Positions 1 through 60,290 of a DNA stretch of 60,290 nucleotides are shown one piece after another. The translations under genes and the position numbers were made by a program. The number at the start of each line of letters is the position of its first letter. Within the stretch, counting starts at the first letter, position 1. The notes under the pieces are model-generated. The model was not told where the DNA came from, did no database searches, and was given only the letters and a program-made list of their open reading frames with translations. Source of the DNA: Candidatus Roizmanbacteria bacterium CG02_land_8_20_14_3_00_36_15 (GTDB taxonomy: Bacteria > Patescibacteriota > Microgenomatia > UBA1406 > GWC2-37-13); NCBI GenBank assembly GCA_002780795.1, contig PEUF01000039.1, positions 1 to 60,290 on the forward strand. The letters run 5' to 3'.

Positions 1-816
1 TTCATGACCGCCTATGGACTGGCAATCAGATTATTTCTTAAAGACAAAGGCGATTCAAAAACTTTTACTTTTATTACGACTTTATTCGGTGGCTTGGCTC
101 TCCTATTGCTTTTGCCTTTTGAAACAATAAAATACCTTTTTACTCCCCAAATTGTTTTTGTGCTTATATTACTTTCTGTTTTATACGCTTTAACCGATTT
201 GTCATTTATTCGTGGACGACAACTTGAGGAAGTATCAATCGTCTCGATTCTCGTCCAGTTGGGTAATTTCTGGGCATTGATTGGTGGAACTTTGATTTTT
301 AAGGAATTGCTAACCTTTAATAAAATGTTAGGTGTTGGTTTAATCGTATTAGGAAGCATTCTTCTTGTTTGGCATAAACAAAAAATTAGTCTTTCCAAAG
401 GAAAATTTTTTGTCATTATCGGTACGATTTTATTCACAATTAATTCTTTTGCCGATAAAGTATTCAGCCCTTATTTCTCCGCTTCGTTATATAAAGCAAT
501 TATATTTTTGCTGGAAGCTTTTATGCTTTTTACTTTTTTTCTTCCCCAAAGATTAACAGCCATTAAAAAGGAATTCAAAATTCAGGGGAAAGCTATTATT
601 TTTGTTGGACCGCTCCTATCTTTAGCCGTGTTTTTTCTTTTTAGAGCATTTCAAGTTGGAGGGGAAGCATCAAAAGTTTTACCTGTATACAGTCTATCAC
701 TGGTATTTTCTGTTATTGCCGGAATATTATTCTTAAACGAAAAAGATAATTTACTGAAAAAAATCATCGCTATGGTTTTAGTTCTTGCCGGTACTTATAT
801 ACTCCAATTAGTTTGA
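1..816 (+). CDS. EamA/DMT-family transporter, 5' end cut by window
   Basis: Hydrophobic protein of at least 271 residues with about nine membrane segments and short charged loops, typical of the drug/metabolite transporter (EamA) superfamily, which moves small metabolites across the inner membrane. The reading frame is open to base 1, and the first visible ATG (base 4) lies inside what looks like the first helix. The real start is therefore probably upstream and the gene is partial. Two similar halves are expected for this family: a break near residue 130 (KQKISLSKGK) is followed by a second helix set ending AMVLVLAGTYILQLV. The substrate cannot be read from sequence. Confidence 0.75.
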   Translation, partial: FMTAYGLAIRLFLKDKGDSKTFTFITTLFGGLALLLLLPFETIKYLFTPQIVFVLILLSVLYALTDLSFIRGRQLEEVSIVSILVQLGNFWALIGGTLIFKELLTFNKMLGVGLIVLGSILLVWHKQKISLSKGKFFVIIGTILFTINSFADKVFSPYFSASLYKAIIFLLEAFMLFTFFLPQRLTAIKKEFKIQGKAIIFVGPLLSLAVFFLFRAFQVGGEASKVLPVYSLSLVFSVIAGILFLNEKDNLLKKIIAMVLVLAGTYILQLV

Positions 817-983
817 CGAACAACTTGACTCAAACCCGCCGCGAAATCTATTCAATCCAAATCCTGCCCACGTCTTGACAACACCAACACAACAACCAAA
901 CTGTCAACAAGACGATGAGATGAATGGCTATACAAAAAACATGAAAGGGTAATGAATTTTAAAACGATGACATTTCTCCGAAA

Positions 984-1110
984 GAAATAACTAATAACCA
1001 AATTCCAATAACCAAACAATCTCCAATCTTCAATAACCAATAATCAAAATCTTTAAATATTGTAAATTGGTTATTGGGATTTGTTTGGAATACTGGATTA
1101 TTGGTTATTA
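984..1110. repeat. AT-rich intergenic repeat tract upstream of ileS
   Basis: The 326 bp between the transporter and ileS hold no convincing gene. The right part is built from degenerate CCAATAACCAA-type words on one side and their reverse complement TTGGTTATTGG on the other, so the tract could fold back on itself. The words resemble the AATCC/CCAAA-type repeats found inside ileS, gatB and uvrB. Confidence 0.6.
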
Positions 1111-1128
1111 ATTTTTTTTAAGTTGTAT

Positions 1129-1134
1129 TATAAT
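1129..1134 (+). promoter_or_regulatory. -10 box of ileS, leaderless spacing
   Basis: A perfect TATAAT ends 8 bp before the ileS ATG. A start point at the usual distance would fall at or within a base or two of the start codon, so the mRNA would have no leader, and no Shine-Dalgarno sequence is visible. No good -35 box is seen at the normal distance. Confidence 0.5.
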
Positions 1135-1142
1135 TATTCGAT

Positions 1143-4100
1143 ATGTTTAAACCGGTAAATTCTAATGAAAACTTTCCCGAAATGGAGAAAAAGTGGTTAA
1201 GCAATTGGTACAACAAGGGAGTGGTTGACAAATATTTAAAGAAAAACTCCCCTTTGTCAAAACGATTTTCTTATCTTGACGGCCCTATCACCGCCAATAA
1301 CCCGATGGGTGTCCATCATGCCTGGGGCAGGACATATAAAGACCTCTTCCCGCGATTTTTTAACTTACTTGGTTATAGACAAAGATTTCAGAATGGTTTT
1401 GATTGTCAGGGACTCTGGGTTGAGGTCGAGGTAGAAAAAGAACTACGGCTAAAGTCAAAAAAAGACATTGAAAACCTGGTTCCCGGCGATCCTAAAGCTT
1501 CAGTGGCCAAGTTTGTTGGACTATGCAAAGAACGGGTCAAAAAATACTCAAAAATTCAGACCGAGCAATCAAAAAGATTGGGTTACTTTGCCGACTGGGA
1601 TCACTCCTATTTTACGATGAGCGACGAAAACAACTACATGATCTGGCTTTTTTTGAAAAAGTGTTTTGACAACGGCTGGATTTATAAAGGTCATGAATCA
1701 GTTCCCTGGTGCCCAAGGTGTGAGACGGCCATATCTCAACACGAAATGTTGACAGAAGATTATAAAGAAATTGTACATGAATCAGTATACTTCGAGCTGA
1801 AAATCCTAAATCCTAAATTCCAAGTTCCAAACAAATCTCAAATTTCAAATAACAAATTTCAAAATACATATTTATTAGTATGGACGACGACTCCATGGAC
1901 AATACCGGCCAATATTGCTGTTGCTATCAACAAAGATTATGACTATTCATTAGCTGAAGGAACGAGCGGAGAATTATTTTGGGTGGCTAAAGATTTGATT
2001 GGCGCGGTGTTTGGCAAAGATTATAAGCGAATCGTTAAAACTGTTAAAGGAAAAGAATTAGTTGGTTTACATTATCAAGGTCCATTTGATGATCTTCCGG
2101 CCGTTTCAGAAGTGGCAAAAAATTATCCGGAAAAGTTTCACACAATAATTGCCACTGATGATTTAATTCTTCCAATTTCCCTAACCGAAGGAACCGGCCT
2201 GGTTCATACGGCGGTTTCAGCCGGTGTTGAGGATTTTAAATTAGGAAAAAAATACGGACTGCCTATGATTCCGGTGATTGCTGATAATGCTGACTACCTG
2301 CCCGGTTTAGGATTTTTATCTGGAAAAAATGCTAAAAAACATCCGGAAATAATTCTTAATTATTTACGCGAAAAAGACGTGGTTTTTAAAACTCATCATT
2401 ATAAACACCGTTATCCGGCCTGCTGGCGGTGTAAGACAGAATTAGTCTGGAAGGTGGAAGACGAATGGTACATTGCGATGGACGTTAGTCCATCGCAAGT
2501 TCAAAGTTCAAAGTTCAAAGTTCAAAATAGAAAACAAAATACAAAAACGCTGAGACAAAGGATGATGGGTGTGGCGAAGAAGATTAAGTGGGTTCCGGGG
2601 TTTGGGTTAGAACGCGAACTTGATTGGTTGAAAAATATGCACGATTGGTTAATATCCAAGAAAAATCGTTACTGGGGTTTGGCTCTACCGATATATGAAT
2701 GTAAAAAATGCAGACATTTTGAAGTTCTCGGCTCTAAAGAAGAGTTAAAAGAAAAAGCGATAGATGGTTGGAAAGAATTTGAAGGCCACACACCTCATAA
2801 ACCATTCATTGATGAAGTTTTAATTAAATGTTCTAAATGTGGTGAAGCGGTCAAAAGAATCAATGACGTGGGTAATCCTTGGCTTGACGCCGGGATTGTT
2901 CCCTATTCTACCATTACTAAAAATAACCAAGGACAACCTCTTTATTTAACCAACAGAAAGGAATGGCAACAGTGGTTCCCAGCCGATTTGATCAGCGAAT
3001 CATTTCCCGGCCAGTTTAAAAACTGGTTTTACGCCATGATTGCCATGTCGGCGGTTTTGGAGAATACTAATCCCTACAAAACCGTCATCGGTTATGCGAC
3101 GTTAACTGGAGAAGATGGCCGGCCGATGCATAAAAGCTGGGGAAACATGATTGAGTTTAATCAAGCGGCTGATAAGATAGGCGTTGACGTCATGCGCTGG
3201 CTGTTCTGCCGACAGGATATGATGGAAAACCTACTTTTCGGTTATAAAAAGGCCGATGAGGTCAGACGACAGTTTTATCTGATGCTTTGGAATATCTATA
3301 AGTTTTTTGTGGAATACTCTAATCTCGATAAATCCGAAATCCGAAATCCGAAATCCGAAACAAATCCGAAATCAAAAAATATATTAGACCAATGGATTAA
3401 AAGTAGATTTATTTTTCTGTCAGAATATGTTAAAGAAAAATTATTGGCATACAATGTTAAAGATGCGGCAATTGAAATTGAGAAATTTGTCAGTGATCTG
3501 TCGACCTGGTATATAAGAAGAAGCCGTGGCAGAGTTTGGGTAAATAGTGACGACGAATTGGATAAAGAAAATTTCTATCAAACAACCTATTATATTCTTG
3601 TCAATCTCTCGATCATTCTATCGCCTTTTTTACCTTTTATTTCGGAAGAAATCTATACGAACTTAACCGCTAAAGAGTCGGTTCATTTAGATTTTTGGCC
3701 CGAAACAAATGAAAACATTGATACTAGCTTAATCAAAGAAATGGCTGTTATCAGGCAAATTGTTGAAATAGGTCACCGCGTCCGCAAAGAACTACAACTT
3801 AAAGTGCGTCAACCGCTGGCTGAGGTAAAAATCGAGTTACCAGTGAAATTAAAAGGTGATTTGACTAAACTAATCGCCAGTGAGCTTAATGTTAAGAAGG
3901 TTATTCTAAAAACAAATAAAAAAATAGAACAGCTAAAAGTTGTTTTTGATACCCGCTTAAGTGCCCAATTAAAAAAAGAAGGAGAGTTGCGAGAATTGGT
4001 TCGTTTAATTCAGGCAAAGAGGAAAGAAATGGGAGCCCATTTGGATCAACCGATTAATCTAACTATTCCAGAACAATTCAGCGAATATCGTACTTATCTT

Positions 4101-4160
4101 AGAAAAAAAGTCATTTGTAGAAAAATAACCATCGGCGGTTCTCTAAAAATAACCTTATGA
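1143..4160 (+). CDS. ileS: isoleucyl-tRNA synthetase
   Basis: Cytoplasmic class I aminoacyl-tRNA synthetase of 1005 residues that charges tRNA-Ile. The HIGH signature is altered to GVHH (residues 56-59), and the KMSKS loop reads PMHKSWGN near residue 662, keeping the lysine expected to be catalytic. Zinc-type pairs CPRC (about 190), CWRC, CKKC and CSKC are present, and the C-terminal anticodon-binding part is complete. Three short in-frame inserts made of DNA repeats sit near residues 219-241, 445-462 and 729-743. The stop TGA overlaps the ATG of the next gene. Assignment is by overall layout; another class I enzyme of the Ile/Val/Leu group is unlikely. Confidence 0.93.
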   Translation: MFKPVNSNENFPEMEKKWLSNWYNKGVVDKYLKKNSPLSKRFSYLDGPITANNPMGVHHAWGRTYKDLFPRFFNLLGYRQRFQNGFDCQGLWVEVEVEKELRLKSKKDIENLVPGDPKASVAKFVGLCKERVKKYSKIQTEQSKRLGYFADWDHSYFTMSDENNYMIWLFLKKCFDNGWIYKGHESVPWCPRCETAISQHEMLTEDYKEIVHESVYFELKILNPKFQVPNKSQISNNKFQNTYLLVWTTTPWTIPANIAVAINKDYDYSLAEGTSGELFWVAKDLIGAVFGKDYKRIVKTVKGKELVGLHYQGPFDDLPAVSEVAKNYPEKFHTIIATDDLILPISLTEGTGLVHTAVSAGVEDFKLGKKYGLPMIPVIADNADYLPGLGFLSGKNAKKHPEIILNYLREKDVVFKTHHYKHRYPACWRCKTELVWKVEDEWYIAMDVSPSQVQSSKFKVQNRKQNTKTLRQRMMGVAKKIKWVPGFGLERELDWLKNMHDWLISKKNRYWGLALPIYECKKCRHFEVLGSKEELKEKAIDGWKEFEGHTPHKPFIDEVLIKCSKCGEAVKRINDVGNPWLDAGIVPYSTITKNNQGQPLYLTNRKEWQQWFPADLISESFPGQFKNWFYAMIAMSAVLENTNPYKTVIGYATLTGEDGRPMHKSWGNMIEFNQAADKIGVDVMRWLFCRQDMMENLLFGYKKADEVRRQFYLMLWNIYKFFVEYSNLDKSEIRNPKSETNPKSKNILDQWIKSRFIFLSEYVKEKLLAYNVKDAAIEIEKFVSDLSTWYIRRSRGRVWVNSDDELDKENFYQTTYYILVNLSIILSPFLPFISEEIYTNLTAKESVHLDFWPETNENIDTSLIKEMAVIRQIVEIGHRVRKELQLKVRQPLAEVKIELPVKLKGDLTKLIASELNVKKVILKTNKKIEQLKVVFDTRLSAQLKKEGELRELVRLIQAKRKEMGAHLDQPINLTIPEQFSEYRTYLRKKVICRKITIGGSLKITL
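1801..1866 (+). repeat. in-frame AATCC/CCAAA repeat insert in ileS (1)
   Basis: Degenerate direct repeats of AAATCCTAA and CAAATTTC words, translated in frame as the Lys/Asn/Gln-rich stretch LNPKFQVPNKSQ and following residues. It interrupts the editing-domain region just before the conserved LLVWTTTPWT motif. Confidence 0.8.
2473..2527 (+). repeat. hairpin plus TTCAAAG heptamer repeat insert in ileS (2)
   Basis: A perfect 11-bp inverted repeat (TTGCGATGGAC, loop GTTA) at 2473-2498 is followed directly by four copies of the heptamer GTTCAAA. The tract reads in frame as SQVQSSKFKVQ. The left arm is part of the enzyme's own sequence (IAMDV), so the right arm looks like a copy made when the repeat arrived. 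Confidence 0.85.
3330..3372 (+). repeat. AAATCCG heptamer insert in ileS (3)
   Basis: Four exact tandem copies of AAATCCG and a broken fifth. Three units equal 21 bases, so the frame is kept and the protein gains the heptad KSEIRNP followed by KSETNPKSK. The unit has no stop codon in any forward frame. Confidence 0.85.
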
Positions 4161-5191
4161 TTGGTATTTACATCACTGGTTTACTAATCTTATTTTTTGG
4201 TTTTTTAAATCTTTTTGGTATCAGCCAAAATTTGTTTTTCTCTCAATTTACTTTTTTTTTAGTCGGTCTTTTTTTAATGTTTGTAATTAAAAAAATTGGA
4301 AGAAACTTTTTTTCTATCAATAACAAGTTTTTCTATTGGCTATTTATCGGTTTTCTCTTTTTGGTATTATTTTTCGGTGCGGAAATTAGAGGAGCAAAAC
4401 GCTGGTTAGATCTATATTTTATTAATTTTCAACCTTCTGAATTTTTTAAAGTTTTCTACTTAATTTTTTTAAGTAATTTTATGGCTAAACGCAAGAGATT
4501 TGCTGATAAAAGACTGGAATTTTTATTTATTCTAATTTATTTTTTGATTCCGGCTTTTTTAATTTTTAAACAACCGGATTTAGGCAACACTATTATTTTA
4601 ACGATGATCTTTTTATCTCTTACTTTTTTTTCCGACATACCGAAAAAATATTTTGTTCAGTTGATTGTTGTTGTTCTTTTGACCATGCCTTTGGGATGGT
4701 TTTTGCTCCAACCCTACCAGAAAACTCGTCTTTTAAGCTTTTTAAGTCCTCATTTAGATCGTCAGGGAACTGCTTACAACATGATACAGTCAATTATCAC
4801 TATTGGATCGGGTAAATTTTTCGGTAAAGGATTAGGTCTGGGTACACAGACGAGACTTTATTTTTTACCGGAAAATTCAACCGACTTTGCTTTTGCTTCA
4901 TTAGTTGAACAATTTGGTTTTTTTGGTGGAGCTTCGGTTATAATTCTTTTTTTCTTATTCTCCTATTTTCTTTTAAGAAAATTGTTTAAGTATTTTAACA
5001 AAGTTGACGAACAGGGTAGGCAAAATTTCTTTTTTCTCTTGGGTCTATCTTGTTATTTGATTTCTCAAATTGTCATCAATATTGGTATGAATATGGGTCT
5101 GTTTCCCATTACCGGTATTACTTTACCACTGATATCTTATGGCGGCTCTTCACTGGTTTCTTTTATGATTGGATTGGCTTTTTTACCATAA
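4157..5191 (+). CDS. FtsW/RodA/SpoVE-family peptidoglycan polymerase
   Basis: Multi-spanning membrane protein of 344 residues from the SEDS family, which polymerises lipid-linked peptidoglycan precursors during elongation or division. Family motifs are clear: GAKRWLD...FQPSEFFK, QPDLGNTI, LPENSTDFAFASLVEQFGFFG, and the C-terminal ITGITLPLISYGGSS. It starts inside the ileS stop (ATGA overlap), so it is translationally coupled to ileS. Sequence alone does not decide between FtsW and RodA. Confidence 0.9.
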   Translation: MIGIYITGLLILFFGFLNLFGISQNLFFSQFTFFLVGLFLMFVIKKIGRNFFSINNKFFYWLFIGFLFLVLFFGAEIRGAKRWLDLYFINFQPSEFFKVFYLIFLSNFMAKRKRFADKRLEFLFILIYFLIPAFLIFKQPDLGNTIILTMIFLSLTFFSDIPKKYFVQLIVVVLLTMPLGWFLLQPYQKTRLLSFLSPHLDRQGTAYNMIQSIITIGSGKFFGKGLGLGTQTRLYFLPENSTDFAFASLVEQFGFFGGASVIILFFLFSYFLLRKLFKYFNKVDEQGRQNFFFLLGLSCYLISQIVINIGMNMGLFPITGITLPLISYGGSSLVSFMIGLAFLP

Positions 5192-5197
5192 CTCTGG

Positions 5198-5225
5198 TTG
5201 CGAATCGAATTTTTTTAAGTATAAT
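5198..5225 (+). promoter_or_regulatory. rplU promoter, leaderless spacing
   Basis: TTGCGA, a 16 bp spacer, then TATAAT. The -10 box ends 8 bp before the rplU ATG and no Shine-Dalgarno is present, so the transcript is probably leaderless, as at ileS. Confidence 0.55.
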
Positions 5226-5233
5226 TTAAGATT

Positions 5234-5545
5234 ATGACAAAAATTGCCGTTATTAAATCCGGAGGAAAACAGTATTTAGTTAAAGAAGGTGATGAAATCA
5301 TTGTCGATCAATTACCCGCCCAAGTCAAGGATAAAGTTGAACTGGATACTTTAGCAGTATTCGATGAAACGGGCAAACAGATTGATTTAGGTACTCCTTT
5401 TATTAAAACCAAGGTAACGGCAGAACTGGTAGAAAATCTAAAGGGAGATAAAATACGAGTAGCCAAATTCAAAGCGAAGGTAAGATATAGAAAAGTAAAA
5501 GGATTTAGGCCGAGACTGACAAAAATAAAAATTATTAAAATCTAA
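5234..5545 (+). CDS. rplU: 50S ribosomal protein L21
   Basis: Basic protein of 103 residues, normal length for bL21, with the family pattern MTKIAVIKSGGKQYLVKEGD at the start and KVRYRKVKGFRPRLTKIKI at the end. It binds 23S rRNA in the large subunit. It is followed by rpmA, the usual partner, after 93 bp of repeat-like DNA. Confidence 0.95.
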   Translation: MTKIAVIKSGGKQYLVKEGDEIIVDQLPAQVKDKVELDTLAVFDETGKQIDLGTPFIKTKVTAELVENLKGDKIRVAKFKAKVRYRKVKGFRPRLTKIKIIKI

Positions 5546-5638
5546 TTAAAGGTTCAAAGTGCAAAATTAAAAGTTACAATTTAAAATTCAAAGTTTTCAA
5601 ATTTTTAACTTTTCATTTTTATTTTTTAATTTGTTAAA
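5546..5638. repeat. TTCAAAG-type repeat tract between rplU and rpmA
   Basis: Degenerate words such as GGTTCAAAGTGCAAAATTAAAAG and their reverse forms fill the spacer. They belong to the family that also lies inside coding genes here. The second half (AACTTTTCATTTTTATTT) is the mirror type, so a weak fold is possible. Confidence 0.6.
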
Positions 5639-5890
5639 ATGGCTCATACTAAGGCTCAAAAAGCTGTAAAAGGTAACCGCGATTCCCGATCAAAAAGATT
5701 AGGAGTGAAAATTTTTGGGGGACAGTCAGTAAGACCTGGCAATGTTATTATCCGTCAACGTGGGACAAAGGTTCGTGCCGGTGAAGGGGTTTTGCTTTCA
5801 AAAGATAAAACACTCATGGCCTTGAGAAACGGTACGGTAAAATTTTCTCGAAAAAAGGGGAGACAGTTTGTTTCCGTCATCTCAACTTGA
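5639..5890 (+). CDS. rpmA: 50S ribosomal protein L27
   Basis: 83-residue bL27 with the typical glycine/lysine-rich N-terminus (MAHTKAQKAVKGNRDSRSKR) and core LGVKIFGGQSVRPGNVIIRQRGTK. The N-terminal tail, which reaches the peptidyl-transferase centre, is slightly divergent (AHTKAQKAV rather than the usual AHKKGGGS) and has no cleavable extension. Confidence 0.95.
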   Translation: MAHTKAQKAVKGNRDSRSKRLGVKIFGGQSVRPGNVIIRQRGTKVRAGEGVLLSKDKTLMALRNGTVKFSRKKGRQFVSVIST

Positions 5891-5902
5891 TAGAATTACT
5901 TC

Positions 5903-6439
5903 ATGAATAGTCAGCAGGAAGCTCTTATTAGTCGGGTTAGAATGGAAAAAGATCCTTTCGTTAAAGCGAAAATTCTTCAGTCATTGAGGAAAGATTCTGG
6001 ATTGCGTTTAAAAGATTTAGCTTTAAAAATTAATCTCAAACCCGCCTATCTTTGTCACTATTTACGGTTAAATCGCCTACCAGAGATGATCGTCGACGGT
6101 TATTACGCCGAAGATATCTCTCTCAGCCATCTGTTTGTTATTTCCAGATTAAAAGATCCAAAAAAAATTATTGATGTTTACGAAAAAGTTTTAGGCAAAA
6201 ATCTAACTGTTTTGGCAACCGAAGAAATCGTTCGGGAGATTTTGTATGGAATTAAGACAGAAGGAGAAGCCTTGACACGCGAAGAAAAAGAAAGTTATCG
6301 CCAACAGTTAGGAAAGGAGATAAAACTTAAAATAATTCAGACCCGCATTAAAAGTAAGTTAGAGATTGAGGTAAAAGGAAGTTTAGCTAAAACAACTAAG
6401 ATATTGCGTACGATACTAACCAACTTAAAGGATTCTTAA
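5903..6439 (+). CDS. ParB-type helix-turn-helix protein
   Basis: 178 residues. The segment from about 25 to 80 (LRKDSGLRLKDLALKINLKPAYLCHYLRLNRLPEMI...YYAEDISLSHLFVISRL) matches the ParB/Spo0J/KorB DNA-binding core, where a helix-turn-helix is followed by a helix pair. The N-terminal ParB CTPase domain is absent, so this is not a full ParB. The C-terminal half is charged and not recognised. It follows rpmA by 12 bp, probably in the same transcript, and meets lepB tail to tail with a 44 bp overlap. A role as a small transcription or chromosome factor is inference. Confidence 0.6.
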   Translation: MNSQQEALISRVRMEKDPFVKAKILQSLRKDSGLRLKDLALKINLKPAYLCHYLRLNRLPEMIVDGYYAEDISLSHLFVISRLKDPKKIIDVYEKVLGKNLTVLATEEIVREILYGIKTEGEALTREEKESYRQQLGKEIKLKIIQTRIKSKLEIEVKGSLAKTTKILRTILTNLKDS

Positions 6440-6977
6440 TCCAGCCGGTCTTATTAGGTGGGTAGTAGCGATAAAACACTAAGCCAATGATGCTTTGGAT
6501 TGTTACTGGTCCAAATTCTCGAGAATCAGATGATCGGGGACGGTTATCGCCCATAACAAATAAATAATTATCAGGAACCATAATCGGCACTCCCTCTTTT
6601 AGGTAGCCGCCATCCCAGAGATTAGTCGAGGCCGAGATATAATTTTCCATGATTAGTTTGTTGTTAACGTAGACTTGACTATTTTTGACCATGAAGGAGT
6701 CGCCGGGTAAGGCAATAATCCGTTTTATATATTCAATATCAGGATTTTTGGGAGATTCAAAAACGATTACGTCGCCGCGTTTTGGCGGTCGTAATTTATA
6801 AGTTATCTTACTGGTTAAAATATAATCATTAGAGTAAAAACTAGGTTCCATGGATGCTCCTTTAACCTGGTTTGGTTGGACGATAAAAAGATAAACAACA
6901 ATAAAAAATGAACCGATAAAGACAACCGTTTCCAAAATATCCATCACAAAATCGATGATTACTTTAACCACTTTCAT
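6396..6977 (-). CDS. lepB: signal peptidase I
   Basis: 193 residues with one N-terminal membrane anchor (about 14-33) and the periplasm-facing S26 protease domain. The serine motif is GASMEPSF (Ser42), the general-base lysine lies in EYIKRIIALPGD (Lys85), and the C-terminal box reads MGDNRPRSSDSREFG. It removes signal peptides from secreted proteins; several are encoded in this window. Its 3' end overlaps the convergent ParB-like gene by 44 bp. Confidence 0.95.
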   Translation of the reverse strand: MKVVKVIIDFVMDILETVVFIGSFFIVVYLFIVQPNQVKGASMEPSFYSNDYILTSKITYKLRPPKRGDVIVFESPKNPDIEYIKRIIALPGDSFMVKNSQVYVNNKLIMENYISASTNLWDGGYLKEGVPIMVPDNYLFVMGDNRPRSSDSREFGPVTIQSIIGLVFYRYYPPNKTGWIKNPLSWLVSYAIS

Positions 6978-6985
6978 AAGTATTC

Positions 6986-7014
6986 ATTTTAAGCAAACCG
7001 GAAATAAAAAACAA
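6986..7014 (-). promoter_or_regulatory. lepB promoter, leaderless spacing
   Basis: On the minus strand: TTGTTT, 17 bp spacer, TAAAAT, then 8 bp to the lepB ATG. No Shine-Dalgarno is seen. It matches the short-spacing pattern at ileS, rplU and asnB. Confidence 0.45.
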
Positions 7015-7064
7015 GAGAATTAATTCAGTTTATAAAGTTATAAAGTATAATATAATCAAGATTA

Positions 7065-7100
7065 TTTACTTAGTGGTAGAGCACGAAGCTTGTCCCGATG
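7065..7100 (+). other. tRNA-like fragment upstream of tRNA-Val
   Basis: The stretch TTACTTAGTGGTAGAGCACGA resembles the D-arm of bacterial tRNA-Gly, but no matching anticodon stem, T-arm or acceptor stem follows. It is probably a relic of a tRNA gene broken by recombination. Confidence 0.3.
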
Positions 7101-7127
7101 AAAATCTGGGCTCACATCAGGTATTAA

Positions 7128-7201
7128 GGCCGATTAGCTCAGTTGGCTAGAGCGCTGCATTCACATTGCAGAAGTCGGGGGTTCAAGTCCCTCATCGGCC
7201 A
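7128..7201 (+). tRNA. tRNA-Val (CAC)
   Basis: Full cloverleaf: acceptor GGCCGAT/ATCGGCC, D-stem GCTC/GAGC, anticodon stem CTGCA/TGCAG around loop TTCACAT (anticodon CAC at 7162-7164), and T-loop TTCAAGT. CCA is not encoded. The last bases double as the end of a serine-recombinase remnant on the opposite strand, which marks the gene as a likely integration site. Confidence 0.95.
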
Positions 7202-7542
7202 CATTTTGCTCCTTTTTCGGCTAATGTTAGTTTTTCTTTTTTAATCGGTCGAGTTTCGTCAATTTGTTTTGAATAATCGTTCTTAAAATCTTTTTGTCTT
7301 TGGTTATATCGATCAATAAAGACTTCCTTAAATAAAGGTAGATATTTTTCTTTTGGCTTAGTTTTGCATAAATAAGCAATAAATTCTTCATGGAGATCAC
7401 CAAGTGATAACATTTTGGCGTATTTACGACATGTTTTGTTGACGCAGTAATAATAAGCGTAGTCTTTACCGGTATGACTTTTGGACCAACCTGCTGTTAA
7501 AGGATGATGACAAAGTTTGGGTTTAAGAAGATCGATTACCAC
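7192..7542 (-). pseudogene. large serine recombinase, C-terminal remnant
   Basis: 116 codons matching the part of large serine recombinases after the catalytic and recombinase domains: a zinc-ribbon segment (LCHHPLTAGWSKSHTGKDYAYYYCVNKTCRKYAK) and the start of the coiled coil (EVFIDRYNQRQKDFKNDY). The N-terminal resolvase domain is gone. The reading frame ends in a TGA supplied by the tRNA-Val 3' end, so the C-terminus is cut too. These enzymes integrate phages and transposons. The fragment cannot be active and looks like the scar of an element at the tRNA. Confidence 0.7.
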
Positions 7543-7564
7543 CCTTTTTTCATTTTATCAGAAT

Positions 7565-7783
7565 TCAGACAGTTACCATAAGCTGCCACAGTTTTATTTT
7601 TAATCGTCTCGCAATCTTATAAAGCACCTTAAGACTTGGATTAGCCTTCCCTTTCTCAATATCGGCTAAATAAGAACGATCGATATAACAATCAAGTGCT
7701 AATTGTTCCTGGGAAAGATTATTTTTCTTTCTTAACTTTATTATTTCCTTTCCTAACCTCCTGTAGATCGATCTATTGTTCAT
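7565..7783 (-). CDS. XRE-family helix-turn-helix regulator
   Basis: 72-residue DNA-binding protein with a Cro/CI-type fold: LGKEIIKLRKKNNLSQEQLALDCYIDRSYLADIEKGKANPSLKVLYKIARRL. I chose the ATG at 7783. The frame runs on to a TTG at 7822, but those 13 residues are hydrophobic and unlike the family. It sits between a recombinase remnant and a transposase, so it is probably the regulator of a former mobile element. Confidence 0.85.
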   Translation of the reverse strand: MNNRSIYRRLGKEIIKLRKKNNLSQEQLALDCYIDRSYLADIEKGKANPSLKVLYKIARRLKIKLWQLMVTV

Positions 7784-7863
7784 ATGAAAGGAAAGGGTAG
7801 AAAAAGAAAGGAGAAAATGCAATGAAACGGCCCTAAATTATAAAGGGTTAATATCTGCTATAA

Positions 7864-7911
7864 TATATATTATCACCTATTATATATTATCACCTCCGGA
7901 CTGAAATGGAT
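7864..7911. repeat. left end of RAYT cassette: duplicated unit plus inverted end
   Basis: The 15-bp unit TATATATTATCACCT occurs twice (7864-7878, 7881-7895), followed by CCGGACTGAAATGGAT (7896-7911). The last 16 bases return inverted, with one mismatch, on the other side of the transposase at 8746-8761. Confidence 0.75.
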
Positions 7912-7930
7912 AATAATAACAATCTAAAAA

Positions 7931-8611
7931 TTAATACCAACGTTTAGTATATTTAACCATTTCTCTCATTTTTTGATCTTCAGCGTTATTGATAATAAAA
8001 TTTTTATACCGTTCTCTATTGTTTTGAAAATAACTCAATACTGGTGTTGTATCAATTTTTAAGATATTTTCTACTTTTAAATAGGCGTTGATCGAAGAAT
8101 AAGGATAAAAAAAAATTTCCTCCTTGTTTTTTATTTGACCATGAGCATAAACATTTGTGTGAATATATCTTGATGTATAAATAAGTTGTTCAACTGATAA
8201 GATTCTTCTCGAACGAAATTGAGGCAAAAAAACCGGGCCTTTTCTTTTAATTTTAGTATTATAAAATCTTGTGATTGAGTTAATGGCGTTGGACATAAAG
8301 TCAATCACTCCATCTTTTTTCAGTTGTTTAAGAAGTAAGTGGTAGTGATTAGGCATCGTGATGAACGAGATGATATCAACCTTAAAATATGAAGAATATA
8401 AAATTTCTCTGAATTTAATTAATTTACTGTGTTTATTCAATTTCTTAAAAAAAGAATATCTGGGGTAAGAGCGGCTAGAGCGGTAATAGATTAAAGTGTT
8501 GATAAATTCGTCACACAAATCACTATTATTAAAAATCGCCAATGGCTCAATGTTTTTATTATAAATATGGTAAAAACCGCCATTAAAAAAGACATCAGCA
8601 CGAGTAGGCAT
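7931..8611 (-). CDS. RAYT/IS200-like Y1 transposase
   Basis: 226-residue HUH single-strand transposase of the REP-associated (RAYT) group. It has the N-terminus MPTRADVFFNGGFYHIYNKNIE, the HUH motif in ITMPNHYHLLLKQ, and the tail SRYIHTNVYAHG...YPYSSI. I chose the ATG at 8611, which opens with the family's typical start; the frame extends to 8647, but those 12 residues overlap the promoter. Inverted sequence ends with internal duplications flank it, and its promoter carries the 22-bp motif shared with three other loci. The gene looks intact. Confidence 0.9.
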   Translation of the reverse strand: MPTRADVFFNGGFYHIYNKNIEPLAIFNNSDLCDEFINTLIYYRSSRSYPRYSFFKKLNKHSKLIKFREILYSSYFKVDIISFITMPNHYHLLLKQLKKDGVIDFMSNAINSITRFYNTKIKRKGPVFLPQFRSRRILSVEQLIYTSRYIHTNVYAHGQIKNKEEIFFYPYSSINAYLKVENILKIDTTPVLSYFQNNRERYKNFIINNAEDQKMREMVKYTKRWY

Positions 8612-8617
8612 ACTGAA

Positions 8618-8664
8618 AGAGTAGAAGAAAGATGAGGCACATGTCAACGGACTATACGCTACAA
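8618..8664 (-). promoter_or_regulatory. RAYT promoter with shared upstream motif
   Basis: Minus strand: the motif TTGTAGCGTATAGTCCG (8664-8648) runs directly into TTGACA (8647-8642), then an 18 bp spacer, TACTCT, 6 bp and the transposase ATG. The 22-base block is identical upstream of the lipase gene (11638-11659). Confidence 0.55.
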
Positions 8665-8745
8665 AATATATCAGTTAGGTTGTTATAAAAACTTAATTAA
8701 TTTATTACACTATTCTGTTTAGTTTCTACCTAGGAAGATGTAGTG

Positions 8746-8786
8746 ATCCATTTCACTCCGGGGGTGCTATTACGGGGGTGCTATTA
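8746..8786. repeat. right end of RAYT cassette: inverted end plus duplicated unit
   Basis: ATCCATTTCACTCCGG (8746-8761) is the inverted partner of 7896-7911 (15 of 16 match). It overlaps two exact tandem copies of CGGGGGTGCTATTA (8759-8772, 8773-8786). Both ends of the cassette therefore carry an outer unit present twice. Confidence 0.75.
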
Positions 8787-8853
8787 TCTTCAAGACATCC
8801 TCAACTTTATGAAGGAAGTTTTCCCCGTCGATAAACAAAACTATATTGTTCAT
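8770..8853 (-). pseudogene. N-terminal stump of a probable NYN-domain protein
   Basis: A 27-codon frame begins MNNIVLFIDGENFLHKVEDV, the pattern of NYN/LabA-type RNase domains (hydrophobic strand, then DGEN). It runs into the duplicated end of the RAYT cassette and stops there. A TATACT box lies 6 bp before its ATG. The rest of the gene is not found on the far side of the cassette. The match rests on about 20 residues, so the family call is tentative. Confidence 0.45.
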
Positions 8854-8867
8854 GAAATAAGTATAAC

Positions 8868-8902
8868 AAAAAAAACCTCGTCGGGCTTGCGCATGGACGA
8901 GG
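8868..8902 (-). terminator. rho-independent terminator, minus strand
   Basis: On the minus strand: CCTCGTC, 13-nt loop, GACGAGG, then eight T. It is well placed to end transcription from the lipase gene 160 bp upstream. Confidence 0.8.
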
Positions 8903-9062
8903 CGTTTATGTCATAAATATACTTCATTCCGAGCTTAAAGTCAATACCTATAAAAAGCTTTTGTGAGGCTATAAGTTGAATATTACCCGACTCCTTCCTT
9001 CGCCTTTGGCTACGGAAGGACACAGTCGGCGGGCTTTGTTCGGGCAAGTAGTCAGCCCTCCG
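8903..9062. other. GC-rich palindromic spacer after lipase gene
   Basis: No gene seen; the 65-codon minus frame here is not protein-like. The part nearest the lipase stop is much richer in GC than its surroundings and contains short inverted words such as CCTTCCTTCG and CGGAAGG, like the structured elements at 24755, 49520 and 58408. Confidence 0.5.
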
Positions 9063-11588
9063 CTACTTCTTTGAAAAACGCTTCTTCAAAATATAACCAA
9101 TGACACCAGCAGTTGAGGTAATAAAAGAAGGTAAGATAACTTTTAGAAATGGATTTTCTTTATCAGTTTTTTGCGGTTGATCGGTTTTTTTCTTTGTTAT
9201 ACCTAATACTTGAGATAGAGGTTTTAACAATTCTTGAAAATCTTGAATATTTTTATTAGCTTCCAGGCTACTTTTTGAAGAGTTTTGTTGTTCACTGTTA
9301 TTTGATTCAAGCGATTGTGATTCTGTTGTATTCGTTGATATCGATGACGTTGTTTGACTAGCTGATTGTGTCGGTGTCAAAGTTAGAATCGGAGTCGGCG
9401 TGGGTAGAAAAGAATTAGCTTTTGAACGGTTGTATTCTATTATGTAGCTATCGGTTTGTGATGATGGCGGTGATTTTTTAATCTCTCCGTTAATCTCTTC
9501 CCAAACTTCATTGTCTTCAGCGATTTGGCCGACATTAATGGTATATTTGCCGACATCGGTTCCTTGGACACTGAGTTGGTAACTACCGGTTTGAGCATTG
9601 GGAATAAAGATTAAACTGTCATCTTCATGAAACTCTTGATCAGTATATTTTACCGTCATTTCCGCCGGCGAACGAATAATAAAAATTAACGATGGGGAAA
9701 TAACGGTTTTTTCCCCAGCGGTGATTTGATTATCTTGAAAAGAAAGATTAAGTAGTGAGAAGATTTTTTTAATAGCCGATGAATCGGCGACAATTTCGCC
9801 GTGATCAAGATTAAGTTTTTCGGAATCCTCGTCAAAATTGGAACTTTTTGATAAAACCGTATAATCGCCGGTTCCATAAAAAACCGATTTAGGTTGACCA
9901 TCTATGTAGTTACCAAACAATTTATTGATCGTATTGGCTGGTTCAACCACATATCCGGCGGGCGTTTGCGAATCCTTTTCGCCATAAATAGCAAAGAAAA
10001 AAGGGAAGATTTGTGAAAATGTTTGATTATATTTTAAGAGAAGGTTATTTTTAATTGTCAAATCACTAGACGAGATTTCGTTATTATCGGTATCTTTAAG
10101 AAAATTAAAGGTGGGAAAAAGATCCAGGGTTACCGGAAATCGTTTTTTGATTATTTCTTTATCGTCCTCAAGGGTTGACTTATTTAAAATTAGTATCAAT
10201 TTTTCGGCTAACCATAAAAAAGTGTTATCTCGATCAAGTTGCCCGGCTTCGATTGGCTTGTAAACCTGAACCGCTCCTTGATGTGGAGTACCAACAGAAA
10301 TAATTCGATTAATTTTATCCTGGTATTTTTGACTAAAGACCCGACCGACCAACCCGCCCAGTGAATGACCAACAATATTTATTTTTTGCGTAGGTTTTTT
10401 ATTCCAAATTTTTTCTTTAAGAAAGTTATTTAAGTCATCGGTCGTTTGTTCGACTGGTTGACGCCAATCATAAGGAAATATGTAAAAATCCTCACTTTCT
10501 TTATTACCAAGATTAATCAAACTTTCTTTTAAACCCTTATATTCCTTGACAAAAGCGTTAAGACGCCAGTCAGAATAGGTGACGGTTTTGTTGTAGATAA
10601 TTGCTTCTTTATTCCACGAAGCAAAGAGACCGGGAATGATGATAATTGGCGGTTTGTTGTAAACAACAATTGGTTGCTCGCTAGCGAGACCAATCTGCCA
10701 GAGGTTACCGTTATGACCGGTGTAAAAAAGATAAAGATTGGAGTTATAGTTGATGACTTCAGGGTAGACAACCATGTAAGAGTCAAAGCCTTCACTTGAA
10801 GTCGATAAAACATTGCAGTCACCCTCACAGCTCCAGTTGATACCATCATCGGAAATCACATGGTAAATATGGTTAGGAATAGAGTCACCGGTATGATAAA
10901 ACATATGGAATTTTCCATTTATGAAGATAACTGATTGCCCACCGACATGGCCCAAGTTAGAAAGAGTTAAAGGGTTATTTTGCTGCTTCGACCAATTAAT
11001 TCCATCAGTAGACTCTGCCAGTCCTATTTTCCAACCTCCTGACCCCCAACCCATATACCACATATAGAACTTACCGTCTTTAAATATGACAGTCGGATTG
11101 GCGACCCCATTTGATTCCCAAGGTTCTTTACCTACTAAAACATAACCTGATTTTTTTTCCCAATCAATACCGTTATTCGAACTGGCATAGCGAATTTTGT
11201 AAATGCCGTTGTTTTGAGAGTTATACCAAAGATAATATTTATCAGTTTTGACCACTGATGGTTCAACGATGCCAGTTTCTATCACTCCTTCGGAATTTTC
11301 TGGTGATAATATCGGTTGATCTATCACCCTGTGCCATTCGATGCCGTCGCTTGATTCGGCGTAACCAATACTCCAGGAAAGATTTCCAAAACCTTGGTAC
11401 CACATTTTCAGTTTTCCTTCATCTTTGATTACGGTTGGAGAGGCTACATTGTTATCCCAGCTATTGGATGAGGAAAGAATTGGATTTTGGTCATATTTGA
11501 TCCATTGTCCCGCAAAAATTTTTCGTGGAATAAGGAAAGAGAATAATAAAAATAACAAAACTATAATTTTTGACATGTACTTGTTCAT
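9063..11588 (-). CDS. secreted beta-propeller / LCAT-like lipase fusion
   Basis: 841 residues in clear modules. A signal peptide covers 1-26. Residues 28-305 form a GH43/GH32-like five-bladed propeller with SDGIxW-type repeats near 80, 138, 194 and 247. Residues 312-615 form an alpha/beta hydrolase of the lecithin-cholesterol acyltransferase/PGAP1 kind, with nucleophile motif GHSLGG (Ser409) and probable acid and base in GTGDYTV (Asp575) and LDHGE (His597). A small beta domain spans about 620-720. A Ser/Thr/Pro-rich stalk spans 728-775, and a C-terminal membrane helix (815-835) precedes KKRFSKK. Likely a cell-surface esterase or acyltransferase; the substrate is unknown. The propeller may bind glycan rather than cleave it. 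Confidence 0.75.
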   Translation of the reverse strand: MNKYMSKIIVLLFLLFSFLIPRKIFAGQWIKYDQNPILSSSNSWDNNVASPTVIKDEGKLKMWYQGFGNLSWSIGYAESSDGIEWHRVIDQPILSPENSEGVIETGIVEPSVVKTDKYYLWYNSQNNGIYKIRYASSNNGIDWEKKSGYVLVGKEPWESNGVANPTVIFKDGKFYMWYMGWGSGGWKIGLAESTDGINWSKQQNNPLTLSNLGHVGGQSVIFINGKFHMFYHTGDSIPNHIYHVISDDGINWSCEGDCNVLSTSSEGFDSYMVVYPEVINYNSNLYLFYTGHNGNLWQIGLASEQPIVVYNKPPIIIIPGLFASWNKEAIIYNKTVTYSDWRLNAFVKEYKGLKESLINLGNKESEDFYIFPYDWRQPVEQTTDDLNNFLKEKIWNKKPTQKINIVGHSLGGLVGRVFSQKYQDKINRIISVGTPHQGAVQVYKPIEAGQLDRDNTFLWLAEKLILILNKSTLEDDKEIIKKRFPVTLDLFPTFNFLKDTDNNEISSSDLTIKNNLLLKYNQTFSQIFPFFFAIYGEKDSQTPAGYVVEPANTINKLFGNYIDGQPKSVFYGTGDYTVLSKSSNFDEDSEKLNLDHGEIVADSSAIKKIFSLLNLSFQDNQITAGEKTVISPSLIFIIRSPAEMTVKYTDQEFHEDDSLIFIPNAQTGSYQLSVQGTDVGKYTINVGQIAEDNEVWEEINGEIKKSPPSSQTDSYIIEYNRSKANSFLPTPTPILTLTPTQSASQTTSSISTNTTESQSLESNNSEQQNSSKSSLEANKNIQDFQELLKPLSQVLGITKKKTDQPQKTDKENPFLKVILPSFITSTAGVIGYILKKRFSKK

Positions 11589-11612
11589 ATATTTTTGATG
11601 AACTTTATAAAC

Positions 11613-11659
11613 TTTATAACTTTATGAACTCATATTAGTCAACGGACTATACGCTACAA
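11613..11659 (-). promoter_or_regulatory. lipase promoter with shared upstream motif
   Basis: Minus strand: the 22-base motif ending in TTGAC (11659-11638), an 18 bp spacer and TATAAA (11618-11613), followed by an AT-rich leader of about 25 bases to the ATG. The motif is identical to that at the RAYT gene. Confidence 0.5.
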
Positions 11660-11664
11660 TTTTG

Positions 11665-12612
11665 TCACTTTTTCTTAATGTAATGCTCTAAAATACTGCC
11701 ATATCCACCCAGGTTTAAAATAGGTGTAAGAGAAGGCGCAATTAGCTTATCGAGAAGAAGGTACTTTAATTTTTTTAGTAATAATTTTAAATTAAAACAT
11801 AAAGCATTTTTGTTTATTTTTCTGTCTTTTGGATTTATTTGAGATTTTATATTTAAGATTTGGAACTTTTTCTTAGTAATTCCCATCAGGTGTTCGGGAT
11901 AACTATATGTTGACGACTTAATAATTTTCAAGGTAGAAATATTATTAACAATTTGTTGTATGCTTTTTTGTGAAAATATCCACAGGTGCTCCGGTGGAGT
12001 TAGAAAAGTGTAATTTTTCTGTTCGGCGTTGAAAAGATGACTATTTAAATTTGGGGTTTCGATATATAGAATTCCACTTTTGTTAAGTAAGGTAGAAATT
12101 TTCTCAATGGCATCGCACGGATTTTCTAAATGCTCAATTATGTGATTTAAAGTAATAAAGTCAAACCTTTTATTTTTATTATTTTGATAATAGTTTTCAA
12201 AATTTGTATTAAAAACTTTAATTAAATGTTCAACCTGCCTGCCGGCGAGGCAGGTTGAAGTAAGTTGATACAATCGTTCTGATGGTTCAATGCCGCAAAC
12301 TAGAAGCTTTATCTTATAAGCTTCTTCTAAGAAGTATCCGTAACCACTGCCGATGTCGAGCAGGGTTTTACCTTTTGGATTAAGTTTTATAAGAGTTCCA
12401 ATTATTTTTTTGGCCTGTTCTCGAGTTCTATTCTCATTTTGGTATCCGGCGTTGAAACTAAAATTTTTCTTATAGTAATTATTTAAAATTTTTTTCAACG
12501 GCTGAGGATAAACAAATAATGTTCGACAATTATCACAGCGGAAATAGTTGAAACTATTTATCTTTGAAAAAAAAATAATCTGCTTGTTTTTACATATTTG
12601 ACAAGATAACAT
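11665..12612 (-). CDS. class I SAM-dependent methyltransferase with zinc-ribbon N-terminus
   Basis: 315 residues. The N-terminus has two CxxC pairs (CQIC, CDNC), as in sugar or glycan methyltransferases of the Methyltransf_23 type. The SAM motif is LLDIGSGYGYF, followed by NHIIEHLENP. Two DNA elements are built in: a perfect hairpin at 12231-12257 giving CLAGRQV, and an AATCCAAA-type tract near 11825-11872 giving FQILNIKSQINPKD. It is a paralogue of the next gene, which is transcribed divergently, and both border the glycan cluster, so methylation of a surface sugar is a reasonable inference. Confidence 0.8.
   Translation of the reverse strand: MLSCQICKNKQIIFFSKINSFNYFRCDNCRTLFVYPQPLKKILNNYYKKNFSFNAGYQNENRTREQAKKIIGTLIKLNPKGKTLLDIGSGYGYFLEEAYKIKLLVCGIEPSERLYQLTSTCLAGRQVEHLIKVFNTNFENYYQNNKNKRFDFITLNHIIEHLENPCDAIEKISTLLNKSGILYIETPNLNSHLFNAEQKNYTFLTPPEHLWIFSQKSIQQIVNNISTLKIIKSSTYSYPEHLMGITKKKFQILNIKSQINPKDRKINKNALCFNLKLLLKKLKYLLLDKLIAPSLTPILNLGGYGSILEHYIKKK
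11825..11872 (-). repeat. AATCCAAA-type insert in methyltransferase gene
   Basis: Read on the coding (minus) strand, the tract is made of AAATCTTAAAT and CAAATAAATCC words and is translated in frame. As in other genes here, the A-rich strand is the coding strand. Confidence 0.6.
12231..12257. repeat. in-gene palindrome, 10-bp perfect stem
   Basis: Arms CAACCTGCCT and AGGCAGGTTG enclose the 7-base loop GCCGGCG. It is GC-rich in an AT-rich gene and translated without breaking the frame. Confidence 0.85.
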
Positions 12613-12618
12613 TAAACA

Positions 12619-12664
12619 ATTATTAGAAGAAAATCAGGTAAGAACAACGGACTATATGCTACAA
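12619..12664 (-). promoter_or_regulatory. methyltransferase promoter with shared motif
   Basis: Minus strand: motif copy with one change (TTGTAGCATATAGTCCG), then TTGTTC, 17 bp, AATAAT, 6 bp and the ATG. Spacing to the start codon is the same as at the RAYT gene. Confidence 0.5.
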
Positions 12665-12708
12665 AAATGAAATTTTAGATTGTTAAAGCAAGATATTTTT
12701 TTAAATAT

Positions 12709-13566
12709 ATGAAATGTCCAATTTGTGAAACTTCAATTAAACATTTAATTAAAGTAATTAATGATATTAGTGTTTACCAATGCGATAGTTGCTATGCAGC
12801 AATCTTGAAGAATGACAGAGAATCAATCAAAGAGAATAAACAGTGGTATTCGTTTAAGGAATATCAAGCAGAGGAAAAAAGATTAGAAAAAAGGTTAAAA
12901 AAAATAGCAAAAATTATAGTCAGATATAAAAAAAAAGGCGAATTGCTTGACATTGGCGCTGGATTTGGCCATCTTTCTTCAATTCTCAATAAATTAGGAA
13001 GGTTTCAGATTAATTTAGTCGAACCGTTAGTTAAACCAAAATATCTTTTGGATAAGAACATAACTCTTCATAAGACTGATTATGAACATTTTTTGTCAAA
13101 ACAAAAATTCGATCTGGTTCTAATGGTGGACGTTATAGAACACTTTCAAAATCCAGTAAGAAATCTTTTAAGAACTAAAAAAATTCTTAAAAAAAGAGGA
13201 TATCTTATGATTCAAACACCAAATTATAAAAGTTTAATGGCTAAAATTTGCCGTAATTGGTCTTGGTGGATGCCTCAAGATCATAAACTCCTCTTTTCTA
13301 TCAGGTCGATAAAAAATATTTTAGAAACATCAGGTTTTCAAACAGTTTTTCTTATGACTTATGAAGATTTTCATGATTTCAAAAAAAATCTTGACGGTAA
13401 TTTTGTTGGCATTAAAAATAAACTACTTAAGAAGTTATCTAAAGGAGTTTTCTTAACTCTATTTATACCGATTTATTTTCTATTTCGTCAAATTATCTGG
13501 CGATTAGGCTACGGTGGTTTAATCTTTCTGGTTGCTAAAAGGTATAATAATAACGATGGAAAATAA
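12709..13566 (+). CDS. class I SAM-dependent methyltransferase
   Basis: 285 residues with the layout of the divergent neighbour: CPIC/CDSC zinc ribbon at the N-terminus, SAM-binding LLDIGAGFGHL, then MVDVIEHFQNP and IQTPNYKSL. It probably methylates a sugar or lipid-linked glycan intermediate. The end overlaps the following glycosyltransferase by 11 bp, placing it first in the surface-glycan operon. Confidence 0.8.
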   Translation: MKCPICETSIKHLIKVINDISVYQCDSCYAAILKNDRESIKENKQWYSFKEYQAEEKRLEKRLKKIAKIIVRYKKKGELLDIGAGFGHLSSILNKLGRFQINLVEPLVKPKYLLDKNITLHKTDYEHFLSKQKFDLVLMVDVIEHFQNPVRNLLRTKKILKKRGYLMIQTPNYKSLMAKICRNWSWWMPQDHKLLFSIRSIKNILETSGFQTVFLMTYEDFHDFKKNLDGNFVGIKNKLLKKLSKGVFLTLFIPIYFLFRQIIWRLGYGGLIFLVAKRYNNNDGK

Positions 13567-14329
13567 TCTCTCATTGCTAATGATTACTAAAAACGGTCAA
13601 GATACGATTGAAAAAAGTTTGCTCTCAGTTATCAAGTGGGTAGATGAAATTGTTATCATCGATGATTGTTCGACGGATAATACAATTAAGAAAGTTAAAA
13701 GTTTAAAGTTAAAAGTTAAAAGTTCCAATTTAAAATTAAAAATTTTTGAGAATCGAGAAGATGATCTAGGTAAACAGAGAATGTTTGGATTGCAAAAATG
13801 CTCCAATAATTGGGTGTTGGTTTTAGATTCGGATGAAGTAGTTTCGGAGAAACTTAAAAGAGAAATTGTTACATTGTTACATTGTTACATTGTTAAATAT
13901 GAAGGTTTTTTTATTCCATTTCAGAATCATTATTTGGGGCGTGGATTAAAACACGGTGGGGAAAGCTACAAAAAGCTGGTTCTGTTTAAAAAAGATAAAG
14001 TCATTATAAAACCTGGGTTAGTAAATGAAAGGTTTGAAATGCCATCAAAAAAAATTGAAACTTTAAAAAATAAAATTTATCATCATTCATATCGTTCGAT
14101 TAGCCAGATGTATAAAAAATTTACCGACTATGGTGTCCGCAACGCGAAGGAAAAAGTCCGAAAAGGAGAATCAACTTCACTAAAAAAAATATTCTTATAT
14201 CCGTTGCATATGTTTTGGGCAAGATTCATTAAAGACAAGGGTTATAAAGATGGGTTGTTTCGGATACCGTTAGATATTGGGTTTGCTTATATGGAGTTCT
14301 TAAGTTATTTTTTAATGGTGTTCTTATGA
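13556..14329 (+). CDS. family 2 glycosyltransferase
   Basis: 258 residues, GT-A fold: LSLLMITKNGQDTIEKSL, IIDDCSTDNT, and the DSDE metal-binding signature (VLVLDSDEVV). It belongs to the WaaE/KdtX-like group that adds sugars to lipid-linked cores. I chose the ATG at 13556 because it begins directly at the first strand; an upstream in-frame ATG at 13532 adds nothing recognisable. Two DNA-repeat inserts lie inside: KVKSLKLKVKSSNLKLK, and VTLLHCYIV from an ATTGTTAC tract. Confidence 0.85.
   Translation: MENNLSLLMITKNGQDTIEKSLLSVIKWVDEIVIIDDCSTDNTIKKVKSLKLKVKSSNLKLKIFENREDDLGKQRMFGLQKCSNNWVLVLDSDEVVSEKLKREIVTLLHCYIVKYEGFFIPFQNHYLGRGLKHGGESYKKLVLFKKDKVIIKPGLVNERFEMPSKKIETLKNKIYHHSYRSISQMYKKFTDYGVRNAKEKVRKGESTSLKKIFLYPLHMFWARFIKDKGYKDGLFRIPLDIGFAYMEFLSYFLMVFL
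13683..13745 (+). repeat. AGTTAAA-type insert in glycosyltransferase
   Basis: Near-perfect heptamer/octamer repeats of AGTTAAAA run in frame between the DDCSTDN motif and the next conserved strand, giving alternating Lys/Val/Leu residues. Confidence 0.75.
13866..13894 (+). repeat. ATTGTTAC octamer repeat in glycosyltransferase
   Basis: Three exact copies of ATTGTTAC plus a partial fourth, in frame. The same unit appears inside asnB at 26348-26410. Confidence 0.8.
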
Positions 14330-14342
14330 AAACTCGGTAACA

Positions 14343-14363
14343 AAATTTATTACGAATAAATTT
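14343..14363. other. short hairpin between glycan genes
   Basis: Arms AAATTTATT and AATAAATTT around ACG in the 61-bp gap after the glycosyltransferase. No T-run follows, so a terminator role is uncertain. Confidence 0.35.
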
Positions 14364-14390
14364 GTCACTCTCGTTTCCATAATAAATATT

Positions 14391-16337
14391 ATGAAAGTAA
14401 TTTTTGTTACAAACATATACAAAGAGGAAGAAAAAAAGGAAGTAAATCGGGTTTCAAAAGAAATCAAAGCTCTTGGTTTTGATGATTATAAAATATACGT
14501 CAACGATGGAATAAAAAATAACCGCGGATATGCGTATGGAGTTAATCAGGGAATTAAAAAGGGTCTTGAAGAAGACGGGGGGCTGTTTGTTGTTTTTAAT
14601 GCAGACATATCTATTTCTGGTTTGACAAAGAAAGTAATTATTGAAGGTCTAAAAAAATACAATATCTTCGGATTTACTGTTAATCAATGTAGCAAAACTT
14701 ATTATGGTGGTGAGATAGACAGATGGAGATTGAGCGGAGGCATGATTGAACAGAAACCCAAAAAAAGATATCAATCGGCGGATTTTGTTTCCGGCTCATT
14801 GATGTTCATTAAACGGGCGGTGGTGGAGAGAATTGGTTTTTGGGATGAGAGCTATTTTTTTTACTATGATGAGACCGATTACTGTCTCCGGGCCAAGAAA
14901 GCAGGATTTAAAATTGGAATAGACAGTCAGAGCTGTTACCAGCATTTTGAGCTTTCCGAAAACAATCCTAGAAAAGGCTATTTTTTGGCTAAAAATCGTT
15001 GGAGGTTTTTTTGGAGAAATAGCAACAATATTCAAAAAATTTATGAAATTGTCCGTTTGCCAAAAACCGCGATTGAATATTTGCCACTTCTTAAGAATGT
15101 GTTTTTGCAAAGTCGATTTATAACTAACTTCTTTAGCTTAAATTTATCATCAATCCTTAATAAATTTTTTCATTTCTTTCTATTTATTTTTTTGGTAAAA
15201 AATTTAAGCCCGGAAAAATATGGAATCTATACCATAGTTTGGGCTTTCATTGCCCTATTTAATCCGTTTGTCGACCTAGGGACAACCACCTATGGTTTGG
15301 TTTATTTACCAAAAAACAGAGAGAAAATGATTAATACGCTAATTTCTCTGCGTTTTTTTATTGCCACGCTGGTTTTTTTGATGGTTAATCTGTCCGCTTT
15401 TTTATTTTTTAAGTCCCAAAAGGAAATAATTCTCTATATTTTTTTGACCTCAATGACCATTATCTCGGGAATTTGGTCTGGCAGTTATTTGATTATTAAC
15501 TCAATTAAAGAAAAAATTATCAACTCCTCAATCGTTTCTCTTATCTTTAATTTTCTATTTGTTGCTCTAATCATCATTGGATTATTGATAAAAAAAAGTT
15601 TACTGACGATTTTTTTAATCATCTTTTGTCTTTTTATTTTCTATACGCTTATTAATTTTATTCTCGTGAAAAATGAAGTAGCTAAATTACGGATTTGTGT
15701 CGATTTAGTAAACTGGAAAAAGGTCATCAGCAAATCCTACCTCTTTATTTTGATCGGTTTTTTATCCGGTTTTTATTTCAAAATTGATGTTTTTCTACTA
15801 AAGTTTCTCAAGAGTGAGAGGGAAGTCGGTATCTATAATTCAGGATACAAGTTCCTAGATGCGTTCATGCTTTTAGCGGCCAGTTATAACATCACTGTTT
15901 TACCGATTATGAGTCGGATTAAAAAAGACCTAAATCTATTACGCAGGAAAATATTCAAAGACTTTTTAATGTTAGCTTTTGTGGGAGTTTCAATTGTCAT
16001 TGCCTTTTATTTTCTAGCGCCGATGTTATTACCACTAATATTAAAAAAGACTTACAGCGGTGGGATCATTACCGCGCGTATTGTCACCTTCTCTCTGCCA
16101 TTTATTTTAGTTTCCTCAATTTTTTATAACATACTTTATGTATTCGATCTGGCCCGGACTGTGATTTTTATTTTGCTAATACAGTCGATTATTAACATTA
16201 TTCTTAATCTTATTTATATTCCAACGTATTCTTACATAGCTTCAGCTTACATTACCGTTATCAGCGAAGTAATAAATTTCGCGTTGATTTGGTATTTTGC
16301 TAGAAAAAAGTTAATGAGCTATGAAAATCGCCATTGA
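14391..16337 (+). CDS. glycosyltransferase-flippase fusion
   Basis: 648 residues. Residues 1-220 are a family 2 glycosyltransferase of the rhamnosyltransferase kind (FVVFNADISISG; SGSLMFIKRAVVERIGFWDESYFFYYDETDYCLRA). From about 235 the protein is a polysaccharide flippase of the Wzx/MOP type with about 12 membrane helices (LSSILNKFFHFFLFIFLVKNLSPEKYGIYT is typical of its first helix). The frame is continuous, so the fusion is real unless the assembly is wrong. It would couple sugar addition to lipid-linked export of the glycan. It ends 17 bp into the next gene. Confidence 0.8.
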   Translation: MKVIFVTNIYKEEEKKEVNRVSKEIKALGFDDYKIYVNDGIKNNRGYAYGVNQGIKKGLEEDGGLFVVFNADISISGLTKKVIIEGLKKYNIFGFTVNQCSKTYYGGEIDRWRLSGGMIEQKPKKRYQSADFVSGSLMFIKRAVVERIGFWDESYFFYYDETDYCLRAKKAGFKIGIDSQSCYQHFELSENNPRKGYFLAKNRWRFFWRNSNNIQKIYEIVRLPKTAIEYLPLLKNVFLQSRFITNFFSLNLSSILNKFFHFFLFIFLVKNLSPEKYGIYTIVWAFIALFNPFVDLGTTTYGLVYLPKNREKMINTLISLRFFIATLVFLMVNLSAFLFFKSQKEIILYIFLTSMTIISGIWSGSYLIINSIKEKIINSSIVSLIFNFLFVALIIIGLLIKKSLLTIFLIIFCLFIFYTLINFILVKNEVAKLRICVDLVNWKKVISKSYLFILIGFLSGFYFKIDVFLLKFLKSEREVGIYNSGYKFLDAFMLLAASYNITVLPIMSRIKKDLNLLRRKIFKDFLMLAFVGVSIVIAFYFLAPMLLPLILKKTYSGGIITARIVTFSLPFILVSSIFYNILYVFDLARTVIFILLIQSIINIILNLIYIPTYSYIASAYITVISEVINFALIWYFARKKLMSYENRH

Positions 16338-17265
16338 TATTGCCAGTCTTTGTTCTACCACGACGTTCGGTAACTATATTGTTACCGAGAATTTAATTAA
16401 AGCCGTCCAAGCTTATGACAAAAAAAATAGCTATTATTTTTATTCATTCTGTCAGAGCCCCTTTCCAATAAAAGAAAGCAAGCGATTTATTTATCAAAAC
16501 ATTCAGCCAAAAATATTTTGGTCATCTATAAGAACTTCAGTCGAAGAACTAATTAAAAAAAAAGATTATTTTTTTGCGTTAAATCAATCGATTCCTTTTT
16601 TCACCAAATCAAAGATTATTTCCTTTTCTCACGGATTGTCTTTTTACTTCTATCCCCATCTTTATCGCGATTCATATAGTCAGCTGAAATGGCAGCTTGA
16701 TCAAATGGCGAGTCGTTCAGAGAAAATTATTGTCAGTTCAGAAAAAGTGAAAAAAGAATTGGTTTTAGTCTACCAAAATATTGAAGCGAAAATAGTCGTC
16801 AACCCTTTTGGTATACCTTTTGATATGATAAACGGTTCTGAAGCTCGAAGCCCGAAACTCGAAGCCCGAAACAAATTTTTTCTGGCTGTGGGAATGGATC
16901 ATCCGATCAAAAATCATAAAATATTACCAAAAAGTAAATACAAATTTATTGTCGTCAATAATGTTTCGCGGACAAAACTAAAGTCACTTTATCAAAAAAC
17001 AACCGCACTGATAACCACATCTTTATATGAAAGTTTTAATTTGCCAGTGCTTGAGGCCCTTGCGCAAGGCTGCCCAGTTATTGGATTACAATCAGCAATT
17101 ATTCCAGAACTGGAACCATACGTAAATATAGTGAAAGATCAAAATGAACTACCAACACTTCTGGATAATGCAATCCAAGGAAGATTAAAACCAGTTAATG
17201 TAAAGGAAATCAGAATCAAGTTTTCCTGGAAAAAATATGTTAATAAATTGCTAAAATTTCTATGA
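16321..17265 (+). CDS. family 4 (GT-B) glycosyltransferase
   Basis: 314 residues ending with the GT4 signature (TTSLYESFNLPVLEALAQGCPVIG, nucleotide-sugar binding). The N-terminal acceptor domain begins MKIAIDIASLC. Between the domains a repeat tract gives SEARSPKLEARN. Overlaps both neighbours, including ATGA with the next gene, so it is translationally coupled. Confidence 0.85.
   Translation: MKIAIDIASLCSTTTFGNYIVTENLIKAVQAYDKKNSYYFYSFCQSPFPIKESKRFIYQNIQPKIFWSSIRTSVEELIKKKDYFFALNQSIPFFTKSKIISFSHGLSFYFYPHLYRDSYSQLKWQLDQMASRSEKIIVSSEKVKKELVLVYQNIEAKIVVNPFGIPFDMINGSEARSPKLEARNKFFLAVGMDHPIKNHKILPKSKYKFIVVNNVSRTKLKSLYQKTTALITTSLYESFNLPVLEALAQGCPVIGLQSAIIPELEPYVNIVKDQNELPTLLDNAIQGRLKPVNVKEIRIKFSWKKYVNKLLKFL
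16840..16872 (+). repeat. CGAAGCC/CGAAACT heptamer insert
   Basis: Alternating heptamers CGAAGCC and CGAAACT, in frame, at the inter-domain linker of the glycosyltransferase. It is the GC-richer relative of the AAATCCG tract in ileS. Confidence 0.8.
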
Positions 17266-18362
17266 TTAAAGTTGCATTAGTTCGTGGAAGATATCTCAAT
17301 AATTTTGAAGGTCAAAATTACATTTTTAACAAAAATAATATTAAATTGACGGCGATTTCTTCACTAAAGCCGCTTGACGATCAATTTCCGTTTCCCGTCA
17401 TTAAATTACCTTCACTGGCTGATTTACAGAATGTCCCTTTTTTAAGTAAACCGCTTAAATTTATTAGTAATAGATTATTGGGTGACTCTCAAATTCTTTT
17501 TGGTCTTGAAAAATTTGCGAATAAATTCGACATCTTTCAAACGGCTGATTCTCATTATTATTATTCATTTCAACTAGCCAACCTCAGAAAGAGAGGTTTG
17601 ATAAAAAAATTAATTTCTACCTCATGGGAAACGATTCCTTTTAACAATGAAACCATTAAACAGAAGAAGTTTATTAAGGAATTTACCCAATCTCAGACCG
17701 ATTTATTTATATGCCATACAAACAGAGCCAAGGATTGTTTGATTAAAGAGGGGATTGGCGAAAATAAAATTGAGGTGATAAAACTGGGCGTAGATATTAA
17801 TCGTTTTAAAAGTCAAAATTCAAAAGTCAAAGATCAAAGTGACAAATTAAAAATCAAAAATATTAAAATCCTGTTTGTCGGAAGATTAGTTAAGGAGAAA
17901 GGATTACCAGATTTACAGGAAGCTATTAAACAAATTGAAAAGTCAAAGTTCAAAAGTCAAAAGTACAAGTTAAAAGTTAAAGTTATTAAAGGAAATATTA
18001 ATTATCGCGAAATGCCAAAAGTTTATCAAGAGGCGGATATTTTTGTTCTTCCTTCAAAAACAACAAAAACCTGGGAAGAACAGTACGGTATGGTTTTGGT
18101 GGAGGCAATGGCATCAGGATTACCAATAGTTGCCTATAATACTGGAGCCATTGCTGAATTAGTCGGCGAGGCCGGTCTATTAATTAAAGAAAGCGATGTT
18201 AATCAGTTGGCGAATTCCATCAAACTTTTAATCGAGAATAGAGATTTGCGATTAAAACTTGGTAAAATTGGTAGAAAGAGAGCGGAAAAATATTTTGACG
18301 TTAGAAAAACCACTTGGAAAATTGGAAAAATATATGAAAATATCGGCCGTAATATTGACTAA
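17262..18362 (+). CDS. family 4 (GT-B) glycosyltransferase
   Basis: 366 residues with a full GT4 domain: IKILFVGRLVKEKGLPDLQEA, DIFVLPS, and YGMVLVEAMASGLPIVAYNTGAIAELV. Two A-rich repeat inserts (FKSQNSKVKDQSDKLKIKN before the GT4 domain and KSKFKSQKYKLKVKV within it) fall in surface loops. It starts in the stop of the previous gene and its 3' end overlaps the next by 29 bp. Confidence 0.88.
   Translation: MIKVALVRGRYLNNFEGQNYIFNKNNIKLTAISSLKPLDDQFPFPVIKLPSLADLQNVPFLSKPLKFISNRLLGDSQILFGLEKFANKFDIFQTADSHYYYSFQLANLRKRGLIKKLISTSWETIPFNNETIKQKKFIKEFTQSQTDLFICHTNRAKDCLIKEGIGENKIEVIKLGVDINRFKSQNSKVKDQSDKLKIKNIKILFVGRLVKEKGLPDLQEAIKQIEKSKFKSQKYKLKVKVIKGNINYREMPKVYQEADIFVLPSKTTKTWEEQYGMVLVEAMASGLPIVAYNTGAIAELVGEAGLLIKESDVNQLANSIKLLIENRDLRLKLGKIGRKRAEKYFDVRKTTWKIGKIYENIGRNID
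17805..17865 (+). repeat. TCAAAAG-type insert (1) in glycosyltransferase
   Basis: Words AAAAGTCAAAATTCAAAAG continue for about 60 bp, in frame, just before the conserved ILFVGRL strand. Confidence 0.7.
17938..17985 (+). repeat. TCAAAAG-type insert (2) in glycosyltransferase
   Basis: AAGTCAAAGTTCAAAAGTC words, in frame, between two conserved segments of the GT4 domain of the same gene. Confidence 0.7.
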
Positions 18363-19122
18363 AAATGAAGAAACTAATATCGAACGTTGTTTAAAAACAG
18401 TAGATTTCTGCGACGAAATAGTGATCGTAGACGATTTTTCAGAAGATAAGACGGTAGAAATAGCCCATAAAGTTCTTAATGCCCAGAAAGTATATAAAGT
18501 TTTACAGCGGAGGTTAAATGGCAATTTCTCCAGTCAGAGGAATTTTGGGATGGAGAAGACAAACGGTGACTGGATATTGTTTGTCGACGCTGATGAAACA
18601 ATCCCTGATGAATTAAAAAAAGAAATAAAACAATTGTTGAGTTCCGACCCAGAAACGAAAGACTATACTGCTTACTACATTAAACGACGCGACTTTTTTT
18701 GGGGGAGAGAATTAAAGTTCGGAGAAATTAGAAAAGCTCGCGCCCGAGGAGTTATTAGATTGGTAAAAAGAAACTCTGGTTATTGGGTAGGTAATGTTCA
18801 TGAAGAGTTTAAAACGATTGGCTTTGTTACGAAATTAACTAATTTTATTAACCATTACCCGCATCCCACTTTAAAAGAATTTATTGAGGACATTAACTTT
18901 TATAGCAGTCTCCGAGCCGAAGAACTTTATCAATCCGGAAAGAAGTTTTGTCTTGGCGAAGCAATACTGCTTCCTTTTTCCAAATTTATTCTCACATACT
19001 TTATATATGGTGGTTTTTTAGACGAGGTTCCGGGCTTCACCTATGCTTTTTTAATGAGTTTGCATTCCTTTTTAGTTAGAGCAAAGCTTTTCCAACTATA
19101 TGAAAATAAAAAAAATCGTTAG
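18334..19122 (+). CDS. family 2 glycosyltransferase
   Basis: 262 residues, WaaE/KdtX-like: MKISAVILTKNEETNIERCL, VIVDDFSEDKTVEIA, FVDADETIP and HEEF. I chose the ATG at 18334 because it begins exactly at the first GT-A strand; the longer frame from 18259 would lie within the previous gene's 3' end. A paralogue of the gene at 13556. Overlaps the next gene by 23 bp. Confidence 0.88.
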   Translation: MKISAVILTKNEETNIERCLKTVDFCDEIVIVDDFSEDKTVEIAHKVLNAQKVYKVLQRRLNGNFSSQRNFGMEKTNGDWILFVDADETIPDELKKEIKQLLSSDPETKDYTAYYIKRRDFFWGRELKFGEIRKARARGVIRLVKRNSGYWVGNVHEEFKTIGFVTKLTNFINHYPHPTLKEFIEDINFYSSLRAEELYQSGKKFCLGEAILLPFSKFILTYFIYGGFLDEVPGFTYAFLMSLHSFLVRAKLFQLYENKKNR

Positions 19123-20260
19123 TTTTTTATTTTATCCACTGTTTTTTTTATTCTCTTTAGGTCAGTTAGCGAGAGTTTCCTTCTACCATCAACAGGTTAA
19201 CGGGTATCTTTATGAAATGATGATGTTGGTAATTCTATTTCTTTTAATGGTCAAGTATAAAATAAAACCGTTGACCATAGCCTTTTACAAAAATAAATAC
19301 ATTTTTTGGTTTTTTTTCTATTGCATTATGAGTTTTTTTTATAAGATTGGTGATTTCACAAGATTGGAAAATTATATTGCCTTACTTTATCAAGCAAGAC
19401 TTTTTTTTTATTTTTTAGCATTTTTTTACTTAACTTACTTTTTAAAAAAAGAGAAATTAACCAGCCGAGTTTTTACCAATGCACTAATGCTATTTTTCTC
19501 AATAACCGTCATTATTTCGTTTATACAGTATTTCCTATATAAAGACTTAAGAAATTTGCTCTATCTTGGGTGGGACCCACACCTTTACCGGATTTTTGGT
19601 AGTTATTTAGACCCTTATGTGGCGGCGGCCATCTATGGATTGGCCTTTTTTTATCTATTTTTTAAAAGAAAGAATTTGTTCAATTACGTCCTATTAGCTT
19701 GTTATTTTATTTTTATTTTCTTAACCTTCTCGAGAATAGGTTACGTTGCTTTTACGGTTACTTTACTTTTAATTTTGTTGAAGAAAAAATGGTACAAGAC
19801 AGTAATTTTAACCTTTATTTTAATAACTTTTCTTGTCGTTATAATTCCTAAACCACAAGGAGAAGGTGTTAATCTAGGAAGAATTTTCTCGGTTAATTCA
19901 CGGATTGATGACTACCGATTGGCAGAAAAAATCTGGGAGAAGTCACCACTAATTGGCATAGGTTATAATCGTATCCGTTATATCAAAGAACGTTTAAATA
20001 TATTCGATTATAAAAATCTAGCCGTTAGTCATGCCGGCGCTTCATTTCACTCAAGTTTTATAATTATCTTAGTTTGCACAGGCCTAATCGGATTACTGGT
20101 TTTTTTAAAGGGGTTTATAACGCTTTTTTGGCTGACGGAACTGACTAGATATGTTTTTTTATATATAAGCCTATTTTCTTTGGCAGATAATGTATTACTT
20201 CACCCTTTCGTATTATTTTTTACTCTTATGCTGGTTAGTCTTTCTCATAAACAAGAGTAA
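19100..20260 (+). CDS. O-antigen ligase/polymerase-like membrane protein
   Basis: 386 residues with about ten membrane helices and one large outer loop (about 255-320) containing NSRIDDYRLAEKIWEKSPLIGIGYNRIR, the layout of the Wzy_C/O-antigen ligase family. It would polymerise or attach the glycan made by the upstream enzymes. It ends the operon and overlaps the convergent Ig-like gene by 26 bp. Confidence 0.8.
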   Translation: MKIKKIVSFLFYPLFFLFSLGQLARVSFYHQQVNGYLYEMMMLVILFLLMVKYKIKPLTIAFYKNKYIFWFFFYCIMSFFYKIGDFTRLENYIALLYQARLFFYFLAFFYLTYFLKKEKLTSRVFTNALMLFFSITVIISFIQYFLYKDLRNLLYLGWDPHLYRIFGSYLDPYVAAAIYGLAFFYLFFKRKNLFNYVLLACYFIFIFLTFSRIGYVAFTVTLLLILLKKKWYKTVILTFILITFLVVIIPKPQGEGVNLGRIFSVNSRIDDYRLAEKIWEKSPLIGIGYNRIRYIKERLNIFDYKNLAVSHAGASFHSSFIIILVCTGLIGLLVFLKGFITLFWLTELTRYVFLYISLFSLADNVLLHPFVLFFTLMLVSLSHKQE

Positions 20261-20939
20261 GCGTTTTTGTTTCCATGTTGCCAGCGATATCTTGAGCGGA
20301 GATGTTGATTTTATTCTCGCCCGGGTTGAGTTTAACTGAGGTTTGGAATTCACCTAGAGCGTTGACAACAACAGGAAAATTATTGACATCGATGATTACT
20401 TCCTTATCCGTTTTTCCAATAATTTTAACTTCTTCAGTCGAAATAGTTTCGCCATCTTTTGGTTGAGTGATTTCGAGATTGGGTTTTTCTTTTTTGACGA
20501 TTACTTGATAAGTAGTAGTTTTCTTAGTAGAAGAATTATTCTTTGATTTCGCAACTAGGTAGATTTCATTATTGCCGTTTATAAGATCATCGATCTGCTG
20601 TTCGAAGTTATCAATGGCCTCAACTTCTTTAATCTTTTTGCTATTTAAATAGAAATCAACTAAATCATAATTAACCAGTCGACCAGAAATAATAATAGAA
20701 GAAGAGTTGGTAGCAGAGGGAATATCGTTTATATCAATATCGCCGAAAAAATTACTTTTTTGGGTAAGTGTAATTTGAGGTTTGTTTTTGTTAGTCAGTT
20801 GAGAAACAAAGACGGCCGCGTTAAGTAAAAACTTAATACCAGTAGTTAATATAAAAAAAAGTACGATTAAAAAAATAAGAGAGATAAGTACTAAATTACG
20901 ACTCAAAACCCGTTTCTGGTGAGTTTCTAAACGTTTCAT
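20235..20939 (-). CDS. membrane-anchored protein with Ig-like repeats
   Basis: 234 residues: short basic N-terminus, one membrane helix (about 14-37), then an outer part with two beta-sandwich repeats. The second (about 155-234) matches bacterial Ig-like/glucodextranase-B-type domains: ITQPKDGETISTEEVKIIGKT...GENKINISAQDIAGNMETKTLTLVYEKD. Probably a structural or adhesive surface protein. Downstream in the same orientation from two tRNAs. Confidence 0.7.
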   Translation of the reverse strand: MKRLETHQKRVLSRNLVLISLIFLIVLFFILTTGIKFLLNAAVFVSQLTNKNKPQITLTQKSNFFGDIDINDIPSATNSSSIIISGRLVNYDLVDFYLNSKKIKEVEAIDNFEQQIDDLINGNNEIYLVAKSKNNSSTKKTTTYQVIVKKEKPNLEITQPKDGETISTEEVKIIGKTDKEVIIDVNNFPVVVNALGEFQTSVKLNPGENKINISAQDIAGNMETKTLTLVYEKD

Positions 20940-20952
20940 AGTTTTTTTCCAG

Positions 20953-21025
20953 AGCCGGTGAGAGGAATCGAACCTCCAACCTTCCCCTTACGAAGGGGTT
21001 GCTCTACCGTTAAAGCTACACCGGC
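20953..21025 (-). tRNA. tRNA-Thr (CGT)
   Basis: Minus-strand cloverleaf with acceptor GCCGGTG/CACCGGC, D-stem and GGTAGAGC, anticodon stem ACCCC/GGGGA around TTCGTAA (anticodon CGT), and T-loop TTCGATT. CCA is not encoded. It lies 6 bp downstream of tRNA-Gly in the same direction. Confidence 0.93.
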
Positions 21026-21031
21026 AATTTG

Positions 21032-21103
21032 AGCGGCAGACCGGATTTGAACCGGCGACCTTCTCCTTGGGAAGGAGACATTCTACCACTGAACTACTGC
21101 CGC
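21032..21103 (-). tRNA. tRNA-Gly (CCC)
   Basis: Minus-strand cloverleaf with acceptor GCGGCAG/CTGCCGC, anticodon stem TCTCC/GGAGA around TTCCCAA (anticodon CCC), and T-loop TTCAAAT. CCA is not encoded. Paired with tRNA-Thr, likely one transcript. Confidence 0.93.
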
Positions 21104-21209
21104 AAATTACATAATTATACCATTATCACCATTTTCCGGTTTTTATTTATTTGTTTGATTTAATTGATTGTGATATATTTTAATAGTTGTTACTATTAAT
21201 AATGAGGTT

Positions 21210-21767
21210 ATGGCTGAGCAAAAGTTGATTTCGGTAACTCATATAAATGTTAGGCAAAGTATTTCTTTTCTGATTATAAAATTAATTATTATTGAAGTAT
21301 TTTTTAGTTTACTAATTGTTTTTTTATCTCTGCCTTTTTTCAAAACTCTAACCGTTCGCGCGTTCGAGGGTGTTCCGGTAACCTTATTTATTACTGTTTT
21401 TTTACTCTGTGTCTTGATTAAATGTTATTTTTCTTTTTTCGTCATTTTTCATTGGCTGAATGAATACTATGAAATTTCGGCATCAAAGATAATTCATCGA
21501 TCCGGTTTTATTTTTCGTCATGAAGATCACTATACGTTATCGCATATCAGTTCGATTGGTCTTCAGCAAAATTTATTTGGACGTATTCTTAATTATGGGA
21601 CGATTGAGTTATACGATCGATTCGATGAGCGACGCAAATATCTCTATCTCATCCATAATCCTGCCCGTTATTTTCACGTAATTGAGTCTCTTTTACCAAG
21701 ACTTGATGAAACTCAACAAAAAATCAGAGACAAGTTGGTTGAAGCCAATGACGAAGAAACCTTATGA
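21210..21767 (+). CDS. membrane protein with bacterial PH domain
   Basis: 185 residues: two membrane helices (about 19-46 and 58-82), then a bPH2-type domain of the YdbS/YdbT kind (YYEISASKIIHRSGFIFRHEDHYTLSHISSIGLQQNLFGRILNYGTIELYD). GAGG lies just before the ATG. Function of such proteins is poorly known; the PH domain faces the cytoplasm. Confidence 0.8.
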   Translation: MAEQKLISVTHINVRQSISFLIIKLIIIEVFFSLLIVFLSLPFFKTLTVRAFEGVPVTLFITVFLLCVLIKCYFSFFVIFHWLNEYYEISASKIIHRSGFIFRHEDHYTLSHISSIGLQQNLFGRILNYGTIELYDRFDERRKYLYLIHNPARYFHVIESLLPRLDETQQKIRDKLVEANDEETL

Positions 21768-21787
21768 CAAATTTTTTTTATTTTTAT

Positions 21788-22294
21788 TTACCTTGGAATG
21801 ATTAAAACTTGACCTGGTTCAATAATATTGGGATTGTTTAGGTTATTAATTTTAGCTATTTTTACCCAAGCAAAGCCATCTCCATAACTTTCCAGAGCAA
21901 TTTTCCAAAGGTAGTCTCCAGCCTTGACAATATATTTACTATTGGTTTGAGTTACTTGAGTGGTTGATCTTTGATCGATTTCTCCTTTAGTCAAAGCCTT
22001 TGGAGTAACATTTGGTAATACTAATTTGGTTCCACTAAAAATCAGGTTAGGATTAGAAATTTTATTAGCAATAGCAATGTCGTAGGCGTTATAACCAGAC
22101 CCATAAGCTTCCTCAGCGATTTTCCAAAGATAATCACCTTTCTGCGTGATATAAATAGCCACATTTATTTTACTAGGGGTTTTACTGGATGATTTATTAT
22201 TTTTACTAGACGAAATAATTTCTTTTTTCGAAAAAGAAAAAATTCCAGAAAAAATAATAATAAGGATGATAACTAAGCCTAAAATAAAATACAT
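21788..22294 (-). CDS. membrane-anchored protein with two LysM domains
   Basis: One membrane helix (about 2-20), a Ser/Lys-rich linker, and two LysM peptidoglycan-binding domains (YITQKGDYLWKIAEEAYG..., YIVKAGDYLWKIALESYG...) joined by a short spacer. The ATG at 22294 opens directly into the helix and has no Shine-Dalgarno. A strong AGGAGGTGA lies upstream, followed 7 bases later by an in-frame ATC (22357). Starting there would add a Lys-rich cytoplasmic tail of 21 residues, which fits a type II anchor well. Confidence 0.85.
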   Translation of the reverse strand: MYFILGLVIILIIIFSGIFSFSKKEIISSSKNNKSSSKTPSKINVAIYITQKGDYLWKIAEEAYGSGYNAYDIAIANKISNPNLIFSGTKLVLPNVTPKALTKGEIDQRSTTQVTQTNSKYIVKAGDYLWKIALESYGDGFAWVKIAKINNLNNPNIIEPGQVLIIPR

Positions 22295-22364
22295 AAAATT
22301 CTTTTTAACTTTAGTTGAAATTATTTCTTTGTAATTATTAGAATATTTTTTTTTGATATTTAAT

Positions 22365-22435
22365 TCACCTCCTCTTTCGATATTCTATCTTATAAAAATT
22401 TTCTATAATATTAACAGATAAATTTTTTTTTTCAA
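22365..22435 (-). promoter_or_regulatory. LysM gene promoter and strong Shine-Dalgarno
   Basis: Minus strand: TTGAAA (22435-22430), 16 bp, TAATAT (22413-22408), then AGGAGGTGA (22373-22365). The Shine-Dalgarno points to a start near 22357, not at the ATG 71 bases further down. The rest of the 22374-22733 interval is AT-rich with no gene. Confidence 0.45.
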
Positions 22436-22652
22436 GCCCAATTGAATGCGTCTTCCTACAATTTGGTATAACACTCTAATTTTTTAAATATATCGTCTAC
22501 TATCGTTTCAATCTAGCTTGTTAAATTTATTTAACTCTAATTTTTTGATCGTTCAGATTACTTTATCAAATGATGAATTTAATACTCTTGTAATCGTTTT
22601 TTATATCTATTTTTCTCTTTATTGTTTATATATACTACTTTCGTAAAAGTGA

Positions 22653-22681
22653 TTGACTTCATTAAAAAACTTGGTTATGAT
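22653..22681 (+). promoter_or_regulatory. lemA-htpX promoter
   Basis: TTGACT, 17 bp spacer, TATGAT. The start lies about 45 bp before ATG, leaving a normal leader that carries GGAGGTGA 5 bases from the lemA ATG. Confidence 0.6.
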
Positions 22682-22733
22682 TATTCTAGATTTTTTTGAT
22701 TAATAGTTATATTCTGAGTGGGAGGTGATTTAA

Positions 22734-23288
22734 ATGAATATCAGTTTACTAATAATCGGTGTTTTGTTTTTAGTCGTACTTTATTTTATCGGTAGTTATA
22801 ACGCTTTCATTGTCTTAAAAACAAGAATAAAAGAAGCACTGTCGGGAATTGATGTTCAACTTAAAAGGAGAGCTGATCTAATACCCAACTTGGTTGAAAC
22901 TGTAAAAGGTTATGCTAAACACGAAAAAACTGTCTTCGAAAATGTTACTAAAGCAAGGGCGGCTTTATTGAAGGCCGAATCACCTCAAGAAAAAGCAGAA
23001 GCTAATAATCAGCTAAGTTCAGCTTTAAAAACAATGTTTGCCGTGGCCGAAGCTTATCCTCAACTTAAAGCTAATGAAAATTTTCTAGATTTACAGCGAC
23101 AGTTAGAGGATACTGAGGACAAAATTGCTTATTCAAGACAATTTTATAACAGCAATGTTTTGGAGTATAATACTAAAGTTAAGGTCTTTCCTTCTAATTT
23201 AATTGCTAATATGTTTCGTTTTGGGGAGGAGCAATTTTTTGAGGCTGGAGAAGAGGAAAGAAAAAAAGTTGAGGTAAAATTTGAATAG
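22734..23288 (+). CDS. LemA family protein
   Basis: 184 residues: N-terminal membrane helix, then the LemA helical bundle with family motifs ([84 protein letters not shown]). Strong Shine-Dalgarno. LemA is commonly paired with an HtpX protease, as here 2 bp downstream, and is thought to take part in envelope stress handling. Confidence 0.92.
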
Positions 23289-23290
23289 AT

Positions 23291-24190
23291 ATGACAGTTT
23301 ATGATCAGGTAAGCAAAAATAAGCGGCGAACTTTTTTCATATTTTTTATTTTTTTTGTAGTCATTAGTGGTTTTTTTTATCTGTTAGGAAATTTTTTCGA
23401 GTCGCCGACTACGTATTTTGCTTTTGGATTATTATTTTCCATTGCCTCGGGATTTACCTCGTATTTTTTTTCCGATAAAATAATTTTATTTAGTCTAAAT
23501 GCTAAGCCAGGTGATAAAAAAGAATACTTTGATTTTTATACGACGACGGAAAATTTGGCGATAGCCGCCGGTCTGCCAATGCCGAAACTATATGTAATTG
23601 AAGATCAATCTCCTAATGCTCTTGCTACGGGTCGTGACAATAAACATGCCGTCGTCTGTGCTACTACCGGTTTACTGGAAATGCTTAATCGACGCGAACT
23701 TGAAGGAGTCGTTGGTCATGAGCTATCTCATGTCAAAAATTATGATATCTTGATTTCCTCGGTTGTCGCGACATTAGTGGGAATGATAGCTATTGTTTCC
23801 GACTGGATAATGAGGAATATTTGGTGGGGTGGTTTTTCCAGAGAGAATCGAGATCAGGAGGATCGAAATCCGTTAATGATTGTCTTTTTTATTTTGCTTT
23901 TAATAGTTGGTCCGCTCGTAGCGACATTAATTCAATTAGCTATCTCTAGACAGCGGGAGTTTCTAGCCGACTCCAGTAGCGCTCTTTTAACGCGCTATCC
24001 TGAAGGTTTAGCCGAAGCCTTAGAAAAAATTTCAGCTAATCCATATCCACTACGAAATGTCAGTTCCGCCACCGCCCATCTTTTTATCAGCAATCCTTTT
24101 AAAAAAAATAGAACCACTTCATGGATAATTAATCTTTTTAATACTCATCCACCGGTTGAAGAGCGAATAAGGATACTAAGATCAATGTAA
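23291..24190 (+). CDS. htpX: HtpX-like M48 zinc metalloprotease
   Basis: 299 residues with four membrane helices and the catalytic motif VVGHELSHVKN (HExxH); the third zinc ligand is likely the Glu of REFLADSSSALLTRYPEGLAEAL. It degrades damaged membrane proteins. The tail THPPVEERIRIL is the family's typical end. Co-transcribed with lemA. Confidence 0.93.
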   Translation: MTVYDQVSKNKRRTFFIFFIFFVVISGFFYLLGNFFESPTTYFAFGLLFSIASGFTSYFFSDKIILFSLNAKPGDKKEYFDFYTTTENLAIAAGLPMPKLYVIEDQSPNALATGRDNKHAVVCATTGLLEMLNRRELEGVVGHELSHVKNYDILISSVVATLVGMIAIVSDWIMRNIWWGGFSRENRDQEDRNPLMIVFFILLLIVGPLVATLIQLAISRQREFLADSSSALLTRYPEGLAEALEKISANPYPLRNVSSATAHLFISNPFKKNRTTSWIINLFNTHPPVEERIRILRSM

Positions 24191-24263
24191 TTTTTGGTTT
24201 TTAATTTTCAATTTTTACTGAATTTTTAATAATTTAATTTTTAAATAAAATATTGTTAATCAA

Positions 24264-24269
24264 TATAAT
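24264..24269 (+). promoter_or_regulatory. -10 box of asnB, leaderless spacing
   Basis: TATAAT ends 8 bp before the asnB ATG, with no Shine-Dalgarno. Same layout as ileS and rplU. It would drive the amide cluster. Confidence 0.5.
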
Positions 24270-24277
24270 TTTATAAC

Positions 24278-26980
24278 ATGTGCGGAATTGCTGGTTTCTA
24301 TGGTTTTAGAAATGACAATTTAATAAAAAAGATTTCCAAGCAACTAGCCCATCGTGGACCAGACGGCGAGGGTGATTATCTTAGTGACAAGGTTAGTCTT
24401 CTTAATCGGCGTTTAGCGACTATTGATATTAAACGAGGGGACCAGCCGATTTTTAATGAAGATAGGTCGAATGTTGTCGTTTATAACGGGGAGATATATA
24501 ATTTTTGGCAGTTAAGAAAGGAATTAGAAAGATATGGCCATCTATTTAAGACTGAATCCGACACTGAGGTAATCGTCCATAGTTATGAGCAATGGAAAGA
24601 TAATTGTTTTGATCGTTTTAACGGCATGTTTGCCATCGCTCTTTATGATATAAAAAATGATAAGTTGGTGTTGGCTAGAGATCATTTTGGGATAAAACCG
24701 TTATATTTCTCATTATTTAGCGAGTCTCGACAGCAGATTTCTCACTCCAGTGGGTTCCCCCGCGCCAGACGCGGGCATCCCAAGTCGTTCGAAACGGATG
24801 TTTTCGACTCCCATAAATTAATATTTTCTTCAGAAATTAAACCCATCCTTGAATCAGGATTAATTAAAAAAAAACCAAATGACAAAACTATCTATCGTTA
24901 TTTGAGATATCGCGTTCACGACGATCAAAAAGAAACTTTTTTTAATGGGATATATCGGTTGATGCCAGGAGAGATGATGATAGTTCAAAGTTCAAAGTTC
25001 AAATTTCAAAGTTTTACAAAACTTAGAGAGGATCTAATCAAGATAAGAAAAACTAAGAAATTAGGAAATCGGGATGTTGAGAAATTTAGAAAAAAGTTAA
25101 TTGAAGCGATTCGCTTGCGATTAATTTCCGAAGTTCCTGTTGGTACTTGTTTATCGGGTGGTCTTGATTCTTCAACGGTTGTTTCGGCGGTTAATAAATT
25201 ACTTAAGGAAAAGGTTAAAGAATCCCGCTCGGTTGGAAAAATTCAGCAAACATTTTCCGCCGTATTTCCGGAGGGAAGCAATGATGAAGAAAGATATGTT
25301 AATGAAGTTTTAGAGTCTATAAAGTTAGAAAGTCATAAAGTGAAACCTAAGCCTGAAGAATTTTTTAATGAAGTTAAAGAATTTATTAAAACTCAGGAAG
25401 AACCAACGATAAGTACCGGTCCATACGCCCAGTATAAAGTAATGCAGGAAGCTTCAAAACACGTCACCGTTCTTTTGGATGGCCAAGGAGCTGATGAGAT
25501 GATGGCGGGATATCTACCCTATTATTTTGTGTATTTTCGCCAACTGGCAAAAGAAAAAAAATATTTTAAGTTAATAAAGGAACTATTTTTGTCTTACGAT
25601 ATTTTAGCAACGACTTTAATTAAACATTTAGTTAAAGTTTTTGGCTTTAAAAAAGAAATTAATGCAAACGATCTGCTTAATGAAAAATTTTTTAATCAAT
25701 TTAAAGAAGAAAAATTCCTTACAATTGACGATAATTTAAAAAAACGGTTAATTGAGGATATCTTTTATAACAGCCTGCCTTCTTTGTTACGCTACGAAGA
25801 TCGCAACTCGATGAGATATTCGATCGAAGGACGCGTGCCTTTTTTAGATTTTAATTTGTTGCGATATTTATTTAATTTAAGTGATAATGCAATTATCAAT
25901 CTGGGATGGAATAAAAATATATTGCGTCAATCAATGAAACAATTGCTTCCCGAACTGATTTTAAAGAGAAGAAATAAAATTGGTTTTACTACACCAGAAT
26001 ACCAGTGGTTTATGAGAATGAAAAATAAAATTTATCAGATATTTTTGTCTGAAAGTTTTGTTAAAAGAAAGTATTTTAATCAACCAGAGGTTTTAAAAGC
26101 TTTTCAATCATTTATTGAAGGGAAAGTTGATGATACGATGGTGTTTTGGAGGATGTTAAATCTAGAGCTATGGTTGAGGATATTCTTTGATTCAAAACCA
26201 ATTAAAAAATTAACACATTCAAAGATTAACATATTTGGGGAGGCAAATGAGGGAAAGAAACTGGAGGTTGAGGTTGAAGGAAAAAAATATTTAAGATATC
26301 CGGTAAAAACGGAAGTTTTTAAAAAAGGAGATAACATTTCAGACGAAATTGTTACTTTGTTACATGGTTACATTGCTAATAACAATGAAACAATGAGACA
26401 ATGTAACAATAAAAAATGGTTTTTGATTATCTCGGAAAAAATTGTGGCAATTGCTCAAGGTCGATCATACTTTCTTTGGGAGATTAAACCGAATTTTTGG
26501 GCAAAATTACTGTCTAAATACGTTACAAAAACTCCATATGGAATCGGTTTGGGCAGTCCTTGGACGATGCAACTGGCGATTAGGGAAATTGGGGTGATTT
26601 GGGTGATAGTGGCAGCGATAATCGCAGGAATTACCAAGCCTTTGGGTATAAAGGGTGTGTTTTATCGGATTGCCGGCGAAACGGTAAGATCGATTGATGG
26701 GCCGACAGAATATTCGCTTTATCCTTCAAATGTTTCTGCTAAACTGGGACCGAAGGATCCGCAATTAGTCGCCAAAAAAATTGCGGAGCAAGTCCAAAAT
26801 TCAAAGTTCAAAGTTCAAAATTTCTTGGGTGTTGCTATTATCGACGCCAATGATCTGGGTCAAAAAGTTCTAGGTAATTCAACAAACATTTCTAATGAAA
26901 TAATCGAAGATATTTTTAAAGATAATCCAATGGGACAAGCAGATGAGCAGACGCCGATAGTTATAGTATTTAGTATTTAG
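24278..26980 (+). CDS. asnB: asparagine synthase fused to CofE-like gamma-glutamyl ligase domain
   Basis: 900 residues. Residues 1-215 are a class II glutaminase with Cys2 nucleophile (MCGIAGF). Residues 255-630 are the ATP-pyrophosphatase synthase domain (CLSGGLDSSTV; EGRVPFLD). From about 660 to 900 it matches the F420-0:L-glutamate ligase-like (CofE) family: WFLIISEKIVAIAQGRS, TPYGIGLGSPWTMQLAIREIG, GETVRSIDGPTEY, AIIDANDLGQKVLG and DNPMGQADEQTPI. The first half makes asparagine or amidates another carboxylate; the second would form gamma-glutamyl amides. Four DNA elements are inserted in frame (a GC-rich hairpin near residue 165 and three repeats). It leads the cluster with NAD synthase, glutamine synthetase and GatCAB. 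Confidence 0.88.
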   Translation: MCGIAGFYGFRNDNLIKKISKQLAHRGPDGEGDYLSDKVSLLNRRLATIDIKRGDQPIFNEDRSNVVVYNGEIYNFWQLRKELERYGHLFKTESDTEVIVHSYEQWKDNCFDRFNGMFAIALYDIKNDKLVLARDHFGIKPLYFSLFSESRQQISHSSGFPRARRGHPKSFETDVFDSHKLIFSSEIKPILESGLIKKKPNDKTIYRYLRYRVHDDQKETFFNGIYRLMPGEMMIVQSSKFKFQSFTKLREDLIKIRKTKKLGNRDVEKFRKKLIEAIRLRLISEVPVGTCLSGGLDSSTVVSAVNKLLKEKVKESRSVGKIQQTFSAVFPEGSNDEERYVNEVLESIKLESHKVKPKPEEFFNEVKEFIKTQEEPTISTGPYAQYKVMQEASKHVTVLLDGQGADEMMAGYLPYYFVYFRQLAKEKKYFKLIKELFLSYDILATTLIKHLVKVFGFKKEINANDLLNEKFFNQFKEEKFLTIDDNLKKRLIEDIFYNSLPSLLRYEDRNSMRYSIEGRVPFLDFNLLRYLFNLSDNAIINLGWNKNILRQSMKQLLPELILKRRNKIGFTTPEYQWFMRMKNKIYQIFLSESFVKRKYFNQPEVLKAFQSFIEGKVDDTMVFWRMLNLELWLRIFFDSKPIKKLTHSKINIFGEANEGKKLEVEVEGKKYLRYPVKTEVFKKGDNISDEIVTLLHGYIANNNETMRQCNNKKWFLIISEKIVAIAQGRSYFLWEIKPNFWAKLLSKYVTKTPYGIGLGSPWTMQLAIREIGVIWVIVAAIIAGITKPLGIKGVFYRIAGETVRSIDGPTEYSLYPSNVSAKLGPKDPQLVAKKIAEQVQNSKFKVQNFLGVAIIDANDLGQKVLGNSTNISNEIIEDIFKDNPMGQADEQTPIVIVFSI
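24750..24815 (+). repeat. GC-rich palindromic insert in asnB
   Basis: Contains the inverted arms CCCGCG/CGCGGG and the block GCATCCCAAGTCG, which reappears at the 3' end of dedA (near 49487). Translated as an Arg/Ser-rich loop (SSGFPRARRGHPKS) inside the glutaminase domain, where relatives have a short turn. Confidence 0.7.
24983..25012 (+). repeat. TTCAAAG heptamer insert in asnB (1)
   Basis: GTTCAAA repeated three times and then degenerate, in frame as QSSKFKFQS, at the linker between glutaminase and synthase domains. Confidence 0.8.
26348..26410. repeat. ATTGTTAC repeat with inverted partner in asnB
   Basis: Left half ATTGTTACTTTGTTACATGG is answered by an inverted right half ending CAATGTAACAAT. 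It is in frame within the start of the CofE-like domain. Confidence 0.7.
26791..26822 (+). repeat. TTCAAAG heptamer insert in asnB (2)
   Basis: Runs of TTCAAAG in frame as QNSKFKVQN, in a loop of the CofE-like domain just before FLGVAIIDANDLG. Confidence 0.8.
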
Positions 26981-26988
26981 TTTTTTTT

Positions 26989-27930
26989 ATGAAAATACTT
27001 AATAAAAGTCAGTGCAAAAAATTTGTTAATCTGGCTGTTGATAAACTTGGAAAATATATTAAGAAAAATAATCTTAAAGGAATAACAACCGGCATTTCTG
27101 GCGGAATTGACTCGGCGCTAGTGGCGATTATCGGAAAAAAATCAATTGATCGGTTAAACAATCATGGTTATCGATCGAGTTTTAAATATTATTACCTGGA
27201 CTGTCAAAGCGAAGAGGAAGATTTAAAAAAAGCCAAAAGTCTGGCGAAAAAATTTGCGTTCAAATTGGAAATTCTTGACTTAAATCGGTGGTATCTCAAC
27301 TCGCCACTTTTAGAATCGATTCCTAAAAATCATCCAAAAGAAAAGATTGCTCAGGGAAATATTAAAGCTCGGATACGGATGATTAGTTTATACCAAACGG
27401 CTTTGTTAAATAACTATATCTATCTTGATTCTGATGATCTTTCGGAAAAATGGATGGGGTTTTGGACCAGGCATGGTGATGAAGGAGATGTTAAAATTAT
27501 CCAAGAGGTGACCAAGACGGAGGTTTATGACCTCGGAGAGTATTTGGGCGCTCCCGAACCGATTTTATCCGCCGATCCCGGAGACGGTTTAAATGTAACT
27601 AAAGAAAGCTATGCCCACGACCAACTGGGTTTAAAATATATTTACATTGAATATATAATAGGCCGATTTATCAGCGAAGGATTTGATTACAACGGGTCAT
27701 TTAGTCAGCTATATACTGAGAAATGTCAAAATTTAATAAAATCAATCTCCGTGGAAATAAAGAAACCGAAATCAACGATTAAAAAAATTATTAATCAGGC
27801 TTTAAAAACAGCCTACAAAAGGAAGTATGGCGATTACGCGGTAAATTTACTTCCAGATCGAAAAGAGTTTGGTTTTTTTGAGGTTGGCCGTCAAGAATAT
27901 AATCAGAAATATCTGAAGATAATAGGATAG
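26989..27930 (+). CDS. NAD+ synthase-like amidotransferase (ammonia-dependent type)
   Basis: 313 residues of the NAD synthase/GMP synthase ATP-pyrophosphatase family with P-loop TGISGGIDSALVA and AQGNIKARIRMISLYQ. It converts nicotinate adenine dinucleotide to NAD+ with ammonia, and no glutaminase domain is attached. Where most NadE proteins have GTGNKSE, this one has LDSDDLSEKWMGFWTRHGDEGDV, a clear divergence in the substrate loop. It lies 8 bp after asnB and directly before glutamine synthetase, so it may amidate a different acid; NAD synthesis remains the best guess. Confidence 0.75.
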   Translation: MKILNKSQCKKFVNLAVDKLGKYIKKNNLKGITTGISGGIDSALVAIIGKKSIDRLNNHGYRSSFKYYYLDCQSEEEDLKKAKSLAKKFAFKLEILDLNRWYLNSPLLESIPKNHPKEKIAQGNIKARIRMISLYQTALLNNYIYLDSDDLSEKWMGFWTRHGDEGDVKIIQEVTKTEVYDLGEYLGAPEPILSADPGDGLNVTKESYAHDQLGLKYIYIEYIIGRFISEGFDYNGSFSQLYTEKCQNLIKSISVEIKKPKSTIKKIINQALKTAYKRKYGDYAVNLLPDRKEFGFFEVGRQEYNQKYLKIIG

Positions 27931-27998
27931 GGTTGATAAATTATATTATTTTGTTAATATGTCTCCAATGGTTATTTTTTAAAAATTTTTTTAAAAAT

Positions 27999-29345
27999 AT
28001 GGCCAAAGAGAAAATAAATGAGATTCTATCAATAGCAAAAAAGGATAAAATTGCTTTCATCGATCTTCAGTTTAGCGATTTTTTAGGAAACATTAAAAGT
28101 TCGACAATTCCGGTATACAATTTAAAAGATGCGTTAACTTTTGGTGTTTGGATCGACGGATCTTCAGTTGAAGGATTTGCCAGAATTCACGAATCAGATA
28201 TGTATCTAAAGCCTGATCCTGATACTTATGCTATTTTGCCCTGGAGAGATCATCTGGAAGGCGGGAAAGTAGCCCGTTTAATATGCGACGTCTATAAGCC
28301 GAATCATCAACCTTTTGAAGGTGATCCTCGTTATATCTTAAAAAAAGTTCTGCATGAAGCAAACTCATTAGGATTTGAGTATTTTACCGGCCCAGAATGT
28401 GAATTTTTTCTTTTCCCTAAAGACGAACGGGGGAATATTTTGAACTACTCTCAAGGAAATGGATTTTATTTTAATTTAATTATGGATCAAGCTTACACTA
28501 TAAAACGAGAAATTATGGAAGGTTTAAAAATGATGAGAATTGATATAGAGACAAGTACTCATGAAGTGGCTGATAGGCAACATGAGATAGATATTAAGTA
28601 TGGTAATGCTCTTAAAACCGCCGATAATACCATTACTTTAAAGATGGCGACAAAGTTCATTGCGTTTAAACATAATTTTCACGCTACCTTTATGGCAAAG
28701 CCTTTCTTTGGTATAAATGGGAACGGTATGCATACACACCAAAGTCTTTGGAAAAATAAAAAAAATTCATTTTACGACTCAAGAGATAAATATAATTTAT
28801 CAAAGACAGCTTATCAGTTTTTAGCAGGACAGTTAAAATACGTGCGAGAAATAGCGGGCGTATTTGCTCCTACAGTTAATTCATATAAAAGATTGACGCC
28901 AGGCTATGAAGCACCGGTTTATGCTTGCTGGGGAAGAATAAACCGATCAGCCCTTATTAGAGTACCGCAAGTATCAAAAGGCCTCGAAAGTAAATCGATT
29001 AGATTAGAAATCCGATGCCCGGATCCATCCAGCAATCCATACCTTACTTTTGCTGTTTTATTAAAAACTGGTCTTGAAGGAATAAAGAAGGGACTCAAGG
29101 CGCCTAAACCTGTTGAAGAAAATTTATTTGAATTTGATGACGAAAAATTAAAAAAATTTTATATTAGCAAACTACCAGCCAGCTTGGATGAAGCAATTGG
29201 TGAAATTGAAAAAGGTAAAGTCGTTCGTGAAGTCTTCGGCGAACATACTTGGAAAAGGTATATCGAAGCGAAGAAAAAAGAGTGGGATAAGTTTCGTATT
29301 GCAGTCACCGATTGGGAAACAGATAGGTACTTAAAGAATATTTAA
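27999..29345 (+). CDS. glnA: glutamine synthetase, type I
   Basis: 448 residues from the chosen ATG at 27999; a TTG-started extension to 27933 is hydrophobic and not family-like. Beta-grasp and catalytic motifs are present: FTGPECEFFLFP, HEVADRQHEIDIKYGNAL, NGNGMHTHQSLW, and NRSALIRVPQVSKGLESKSIRLEIRCPDPSSNPYL. It makes glutamine from glutamate, ammonia and ATP. The adenylylation-type loop NLYDLP is not seen (ENLFEFDDEKL instead). Glutamine is the amide donor for AsnB upstream and GatCAB downstream. Confidence 0.93.
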   Translation: MAKEKINEILSIAKKDKIAFIDLQFSDFLGNIKSSTIPVYNLKDALTFGVWIDGSSVEGFARIHESDMYLKPDPDTYAILPWRDHLEGGKVARLICDVYKPNHQPFEGDPRYILKKVLHEANSLGFEYFTGPECEFFLFPKDERGNILNYSQGNGFYFNLIMDQAYTIKREIMEGLKMMRIDIETSTHEVADRQHEIDIKYGNALKTADNTITLKMATKFIAFKHNFHATFMAKPFFGINGNGMHTHQSLWKNKKNSFYDSRDKYNLSKTAYQFLAGQLKYVREIAGVFAPTVNSYKRLTPGYEAPVYACWGRINRSALIRVPQVSKGLESKSIRLEIRCPDPSSNPYLTFAVLLKTGLEGIKKGLKAPKPVEENLFEFDDEKLKKFYISKLPASLDEAIGEIEKGKVVREVFGEHTWKRYIEAKKKEWDKFRIAVTDWETDRYLKNI

Positions 29346-29351
29346 TTAGAC

Positions 29352-29357
29352 TATAAT
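29352..29357 (+). promoter_or_regulatory. -10 box before gatC, leaderless spacing
   Basis: TATAAT ends 6 bp before the gatC ATG with no Shine-Dalgarno. It could give the gat genes their own leaderless start. Confidence 0.45.
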
Positions 29358-29363
29358 TCTAAT

Positions 29364-29675
29364 ATGAAAAAGAAGAGTAAGAAAATTATTCTCTCAAGAC
29401 AAGAGATCCTTCATCTAGCTAAATTAGCAAAACTACGTCTAACAGAAAATGAAGTGCAAAAGTTTCAAAAACAACTTTCAGCCATCGTAGATTATTTTAG
29501 TAAACTTAATGAAGTAAATACAGATAATGTTGAACCAGTGAGCCAAATTACGGAACTAGTGAACGAAAACGTTGATGATGAAATTAATTCTATACGAATA
29601 CTTTCGTTAGAAGAGACTTTAAAGAACTCAAAATCCAAAAATAATGATTTTTTTAAAGTAAAATCAATTTTTTAG
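29364..29675 (+). CDS. gatC: Asp/Glu-tRNA amidotransferase subunit C
   Basis: 103 residues. After a Lys-rich start come the GatC helices: LSRQEILHLAKLAKLRLTENEVQKFQKQLSAIVDYFSKLNEVNTDNVEPVSQ. It clamps GatA to GatB. First of the contiguous gatC-gatA-gatB set. Confidence 0.93.
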   Translation: MKKKSKKIILSRQEILHLAKLAKLRLTENEVQKFQKQLSAIVDYFSKLNEVNTDNVEPVSQITELVNENVDDEINSIRILSLEETLKNSKSKNNDFFKVKSIF

Positions 29676-29687
29676 CAAATTTTAGTC

Positions 29688-31112
29688 ATGAATCTATCTA
29701 ATTTAACCATAAAAGAGGCAACGTTAGGATTAAAGAAAAAAAAGTTTAGTTCGAATCAATTAGTAAAAGCTTGTTTAGATAAAATAAAGAAAGTTGAAAA
29801 AAAATTAAACGCTTTTATTACTATCAATGAAAATGGGGCGATCGATCAAGCAAACAACTGTGATTTATATTTTAAAAAGTTTGGCGAAGGTATCTTCGAA
29901 AAAAAACCGCTTTTAGGTATACCGATTGCAATCAAAGATCTTTTTTCGACCAAGGATTTGAAAACAACCGCCGGTTCAATTATTATCAATAAATATATTC
30001 CTCCTTTTGATGCCACAGTAGTAAAAAAATTAAAAAATGCTGGAGCGATCATTGTTGGTAAAACAAACGAAGATGCTTGGGGTCATGGATCTTCAGGTGA
30101 AAATTCTGACCATGGACCAACCAGAAATCCGTATAATTTAGAGAGAGTTCCTGGAGGTTCTAGTAGTGGTTCAGGAGCGGCCGTTGCCTCGGGAGAGTGT
30201 TTTATGGCTACAGGTACCGATACAGGAAGTTCGGTTAGATTACCGGCAGCTTATTGTAATTTAGTTGGGATAAAACCTACTTATGGAAGAGTTTCTCGTT
30301 ATGGAATTATTGCCATGGCTTCTTCATTTGATACCGTTGGACATTTGACAAAAACGGTTTATGATAATGCTTTGACTTTAGAGATAACTGCTGGTAAAGA
30401 TTCTTATGACGCGACGACGGTACCAAAAGATGTACCAAAATACACTCATTATCTCGAAAAAAGTATTGAAGGGTTAAAAATTGGTATTCCCGAAGAATAT
30501 TTTATTAGCGGAATCGATGAGAAAGTCGAAAATAAAATTCTATCAGCAATTAAACAGTTGCAAAAATTAGGAGGTAAAGTTAATAAAATTTCTTTACCGC
30601 ATACAGAATATGCCATGGCAACTTATTATATATTAGTCCCCTCAGAAATTAGCTCTAATTTGTCTAAATTTGATGGAATAAGATACGGAGATGAACGCGA
30701 ACTATTTGGGGATGAAGCAAAAAGAAGGATTATGTTAGGCACATATACTTTATCTTCAGGGTATTATGATGCATATTATTTAAAAGCAGCTAAAGTAAGG
30801 ACTTTAGTTAAACGCGATTTTGAAGAGGCTTTTAAAAAAGTCGATGTTTTGATTGCGCCATCGTCTCCAACTCTACCATTTAAAATTGGAGAAAAAGCTG
30901 CCGATCCTTTGCAAATGTATCTTTCAGATATCTTTCTGTGTCCTGTTAATCTTGCTGGAATGCCTAGTTTAAACGTTCCCATGGGTTTTATTGATGGACT
31001 TCCGGTTGGTATGCAGATTATTGGACAGCAATTCAGTGAAAAATTACTCTATCAAGTGGCTTATAAATATGAAGAAGCAACTCAATATTATAAGATTAGC
31101 CCAAAAATATAA
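29688..31112 (+). CDS. gatA: Asp/Glu-tRNA amidotransferase subunit A
   Basis: 474-residue amidase. The Ser-cisSer-Lys triad is in place: Lys in GIPIAIKDLF, cis-Ser in TGTDTGSSVRLPAAYC, and the signature VPGGSSSGSGAAVASGE. It hydrolyses glutamine and channels ammonia to GatB, which amidates Glu-tRNA-Gln and/or Asp-tRNA-Asn. Normal length; no repeat insert seen. Confidence 0.96.
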   Translation: MNLSNLTIKEATLGLKKKKFSSNQLVKACLDKIKKVEKKLNAFITINENGAIDQANNCDLYFKKFGEGIFEKKPLLGIPIAIKDLFSTKDLKTTAGSIIINKYIPPFDATVVKKLKNAGAIIVGKTNEDAWGHGSSGENSDHGPTRNPYNLERVPGGSSSGSGAAVASGECFMATGTDTGSSVRLPAAYCNLVGIKPTYGRVSRYGIIAMASSFDTVGHLTKTVYDNALTLEITAGKDSYDATTVPKDVPKYTHYLEKSIEGLKIGIPEEYFISGIDEKVENKILSAIKQLQKLGGKVNKISLPHTEYAMATYYILVPSEISSNLSKFDGIRYGDERELFGDEAKRRIMLGTYTLSSGYYDAYYLKAAKVRTLVKRDFEEAFKKVDVLIAPSSPTLPFKIGEKAADPLQMYLSDIFLCPVNLAGMPSLNVPMGFIDGLPVGMQIIGQQFSEKLLYQVAYKYEEATQYYKISPKI

Positions 31113-31120
31113 GTACTTCT

Positions 31121-32584
31121 ATGAATAACTATATACCCGTTATAGGATTAGAGATTCATGTAGAACTAAAGACTAAAAGTAAGATGTTCTGTGGTTGTCC
31201 GGCTGATCATTTTGCCAAGAAGCCTAATTCAATCTGTTGTCCTGTATGTTTAGGACTTCCCGGCGCATTGCCAGTTCCTAATAAAAAAGCGATAGAATGG
31301 ACAATTTTATTGGGAAAAACCTTAGGTTGTGCTATCAACAAAGTTTCCAAGTTTGATCGGAAACATTATTTTTACCCCGACCTGCCGAAGGGATACCAGA
31401 TTAGTCAGTATGATGAACCGATAGCCACGAAAGGAAAACTTTCGTTGCAAATTCAAAGTTCAAAGTTTAAAGTTCAAAATGACAGTTCAAAATTAAAAAA
31501 TGAAGAAAAAACATTCAGAATTCACCGTGTCCATCTGGAAGAAGATACCGGGAAACTAATCCATAAAGGGAATGAAACATTGATTGACTTTAACCGCTCT
31601 GGGGTACCTCTGGTAGAAATTGTCACCGAGCCGGATTTTGATAATGCCGACGATGTCAAAAGATTTTTGGAAGAGTTACAAGTAATCGTTCGCTATCTGG
31701 GTATTTCCGACGCGGACATGGAAAAAGGAAGCATGAGGCTCGAACCAAATATTTCGGTTCGAGAAATCCCAAATCCAAAATCTCAAATTCCAAACATATC
31801 CAAATTACCAATTACTAATTACCAATTACCGAAATATAAAGTTGAGGTAAAAAACATTAACTCATTTCGTTTTGTAAAACAGGCGATAGAGTATGAGATA
31901 GAAAGACAGACTACTTTGTTGGAAAAAGGAGAAACACCGAAACAAGAAACGCGCGGTTTTAATTCAAATAAGCAGATTACCTATAGTCAAAGATCCAAAG
32001 AAGAAGCACATGATTACCGATATTTTCCTGAGCCTGATATTCCACCGATGATTTTTAATGATGATTGGTTAAAACAGATAGAGAAGCAGATACCCGAATT
32101 ACCTCAGGCGAAACTAGAAAGATTCGTTAAAGATTACTCCCTTAAATTTTCTGACGCTTTTATACTCACACGAGATAAAAAACTTAGTAATTACTTTGAG
32201 CAAGTTAATTCAAAATTTAAAATTCAAAATTCAAAGTCTAAATTAAAAATTAAAAATTATTCTCAGTCAATTATTAACTTGATTATTAATAACAAACTGT
32301 CAAAAACTCTAACTATTGGGGAGTTCGTCAATAAAGTTATCGAACTACTGGCGCCAAAAGAAACCGATGAAAAATTACTGGGTGCGACAATTACTCGGAT
32401 AATCGAAACTAACAAGAAAGTTGTTGATGATTATAAATCTGGTAAACAAAATGCAATTATGTTTTTAGTCGGTCAGGTGATGAGAGAGATGAAAGGAAAA
32501 GCAGACGCTAAAATTGTTATTAATATGTTGAAATCCAAAATCCAAAGCTCAAATGTCAGATCATCCCGATTTAATCGGGATTGA
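31121..32584 (+). CDS. gatB: Asp/Glu-tRNA amidotransferase subunit B
   Basis: 487 residues: kinase/amidase core (PVIGLEIHVELKTKSKMFCGC; CPVCLGLPGALPV; VHLEEDTGKLIH; DFNRSGVPLVEIVTEPD) and C-terminal YqeY-like tail (FLVGQVMREMKGKADAKIVINMLK). It activates and amidates the tRNA-bound acid. Four DNA-repeat tracts interrupt or extend it (about residues 109-125, 216-239, 362-380 and the last 17), the most in any gene here. The stop codon itself lies inside the terminal repeat-hairpin. Confidence 0.95.
   Translation: MNNYIPVIGLEIHVELKTKSKMFCGCPADHFAKKPNSICCPVCLGLPGALPVPNKKAIEWTILLGKTLGCAINKVSKFDRKHYFYPDLPKGYQISQYDEPIATKGKLSLQIQSSKFKVQNDSSKLKNEEKTFRIHRVHLEEDTGKLIHKGNETLIDFNRSGVPLVEIVTEPDFDNADDVKRFLEELQVIVRYLGISDADMEKGSMRLEPNISVREIPNPKSQIPNISKLPITNYQLPKYKVEVKNINSFRFVKQAIEYEIERQTTLLEKGETPKQETRGFNSNKQITYSQRSKEEAHDYRYFPEPDIPPMIFNDDWLKQIEKQIPELPQAKLERFVKDYSLKFSDAFILTRDKKLSNYFEQVNSKFKIQNSKSKLKIKNYSQSIINLIINNKLSKTLTIGEFVNKVIELLAPKETDEKLLGATITRIIETNKKVVDDYKSGKQNAIMFLVGQVMREMKGKADAKIVINMLKSKIQSSNVRSSRFNRD
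31447..31498 (+). repeat. TTCAAAG insert in gatB (1)
   Basis: AATTCAAAGTTCAAAGTTTAAAG continues in frame as QSSKFKVQNDSSKLKNE, before the conserved RIHRVHLEEDTG motif. Confidence 0.8.
31765..31838 (+). repeat. AATCCAAA insert in gatB (2)
   Basis: AAATCCCAAATCCAAAATC then ACCAATTACTAATTACCAATT words, in frame as NPKSQIPNISKLPITNYQLP, between SVRE and the conserved VEVKNINSFRFV. Confidence 0.8.
32206..32262 (+). repeat. TTCAAAA insert in gatB (3)
   Basis: AATTCAAAATTTAAAATTC words in frame as NSKFKIQNSKSKLKIKN, in the helical tail domain. Confidence 0.75.
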
Positions 32585-32635
32585 ACTTTGAGCCTGATTT
32601 GAAATTTGGATTTTATCATTTGGATTTATTTATTT
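32528..32635 (+). terminator. repeat-derived hairpin ending gatB
   Basis: Left AAATCCAAAATCCAAAGCTC is answered by inverted GATTTGAAATTTGGATTT words, with a central perfect hairpin ATCCCGATT/AATCGGGAT (32563-32581). The gatB stop is inside. A T-rich tail follows, so it may terminate transcription before dnaE. Confidence 0.5.
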
Positions 32636-32639
32636 AGAA

Positions 32640-35600
32640 ATGTCCTTTGTCCATCTTCACGCCCATTCAGAATATTCTCTTTTAGATGGCATGTGTCGAA
32701 TTGATGACATGCTTAACCAGGCCAAAGAGTATCGGATGCCGTCGGTGGCTCTCACCGATCATGGCTCGCTGTACGGAGCCTTTAAATTTTTTATTAAGGC
32801 CAAAAAAGCCGGCATAAAACCGATAATCGGCGTAGAAGCCTATAAAGCTCAAAAATCCCGTTTTGACAGACAATCAGGGCGGGAAAGAGATCAACACCAT
32901 TTGGTCTTATTAGCCAAAGATCTTGAAGGTTACAAAAATCTTTTAAAAATAATTACGACGGCCCACTTAGAAGGGTTTTACTATAAACCGCGGATAGACT
33001 TTGATCTTCTGGAAAAATATCACCAGGGGATTATTTGTCTTTCCGCTTGTCTTCAGGGTGAAATCCCTGATTTAATTGTGAATAACCAATTTAACAAAGC
33101 CGAAGAAGTATTAAAAAAATATCTTTTAATCTTTGGCAAAGATTTTTATTTGGAAATACAAAGACACCCCAAGGTGAAAAAATTAGACGAGGTTAATAAA
33201 GAACTAATCAAACTATCAAGAAAGTATGCCGTGCCTATCGTCGCCACCAATGACGTTCATTATCTATCGGCAGATGATGCGTATGCTCAAGAAATACTTC
33301 TTTGTATTCAGACTCAAAGAGTAATTTTTGAAAAGAACCGAAGTTTCTCGATGATCGACGTACCCGATTACTACTTTAAATCGGCTGATGAAATGAAAGG
33401 AGCCTTTATTGATCTACCTGAGGCAATTGACAATACCATAAGAATTTTCGAAAGTTGCAATGTGGAACTTCCTTATGGTAAATGGATACTACCCAACTTT
33501 AAAACACCTAAAGGTGAGAAAGTAGAAAACTATTTAAAAGATCTCGCCTACCGTCAAAAAGAACGGGTCGAAAATTTCTCTCCAGATGTAGTCAAAAAGA
33601 GAATTGATTATGAATTAGATATTATTATCAAAAAAGGGTACTCGACCTATTTTCTTATTGTCCAAGATTTTGTTAACTGGGCAAAAAAAAATAATATTGC
33701 CGTTGGTCCGGGAAGAGGATCGGTCGCCGGGTCGTTGGTGGCTTATGTGTTAGGGATTACCGATATCAATCCGCTGGTATACAATCTTCCGTTTGAGAGA
33801 TTTTTAAACCCGGACCGTCCAACTCCACCGGATATTGATATTGATTTTGCCGATACAAGACGGGATGAGGTTTTAGATTATGTAACCAAGAAATATGGTA
33901 AAGATAAAGTGGCGCAAATTATTACATTTGGAAAAATGGAGGCTCGTTTGGCCGTCCGTGATGTGGCTCGAGCTTTAGGTCTTTCTTATTCTCAGGGTGA
34001 TCGGGTCGCCAAAATGATTCCAATTGGGCGTCAAGGGTTTACCATGACTATTGCTCAGGCGATTGAAGAGTCTTCCGCCTTAAAGTTTAGTTACCAAACC
34101 GAACCGGATATTAAAAAAGTGCTTGATATTGCCAGAAAAATAGAGGGTTTACCTCGTCACGTCTCCGTTCATGCGGCCGGCGTTGTCATCTCTGATAAAA
34201 GCTTGACTGAATATCTACCTCTTCAGAAGGATCCGAAAGAGGATAAGATAATCACCCAATTTGATATGTATTGTCTCGATCTTAACGCCGTTTCAAATAA
34301 TATGGCCTTAGGACTCTTAAAGGTAGATTTCCTTGGGTTAAGGAACTTAACCATAATTGAGGAGTCGTTGAAATATGTGTCTAAGTCTATTGGAAAAAAA
34401 ATAGATATTCATAAAATTCCTCTTGATGATAAGAAAACGTTTGAATTAATCTCCGAAGGCAAAAATATTGGCGTTTTTCAGCTCGAGTCTTCCGGCATGA
34501 GACATTTAGCTAGAGAGTTAAAGCCGACAAAGATGAGTGACATATCAGCTATGGTTGCCCTATATCGACCCGGACCGATGGATCTGATACCCGCCTTTCT
34601 TGAAGGTAAAAAAAAGCCTTCTAACGTTCATTATTTACATCCTAATTTAAAACCTATTCTTGAAGAAACTTACGGCGTTTTGGTTTATCAAGAACAGGTG
34701 ATGGAAATTGCCAACAAATTGGCTGGTTATACCATGAGTGAGGCTGATAACTTAAGGATGGCAATGGGTAAGAAAAAAAAAGAGTTAATGGAAAAAGAAA
34801 AAAACAAGTTTTTTTCAGGTTGTTTAAAAAAAGGTTATAGCAAAAGATTAGCAGAAAAAGTATTTAATTTTATCGAAAAGTTTGCCAGTTATGGATTTAA
34901 TAAACCGCACTCTGCCTCGTACGCGTTGATCGCTTATTGGACAGCTTATATCAAAGCCAATTACCCGGTTGAGTTTATGACGGCGCTGCTTTCGGCTGAG
35001 TTAAATGGAATAGCCGGTCCCCAAAGAGAAATAAAGATGTCCCAGGCGATTGAGGAATGTCGACGAATGGAGATACCGGTGTTTCCGCCGGATATCAATA
35101 AATCAGAAGATGATTTTGTTATCGAAGGCGGAGGAATTAGATTTGGACTAACTGCCATCAAAAATGTCGGTCGAGCGGCAATTGAAACGATTGTCCAGGC
35201 AAGAAAAAAAGGCCCATTTAGTAGCTTGAAGAACTTTCTTTATCGAGTTGAACTTCAAAAAGTTAACAAAAAAACGGTTGAAAGTTTAATAAAAGCTGAT
35301 GCCATGTCAGTGTTTGGCAATCGGGCTACATTACTCTCCAATTATCCGAAAGTCGTTAAGGAAATTTATCAACTAAAGTCTACTCATCAAAAAGGACAGT
35401 TTAGTTTATTTTCAGAACAGACTAGCAAACCAGCCGATTTAAAGGATAATTTCGACCAACTACCTGAGTTTGATGAGGATCAGCTTTTTACCATGGAAAA
35501 AGAAATCATCGGTTTTTCAATCACTAAAAATCCGTTAGCCAAGTATAAAAAAATTATTGATTCCAAAACCAGCAAGAAAATTGGTGAACTGAATCAGGCA

Positions 35601-35855
35601 GATATTGGGAAAGATTTGATTTTAGCAGGGATTATCGGTGCGAAAAAAATAATTAAAACCAAAAAGAACAACTCAGAGATGGCTTTTATTAAAGTATTTG
35701 ACGAAACGGGATCGGTAGAAGTAGTCATCTTTCCCAGGTCATTTATTACCTATAAAGATATATTAAACTTAAACCATGTGATTATTTTTAAAGGTAAGGC
35801 GACGGAAAAGATGGGAACGGTTAATATTTTATTGAATGCCGCCAAAAAACTGTAA
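32640..35855 (+). CDS. dnaE: DNA polymerase III subunit alpha
   Basis: 1071 residues, slightly short for DnaE. N-terminal PHP domain (FVHLHAHSEYSLLDGMCRIDDM); polymerase core with GPGRGSVAGSLVAY and the metal-binding PDIDIDFADTRRDEV; fingers and helix-hairpin-helix region; OB-fold near the C-terminus (DLILAGIIGAKKIIKTKKNNSEMAFIKVFDETGSVEVVIFP). Replicative polymerase in the cytoplasm. No repeat inserts are seen. Confidence 0.96.
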   Translation: MSFVHLHAHSEYSLLDGMCRIDDMLNQAKEYRMPSVALTDHGSLYGAFKFFIKAKKAGIKPIIGVEAYKAQKSRFDRQSGRERDQHHLVLLAKDLEGYKNLLKIITTAHLEGFYYKPRIDFDLLEKYHQGIICLSACLQGEIPDLIVNNQFNKAEEVLKKYLLIFGKDFYLEIQRHPKVKKLDEVNKELIKLSRKYAVPIVATNDVHYLSADDAYAQEILLCIQTQRVIFEKNRSFSMIDVPDYYFKSADEMKGAFIDLPEAIDNTIRIFESCNVELPYGKWILPNFKTPKGEKVENYLKDLAYRQKERVENFSPDVVKKRIDYELDIIIKKGYSTYFLIVQDFVNWAKKNNIAVGPGRGSVAGSLVAYVLGITDINPLVYNLPFERFLNPDRPTPPDIDIDFADTRRDEVLDYVTKKYGKDKVAQIITFGKMEARLAVRDVARALGLSYSQGDRVAKMIPIGRQGFTMTIAQAIEESSALKFSYQTEPDIKKVLDIARKIEGLPRHVSVHAAGVVISDKSLTEYLPLQKDPKEDKIITQFDMYCLDLNAVSNNMALGLLKVDFLGLRNLTIIEESLKYVSKSIGKKIDIHKIPLDDKKTFELISEGKNIGVFQLESSGMRHLARELKPTKMSDISAMVALYRPGPMDLIPAFLEGKKKPSNVHYLHPNLKPILEETYGVLVYQEQVMEIANKLAGYTMSEADNLRMAMGKKKKELMEKEKNKFFSGCLKKGYSKRLAEKVFNFIEKFASYGFNKPHSASYALIAYWTAYIKANYPVEFMTALLSAELNGIAGPQREIKMSQAIEECRRMEIPVFPPDINKSEDDFVIEGGGIRFGLTAIKNVGRAAIETIVQARKKGPFSSLKNFLYRVELQKVNKKTVESLIKADAMSVFGNRATLLSNYPKVVKEIYQLKSTHQKGQFSLFSEQTSKPADLKDNFDQLPEFDEDQLFTMEKEIIGFSITKNPLAKYKKIIDSKTSKKIGELNQADIGKDLILAGIIGAKKIIKTKKNNSEMAFIKVFDETGSVEVVIFPRSFITYKDILNLNHVIIFKGKATEKMGTVNILLNAAKKL

Positions 35856-35863
35856 TTACTATT

Positions 35864-36124
35864 ATGAAAAGATATTTAAAGGTTGATGGTAATTTAAACA
35901 TTCGATCGAGTAGTGCTCCTGTAAAAAAAATGATAAAAAAAAATCCCCTTGTAAACAATTTTAATATCGGCTATTATATTATCACTCCACTCTTGGTCGG
36001 AGTTTTTTTAGGTTTAGTGATTGATCATTGGTTAAAAACTAAGACCTTGTTTACTTTGGTTTTTATAGGTTTTGGAACTTTAGGTAGTTTTTATAATATA
36101 TATAGGATATATAAAAATGGATAA
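35864..36124 (+). CDS. AtpZ/AtpI-like small membrane protein
   Basis: 86 residues with a Lys-rich N-terminus and two membrane helices (YYIITPLLVGVFLGLVIDHWL; LFTLVFIGFGTLGSFYNIYRIY), the AtpZ pattern. Such proteins precede F0 genes and are linked to magnesium uptake or c-ring assembly. It overlaps atpB by 8 bp. Confidence 0.7.
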   Translation: MKRYLKVDGNLNIRSSSAPVKKMIKKNPLVNNFNIGYYIITPLLVGVFLGLVIDHWLKTKTLFTLVFIGFGTLGSFYNIYRIYKNG

Positions 36125-36866
36125 ACCGCATATAAGTTTTAAACCTCAACAAATTTTCAATATTTTTGGCCTTTCTGTCACCAACTCACTTCTAGCTAGC
36201 TTAATTGTCCTCGTCCTCTTTATATTAGCCGCTTGGCATTATCGCAATGAAAAAGATAAAAAGGCTGCTAAAAAATCATCTTTATATTATTTTATAAATT
36301 TTTTGCTTAGTGCCCTTTACCAATTTTTTAAAAGTGTTTTAGGAGATAAGATTGACAACTATTTTCCTTTAGTAGCATGCTTTTTTCTATTTATTATTCT
36401 ACAAAACTGGTTTGGTTTGATTCCCGGTGTGGGCAGTCTGATGTTGCAAGAAAAAACCCAAGAAGGTTTGCATTACGTGCCGATACTCAGGGCTGGAACG
36501 GCCGATCTAAACACCACTTTAGTTTTGGCGATTGTATCGGTTTTATTAACCAATTATTATAGCATCAGAGTTCTCGGTTTTAAGAAATATGTCGCCCGCT
36601 TCTATCGTTTAAAAGATCCCGTTTCTTTTTTTGTCGGCACTCTAGAGATTGTTTCGGAAATCTCAAAAGTAATCTCTTTCAGTTTCCGGTTATTTGGCAA
36701 TATCTTTGCCGGAGAGGTTCTTCTTGCGGTTATCGCGTTCCTAATCCCAATATTGGCGGCCTTCCCATTTCTTCTTTTGGAGATTTTCGTTGGTTTTATT
36801 CAAGCGGTGGTTTTTTCGGCTTTGACAGCCGTTTTTATAAATTCAGCATTACAAGAACATCATTAA
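36117..36866 (+). CDS. atpB: ATP synthase F0 subunit a
   Basis: 249 residues, five to six helices. The proton-path region FRLFGNIFAGEVLLAVI carries the essential arginine, and the last helix pair (FVGFIQAVVFSALTAVFIN) is typical. Forms the proton channel with the c-ring. Confidence 0.94.
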   Translation: MDKPHISFKPQQIFNIFGLSVTNSLLASLIVLVLFILAAWHYRNEKDKKAAKKSSLYYFINFLLSALYQFFKSVLGDKIDNYFPLVACFFLFIILQNWFGLIPGVGSLMLQEKTQEGLHYVPILRAGTADLNTTLVLAIVSVLLTNYYSIRVLGFKKYVARFYRLKDPVSFFVGTLEIVSEISKVISFSFRLFGNIFAGEVLLAVIAFLIPILAAFPFLLLEIFVGFIQAVVFSALTAVFINSALQEHH

Positions 36867-36905
36867 CAATTTTCAATTTTCAATAACAATAACTATTTTT
36901 GATGA

Positions 36906-37148
<243 letters not shown>

Positions 37149-37149
37149 T

Positions 37150-37644
37150 ATGGAAAAATTAGGAGTTGATATAAAACTCTTGATTGCGCAAATAACCAAC
37201 TTTATTTTATTTTTTATTGTTTTTAAGAAACTGGTTTCAAAACCTTTTAAAAATTTTTTAGATGATGAACGCAAAAAAGAAGAGTTAAAAGAAAAACTTG
37301 ATAGCGCTATCAAAGAGTTTGAAGTAAAAAAACAATCCGACGAAAAGAACTTCAAGGAGAAGTTTGAAAAAGAGAAGCAGAAGATTATTAAGGAAACGAG
37401 AGAAGAGGCTGAGAAGAAGAGAACCGAAATGTTAAATGAAACAGAAGAAGAGATCGGTCGTTTGAAAACAAAGACAAAAGAAGAGCTGGAAAAAAGCCGC
37501 CAGATAATGGAAAAGCAACTTAAGAAAGATATTGTTACCTTAGGTATTGAGATTGTCAGGACGGGTTTTAAAAATTATCTTACTCCCCAGACAATGAAAG
37601 AATTAACGGCGACGATGATCAAAAACGCAGTAAAGGAAAATTAA
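37150..37644 (+). CDS. atpF: ATP synthase F0 subunit b
   Basis: 164 residues: one membrane helix (about 10-25), then a long charged coiled coil rich in Lys/Glu that forms the peripheral stalk. Starts 1 bp after atpE. Confidence 0.92.
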   Translation: MEKLGVDIKLLIAQITNFILFFIVFKKLVSKPFKNFLDDERKKEELKEKLDSAIKEFEVKKQSDEKNFKEKFEKEKQKIIKETREEAEKKRTEMLNETEEEIGRLKTKTKEELEKSRQIMEKQLKKDIVTLGIEIVRTGFKNYLTPQTMKELTATMIKNAVKEN

Positions 37645-37662
37645 TTAAAGAGAATAATTTCT

Positions 37663-37884
37663 ATGGAAAAGACAATCATATATTCAGCTTATAAATTGGA
37701 TCAAAGCGAGGTTGATTTGTTAACGAGAAAATTCCCGTTCATTGATCAATCGAATCTTGAAAACGTTATTGACAAAACGTTGATTGCCGGCGTGGTTATA
37801 TACCATCATAGTCAGATTATTGATCTATCGTTGAAAGGTAGACTAAATAATTTAGAAAAAAAACTGTATGAAATCGATAGATGA
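37663..37884 (+). CDS. atpH: ATP synthase F1 subunit delta, C-terminal domain only
   Basis: 73 residues where delta/OSCP is normally about 175. The match covers only the C-terminal part (LIAGVVIYHHSQIIDLSLKGRLNNLEKKL, the family's conserved end), which contacts subunit b. The six-helix N-terminal bundle that holds the alpha subunits is missing, and the bases between atpF and this start do not encode it. Position between atpF and atpA is the standard delta slot. It overlaps atpA by 17 bp. Confidence 0.8.
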   Translation: MEKTIIYSAYKLDQSEVDLLTRKFPFIDQSNLENVIDKTLIAGVVIYHHSQIIDLSLKGRLNNLEKKLYEIDR

Positions 37885-39391
37885 TTATTTAAAAAAAATA
37901 AAAACAGGGATTGTACCAGATAAATTCAAATTCCGAATAACCGAGGTTGGCTCTGTCGTTGAGATAAAGGACGGCGTGGCTATTCTTGATGGGATGGATA
38001 ATGTTTCCTTTGGTGAGTTAGTCGAGTTTGAAAATGGGATTAAGGGTATGGTGATAGATATTGGCATTGATAAAGTCGGTATCATTATTTTAGGAGATTA
38101 TTTAAAACTGGGGTCAGGTGACAAGGCTTATCTTACCGGTCTGCAGGCCTCTATTCCCGTCACGGATGATTTGTTGGGTAGAGTGCTTGATCCGATCGGC
38201 CAACCGCTTGACGGTTTAAATTCACCTAGTGAAAGAATGCGAAATCCATTAGAAAAAATTGCCCCAGGAGTTGTCTATCGCCAACCGGTTAGTGTACCGC
38301 TTCAGACAGGTATTAAAGCCATTGATGCTTTGATTCCTATCGGGCGCGGTCAACGTGAATTAATCATTGGTGATCGGGGGACCGGGAAAACAACTATTGC
38401 CGTAGATAGTATTATCAATCAAAAAGGTCAAAACGTAGTTTGTATTTACTGTGCCATCGGTCAAAAAGAGTCAAAAGTGGCAGCTGTTGTTGATCTTTTA
38501 AAACGCTACAGTGTCTTAGATTATAGTGTAATTCTGTCCGCTTCGGCGGCTACACCGGTCTCTCAACAATATTTAGCACCTTATTCTGCCTGTGCCATTG
38601 GAGAATATTTTATGGATAAAGGAAAAGATGTTTTAATTGTTTATGATGATCTAACGAAGCATGCCTGGGCTTACCGACAGCTTTCTTTAGTTTTACGCAG
38701 ACCGGCGGGACGGGAAGCTTATCCAGGCGATATTTTTTATCTTCACTCAAGATTATTGGAAAGAGCCTGCTGTCTTTCCAAGAAATACGGTGGAGGAACG
38801 ATGACGGCTTTACCGATCGTCGAAACTCTTGAAGGCGACGTTTCCGCTTATATACCCACAAATATAATTTCTATTACTGATGGCCAAATTTTCTTGGAGA
38901 CTGATTTGTTTAATTCCGGAGTTAGACCGGCGATAAACATCGGTATCTCCGTTTCCCGCGTCGGGGGTAAAGCTCAAGTTAAAGCAATGAAACAAGTAGC
39001 CAGCAAGCTGAAACTTGACTTGGCCCAGTATCGAGAGATGGCTGCCTTTTCTCAGTTTGAATCGGATCTCGACGAGGAAACTAAAAAATTTTTAAATCGT
39101 GGTTCGAAAATTACTCAAATTTTGAAGCAAAATAAACATCAGCTTCTAAGTTTAAGCAAGCAGGTTTCTATCATCTGGGCGGGGACTAAAGGTTATTTAG
39201 ACGAGCTGCCTTTAGATAAGGTTACTCAATTTGAAGATCGGTTTATGGAAGTTCTTTCAACTAAAAAAAATGAACATTTGAAACGAATCGAGGAACAGAA
39301 AGCAATTAACACCAGCGATGAAAAAGATTTACTTTTGGTAGTTAAAGAGATACTGAAGGAGTTTATTAATTCCGATAATAATAAAAAATAA
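37868..39391 (+). CDS. atpA: ATP synthase F1 subunit alpha
   Basis: 507 residues with Walker A GDRGTGKTTIAVD, and VSVPLQTGIKAIDALIPIGRGQRELIIG before it. Non-catalytic nucleotide-binding subunit of the F1 head, full length, directly after the reduced delta gene. Confidence 0.97.
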   Translation: MKSIDDYLKKIKTGIVPDKFKFRITEVGSVVEIKDGVAILDGMDNVSFGELVEFENGIKGMVIDIGIDKVGIIILGDYLKLGSGDKAYLTGLQASIPVTDDLLGRVLDPIGQPLDGLNSPSERMRNPLEKIAPGVVYRQPVSVPLQTGIKAIDALIPIGRGQRELIIGDRGTGKTTIAVDSIINQKGQNVVCIYCAIGQKESKVAAVVDLLKRYSVLDYSVILSASAATPVSQQYLAPYSACAIGEYFMDKGKDVLIVYDDLTKHAWAYRQLSLVLRRPAGREAYPGDIFYLHSRLLERACCLSKKYGGGTMTALPIVETLEGDVSAYIPTNIISITDGQIFLETDLFNSGVRPAINIGISVSRVGGKAQVKAMKQVASKLKLDLAQYREMAAFSQFESDLDEETKKFLNRGSKITQILKQNKHQLLSLSKQVSIIWAGTKGYLDELPLDKVTQFEDRFMEVLSTKKNEHLKRIEEQKAINTSDEKDLLLVVKEILKEFINSDNNKK

Positions 39392-39395
39392 TCTC

Positions 39396-40247
39396 ATGAA
39401 TATAAGACAGGTACGAAAAAAAATAAAAACGGTTACTAATATTAAAAAAATTACCCGGGCAATGGAGTTAGTTTCGGCGGTTAAAATGAAGAAAAGTCAG
39501 CTGGCGGCGATTCAAAGTCAACCATATCAGGAGACATTACAAATGGTGATAAAAAAAATTACGCTCATAATTGATTCCTCAGTCTCTTTATTGCTAAAAG
39601 GTAATGACTCTCAGCGTCATTTAATTATTTTAATATCAACGAACAAGGGTCTTTGTGGTTCGTTTAATTTTAATTTATTTAAATTTTGTTTACAAACTTT
39701 TAAAAAGCGAGAAAATGACTTCATCGTTATCGGTAAACTGGGGTCTTTTTTTATTAATAGACTAGGTTCTAAAATTCTCGCCGATTACTCGGTCAACAAA
39801 CCTGAAACGATAGTGACGGCCGTTTTTAATCTGGCTGTTTCTAAGTTTTTGTTAGGCGAGTATAGTCAGATTGCGATAACTTATAATAAATTTATCTCGT
39901 CGGTTAGATATCAGCCGGTGACAGAAATTTTATTGCCAATTCAATTAAAAACAGAGATGGTTGATTCGCCAGTTAAGGAGTTAGAGGAAAGTTATTTAAT
40001 CGAACCAAAGCCGGAATTGATTATCGACAGTCTTTTGCAAAACTATATTGAACAGAAGATAAGAGCGGCAATTATGAGCAATGAGGCGGGTGAACATTCG
40101 GCCAGAATGTTAGCGATGAAGAACGCCACGGATAACGCCTCGCAACTCATTTACGATCTTACTATGACAAGAAACAAGCTTCGACAAGAAAAAATTACGT
40201 ATGAACTTTTAGATATGATTACAGCCAAGGAATCGGTCGAGAATTAA
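39396..40247 (+). CDS. atpG: ATP synthase F1 subunit gamma
   Basis: 283 residues: N-terminal RQVRKKIKTVTNIKKITRAMELVSAVKMKK, and C-terminal SNEAGEHSARMLAMKNATDNASQLIYDLTMTRNKLRQEKIT. Central rotor shaft. Confidence 0.96.
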   Translation: MNIRQVRKKIKTVTNIKKITRAMELVSAVKMKKSQLAAIQSQPYQETLQMVIKKITLIIDSSVSLLLKGNDSQRHLIILISTNKGLCGSFNFNLFKFCLQTFKKRENDFIVIGKLGSFFINRLGSKILADYSVNKPETIVTAVFNLAVSKFLLGEYSQIAITYNKFISSVRYQPVTEILLPIQLKTEMVDSPVKELEESYLIEPKPELIIDSLLQNYIEQKIRAAIMSNEAGEHSARMLAMKNATDNASQLIYDLTMTRNKLRQEKITYELLDMITAKESVEN

Positions 40248-40278
40248 ATATTTAAAATTTTAAATTTCAAATTTATAA

Positions 40279-41649
<1,371 letters not shown>

Positions 41650-41707
41650 AACGGTTAAACGGCTAAAAGGTTTAATTGTTTATTATTTAATTGTTTGATT
41701 TTAGTAC

Positions 41708-42121
41708 ATGGATATTTTGAAGCTTAAGATAATAACACCAAAAAAAATTGCCTTGGAAGAAGATGTTATCTCAGTAACAGCTCCTTCGAGTGAGGGTGAA
41801 ATTACCATACTTCCTAAACATATGAATCTTTTTGCTTTATTAGACGAGGGAATTGTTAAGATCGTAAAAAAGACAGGTGAAGATTTTTTAGCAATCGGTG
41901 GTGGTTATTTACAAACCGATGGTGATGAAGTAAATGTTTTAGTTTCTCGGGCTTACGGGCAGACTGATATTGATATCGATTTGACCAATAAAGCCGTCGA
42001 AGAAGCAAAGAAAATTATCAGTCAAACTAAGGATATTAGCCAACGGGCTCAGGCCAACGTACTGCTCCGGCGATCGATGCTGAATATTAAGCTTCTCAAA
42101 AAAAGAAAAAGATCCTTATAA
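41708..42121 (+). CDS. atpC: ATP synthase F1 subunit epsilon
   Basis: 137 residues: N-terminal beta sandwich (LKIITPKKIALEEDVISVTAPSSEGEITILPKH) and the C-terminal helical pair. Rotor subunit and regulator. Ends the ATP synthase cluster 8 bp before topA. Confidence 0.93.
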   Translation: MDILKLKIITPKKIALEEDVISVTAPSSEGEITILPKHMNLFALLDEGIVKIVKKTGEDFLAIGGGYLQTDGDEVNVLVSRAYGQTDIDIDLTNKAVEEAKKIISQTKDISQRAQANVLLRRSMLNIKLLKKRKRSL

Positions 42122-42129
42122 TCTAATAT

Positions 42130-44139
42130 ATGGCTTTAATTATCGTTGAGTCACCTACCAAAGCACGAACATTTAATCGAATCCTAAAAGGAAGGGACTA
42201 CTTTGTTTTTGCCAGTTTTGGCCATATTCGTGACTTACCATCGAATAAACTGTCGATTAATTATAAAAATCAATTTCAACCTGATTATCAGATTATTCCA
42301 AATAAAAGAAAGGTTGTTAATGAATTGCGGCGTCTTGCCAAGTCAAACACCGAAATAATTTTAGCAACCGATCTTGATCGTGAAGGGGAATCGATCGCTT
42401 ATCACGCTGCTTATGTTATGGGTTTTATTAAGGAAAATTGGCCTGAGTTCAATATAAAACGATCTATAAAAGACAAATTAAAAAGAATTGTTTTCCACGA
42501 AATTACCGCTAAAGCCCTTGAAGAGGCGCTTAAGAATCCTCAGGAACTGCGGACAAACCTGGTTAAAGCACAACAGTCACGCCGTATTTTAGATAGAATC
42601 GTTGGTTATGAACTATCGCCTTTACTTTGGAAAACCATGGGAAAAAATTGGTTGTCTGCCGGCCGGGTTCAGACTGTCGCTTTAAGACTGGTGGTTGAAC
42701 GGGAAAAAGAAATTAGAAAATTTAAATTAGAAGATTACTTTCAAATCTATGGCGAATTTTCCCAGATTGCTCCTTTTAAAGCAAAACTTATTTCCAAAGA
42801 AGGAGTCGTTTTTGAAGAAAAAATAACCACGCAACTTTTTACCGGTATTTATACTTACTCTAAAACGTCAATCAATCAAAAAAACATTGAGGAAATCAAA
42901 TCCGATTTAGGAAACGACCATTTTCACGTTTTTTCGATAGATGAGTCAAAAGAAAAACGATATCCTCCACCTCCATTAACCACGTCTTTGCTGCAACAGA
43001 ACGCTTTTTATAAATGTGGGTTTTCTTCGAAGATGACCATGAGACTGGCTCAAGATTTATATGAGAGAGGATTGATCACTTATCATCGGACAGATTCGTT
43101 TAATCTTTCCACTAATTTTGTTTTTAAAGCTCAAGACTATATAAAAAAGGAGTTTGGTAATCAATATGCTCTAGAAAAACCACGTGGCTACAAAACTAAA
43201 TCAAAGATGGCTCAAGAGGCTCATGAAGCGATCAGACCAACCAAGTTTGAAAAAGAAATAAACAGTACTGGTTTGACAATTAATCATAAGAGGCTATATA
43301 ACATTATCTTCAACCGGGCGATTGCCAGTCAGATGAAAGAGGCCGAGATAAATTTAATCAAAATACAAATTTTATCTGATAAAAAATATTTATTGATAAC
43401 GTTGATAGAACAGGTTGTTTTTGATGGTTTTTTCCGCCTATTAAATCCTAAATTTGCTAAGGAAAACAAAATTAAACCCAATATAAAAGTTAACGATAGT
43501 TTGGATTTAAAGACACTGACACCAGAGTTACTGACGACTAAACCTCCACCGAGATTTAATGAAGCTTCACTTATTAGGATTTTAGAAGAAAAAGGTATTG
43601 GTCGTCCTTCAACATATGCGGCGATAATTTCCTTAATCCAACTGAAGAACTATACAGAAAAAGATGGTCGATATTTTGTTCCCACCAAGCTTGGAGAAGC
43701 TGTTTGCGATTTTCTTGCTGAATCTTTTCCAGAGATCTTCAACCTCGATTTTACAGCGTCGATGGAAGATGATTTGGATAAGGTTGCCGGAGGGGAGAAA
43801 AATTTTATCGATCTATTAAATATTTTTTACGAACCGTTTAAAAAACGGTTGGTGGAGAAAAAAGACCAAAAAATTACTATTGATGTTCAAGACGAATTGG
43901 ATGAAGTTTGTCCTCAATGTAAATCAGCGTTAGTAATAAGATACTCTCGTTTTGGAAAATTTATCGCCTGTTCTAGCTACCCAAAATGCAAATATACAAA
44001 ATCATTTTTAAAGACTGTAAAAGGAAAAATGTGTCCTAAATGCGCTGGGGAAATTGTGATAAGATATAGCAAAAATAGGAAAAGGTTTTACGGTTGTTCA
44101 AATTATCCGAAGTGCAAGTATTCGACTTGGAAACTATAA
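42130..44139 (+). CDS. topA: DNA topoisomerase I
   Basis: 669 residues, type IA. Toprim motifs IIVESPTKARTF and ATDLDREGESIAYH; active tyrosine in RGLITYHRTDS; then two C4 zinc ribbons (CPQC...CSSYPKC, CPKC...CSNYPKC). Relaxes negative supercoils. Fewer zinc modules than many relatives. Confidence 0.96.
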   Translation: MALIIVESPTKARTFNRILKGRDYFVFASFGHIRDLPSNKLSINYKNQFQPDYQIIPNKRKVVNELRRLAKSNTEIILATDLDREGESIAYHAAYVMGFIKENWPEFNIKRSIKDKLKRIVFHEITAKALEEALKNPQELRTNLVKAQQSRRILDRIVGYELSPLLWKTMGKNWLSAGRVQTVALRLVVEREKEIRKFKLEDYFQIYGEFSQIAPFKAKLISKEGVVFEEKITTQLFTGIYTYSKTSINQKNIEEIKSDLGNDHFHVFSIDESKEKRYPPPPLTTSLLQQNAFYKCGFSSKMTMRLAQDLYERGLITYHRTDSFNLSTNFVFKAQDYIKKEFGNQYALEKPRGYKTKSKMAQEAHEAIRPTKFEKEINSTGLTINHKRLYNIIFNRAIASQMKEAEINLIKIQILSDKKYLLITLIEQVVFDGFFRLLNPKFAKENKIKPNIKVNDSLDLKTLTPELLTTKPPPRFNEASLIRILEEKGIGRPSTYAAIISLIQLKNYTEKDGRYFVPTKLGEAVCDFLAESFPEIFNLDFTASMEDDLDKVAGGEKNFIDLLNIFYEPFKKRLVEKKDQKITIDVQDELDEVCPQCKSALVIRYSRFGKFIACSSYPKCKYTKSFLKTVKGKMCPKCAGEIVIRYSKNRKRFYGCSNYPKCKYSTWKL

Positions 44140-44282
44140 CAAATTTAAAATTCAAAATGCAAAGTTCAAAATTATCTGTTCGACAAGCTCAAGATCCTGA
44201 GTTTATCGAAGGACAATTCAAAATTCAAAATTTAAAATTTTAAACTGTAACTTTTAATTTTTAACTTTGAACTTTTAACTAT
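44140..44282. repeat. repeat tract and TTCGACAAGCTCA hairpin between topA and pyrG
   Basis: TTCAAAA-type words on the left and mirror-type TTTGAACTTTTAAC words on the right surround a hairpin element at 44179-44210 with arms TTCGACAAGCTCA and TGAGTTTATCGAA. No gene. Confidence 0.7.
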
Positions 44283-45926
44283 ATGAAATACATATTCGTT
44301 TCCGGTGGTGTCATTTCCGGCATCGGTAAAGGCACGACGGTTGCCTCAATATGTTTGCTCCTAAAATCGGCCGGCTTTCGGGTGACACCAATTAAGTTTG
44401 AAAACTACCTTAATATTGATGCTGGCACTATCAATCCGATTGAACACGGCGATCCGTTTCTTTGCAATGACGGTACCGAGGCGGATATGGACATCGGCAC
44501 TTACGAGAAATTCCTTGATGAAGATATGGGCAGCGACAACTTTGTTACCATGGGTAAAATTTACCAAACGGTTATTGAAAAGGAGAGGCGTTTTGAATAC
44601 ATGGGAGAAGACGTGGAAGCTATTCCTTATATCACTGATGAAATCATTAGTCGAATTCAAAACCTTGCTCATAAAAAAAATGCTCAGATTGTTGTTATAG
44701 AGTTAGGTGGAACGGCGGGTGAGTATCAAAATATATTTTATTATGAGGCATCAAGAATTTTGACTCTTAAATATCCGGGTGATGTTATCCATATTCATGT
44801 TAGCTATGTACCGATACCACCACACCTAGGTGAACCGAAAACCAAACCAACACAGCTTTCGGTAAGAACATTAAATTCAATGGGGATACAGCCTGATTTT
44901 ATCGTCGCCAGATCTGAGAAAAAACTGGACAAGAGAAGAATGGACCGATTTGCCCTCTTTTGTAACATGCACCCCGAGGATATTATCACTAATCCTAATC
45001 TTTCTACTGCCTATGAAATTCCCCTTGTTTTCTCCGAACAGAACTTTGAACAAAAAATCCTAAAAAAACTGCGGTTGAACCAAAAAAAAGCTGATCTAAA
45101 CGATTGGAAAAAGCTTATAGATAAAATCAAGAAACGTAAATCAAAGACAATCAAAATCGCCATTGTCGGGAAGTACTTTGGAACTGGTGACTATCAGTTA
45201 CGGGATTCATATGCAGCTCTCTTTGACGCCATTGATCATGCCGCTATTCAACTTGGAGTCAATGTCAAAACTACTTGGATTGACGCCGAAACAGTTGAAA
45301 AGACTTCAGCGGGGATTATCAACGAGGTTGATGGAATAATTGTTCCCATCGGTTGGGGTTCAAGAGGCGCCGAGGGAATGATCAAAGCCGCTAGCTATGC
45401 CCGAATAAACAAAATTCCATACTTAGGGCTCTGTTATGGAATGCAGTTAGCTGCGGTTGCCTTCGCCAGAGATGTCTTAGGACTTAAAGATGCCAATACA
45501 ACTGAAAACGATCCAAAGACTAAACATCCGATTATCCATCTTATTCCTGCTCAAAAAAAATTTATGGAAAGACGGTCCTACGGAGGGACGATGCGTCTGG
45601 GATCATGGCAAGCGCTATTAGTGAAAGACAGTCTTGCTTATAAAATATATAATCGTTTTAATCAATTTATTAATAAGAAAGCAGCCATAATTTCGGAAAG
45701 ACATCGCCACCGTTGGGAGTTTAACAATAAATACTCACAGTTGTTTGAAAAAAATGGCTTCACTATCTGTGCACGGTCGGTTTTAGAAAATTTGGCCGAG
45801 ATGCTGGAGTTATCTCAAGACCAACATCCGTTTTACCTGGGAACTCAAGGTCACCCTGAGTATAAGAGTCGACCACTTAAACCCCATCCTATTTTTGTAG
45901 CCTTTATTGAAGCTTGTAAAAAATAA
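44283..45926 (+). CDS. pyrG: CTP synthase
   Basis: 547 residues: N-terminal amidoligase (KYIFVSGGVISGIGKGTTVAS) and C-terminal glutaminase with LGLCYGMQLAAVAFARDVLG (nucleophile Cys), HRHRWEFN and TQGHPEYKSRP. Makes CTP from UTP and glutamine. N-terminal motifs diverge somewhat from E. coli (HGDPFLCNDGTEADMDIG). Another glutamine consumer in this window. Confidence 0.95.
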   Translation: MKYIFVSGGVISGIGKGTTVASICLLLKSAGFRVTPIKFENYLNIDAGTINPIEHGDPFLCNDGTEADMDIGTYEKFLDEDMGSDNFVTMGKIYQTVIEKERRFEYMGEDVEAIPYITDEIISRIQNLAHKKNAQIVVIELGGTAGEYQNIFYYEASRILTLKYPGDVIHIHVSYVPIPPHLGEPKTKPTQLSVRTLNSMGIQPDFIVARSEKKLDKRRMDRFALFCNMHPEDIITNPNLSTAYEIPLVFSEQNFEQKILKKLRLNQKKADLNDWKKLIDKIKKRKSKTIKIAIVGKYFGTGDYQLRDSYAALFDAIDHAAIQLGVNVKTTWIDAETVEKTSAGIINEVDGIIVPIGWGSRGAEGMIKAASYARINKIPYLGLCYGMQLAAVAFARDVLGLKDANTTENDPKTKHPIIHLIPAQKKFMERRSYGGTMRLGSWQALLVKDSLAYKIYNRFNQFINKKAAIISERHRHRWEFNNKYSQLFEKNGFTICARSVLENLAEMLELSQDQHPFYLGTQGHPEYKSRPLKPHPIFVAFIEACKK

Positions 45927-45964
45927 GCACGAGTGATAAAATGAAACTGTTTAATATTTAATTC

Positions 45965-46297
45965 ATGGCAAACTCATTCCAATATCAAGATAAAACTTTT
46001 GTCGTTGGGGATACAATTGCCTTAACTTATAAACTTAAGGAGGGGGACAAAGAAAGACTGCAGATATTTAAGGGTATCCTTATAAAACTAAAAGGAAGTA
46101 CGCCCGAGACGAAGATGATCACCGTCAGAAAAACCAGCCGCTCCGGTATCGGTGTTGAAAGAGTTATCCCGTTGTTTTCTCCTTTTCTTTCCGAAATAAA
46201 ATTGGTAAAAAAAGGTAATAATCGTAAAGCAAAAATATACTATATACGCAATCTTTCTGGTCAGCAGTTAATACAAAAACTTTATCGGAAAAAATAA
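45965..46297 (+). CDS. rplS: 50S ribosomal protein L19
   Basis: 110-residue bL19: FVVGDTIALTYKLKEGDKERLQIFKGILIK...TVRKTSRSGIGVERVIPLFSP...KKGNNRKAKIYYIRN. The gene ends CGG AAA AAA TAA; the run of six A just before the stop matters for the next gene, whose frame is entered by a +1 shift here. Confidence 0.95.
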   Translation: MANSFQYQDKTFVVGDTIALTYKLKEGDKERLQIFKGILIKLKGSTPETKMITVRKTSRSGIGVERVIPLFSPFLSEIKLVKKGNNRKAKIYYIRNLSGQQLIQKLYRKK

Positions 46298-46298
46298 T

Positions 46299-46652
46299 CT
46301 TGTTACCGGTAAAATCGGTGAAAATCTGTCTGCATCTTATTTAATTGATCATGGCTTTGAGATTATTAATCGTAACTTTTACAGTCGCTGGGGAGAGATA
46401 GATCTGATTGCTAAAAAAGACAATAAAGTTTACTTTTTTGAGGTGAAGACTCGTATTGGAACAGATAAAGGACAACCCTATGAGGCGGTAAATTATTATA
46501 AACTTATAGGATTGAAACGGGCCATTAACTATTATCTTTTGAAAAATAAGCTAAATGACTGTAAGTTATCATTAGAGATTATCTCGGTTGAATTAAACTC
46601 CGACAAAAGTTTAAAAAAGTTAAAAATTTATCAAGGTCCAGAAATGAGGTGA
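46299..46652 (+). CDS. YraN/UPF0102 nuclease-like protein without a canonical start
   Basis: The frame reads LVTGKIGENLSASYLIDHGF, then EIINRN, FYSRWGEIDLIAKK and VYFFEVKTR, a complete YraN family domain (restriction-endonuclease-like fold; GEIDLIA and EVKTR carry the expected catalytic residues). No ATG, GTG or TTG occurs in this frame between an in-frame TAA at 46269 and the GTG at 46443, which lies after the active site. Either a rare codon (ATC, CTT or CTG) starts it, or ribosomes enter by +1 frameshift from rplS at AAA AAA TAA, or the locus is a pseudogene or sequence error. The given start is simply the first in-frame codon after the rplS stop. The frame stops 6 bp before the next ATG. 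Confidence 0.65.
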   Translation, partial: LVTGKIGENLSASYLIDHGFEIINRNFYSRWGEIDLIAKKDNKVYFFEVKTRIGTDKGQPYEAVNYYKLIGLKRAINYYLLKNKLNDCKLSLEIISVELNSDKSLKKLKIYQGPEMR

Positions 46653-46657
46653 AAAAT

Positions 46658-47308
46658 ATGATTAACCTGGTTAATAACGTTTTAATTAATTTTTGGCACA
46701 AATTCAGCAACTACCTTCCGGATTTTTTTGGCGGAGTACTTATTTTAATCATCGGTTTAGTAGCGGCCAGTATTTTGAAGCGCTTTTTGCTGACTATCCT
46801 GCGATTTCTTAAAATTGAAAGGATTTTAGAAAAGACCAAGCTGTTGGCTAAAGGAGAGGTAAAAATCTGGGAGGAGGTTTTGACAGAAATCCTTAGGTGG
46901 ACTGTCGTTATTCTTTTTTTGATTCCCACCTTAGAAGTCTGGGGATTATCAAGAGCCACCGCCGTCCTGAACCAGTTTCTGTTTTACCTACCGAACGTCA
47001 TCGTAGCAGTTATTATTGCTTTCATCGGACTATTAGCTTCAAATCTGGTGGCTGATTTAGTTAAACATAGTATAAAGACTATCGGCTCCAGTTCAGCAAA
47101 CACATTGTCGGTACTTGCGAAAGGAGTAATCGTTTTTTTTACGATTCTTATCGTTCTTAGTCAGTTAGGCGTGGCCCAAGATTTGATAAGAATTCTTTTC
47201 ACCGGCATTATTGCTATGCTAGCTATCGCTGGTGGTCTAGCATTCGGTCTTGGTGGTAAAGATATCGCCAAAGATTATCTCGAAGAGTTGAGGAAAAGAA
47301 TTAAGTAA
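46658..47308 (+). CDS. mechanosensitive-channel-like membrane protein
   Basis: 216 residues with four to five membrane helices of the conserved TM-helix repeat seen in small MscS-related proteins (FFGGVLILIIGLVAASILKRF; LPNVIVAVIIAFIGLLASNLVADLV; AIAGGLAFGLGGKDIAKDYLEEL). No MscS beta domain follows. GAGGTG sits just before ATG at 46658, so this is chosen over the GTG at 46649. Confidence 0.7.
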   Translation: MINLVNNVLINFWHKFSNYLPDFFGGVLILIIGLVAASILKRFLLTILRFLKIERILEKTKLLAKGEVKIWEEVLTEILRWTVVILFLIPTLEVWGLSRATAVLNQFLFYLPNVIVAVIIAFIGLLASNLVADLVKHSIKTIGSSSANTLSVLAKGVIVFFTILIVLSQLGVAQDLIRILFTGIIAMLAIAGGLAFGLGGKDIAKDYLEELRKRIK

Positions 47309-47407
47309 GATATAATTAAAAACTAATTAATCTAATTACTCTGATTGACCTAATTGATCTAATAAAATCCCAAAATCCAGTAATATTAGAAATTAAAAAT
47401 TTTCGCA

Positions 47408-47481
47408 GGTCCCGTCGTCTAGCGGCCTAGGACATCTGGTTTTCAGCCAGAGAATCAGGGGTTCGAATCCCCTCGGGATCA
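47408..47481 (+). tRNA. tRNA-Glu (TTC)
   Basis: Acceptor GGTCCCG/CGGGATC, anticodon stem TCTGG/CCAGA around TTTTCAG (anticodon TTC), T-loop TTCGAAT. CCA follows in the DNA at 47482-47484, unlike the other tRNAs here, but these bases also belong to a palindrome. Confidence 0.94.
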
Positions 47482-47513
47482 CCACGCTGAGCGTGGTGAT
47501 AGCCCGCTCAGCG
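47478..47513. repeat. two competing palindromes at the tRNA-Glu 3' end
   Basis: ATCACCACGC/GCGTGGTGAT (47478-47500) is a perfect 10-bp stem whose left arm includes the tRNA's last three paired bases. CGCTGAGCG (47485-47493) can instead pair with CGCTCAGCG (47505-47513). The two folds exclude each other. Confidence 0.7.
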
Positions 47514-47615
47514 TCCTCACCTCGTTTGTTTGTTATAAAATAGTCCGCTTAGGGGACTCAGCATTGTCTTATATATCAATTAAGTTATACTATTAACTAA
47601 CCCAAAACACTACTT

Positions 47616-47660
47616 TTGTAGACTATAGTACATTGACAAAAAAATTAATCTATTGATAAT
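47616..47660 (+). promoter_or_regulatory. promoter of GIY-YIG relic with shared motif
   Basis: TTGTAGACTATAGTACA then TTGACA, 16 bp, GATAAT, 6 bp and ATG. The first 22 bases match the motif at the RAYT and lipase genes in 18 positions, with TTGTAG, TATAGT and TTGAC conserved and in the same spacing. Confidence 0.5.
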
Positions 47661-47666
47661 TGAATA

Positions 47667-47893
47667 ATGTTTTATGTTTATATATTTTTCTCTGAACGAG
47701 ATAAACTACTTTATACGGGTTATACAGATGATCTAAATCTCGTTACATGGCTCACATTGGTGGTTTTGTAAAAGCGACGAAATATCGAAGGCCTTTAAAA
47801 CTTATTTATTATGAAGTCTACATTAATGAATTAGACGCAAGACGTAGAGAATTATATCTTAAGGGCGGAAATGGAAAAATATTACTTAGGTAA
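47667..47893 (+). pseudogene. GIY-YIG endonuclease, frameshifted
   Basis: First frame: MFYVYIFFSERDKLLYTGYTDDLNLV (47667-47744), then a stop soon after. The family's remaining half, GGFVKATKYRRPLKLIYYE with YINELDARRRELYLKGGNGK, continues in another frame from 47747 to 47893. Together they form the short UPF0213/YhbQ-like GIY-YIG domain. One indel near 47730-47747 would restore it. Likely a decayed nuclease gene. Confidence 0.75.
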
Positions 47894-47914
47894 CTATTGA
47901 TTTTTATCCTATTA

Positions 47915-48124
47915 TTAACGTCTAGTTGAAGAAGGAAGGGGAGATGTTTCTCTTTTTCCTTGTCCGTATAATAACCAAGCATTAACAACTTCTTCACGGG
48001 TTCCAAAATCACCTGGTCCCCTCTCTGAAACAATGAACGCAGGTCGTTCCCCTCAGGGATATATATTTATACATCCCATAGCCAGCAATGCGATGCCCAT
48101 GAGATCAGTAGTTACAGATGACAT
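47915..48124 (-). pseudogene. unknown ORF with internal TGA
   Basis: Minus-strand frame of 69 codons: MSSVTTDLMGIALLAMGCIN..., a TGA at 48055-48053, then GERPAFIVSERGPGDFGTREEVVNAW. Both sides look protein-like and share one frame, but no family is recognised. Probably a decayed gene. The remainder of 47485-48229 shows no other gene. Confidence 0.3.
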
Positions 48125-48206
48125 AAATTCTCAACTTAAACTTATAGGAATTATTGCCTACAATAATCAATTATTAAAGTCAAATTCTATAATTTTTTAT
48201 TTATGC

Positions 48207-48212
48207 TATAAT
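48207..48212 (+). promoter_or_regulatory. -10 box of flavin-binding protein gene
   Basis: TATAAT lies 17 bp before the ATG at 48230. Here a short leader is expected, unlike the leaderless cases. Confidence 0.4.
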
Positions 48213-48229
48213 GTTTCATAGGTTTTGTT

Positions 48230-48709
48230 ATGAATAAAAATCTTGTTCTTACTAAAAAGGATGTTCTTGAATTTCTTACCTGCCATAAGTTAATGACATT
48301 GGCTACATATGGCGATCATCCATGGATTGCCAGTGTTTTTTATTCCTTTGATAACGATCTTAATTTATACTTTATAAGTAGTCCGGCCACGATTCACGGT
48401 CAACAGATGAAAAAAAATAATCAAGTGGCGGTGGCCATAGCGGATTCTCATCAGAAACCTTCTGATGTAAAAAGAGGGCTACAGATCTTTGGCTATGTAG
48501 AAAGAGTTTCAGAAGCTTATAAAATTCGTTATGCCTTACGGCATTGGAAAAATTTTCTTAATCTCAAACGGCCAGAGATCAGCCTGGAAAATATGAAGAA
48601 GGGACTTTATAAAGGAAGAGTATATAAACTCACTCCCAAAAAAATCAAACTTTTTGATCAGGAAAAATTCAATGTGCCAGACGGCGAAGAACCAATATTA
48701 GAGCTCTAA
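48230..48709 (+). CDS. pyridoxamine 5'-phosphate oxidase-like FMN-binding protein
   Basis: 159 residues, split-barrel flavin fold: KLMTLATYGDHPWIASVFYSFDNDLNLYFISSPATIHGQQMKKNNQVAVAIAD, then LQIFGYVERV. The family includes nitroreductase-like and heme-related enzymes; the exact substrate is not readable. Monocistronic between a decayed region and dedA. Confidence 0.8.
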   Translation: MNKNLVLTKKDVLEFLTCHKLMTLATYGDHPWIASVFYSFDNDLNLYFISSPATIHGQQMKKNNQVAVAIADSHQKPSDVKRGLQIFGYVERVSEAYKIRYALRHWKNFLNLKRPEISLENMKKGLYKGRVYKLTPKKIKLFDQEKFNVPDGEEPILEL

Positions 48710-48836
48710 AAAATTTTGATAGTGCCAGATTGAAACAGAGAAATTGTCGGACAATTACTTACACAATATTTTGATTTACTTGTTCAATCAGGAAAAAAAA
48801 TTGGAACGTGTTGGAGTTTTATGCGTAAAAATATTG

Positions 48837-48842
48837 TATAAT
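48837..48842 (+). promoter_or_regulatory. -10 box of dedA, leaderless spacing
   Basis: TATAAT ends 6 bp before the ATG at 48849, which supports that start over the longer frame from 48744. Confidence 0.5.
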
Positions 48843-48848
48843 TCTTCG

Positions 48849-49508
48849 ATGGTAAGCAATCTCGTTGATGTAATCACTAAAACAATTATTCAGGTAATAA
48901 ACTCTTCCGGATACCTCGGTGTTTTTCTGTTGATGGCGGCCGAATCGGCCCTGATTCCTATTCCTTCCGAAATAACCATGACTTTTGCCGGATATTTGGC
49001 TTCCTTAGGTCGATTTAATCTCTGGCTCATTATCATTTGTGGTGCTTTGGCCAATCTTTTTGGATCAATTTTAACCTATTGGTTTGGTTACTGGGGAGAG
49101 GAAACGGTCATCAGGGATTTGATTCGAAAATATGGCAAATTTTTATTGATCACTGTCCACGAATATGATCGAGCTGAAAAGTGGTTTCGAAAATATGGCG
49201 AGAAAATTACCTTTTTCTCAAGGATTTTACCGATTGTTCGTACATTCATTTCTTTACCGGCGGGGATTGCCGAAATGAACTTTTGGAAATTTTCTCTCTT
49301 TACCTTTCTTGGTTCACTGATCTGGTCAGCCGTTTTAACATATTTAGGTTTTATTTTGGGTAGGAACTGGAGTTCACTCCATGTTTATTATCAAAAATTT
49401 GAGTTTTTAATTGTTGGAATAATATTATTCTTGGTAATTTACTACGTGGTTCACAAAATAAAAAAATTACGCATGTCGAAGCATCCCAAGTCGCACAAAA
49501 CGTATTAG
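48849..49508 (+). CDS. DedA family membrane protein
   Basis: 219 residues with the DedA/SNARE-associated pattern: AAESALIPIPSEITMTFAGYLA, GSILTYWFGYWGEE, and ITFFSRILPIVRTFISLPAGIAEMNFWKF. These proteins recycle lipid carriers such as undecaprenyl phosphate across the membrane, which fits the glycan genes in the window. The C-terminus (MSKHPKSHKTY) is encoded by a GC-rich block, GCATCCCAAGTCG, also found in asnB. The upstream start at 48744 was rejected because its first 35 residues lie over the promoter. Confidence 0.9.
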   Translation: MVSNLVDVITKTIIQVINSSGYLGVFLLMAAESALIPIPSEITMTFAGYLASLGRFNLWLIIICGALANLFGSILTYWFGYWGEETVIRDLIRKYGKFLLITVHEYDRAEKWFRKYGEKITFFSRILPIVRTFISLPAGIAEMNFWKFSLFTFLGSLIWSAVLTYLGFILGRNWSSLHVYYQKFEFLIVGIILFLVIYYVVHKIKKLRMSKHPKSHKTY

Positions 49509-49519
49509 CTTACTTTTAC

Positions 49520-49730
49520 CCATGAACCAGCCCCGACGTAACGTCGGGACGGTTCAGCCCATGAACCACTCCGTCTTTGGCGGAGGGTTCAGGATAAAAG
49601 TCCTGTAGCGAACTTGTTCTGCTACAGGAGGTTTCGCACTCCGAAACCGTGTTGGTGCTGAAGTCCCGAGCGCCACAGTGGGATGCCCCACATGGTGTCC
49701 CATAAGCTCGGGGAGTGCTTCACAAAGCAT
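49520..49730. repeat. array of five hairpins between dedA and uvrB
   Basis: Two tandem hairpins share outer arms TGAACC/GGTTCA (49523-49556, 49562-49591). Then come CCTGTAGC/GCTACAGG (49602-49628), GGTTTCG/CGAAACC (49630-49648), and a larger one bounded by CCCGAGC/GCTCGGG with inner GGGA/TCCC pairs. The region is GC-rich and has no credible gene. Confidence 0.75.
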
Positions 49731-49789
49731 TAATCCTCCTTGCATAGTGAATTATCTTGCAAAAAATGGTAAACTAATAGGTTAAATTT

Positions 49790-51895
49790 ATGTTCAAACT
49801 TAAGGCTGATTTTAAGCCAACCGCTGATCAACCGCAGGCGATAGAAAAACTCGTGCACGGGGTTAAAAATGGCCTAAAAAATCAGGTTTTGTTAGGTGTC
49901 ACCGGCTCCGGTAAAACCTTTACCATGGCTAATGTTATCGATGAACTGCAGATGCCTGCTTTAGTAATTTCTCATAACAAGACATTGGCCGGGCAGCTTT
50001 TTCAGGAAATGAGACAGTTTTTCCCAGAAAATGCTGTTTCCTATTTTGTATCTTATTATGATTATTATCAGCCAGAAGCTTATATGCCTCAAACTGATAC
50101 TTACATTGAGAAAGAAGCTCAAATTAACGACTTAATCGATAAATTAAGGCTACAGGCAACCACGAATATATTAACTCGCAATGATGTTATTGTCGTTGCT
50201 TCAGTTTCCTGCATCTATAACATCGGTTCGCCTATTGAATATGGTAATTTTATCTTAAAACTAACCGAAGGAAGTGATTTTATATTAGACGAAATTGCTA
50301 GAAGATTAGCCGAACTACAGTACGAAAGATCAGAGTTTGACTTCAAAAGAGGAACGTTTCGTGTTAGAAATAATTATTTAGATATCTATCCAGCATACGA
50401 AGATTTTGGTTATAGAGTTTATCACAATAATAATATCAGTAAAATCGTTAGATTTAATCCATTAACAGGTATTGAGATTAAATCTAAAATCCAAAATCCA
50501 AAATCCAAAACAAATCCAAAATCCAAAATTGAAAATTTAATAATATACCCGGCTAAACATTATATGACTGATTCAAGAGTATTTAAGCAAGCAGAACCAC
50601 AGATAAGAAATGATCTTCAAAAAGAAGCAGCCTTTTTTAAAAAGGAAAAGATGATTGTTGAGGCCGAAAGACTGACAAGAAGGGTTAATTATGACCTTGA
50701 AATGATCAAAGAAGTCGGCTATGTCAACGGTATTGAAAATTACTCCCGTTACTTTGATGGGAGAGCACCAGGCGACGCCCCCTACACTTTACTTGATTAT
50801 TTCAAGCAGACTTATGGCAATGATTTTTTGGTATTTATTGATGAATCGCATATGACTATTCCTCAAATTCAAGGAATGTTTAACGGTGATTACTCCAGAA
50901 AAAAGATTCTTACTAGTTTCGGATTTCGTTTAAAAGCAGCCTTTGACAATCGACCATTAAAATTTGATGAGTTTTATAAGATACCACCATATATTATTTA
51001 CTCCTCAGCTACTCCAAGTGAATGGGAAATAAAAATATCAAATATTAAATCTCAAATATTAAATAAACAAAATAATAATAATATTAGGAAAATTTATAAA
51101 CAAACTTCGGCGGTCAGTGAACAATTGATAAGGCCGACCGGAATTCCAGATCCAAAAATAAAAATCAGACAGGCCAAAAATGAGATCAAAGACCTCATGG
51201 TTGAAATAGTAAAACAGGTCAAATTAAAACGTAAAGTATTGGTGACAACACTGACGAAAAGAATTGCCGAAGATTTAACCAATTTTCTAAAAGAAAAGAA
51301 AATAAGGACCGAGTATCTTCACTCTGACATCGAGACGCTGGAGAGGTCGAATATTTTAGACAATCTGAGAAAAAATAAATATGACGTTTTAGTAGGGATT
51401 AATTTATTGCGTGAAGGATTAGATTTGCCTGAAGTGGCTCTAGTGGCGATTCTCGATGCCGATAAAGAGGGTTTTTTACGCTCAAAAACTGCCTTGATCC
51501 AAACCATGGGTCGGGCGGCGAGAAATGTTGACGGACTTGTAATAATCTATGCGGATATTCTTACTAAATCGATACGTGCCGCGGTTAATGAAATCGAGAG
51601 AAGAAGAAAATACCAGCTCGAATACAATAAAAAACATAAAATAAACCCGAAAACCATATATAAACCAATTAGGGAAAAAATTATAGAACAGGCGGAAGAT
51701 CAGTTGATTTATGAACACAGATCAACAGTTTATAATCAGGAAATTCTGAGCAATATTAAAACTGAATCTTTAACTCCATATGATAAGAATAAGTTAATCA
51801 AAAGGCTAGAAAGAGAGATGAAGAGACAGGCAACCGAACTTAACTTTGAGTTGGCAATTAAAATTAGAGATAAAGTTAAGGAATTAAAAAATTAA
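49790..51895 (+). CDS. uvrB: excinuclease ABC subunit B
   Basis: 701 residues. Walker A GVTGSGKTFTMAN; the damage-probing beta hairpin YFVSYYDYYQPEAYMPQTDTYIEKEAQIN; helicase motifs HSDIETLER and GINLLREGLDLPEV; C-terminal UVR motif (LEREMKRQATELNFELAIKIRDKV) that binds UvrC. Two repeat inserts (about residues 231-249 and 413-430). First gene of a uvrB-uvrA-(transglutaminase)-uvrC run. Confidence 0.97.
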   Translation: MFKLKADFKPTADQPQAIEKLVHGVKNGLKNQVLLGVTGSGKTFTMANVIDELQMPALVISHNKTLAGQLFQEMRQFFPENAVSYFVSYYDYYQPEAYMPQTDTYIEKEAQINDLIDKLRLQATTNILTRNDVIVVASVSCIYNIGSPIEYGNFILKLTEGSDFILDEIARRLAELQYERSEFDFKRGTFRVRNNYLDIYPAYEDFGYRVYHNNNISKIVRFNPLTGIEIKSKIQNPKSKTNPKSKIENLIIYPAKHYMTDSRVFKQAEPQIRNDLQKEAAFFKKEKMIVEAERLTRRVNYDLEMIKEVGYVNGIENYSRYFDGRAPGDAPYTLLDYFKQTYGNDFLVFIDESHMTIPQIQGMFNGDYSRKKILTSFGFRLKAAFDNRPLKFDEFYKIPPYIIYSSATPSEWEIKISNIKSQILNKQNNNNIRKIYKQTSAVSEQLIRPTGIPDPKIKIRQAKNEIKDLMVEIVKQVKLKRKVLVTTLTKRIAEDLTNFLKEKKIRTEYLHSDIETLERSNILDNLRKNKYDVLVGINLLREGLDLPEVALVAILDADKEGFLRSKTALIQTMGRAARNVDGLVIIYADILTKSIRAAVNEIERRRKYQLEYNKKHKINPKTIYKPIREKIIEQAEDQLIYEHRSTVYNQEILSNIKTESLTPYDKNKLIKRLEREMKRQATELNFELAIKIRDKVKELKN
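50480..50538 (+). repeat. AATCCAAA octamer insert in uvrB (1)
   Basis: Several copies of AATCCAAA in frame as KSKIQNPKSKTNPKSKIEN, in a loop before the conserved IYPAKHYMT strand. Confidence 0.85.
51028..51080 (+). repeat. AATATTAAATCTC insert in uvrB (2)
   Basis: ATCAAATATTAAATCTC words in frame as SNIKSQILNKQNNNNIRK, just after the SSATPSEWE helicase motif. Confidence 0.65.
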
Positions 51896-51898
51896 CCT

Positions 51899-54781
51899 AT
51901 GGATTATATCAAAATTAGAGGAGCACGGCAACATAACCTTAAGAATATTAATTTAGATATTCCTAAAAATAAACTGGTTGTAATCACCGGTATCTCAGGA
52001 TCGGGCAAATCATCTTTAGCCTTTGACACTATTTATGCGGAGGGTCAACGTCGGTATGTCGAATCTTTATCGGCCTATGCCCGGCAATTTTTAGGAATAA
52101 TGGACAAACCTGACGTTGATTTAATCGAAGGTTTGTCGCCCTCGATCTCAATTGACCAAAAGATGGCTTCCCATAACCCTCGTTCAACCGTGGGAACAAT
52201 CACTGAAATTTATGATTATCTACGATTATTATTTGCTCGTATTGGTCATCCACATTGCTCACACTGCGGCCGTGAGATCTCTAGATTGACAGTTGATGAA
52301 ATCACTGACCGCCTGGTATTGCAAATTGAAAAGGAAGTTGGTCGAGACAAAGTTATCCCTCATAAATTTTATGTTTATTCGCCAGTTGTCAGAGACAAAA
52401 AAGGTGAGTTTAAATCTTTATTTGAAAATCTTAAATCAAAAGGTTTTTCCCAGGTAAAAGTTGACAATAATATCTACAATCTTGATCAAGAAATAGATTT
52501 AATTAAAACTAATAAACATTCGGTCTACGTTTTAGTTAAGTACTTAAGCGAAACATATAAAAATTTTAAAAAGGAAGATTATCGAAAAGCTTTAGGTCTC
52601 GAGTTAAAATCAATTGTTGAGCAATGCTTAGCGCTGTCCGATGGGTTGCTAATTTTAAACAGCGGAAATAAAGACAGTCTTTATTCGGAAAAATTTTCCT
52701 GTCCCAATTGTAATCTTTCTATACCCGAGATCGAACCGCGAATGTTTTCTTTCAATTCACCATTGGGTGCCTGTAAAAAATGTCATGGAATCGGGACTAT
52801 ATTTCAAGTTGATCCAGAACTGATTATCAACAAAAATCTTTCAGTAAATGAAGGAGGAATCCTACCTTTCAATAAATTATTCTTTCATGAAACCTGGTTT
52901 ATTCGTGTTTTAAAAACAGCGCTGATTGAGGAAGGAATTAATCTCGAAAAACCTCTTGGAGAACTGAATAAAAAACAGTTAGAGATTTTATTACATGGAA
53001 CCGGAAAAGTTTATCAGGTATTCGGTAAAAATCGTTTCGGAAGACAAACGGTCATTTATGAAAAGTTTAATGGAATAATCGATGAACTGGAACGACGCTA
53101 TTTTGAAAACCAACAGGGATATCCGGAAATTGATAAATATATACGTGAAGTTGTCTGTCCTTCATGTCACGGTTATAGACTTACCACGGAAATATTATCG
53201 ATCACAGTCAACGGTCTCAATATCTGGGAAATTTCGCAGTTCTCTGTTGATAAATTACTGATCTATTTTGAAAAGGAGTTCCGGTTACAGCTGAATAGTT
53301 ATGAAGCTCAGATAAGTAAACCGATCATCAAAGAAATGCTTACAAGATTAATTTTTTTGAAAAATGTTGGTTTGTCTTATTTGTCCATCGATCGAACGGC
53401 CAGATCTTTAGCCGGTGGTGAACTGCAACGTATACGTTTAGCTTCACAAATCGGAACAGGATTAACTGGGGTTTTATATGTTTTAGACGAACCATCAATT
53501 GGTCTTCACGCCCGCGATGTCAATGCTTTGATAAATACTCTTAAGAAATTAAGAGATCTGGGTAACAGTGTTATAGTGGTTGAACATGATTGGGAAACAA
53601 TTGAGGCAGCCGATCACTTAATTGAACTTGGGCCAAAAGCAGGTAAAAATGGAGGAGCGATTGTTTATCAAGGAAACGTTAATCAAATGAAAAAAAACTC
53701 TAAATCGCTCACCGGTAGCTATCTTTCTGGTCGTCGAACTATTAATTTTAAACCGAGAGCCTTGAATAAAAACCAAGGACGGTTAATATTAACAAACATC
53801 GCTGAGAATAATTTAAAAAAAATAAATTTTGATATACCATTAGGAAATTTGGTCGCGGTCACCGGCGTTTCCGGTTCAGGTAAATCATCTTTGGTGGTTG
53901 AGACACTTTATCCTGCCTTAAGATATTATTTGGAAGGATATTATCAAAAGCATATCGGCAAGTTTGATCGTTTGGAGGGTTATCAATATCTGGATCGTGT
54001 CCTTTTAGTCGATCAGTCACCAATTGGTCGGACACCACGATCAAATGCGGCTACTTATGTCGGTTTTTTCGATCAAATCAGAGATACGTTTGCCGCCACA
54101 ATTGACGCTCGATCTAAAGGATTTAAGAAAGGACGTTTTTCATTTAATGTTAAAGGAGGGCGTTGCGAAAAATGTCAGGGAGCCGGTGTCATCAAAGTAG
54201 AAATGCAATTTCTAGCCGATATTTATGTTACATGTGACGTTTGTCAAGGAAAAAGATACAATCAGGAAACGCTCGGAATCATGTTTAAAAATAAAACAAT
54301 TTACGACGTATTAAAGTTTACCGTTGACGAAACAATTAACTTTTTTGCTCATGATCAATATATTGTAAAAAAACTTTTACTTTTGCAAGACGTCGGATTG
54401 GGATATATTGAACTGGGACAAGGAGCACCGACATTCTCCGGTGGGGAAGCACAAAGGATCAAACTAGCCGCCGAACTTTCGAAAAAAAATACTGGTAGAA
54501 CTCTCTATATTCTTGATGAACCAACAACCGGTCTCCATTTTTTTGACATTGAAAAACTAATAAACGTTCTTAATCAATTGGTCGATATGGGAAATACGGT
54601 TATCATTATTGAACATAATCTCGACGTTATAAAAAACTGTCAGTATATAATTGATTTAGGTCCAGAAGGTGGAGAAAAAGGTGGAAAAATAATGTATCAG
54701 GGATTGACGGAGGGAATTATTAAAGAACAAAAATCGTATACAGGAGAATATTTGCAAAAAATTTTAAATAATAAATATTAA
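51899..54781 (+). CDS. uvrA: excinuclease ABC subunit A
   Basis: 960 residues with two ABC ATPase modules ([29 protein letters not shown]), signature regions [16 protein letters not shown] and [15 protein letters not shown], and zinc modules CSHC, CPNC...CKKC and CEKC...CDVC. Damage recognition dimer for nucleotide excision repair. Starts 3 bp after the uvrB stop. Confidence 0.97.
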
Positions 54782-54866
54782 ATGTTAAATAAATAATAAA
54801 ATTTAAAATATTAAATATTAAAAATTTGGTATTAATTAATATTCATTATTGGTTATTAAATATTGC
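54781..54866. repeat. AT-rich repeat tract after uvrA
   Basis: AATATTAAATGTTAAATAAAT-like words and ATTATTGGTTATTAAATATT, similar to the tract before ileS. It overlaps the TTG-started extension of the next frame. Confidence 0.5.
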
Positions 54867-54876
54867 CTTAAAAAGT

Positions 54877-56697
54877 GTGAAAAAGCTTATCATTTTTTTG
54901 GTTTTAATAACATTACTTTTAATAAAACCTAATTTTACTAAGGCTGCGGATTTTACCACTGACTATCAAGTTGAATATACACTTCAAAATAATAATCAAA
55001 CAATTACTTCCGATGTTAAATTTAACATTAAAATCACTCATCAACGATCAGATATTTTTGTAAAAAAATTCTTTTTACAGTTCCCCAAAATTTTTGCTAT
55101 TAAAAATGTAACCGCAGGTGACGATAAAGGATCAATTAATCCAACCATTAGTCAAGACGAGCAAAATATAAAGATTGAGGTAGAACTTAATGACCCGAAT
55201 ACGGGAAAGGGGAGTGAAAATAATATTTATATAAATTTTAATCAAGAAAATCTTTTTATCGTCAATGGAAGCGTTTGGGAGGTAATTCTACCGACGATTG
55301 AAAATCGAAAAGACGGTAAATATTCAATTGTTGTCAATCTTCCTGAAAATACCGACAAGAAAATCTCCATCGCCAAACCGATACCTAATCATATTTCTGG
55401 AAGACAGCTTATTTGGAATGATGTTAAGACTAAAACTGTTTATGCCGTTTTTGGCGACAAACAGTTCTATCAAACTAACTTAACTTACAATATCAACAAT
55501 CCTAAACTGTTTCCTGTTTATTCAGATATAGCCTTGCCACCAGACAGTCTTTATCAACAAGTTTTTTTTGAGAATATAGATCCACAGCCCGATAAAATAT
55601 ATATTGACGATGATGGTAATTATATGGCTCGATATAATCTTTCTCCCATGTCAAAAAAAACAATTAGTTTTAATGGCGTAATCACGGTTTTCTCAAAGCC
55701 GCGTTCTGAATTCCAAAAAATAATTAAAGCCCAGGTTGATAAACAAAAGAAATATCTGTTAACGGCGAGAGACTATTGGTATATCGACCAACTTGATAAA
55801 TTCAGTCAATTGAACTCTGCCTCCGATATTTATTTTTATGTCGTTAATAATCTTAGTTATGACTACTCGAGGCTTTCTTCGGGTTTGGGGAGAATCGGAG
55901 CCGATAAAATACTAAAAATGACCAATAAGGCCGTTTGTACAGACTTTACCGATCTATTTGTTGCTTTGGCGAGGGAGAAAGGAATTTATAGTCGAGAAAT
56001 TGAGGGATATGGTTTCTCATCTGACCCGCTGCTAAGGCCGTTATCATTTCGGACCGACGTTCTTCATTCCTGGCCTGAGTATTTCGATACGAAACAATCA
56101 CTTTGGGTGTCTCTTGACCCTACCTGGGAAAACACTTCTGGAATCGATTATTTTTCTTCATTTGATTTAAACCATATTGTTTTTGCAATTCACGGAAAAA
56201 GTTCTGTTTATCCATATCCAGCCGGTGCTTACAAAACCGAAGAATCTAAAAGTATTCTGATAAATTCGACTGATAAACCACCAAGCATAACAAAAAAATT
56301 AATCGTCGATATAACTGGTTTGAAGAAAATAATATACGATAAAATTAATTATGAAATTTTTCTTAACGTTTCGAATCAGGGAAATGTCACCGTTTATAAT
56401 CAAAAAGTAATGCTTGTGGCCCCGTTTATGTTATTCAAACCGAAGGACATTATTATCGCTCAGATTGCCCCATTAGAAGAACGAAGTTATGAAATTAAAT
56501 TGAATTCACTTAGTTTATTATCTAAGCAGAAGGTTACTCTGACGGTTTTAGGAGATAGTAACAAAGAACTGTATCAGCAAACATTAATTTTATACCCTTA
56601 TTATTATCAACTAGCTTATCAATATGGTTTGTTTATTCTAGCAATAATGGTTTTTATCCTTATTTTTATATATGCTAAAAAAAGAGTCAATAAGTAA
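54877..56697 (+). CDS. exported transglutaminase-like membrane protein
   Basis: 606 residues from a GTG start that opens directly into a signal peptide (MKKLIIFLVLITLLLIKPNFTKA); the longer TTG-started frame from 54826 runs through repeat DNA. A beta-rich N-terminal region precedes the transglutaminase core at about 320-420: cysteine in NKAVCTDFTDLFVALAREKG, histidine in VLHSWPEYFD, aspartate in WVSLDPTWEN. A beta domain and C-terminal membrane helix follow (YGLFILAIMVFILIFIYAKKR). It may crosslink or cleave surface proteins. Its place inside the uvr run is odd. Overlaps uvrC by 26 bp. Confidence 0.8.
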   Translation: MKKLIIFLVLITLLLIKPNFTKAADFTTDYQVEYTLQNNNQTITSDVKFNIKITHQRSDIFVKKFFLQFPKIFAIKNVTAGDDKGSINPTISQDEQNIKIEVELNDPNTGKGSENNIYINFNQENLFIVNGSVWEVILPTIENRKDGKYSIVVNLPENTDKKISIAKPIPNHISGRQLIWNDVKTKTVYAVFGDKQFYQTNLTYNINNPKLFPVYSDIALPPDSLYQQVFFENIDPQPDKIYIDDDGNYMARYNLSPMSKKTISFNGVITVFSKPRSEFQKIIKAQVDKQKKYLLTARDYWYIDQLDKFSQLNSASDIYFYVVNNLSYDYSRLSSGLGRIGADKILKMTNKAVCTDFTDLFVALAREKGIYSREIEGYGFSSDPLLRPLSFRTDVLHSWPEYFDTKQSLWVSLDPTWENTSGIDYFSSFDLNHIVFAIHGKSSVYPYPAGAYKTEESKSILINSTDKPPSITKKLIVDITGLKKIIYDKINYEIFLNVSNQGNVTVYNQKVMLVAPFMLFKPKDIIIAQIAPLEERSYEIKLNSLSLLSKQKVTLTVLGDSNKELYQQTLILYPYYYQLAYQYGLFILAIMVFILIFIYAKKRVNK

Positions 56698-57964
56698 AGT
56701 ACCTTCTTCACCCGGTGTGTATATTTTTCTAAAAAAAGAGCTTCCAGTATATATTGGTAAAGCTACAAATTTAAAGGTCCGCCTTTTATCTCATTTACAG
56801 AGCGCTCGATTTAACAGAAAAGAAAAATTAATAATTGAAGAGGCGGATAAGATTAGATATTATTTAACAGGATCTGATCTTCGCTCTCTTCTTCTTGAGG
56901 CGAAGTTAATCCGTTTATATAAACCAAAATATAATTTACGCGGACGCGACGACAAAAGCCATCTCTATCTTAAAATTACTTTCGGAGACAAATATCCAAA
57001 AATCTTTCCGATTCGAGGAAATGAAATTAGTGTTGATCAGGAGGTTTTCGGACCTTATCCTAGTCAAAAAATTACCCTAGAATTAATACGATTTCTTAGA
57101 AAAATTTTCCCTTTTTGCACGCAGAAAAATATAAGCAAAGCACCATGTTTCTATAGTAAAATAGGTTTGTGTAATCCTTGTCCCAACGCTATCGAAAAGA
57201 TAACCGACTCACAAGAAAAAAGCCGCCTCCAACGAATTTATAGGAAAAATGTAAACAACATAATTAAGTTATTAGAAGGAAACATTGAAAACGTAATCCA
57301 AGAGCTATATAAGGAAATAAACATTCTAATTAGTCAACAGAAATATGAAAAAGCTTTGAATCTTCGTAATCGTCTTTTTCTACTTGAACGTTTGGTTAAT
57401 AGACGATTTTCATCTGATGGAAATGAGCTAATTTTTACCGATTCCCAAAAACCAATGGCTAGTTTAAAACATTTATTAATAAATTACTTTCCTCAAATCA
57501 AGCGGCTGTCTCGGATCGAAGCCTATGATATTAGTAATTTTGCTGGAAAACAAGTTACTGGATCAATGATTGTTTTTACGAATGGATTTGCAGAAAAATC
57601 AAATTATCGACGTTTTAGGATTAGATCAAACAATAAAAAAACGGATTTAGATAGTCTCAAAGAAGTTCTTTGTCGTCGATTTAAGAATAAGTGGCCGTCT
57701 CCGCAACTTATAATAATTGATGGTGGGCATCCACAAGTTGAAACAGGTAAAAAAGTTCTAACTGACTTAAATAAAAATATTCCCTTGATTGGGTTGGCAA
57801 AAAATCCTGATAGGGTTGTGATTGGGTCAAAAACTTTAGTGACATTACGACCGGAATTGAACAACCAAGGATTTAATTTACTGCGTTACATCCGAGACGA
57901 ATCGCATCGCTTTGCTAAAAAATATCACCTTTTTCTTCGTCATAACGAATATAGTGTTTATTGA
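56672..57964 (+). CDS. uvrC: excinuclease ABC subunit C, lacking C-terminal HhH domain
   Basis: 430 residues where UvrC is usually about 600. Present: GIY-YIG nuclease (SSPGVYIFLKKELPVYIGKATNLKVRLLSHL), UVR motif (ISQQKYEKALNLRNRLFLLERL), and the RNase H-like 5' nuclease (IEAYDISNFAGKQVTGSMIVFTNGFAEKSNYRRF; LIIIDGGHPQVETG; YIRDESHRFAKKYH). The frame ends right after the RNase H part, so the helix-hairpin-helix DNA-binding tail is missing. The stop is followed by an ordinary spacer, with no sign of a recent frameshift. Confidence 0.9.
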   Translation: MLKKESISKVPSSPGVYIFLKKELPVYIGKATNLKVRLLSHLQSARFNRKEKLIIEEADKIRYYLTGSDLRSLLLEAKLIRLYKPKYNLRGRDDKSHLYLKITFGDKYPKIFPIRGNEISVDQEVFGPYPSQKITLELIRFLRKIFPFCTQKNISKAPCFYSKIGLCNPCPNAIEKITDSQEKSRLQRIYRKNVNNIIKLLEGNIENVIQELYKEINILISQQKYEKALNLRNRLFLLERLVNRRFSSDGNELIFTDSQKPMASLKHLLINYFPQIKRLSRIEAYDISNFAGKQVTGSMIVFTNGFAEKSNYRRFRIRSNNKKTDLDSLKEVLCRRFKNKWPSPQLIIIDGGHPQVETGKKVLTDLNKNIPLIGLAKNPDRVVIGSKTLVTLRPELNNQGFNLLRYIRDESHRFAKKYHLFLRHNEYSVY

Positions 57965-58010
57965 ATTAGTTTTATAATTAACGTTTTATGTTATCATTAC
58001 AGTTAAGGAT

Positions 58011-58409
58011 ATGAAAAAAATTTTTCGAATGCTGGTTTTTTCGGCCGCTGCCTTGTTTCTCACGTCTTTATGGAATCATGGTTTCATTATTACTTATAAC
58101 TTAAAAAGTTTTATCACCGCTTCTATCGTTATGGGCATTTTATATTATTTACTTTTTCCTCTAAGTAAACTTATTCTCCTTCCAATAAATATCTTGACGA
58201 TGGGTTTAATTTCCCTGTTTGTTTACATTATCCTTTTTCACTTTTTTCTTCAACGGTTTACCGTCATTGAGATAAAAAGCTGGTTATTCCCGGGTTTTTC
58301 AATCGGCTGGTTTGTTTTGAATAAAACATCAATCGGTTATTGGCCAAATATCGTTTTGTCGTCACTCTCGGTAACGATATTTATTAATTTATTAGAAAAA
58401 GTCTTATGA
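58011..58409 (+). CDS. phage-holin-4-like membrane protein
   Basis: 132 residues with four membrane helices (ITASIVMGILYYLLFPLSKLILLPINILTMGLISLFVYIILFHFF is typical), the YvlD/holin_4_2 family of unknown function. Despite the family name, nothing here suggests phage. Confidence 0.75.
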   Translation: MKKIFRMLVFSAAALFLTSLWNHGFIITYNLKSFITASIVMGILYYLLFPLSKLILLPINILTMGLISLFVYIILFHFFLQRFTVIEIKSWLFPGFSIGWFVLNKTSIGYWPNIVLSSLSVTIFINLLEKVL

Positions 58410-58450
58410 CCCCACTTCGTCCTGCAGAGCGGGACTACGTTAGGGGTTAA
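58405..58450. repeat. GC-rich hairpin after holin-like gene
   Basis: Outer arms ACCCC/GGGGT and inner GTCC/GGGAC surround a GC-rich core, beginning at the stop codon. Similar in style to the elements at 8903, 24750 and 49520. Confidence 0.55.
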
Positions 58451-58490
58451 TAATATTATAAATTAGATTAGCTATTTATAGCGAAGTAGT

Positions 58491-58706
58491 ATGAAAAATT
58501 TTCTTCTCGTGATTAATATTATTGTTAGTATAGTTGTTGTAGTTTTAATCTTAATCCAGGGACGTGGTGCCGGTCTAGGTAGCGCTTGGGGTGGCGGCGG
58601 AGAACATTTTCAGACTAGGCGCGGAATAGAACGTTTTACCTTATATTTAACTGTTTTTTTTATTGTTATATTTTTCGCAATTTCTATTGTTAATCTCTTT
58701 TTTTAA
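58491..58706 (+). CDS. secG: preprotein translocase subunit SecG
   Basis: 71 residues: two membrane helices around a glycine-rich loop (LILIQGRGAGLGSAWGGGGEHFQTRRGIERF), the SecG pattern. Accessory part of the SecYEG export channel. Confidence 0.92.
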   Translation: MKNFLLVINIIVSIVVVVLILIQGRGAGLGSAWGGGGEHFQTRRGIERFTLYLTVFFIVIFFAISIVNLFF

Positions 58707-58717
58707 TTTTTTATTTC

Positions 58718-60082
58718 ATGACTCTACCTAATAAAACTTTTCGTTATTATTATTGGCTGACGACAGAGTTTATAAAAAAGAATTTGAAACTGATCCTTTT
58801 AACATTTTTTTTAACATTCGTAGCTGTAATTTGCCTCGTTTCCCTCTACCCTTTTCTTGAAAGCACCTTTATAGTAAAAAAGCAAATTATCGGTATTTCT
58901 GGTAAATATGATTTTAAAAATATTCCTGATGAAATTTCCAATAAAATATCTAACGGACTGATCTATATAAAAAACGATGGTTCAGTTATTCCTGCCTTAG
59001 CTTCTAGTTGGGAGATAAAAAATGACGGTAAGGAATTTCTAATTCATCTAAAGCAGAATCTAATCTGGAACAACGGAAAAAAATTTACCGCCAAAGATAT
59101 CAATTATCAGTTTAACGATGTTACCGTTAAGATTATTGATGACTATAGTCTATCTTTTTTTCTAAAAAACGCTTTGCCAATATTTATTACCTATCTTAAT
59201 AAACCAGTTATCGGTCGGCCCCTAATTGGAGTTGGTGGTCTTTATCGAACCGGCAAAGTTTCCTTTAAGAACGTTGCCTTTAAAGAACTGTATCTTTTAC
59301 CGAATAAAACCGGCTTACCCGTAATAATCTATAAGTTTTATAATAACGATGAAGAATTGGTTTCTGCCTATAAAATAGGCGAGATTAATCAGTTTAGTCT
59401 TTCAAAAAAAACAATCATTAATCCATTTTATTCATGGAAAAACTCTCAAGTGACCACAACGGTTGATTACACAAGGTTATTAACTCTTTTTTTTAATTTT
59501 AAAAACCAATTGTTGAAAGATAAAGATATCAGATCAGCAATAAGGATGGCAATCAATATGAATGAATTGAAAGATTTTGGTCAACCAGCTAATGGACCTA
59601 TCCCTCCAATCTCTTGGGCATATAATTCTAATATTAAGCCGGCCGTTTACGATCTAGATACCGCTAAAAAAATTATTACTAACACCATTCCTGCTACCCA
59701 ATCAGCCCAACTGGCTCTTTCTTCCTATTATGAATATTCTGATCTAAGTGATTTACTCGCTAATCAACTCAAGTCAATCGGTTTAAATATTGGCGTCAGT
59801 TATCTGACTCAAGGATTAGGAGAAAACTTTGATCTTCTTTTAGCATATTGGAAGATACCAGAAGATCCCGATCAATATTATTTTTGGCATTCAGCACAAA
59901 AAGAAACAAATATCGGTAATTATGTCAATCTTAAAATTGACCGTTTACTGGAACTTGGTCGAAACACATATTTAATTAAAGAAAGGGCTAAAGTTTACCA
60001 AGAATATCAAAAAACGATTACTGAAGATCCGCCGGCGCTCTTTTTGTTTTATCCTTACGTATATACGGTTACAAGGAAATGA
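58718..60082 (+). CDS. ABC-type peptide/solute-binding protein (family 5)
   Basis: 454 residues. A membrane helix (about 24-46) is followed by an OppA/DppA-like SBP_bac_5 fold: ISNGLIYIKNDGSVIPALASSWEIKNDGKEFLIHLKQNLIWNNGKKFTAKDINYQF, and DKDIRSAIRMAINMNEL. No lipobox cysteine is visible, so it is tethered by the uncleaved helix. Short for the family (usually 500 or more). The permease and ATPase genes are not adjacent. Confidence 0.82.
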   Translation: MTLPNKTFRYYYWLTTEFIKKNLKLILLTFFLTFVAVICLVSLYPFLESTFIVKKQIIGISGKYDFKNIPDEISNKISNGLIYIKNDGSVIPALASSWEIKNDGKEFLIHLKQNLIWNNGKKFTAKDINYQFNDVTVKIIDDYSLSFFLKNALPIFITYLNKPVIGRPLIGVGGLYRTGKVSFKNVAFKELYLLPNKTGLPVIIYKFYNNDEELVSAYKIGEINQFSLSKKTIINPFYSWKNSQVTTTVDYTRLLTLFFNFKNQLLKDKDIRSAIRMAINMNELKDFGQPANGPIPPISWAYNSNIKPAVYDLDTAKKIITNTIPATQSAQLALSSYYEYSDLSDLLANQLKSIGLNIGVSYLTQGLGENFDLLLAYWKIPEDPDQYYFWHSAQKETNIGNYVNLKIDRLLELGRNTYLIKERAKVYQEYQKTITEDPPALFLFYPYVYTVTRK

Positions 60083-60086
60083 ATGA

Positions 60087-60092
60087 TATAAT
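60087..60092 (+). promoter_or_regulatory. -10 box of tRNA-Leu (GAG)
   Basis: TATAAT lies 10 bp before the tRNA's first base, a fitting distance for a transcript starting just before the mature 5' end. Confidence 0.45.
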
Positions 60093-60102
60093 AATTAATC
60101 GA

Positions 60103-60185
60103 GGGCGAGTGGCGAAACCTGGTATACGCGCAGCCTTGAGGAGGCTGTGGGGTAACCCGTGGAGGTTCAACTCCTCTCTCGCCCA
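60103..60185 (+). tRNA. tRNA-Leu (GAG)
   Basis: Class II tRNA: acceptor GGGCGAG/CTCGCCC, anticodon stem CAGCC/GGCTG around TTGAGGA (anticodon GAG), long variable arm (TGGGGTAACCCG), T-loop TTCAACT. CCA is not encoded. Confidence 0.94.
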
Positions 60186-60206
60186 CAATAATTAAAGTCT
60201 AAAATA

Positions 60207-60290
60207 GCCGGGATGTTGGAACTGGTAGACAAGCAGGACTTACCCTATACCAGAACATGTTCGGTATAGGGTACCCCGAACCGTCCCGCT
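60207..60290 (+). tRNA. second tRNA-Leu, interrupted in the anticodon loop and cut by window end
   Basis: GCCGGGATGTTGGAACTGG, then TAGACAAGCAGGACTTA, matches the 5' half of a tRNA-Leu up to the anticodon loop (C32 T33 T34 A). The expected closing stem TCCTG does not follow. Instead a 33-base near-palindrome begins at once (arms TACCCTATACC/GGTATAGGGTA). The most likely explanation is an intron, such as group I, as known in tRNA-Leu of cyanobacteria; the 3' part lies outside the window. Confidence 0.6.

Follow-up and report, generated by a model that had tools for sequence, protein, structure and literature searches.

We identified, in a Candidatus Roizmanbacteria genome, a 900-residue open reading frame that joins an asparagine synthase (AsnB) to a divergent domain with the fold of CofE. 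Our preferred reading, to which we give a probability of roughly 45%, is that the product is a bifunctional enzyme whose two active sites, each forming amides, are flexibly tethered and are coupled by their location and by a shared pool of glutamine and glutamate. The window analysed is the whole 60,290-nucleotide stretch, taken from a 1.06-Mb genome that is split over 59 contigs and is 91% complete; genome-level absences reported below rest on incomplete metagenome-assembled genomes.

The AsnB-CofE fusion

24278..26980 (+), AsnB-CofE fusion gene, 900 aa (open reading frame, Pfam, recurrence in relatives)
26198..26236 (+), disordered linker joining the two halves, residues 641-653, pLDDT below 50 in the full-length model

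The initial annotation described a continuous 900-residue frame and named both of its halves, and our analysis agrees on both counts. The frame contains no internal stop. Pfam domains occur in the order GATase_7 (residues 44-145, 5e-40), Asn_synthase (residues 269-634, 2.5e-67) and F420_ligase (PF01996; residues 676-842, 8e-7, 29.2 bits against a gathering cut-off of 25). PF01996 matches nothing else in the genome, and some relatives score below the gathering cut-off. The AsnB half comprises residues 1-640 and the CofE-fold half residues 663-900, with the disordered linker between them. Because relatives at 52-67% identity encode the same fusion, again in a single open frame, it is real and is the product of neither chance nor assembly error. 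Within the literature available for searching, no description of an AsnB-CofE fusion or of gamma-glutamyl ligases from the CPR was found.

The AsnB half

24278..24862 (+), class II glutamine amidotransferase (glutaminase) domain, Pfam GATase_7, with catalytic Cys2, R44, N70-G71-E72 and D95, columns conserved in 43 full-length relatives
25082..26179 (+), Asn_synthase domain (Pfam), with the ATP-pyrophosphatase loop SGGLDSS at residues 293-299

Enzymes of the AsnB family combine glutamine hydrolysis with adenylation. The protein begins with MCGIAGF and carries the class II glutaminase motifs listed above. Cys2, D95, SGGLDSS, K546 and R550 are conserved columns across the 43 full-length fusions, the loop itself being kept in 42-43 of the 43. 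Arg325 of E. coli AsnB, which we take to be the residue needed for aspartate in the aspartate site, aligns with Ser379; serine occupies this position in 43 of 43 fusions, so that the AsnB substrate may be something other than free aspartate. The arginine is also absent from other AsnB-like proteins, and its replacement does not decide the matter. In comparison with AsnB (TIGR01536; PDB 1CT9), the protein shares the catalytic cysteine, the glutaminase motifs, the pyrophosphatase loop and a score above the equivalog cut-off (411.1 bits against 267.1), but it differs in having serine in place of the Asp-binding arginine and in its C-terminal CofE-like domain. Proteins annotated as AsnB can amidate peptidoglycan (mDAP) instead (PMC8554201).

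The CofE-like half

26264..26977 (+), CofE-fold domain, residues 663-900 (Pfam PF01996, AlphaFold2 model, Foldseek match to CofE 2PHN/7ULD/2G9I)
26432..26464 (+), SEKIVAIAQGR motif, residues 719-729, equivalent of CofE SSKIVSKAEGR; E720, K721, Q727, G728 and R729 invariant in 43 relatives
26696..26698 (+), Asp807 of IDG, aligned with the CofE Asp of GVDxSN, invariant
26840..26854 (+), IDAND motif, residues 855-859, Asp856 aligned with Asp150 of A. fulgidus CofE; D856, N858 and D859 invariant
26921..26938 (+), DNPMGQ motif, residues 882-887, equivalent of CofE LVKGK/LMGE; D882, N883, P884, G886 and Q887 invariant

From its sequence alone, the assignment of this half to CofE is weak. A phmmer search of the PDB with the isolated domain gave no match, and a profile of 17 sequences matched there only the A. 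fulgidus CofE, at E = 0.5 and in two collinear segments. The assignment is backed by the predicted fold. An AlphaFold2 model built from 56 relatives had a pLDDT of 90.4 and a pTM of 0.87, and the sole significant Foldseek matches in the PDB were CofE structures, with 2PHN from A. fulgidus at E 2.9e-8, probability 1.0 and a TM of about 0.5. Structural modelling, which the initial annotation had proposed, supports a CofE fold, and all tested catalytic columns are intact in both halves of the window protein.

Since a local hhalign alignment to a single CofE covered only 40 columns, a global profile alignment with CofE/FbiB sequences was used instead. It is collinear; it is also weak in places, with some pairs read by eye across gaps. 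The paired motifs (fusion/CofE) are SEKIVAIxQGR/SSKIVSKAEGR, IDG...SN/GVDxSN, PKDP/PEDP, IIDANDLGR/VTDTFGR and (N)PMGQ/(V)KGK, and the columns conserved in the 43 full-length fusions are E720, K721, Q727-G-R, D807, N818, D856, N858, D859 and DNPxGQ. Within the limits of this alignment, D807 and D856 correspond to the two CofE aspartates that we take to bind metal. The segment following the second aspartate, which in CofE carries residues touching the F420 ring (PMC10861534), is about 35 aa shorter than in CofE. About 25 aa containing a hydrophobic helix pair (a helix hairpin at about residues 761-789) have been added before the first aspartate, that of IDG. The collinear motifs, the shorter F420-side segment and the added helices together indicate that the nucleotide and metal core is partly kept and that the acceptor side has been rebuilt. 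When the motif is placed on SSKIVSKAEGR, Glu720 and Ile725 stand opposite S40 and K45, two GTP ligands of CofE, and nucleotide use may accordingly differ from that of CofE.

Compared with CofE itself, the F420-0:gamma-glutamyl ligase (TIGR01916; PDB 2PHN, 7ULD), the domain has the same fold, the same motif order, the equivalents of D150 and of the GVDxSN aspartate, and the C-terminal MG(E/Q), but it falls far under the equivalog cut-off, has a shorter F420 side and an extra helix pair, and comes from a genome that gave no F420 pathway genes above cut-off. FbiB of Mycobacteria, in which a CofE domain is joined to a nitroreductase domain (PMC8498797), likewise places a CofE domain within a fusion protein; here, however, the partner is AsnB, the CofE subfamily is a different one, and the Actinomycetes that bear the fusion also have a CofE/FbiB candidate.

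Distribution and history of the fusion

The survey of other genomes suggested in the initial annotation found the domain in 46 of the 83 genomes of the order and its one-frame fusion to AsnB in 35 of them. In an even sample of the phylum, the domain occurred in 15 of 193 genomes, mainly as standalone genes of about 235-249 aa. Among the best 80 relatives in the named collection, fusions came from Roizmanbacteria, Saccharibacteria, Nomurabacteria, Coriobacteriia and Actinomycetes, and standalone copies from Thermotogota, WOR-3, Bacillota and other Patescibacteria. The fusion is old and is present across several phyla. One genome (G172, L184:6076-7485) has the CofE-like domain fused to adenylate kinase rather than to AsnB, in a protein of 470 aa. 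Another (G013, L152) encodes a further CofE-like protein, about 250 aa long, that is nearer to typical CofE (124.9 bits, below the cut-off).

Three state changes are required on the tree built from 87 CofE domains; we read them as one fusion followed by two losses of the AsnB half, and the AsnB and CofE trees are congruent. These gene trees were made by a quick method with SH-aLRT support, and the CofE root was not inferred, so that the direction of change is an interpretation. In the AsnB tree, the fused AsnBs group together (support 99), with one contig-edge AsnB fragment falling inside the group. Next to this group is the lineage that encodes AsnB and CofE as two adjacent genes. Such separate neighbouring genes, which the initial annotation had set against its own reading, are found in three relatives (G035, G037 and G100). 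The pair in G100 (L187) belongs to another family, and both of its proteins are 59-66% identical to those of G037; this recurrence means that the two genes travel together even when unfused.

In four genomes (G034, G059, G061, G062) CofE is in place and AsnB is missing from both the locus and the genome, and in Actinopolymorpha CofE also stands alone after loss of AsnB. Elsewhere the AsnB half has decayed, and so the second observation that the initial annotation had named as refuting its reading, lost catalytic residues in one half, is also made in relatives: it lacks the catalytic cysteine and the pyrophosphatase loop in Microlunatus parietis (L127) and in an Actinomycetes MAG (L109), and it has lost the loop aspartate in Intrasporangium flavum (L103). 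Every invariant CofE residue is nevertheless kept in these three proteins. Because CofE stays intact beside a lost or decayed AsnB, its function seems not to need AsnB catalysis. The last 70 or so AsnB residues, which adjoin CofE, are still recognisable in L109 and L127, and this hints at a structural role for the remnant.

The initial annotation had proposed a two-step amidation and glutamylation of one product. In such a scheme the CofE half would glutamylate an acceptor and the AsnB half would amidate the new carboxylate, or the reverse, to give a single gamma-glutamyl/amide metabolite. The analogy is with pathways of the N-acetylglutaminylglutamine type, where a peptide ligase works alongside an AsnB-like amidotransferase. 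The age and wide retention of the fusion, the repeated adjacency of the two genes, the intact state of both halves in the window protein and the replacement of the Arg325 equivalent would all suit such a scheme. We nevertheless consider it unlikely: CofE outlives the loss of AsnB, the AsnB half is catalytically dead in L109 and L127 beside an intact CofE, and many standalone CofE-like genes have no adjacent AsnB. The joint reaction is thus not supported, although with both halves intact it keeps some probability for the window protein itself.

Gene neighbourhood

22734..24190 (+), LemA and M48 peptidase, conserved upstream pair (Pfam, synteny)
26989..27930 (+), NadE (Pfam PF02540), same operon, 8 bp after the fusion
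27933..29345 (+), glutamine synthetase GlnA (Pfam PF00120), same operon
29364..32584 (+), amidotransferase genes GatC, GatA and GatB (Pfam), conserved beside the fusion in the family (synteny)

The gene order in the window family is LemA, M48 peptidase, fusion, GatC, GatA, GatB and DnaE, to which NadE and GlnA are added in the window and GlnA in one relative (G005). The asparaginyl-tRNA synthetase gene asnS lies directly 3' of the fusion in G040 and G054 and within the same operon in G066, and asparagine is therefore favoured as the AsnB product. An asnS above the cut-off occurs in 4 of the 83 genomes; since most fusion-bearing genomes are without one, free asparagine is not obviously needed for tRNA charging.

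The neighbours of standalone CofE-like genes, several of them named by eye, showed no consistent functional theme, and included RecA/HU/RNase Y, TonB/ExbBD, uracil-DNA glycosylase, the dcw cluster and RarA. In a Coriobacteriales MAG (L095:2185-6708), the fusion is preceded, at a distance of 16 bp, by another AsnB encoded separately, with genes for a peptidoglycan-binding protein and an NlpC/P60 hydrolase around them. In the related genomes G147 and G204 (L177, L179), a standalone CofE-like gene lies just upstream of what appears by eye to be an mraZ-rsmH-ftsL-PBP division cluster.

Both of these settings would suit a cell-wall enzyme, whose AsnB half would amidate a carboxylate of a peptidoglycan precursor, as LtsA/AsnB does for mDAP, and whose CofE half would add an amino acid to such a precursor. 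The amidation of mDAP by AsnB homologues (PMC8554201) and the predicted hydrophobic helix hairpin in the CofE half are compatible with this role. The other neighbourhoods are unrelated to the cell wall (RecA/HU, TonB, RarA, GatCAB), however, and no Mur-type gene adjoins the fusion in the window family; we regard a cell-wall role as quite improbable.

F420 and folate

The second domain scores 14.5 bits with the CofE equivalog model, against a cut-off of 180.65. No CofE equivalog, CofH or CofD was found above cut-off in its own genome, and CofH and CofD were likewise absent above cut-off from 29 related genomes; the weak CofD matches in these genomes are likely YvcK-like. A separate TIGR01916 match with E < 1e-40 was present in 13 of 13 fusion- or domain-bearing Actinomycetes tested, and 10 of these exceeded the cut-off. 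On these grounds we reject F420 biosynthesis as the role of the second domain, as the initial annotation had also considered probable. In sequence libraries, and in the initial annotation, COG1478/PF01996 domains of this kind bear the name of F420-0:glutamate ligase. For a large set of them the name is probably mistaken, because the subfamily is found where the F420 pathway is missing and, in Actinomycetes, together with a distinct CofE/FbiB candidate.

Another CofE-family protein from a bacterium without F420 genes, CT611 of Chlamydia (FolC2, COG1478), complements an E. coli folC mutant (PMC1971073); we liken it to the CofE half from its description. A FolC2-like folate gamma-glutamyl ligase fused to AsnB could accordingly be envisaged, and the window genome has SHMT and lacks FolC, so the Chlamydia precedent could hold for this species alone. 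Across the order, however, the CofE-like gene and FolC are independent: FolC is present in 27 of the 46 genomes with the domain and in 19 of the 37 without it (Fisher p = 0.52), and in 18 of the 35 fusion genomes. A pattern of FolC absence that appeared suggestive in the first 20 genomes was gone at 83. General replacement of FolC is thus rejected at the order level, and a folate ligase, which unlike CT611 would be AsnB-fused and not tied to FolC loss, is improbable.

Proposed function

In the bifunctional enzyme that we prefer, the AsnB half would hydrolyse glutamine and, with ATP, pass the ammonia to a carboxylate. The acceptor would most likely be free aspartate, giving asparagine for a supply linked to asnS and GatCAB. 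The CofE half would be an active member of a divergent bacterial CofE-fold subfamily. With the help of a nucleoside triphosphate it would activate a carboxylate for coupling to an amino acid, the simplest candidate being the L-glutamate freed by the AsnB half; its acceptor would be neither F420-0 nor, in general, folate. In CofE an acyl phosphate is formed and is then attacked by glutamate (PMC10861534), and if the modelled fold is a guide the amide made here would be a gamma-glutamyl one. The two reactions would be linked by co-location and by the shared pool of glutamine and glutamate, not as obligatory successive steps on one molecule, so that a glutamate-releasing enzyme would be set beside a glutamate-using one, with asparagine and a further amide as products.

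This proposal is favoured by the architecture and the modelled fold, by the conservation of catalytic columns in the 43 fusions, by the reading of a single fusion from congruent trees, by the adjacency of the unfused genes, by the neighbouring GlnA and GatCAB genes and by asnS in three operons. The survival of CofE where AsnB is lost or decayed and the evidence against an F420 role also speak for it. Against it stand Ser379 in place of Arg325, the AsnB relatives that amidate peptidoglycan, the low count of asnS (4/83) and the replacement of S40 and K45. The changes at the nucleotide site (S40 to Glu, K45 to Ile by alignment) could also be taken to mean that the CofE half has no catalysis of its own and serves AsnB in regulation or dimerisation, but the strong invariance of its acidic and Asn residues, its free-standing genes in several phyla and its persistence after AsnB is gone make this improbable.

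Beyond the bifunctional protein itself, we tentatively suggest that this widespread subfamily of the CofE fold, which stands alone in several bacterial phyla and is joined to AsnB in Patescibacteria and Actinomycetota, produces a so far undescribed metabolite or cofactor with an amide link, perhaps a gamma-glutamyl one. AsnB, acting on glutamine at the same site, would supply it with glutamate or with amide nitrogen. Through the fusion, a candidate amide ligase is tied to glutamine-dependent amidation in organisms with reduced genomes, and carriers among the Actinomycetes that can be cultured (Terrabacter, Catenulispora, Flexivirga) make the product findable.

Inserted elements and repeats

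24716..24812 (+), insert of a GC-rich hairpin element of dispersed type, in frame within the AsnB half, residues 147-178, about 30 disordered residues
24981-25010, 26790-26819, 2497-2526, 13692-13728, 17939-17961, 31449-31478 and 44259-44281, AAGTTCA repeat sites

The GC-rich insert (hairpin z = -1.9) has a model pLDDT below 50 at residues 150-177. At most of the positions tested it is filled in 1-3 of 43 relatives, so it is nearly absent from them, and partial copies of the element occur in three other contigs of the same genome (C42, C49, C8). It recalls the Rickettsia palindromic elements. In relatives, a loop of CofE contains other peptides that derive from repeats. AAGTTCA, a tandem repeat of 7 bp, occurs at scattered places in the window (23 matches against 0.39 expected). 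It is translated in frame within the fusion gene, as QSSKFKFQSF and VQNSKFKVQNF, and apparently also inside gatB.
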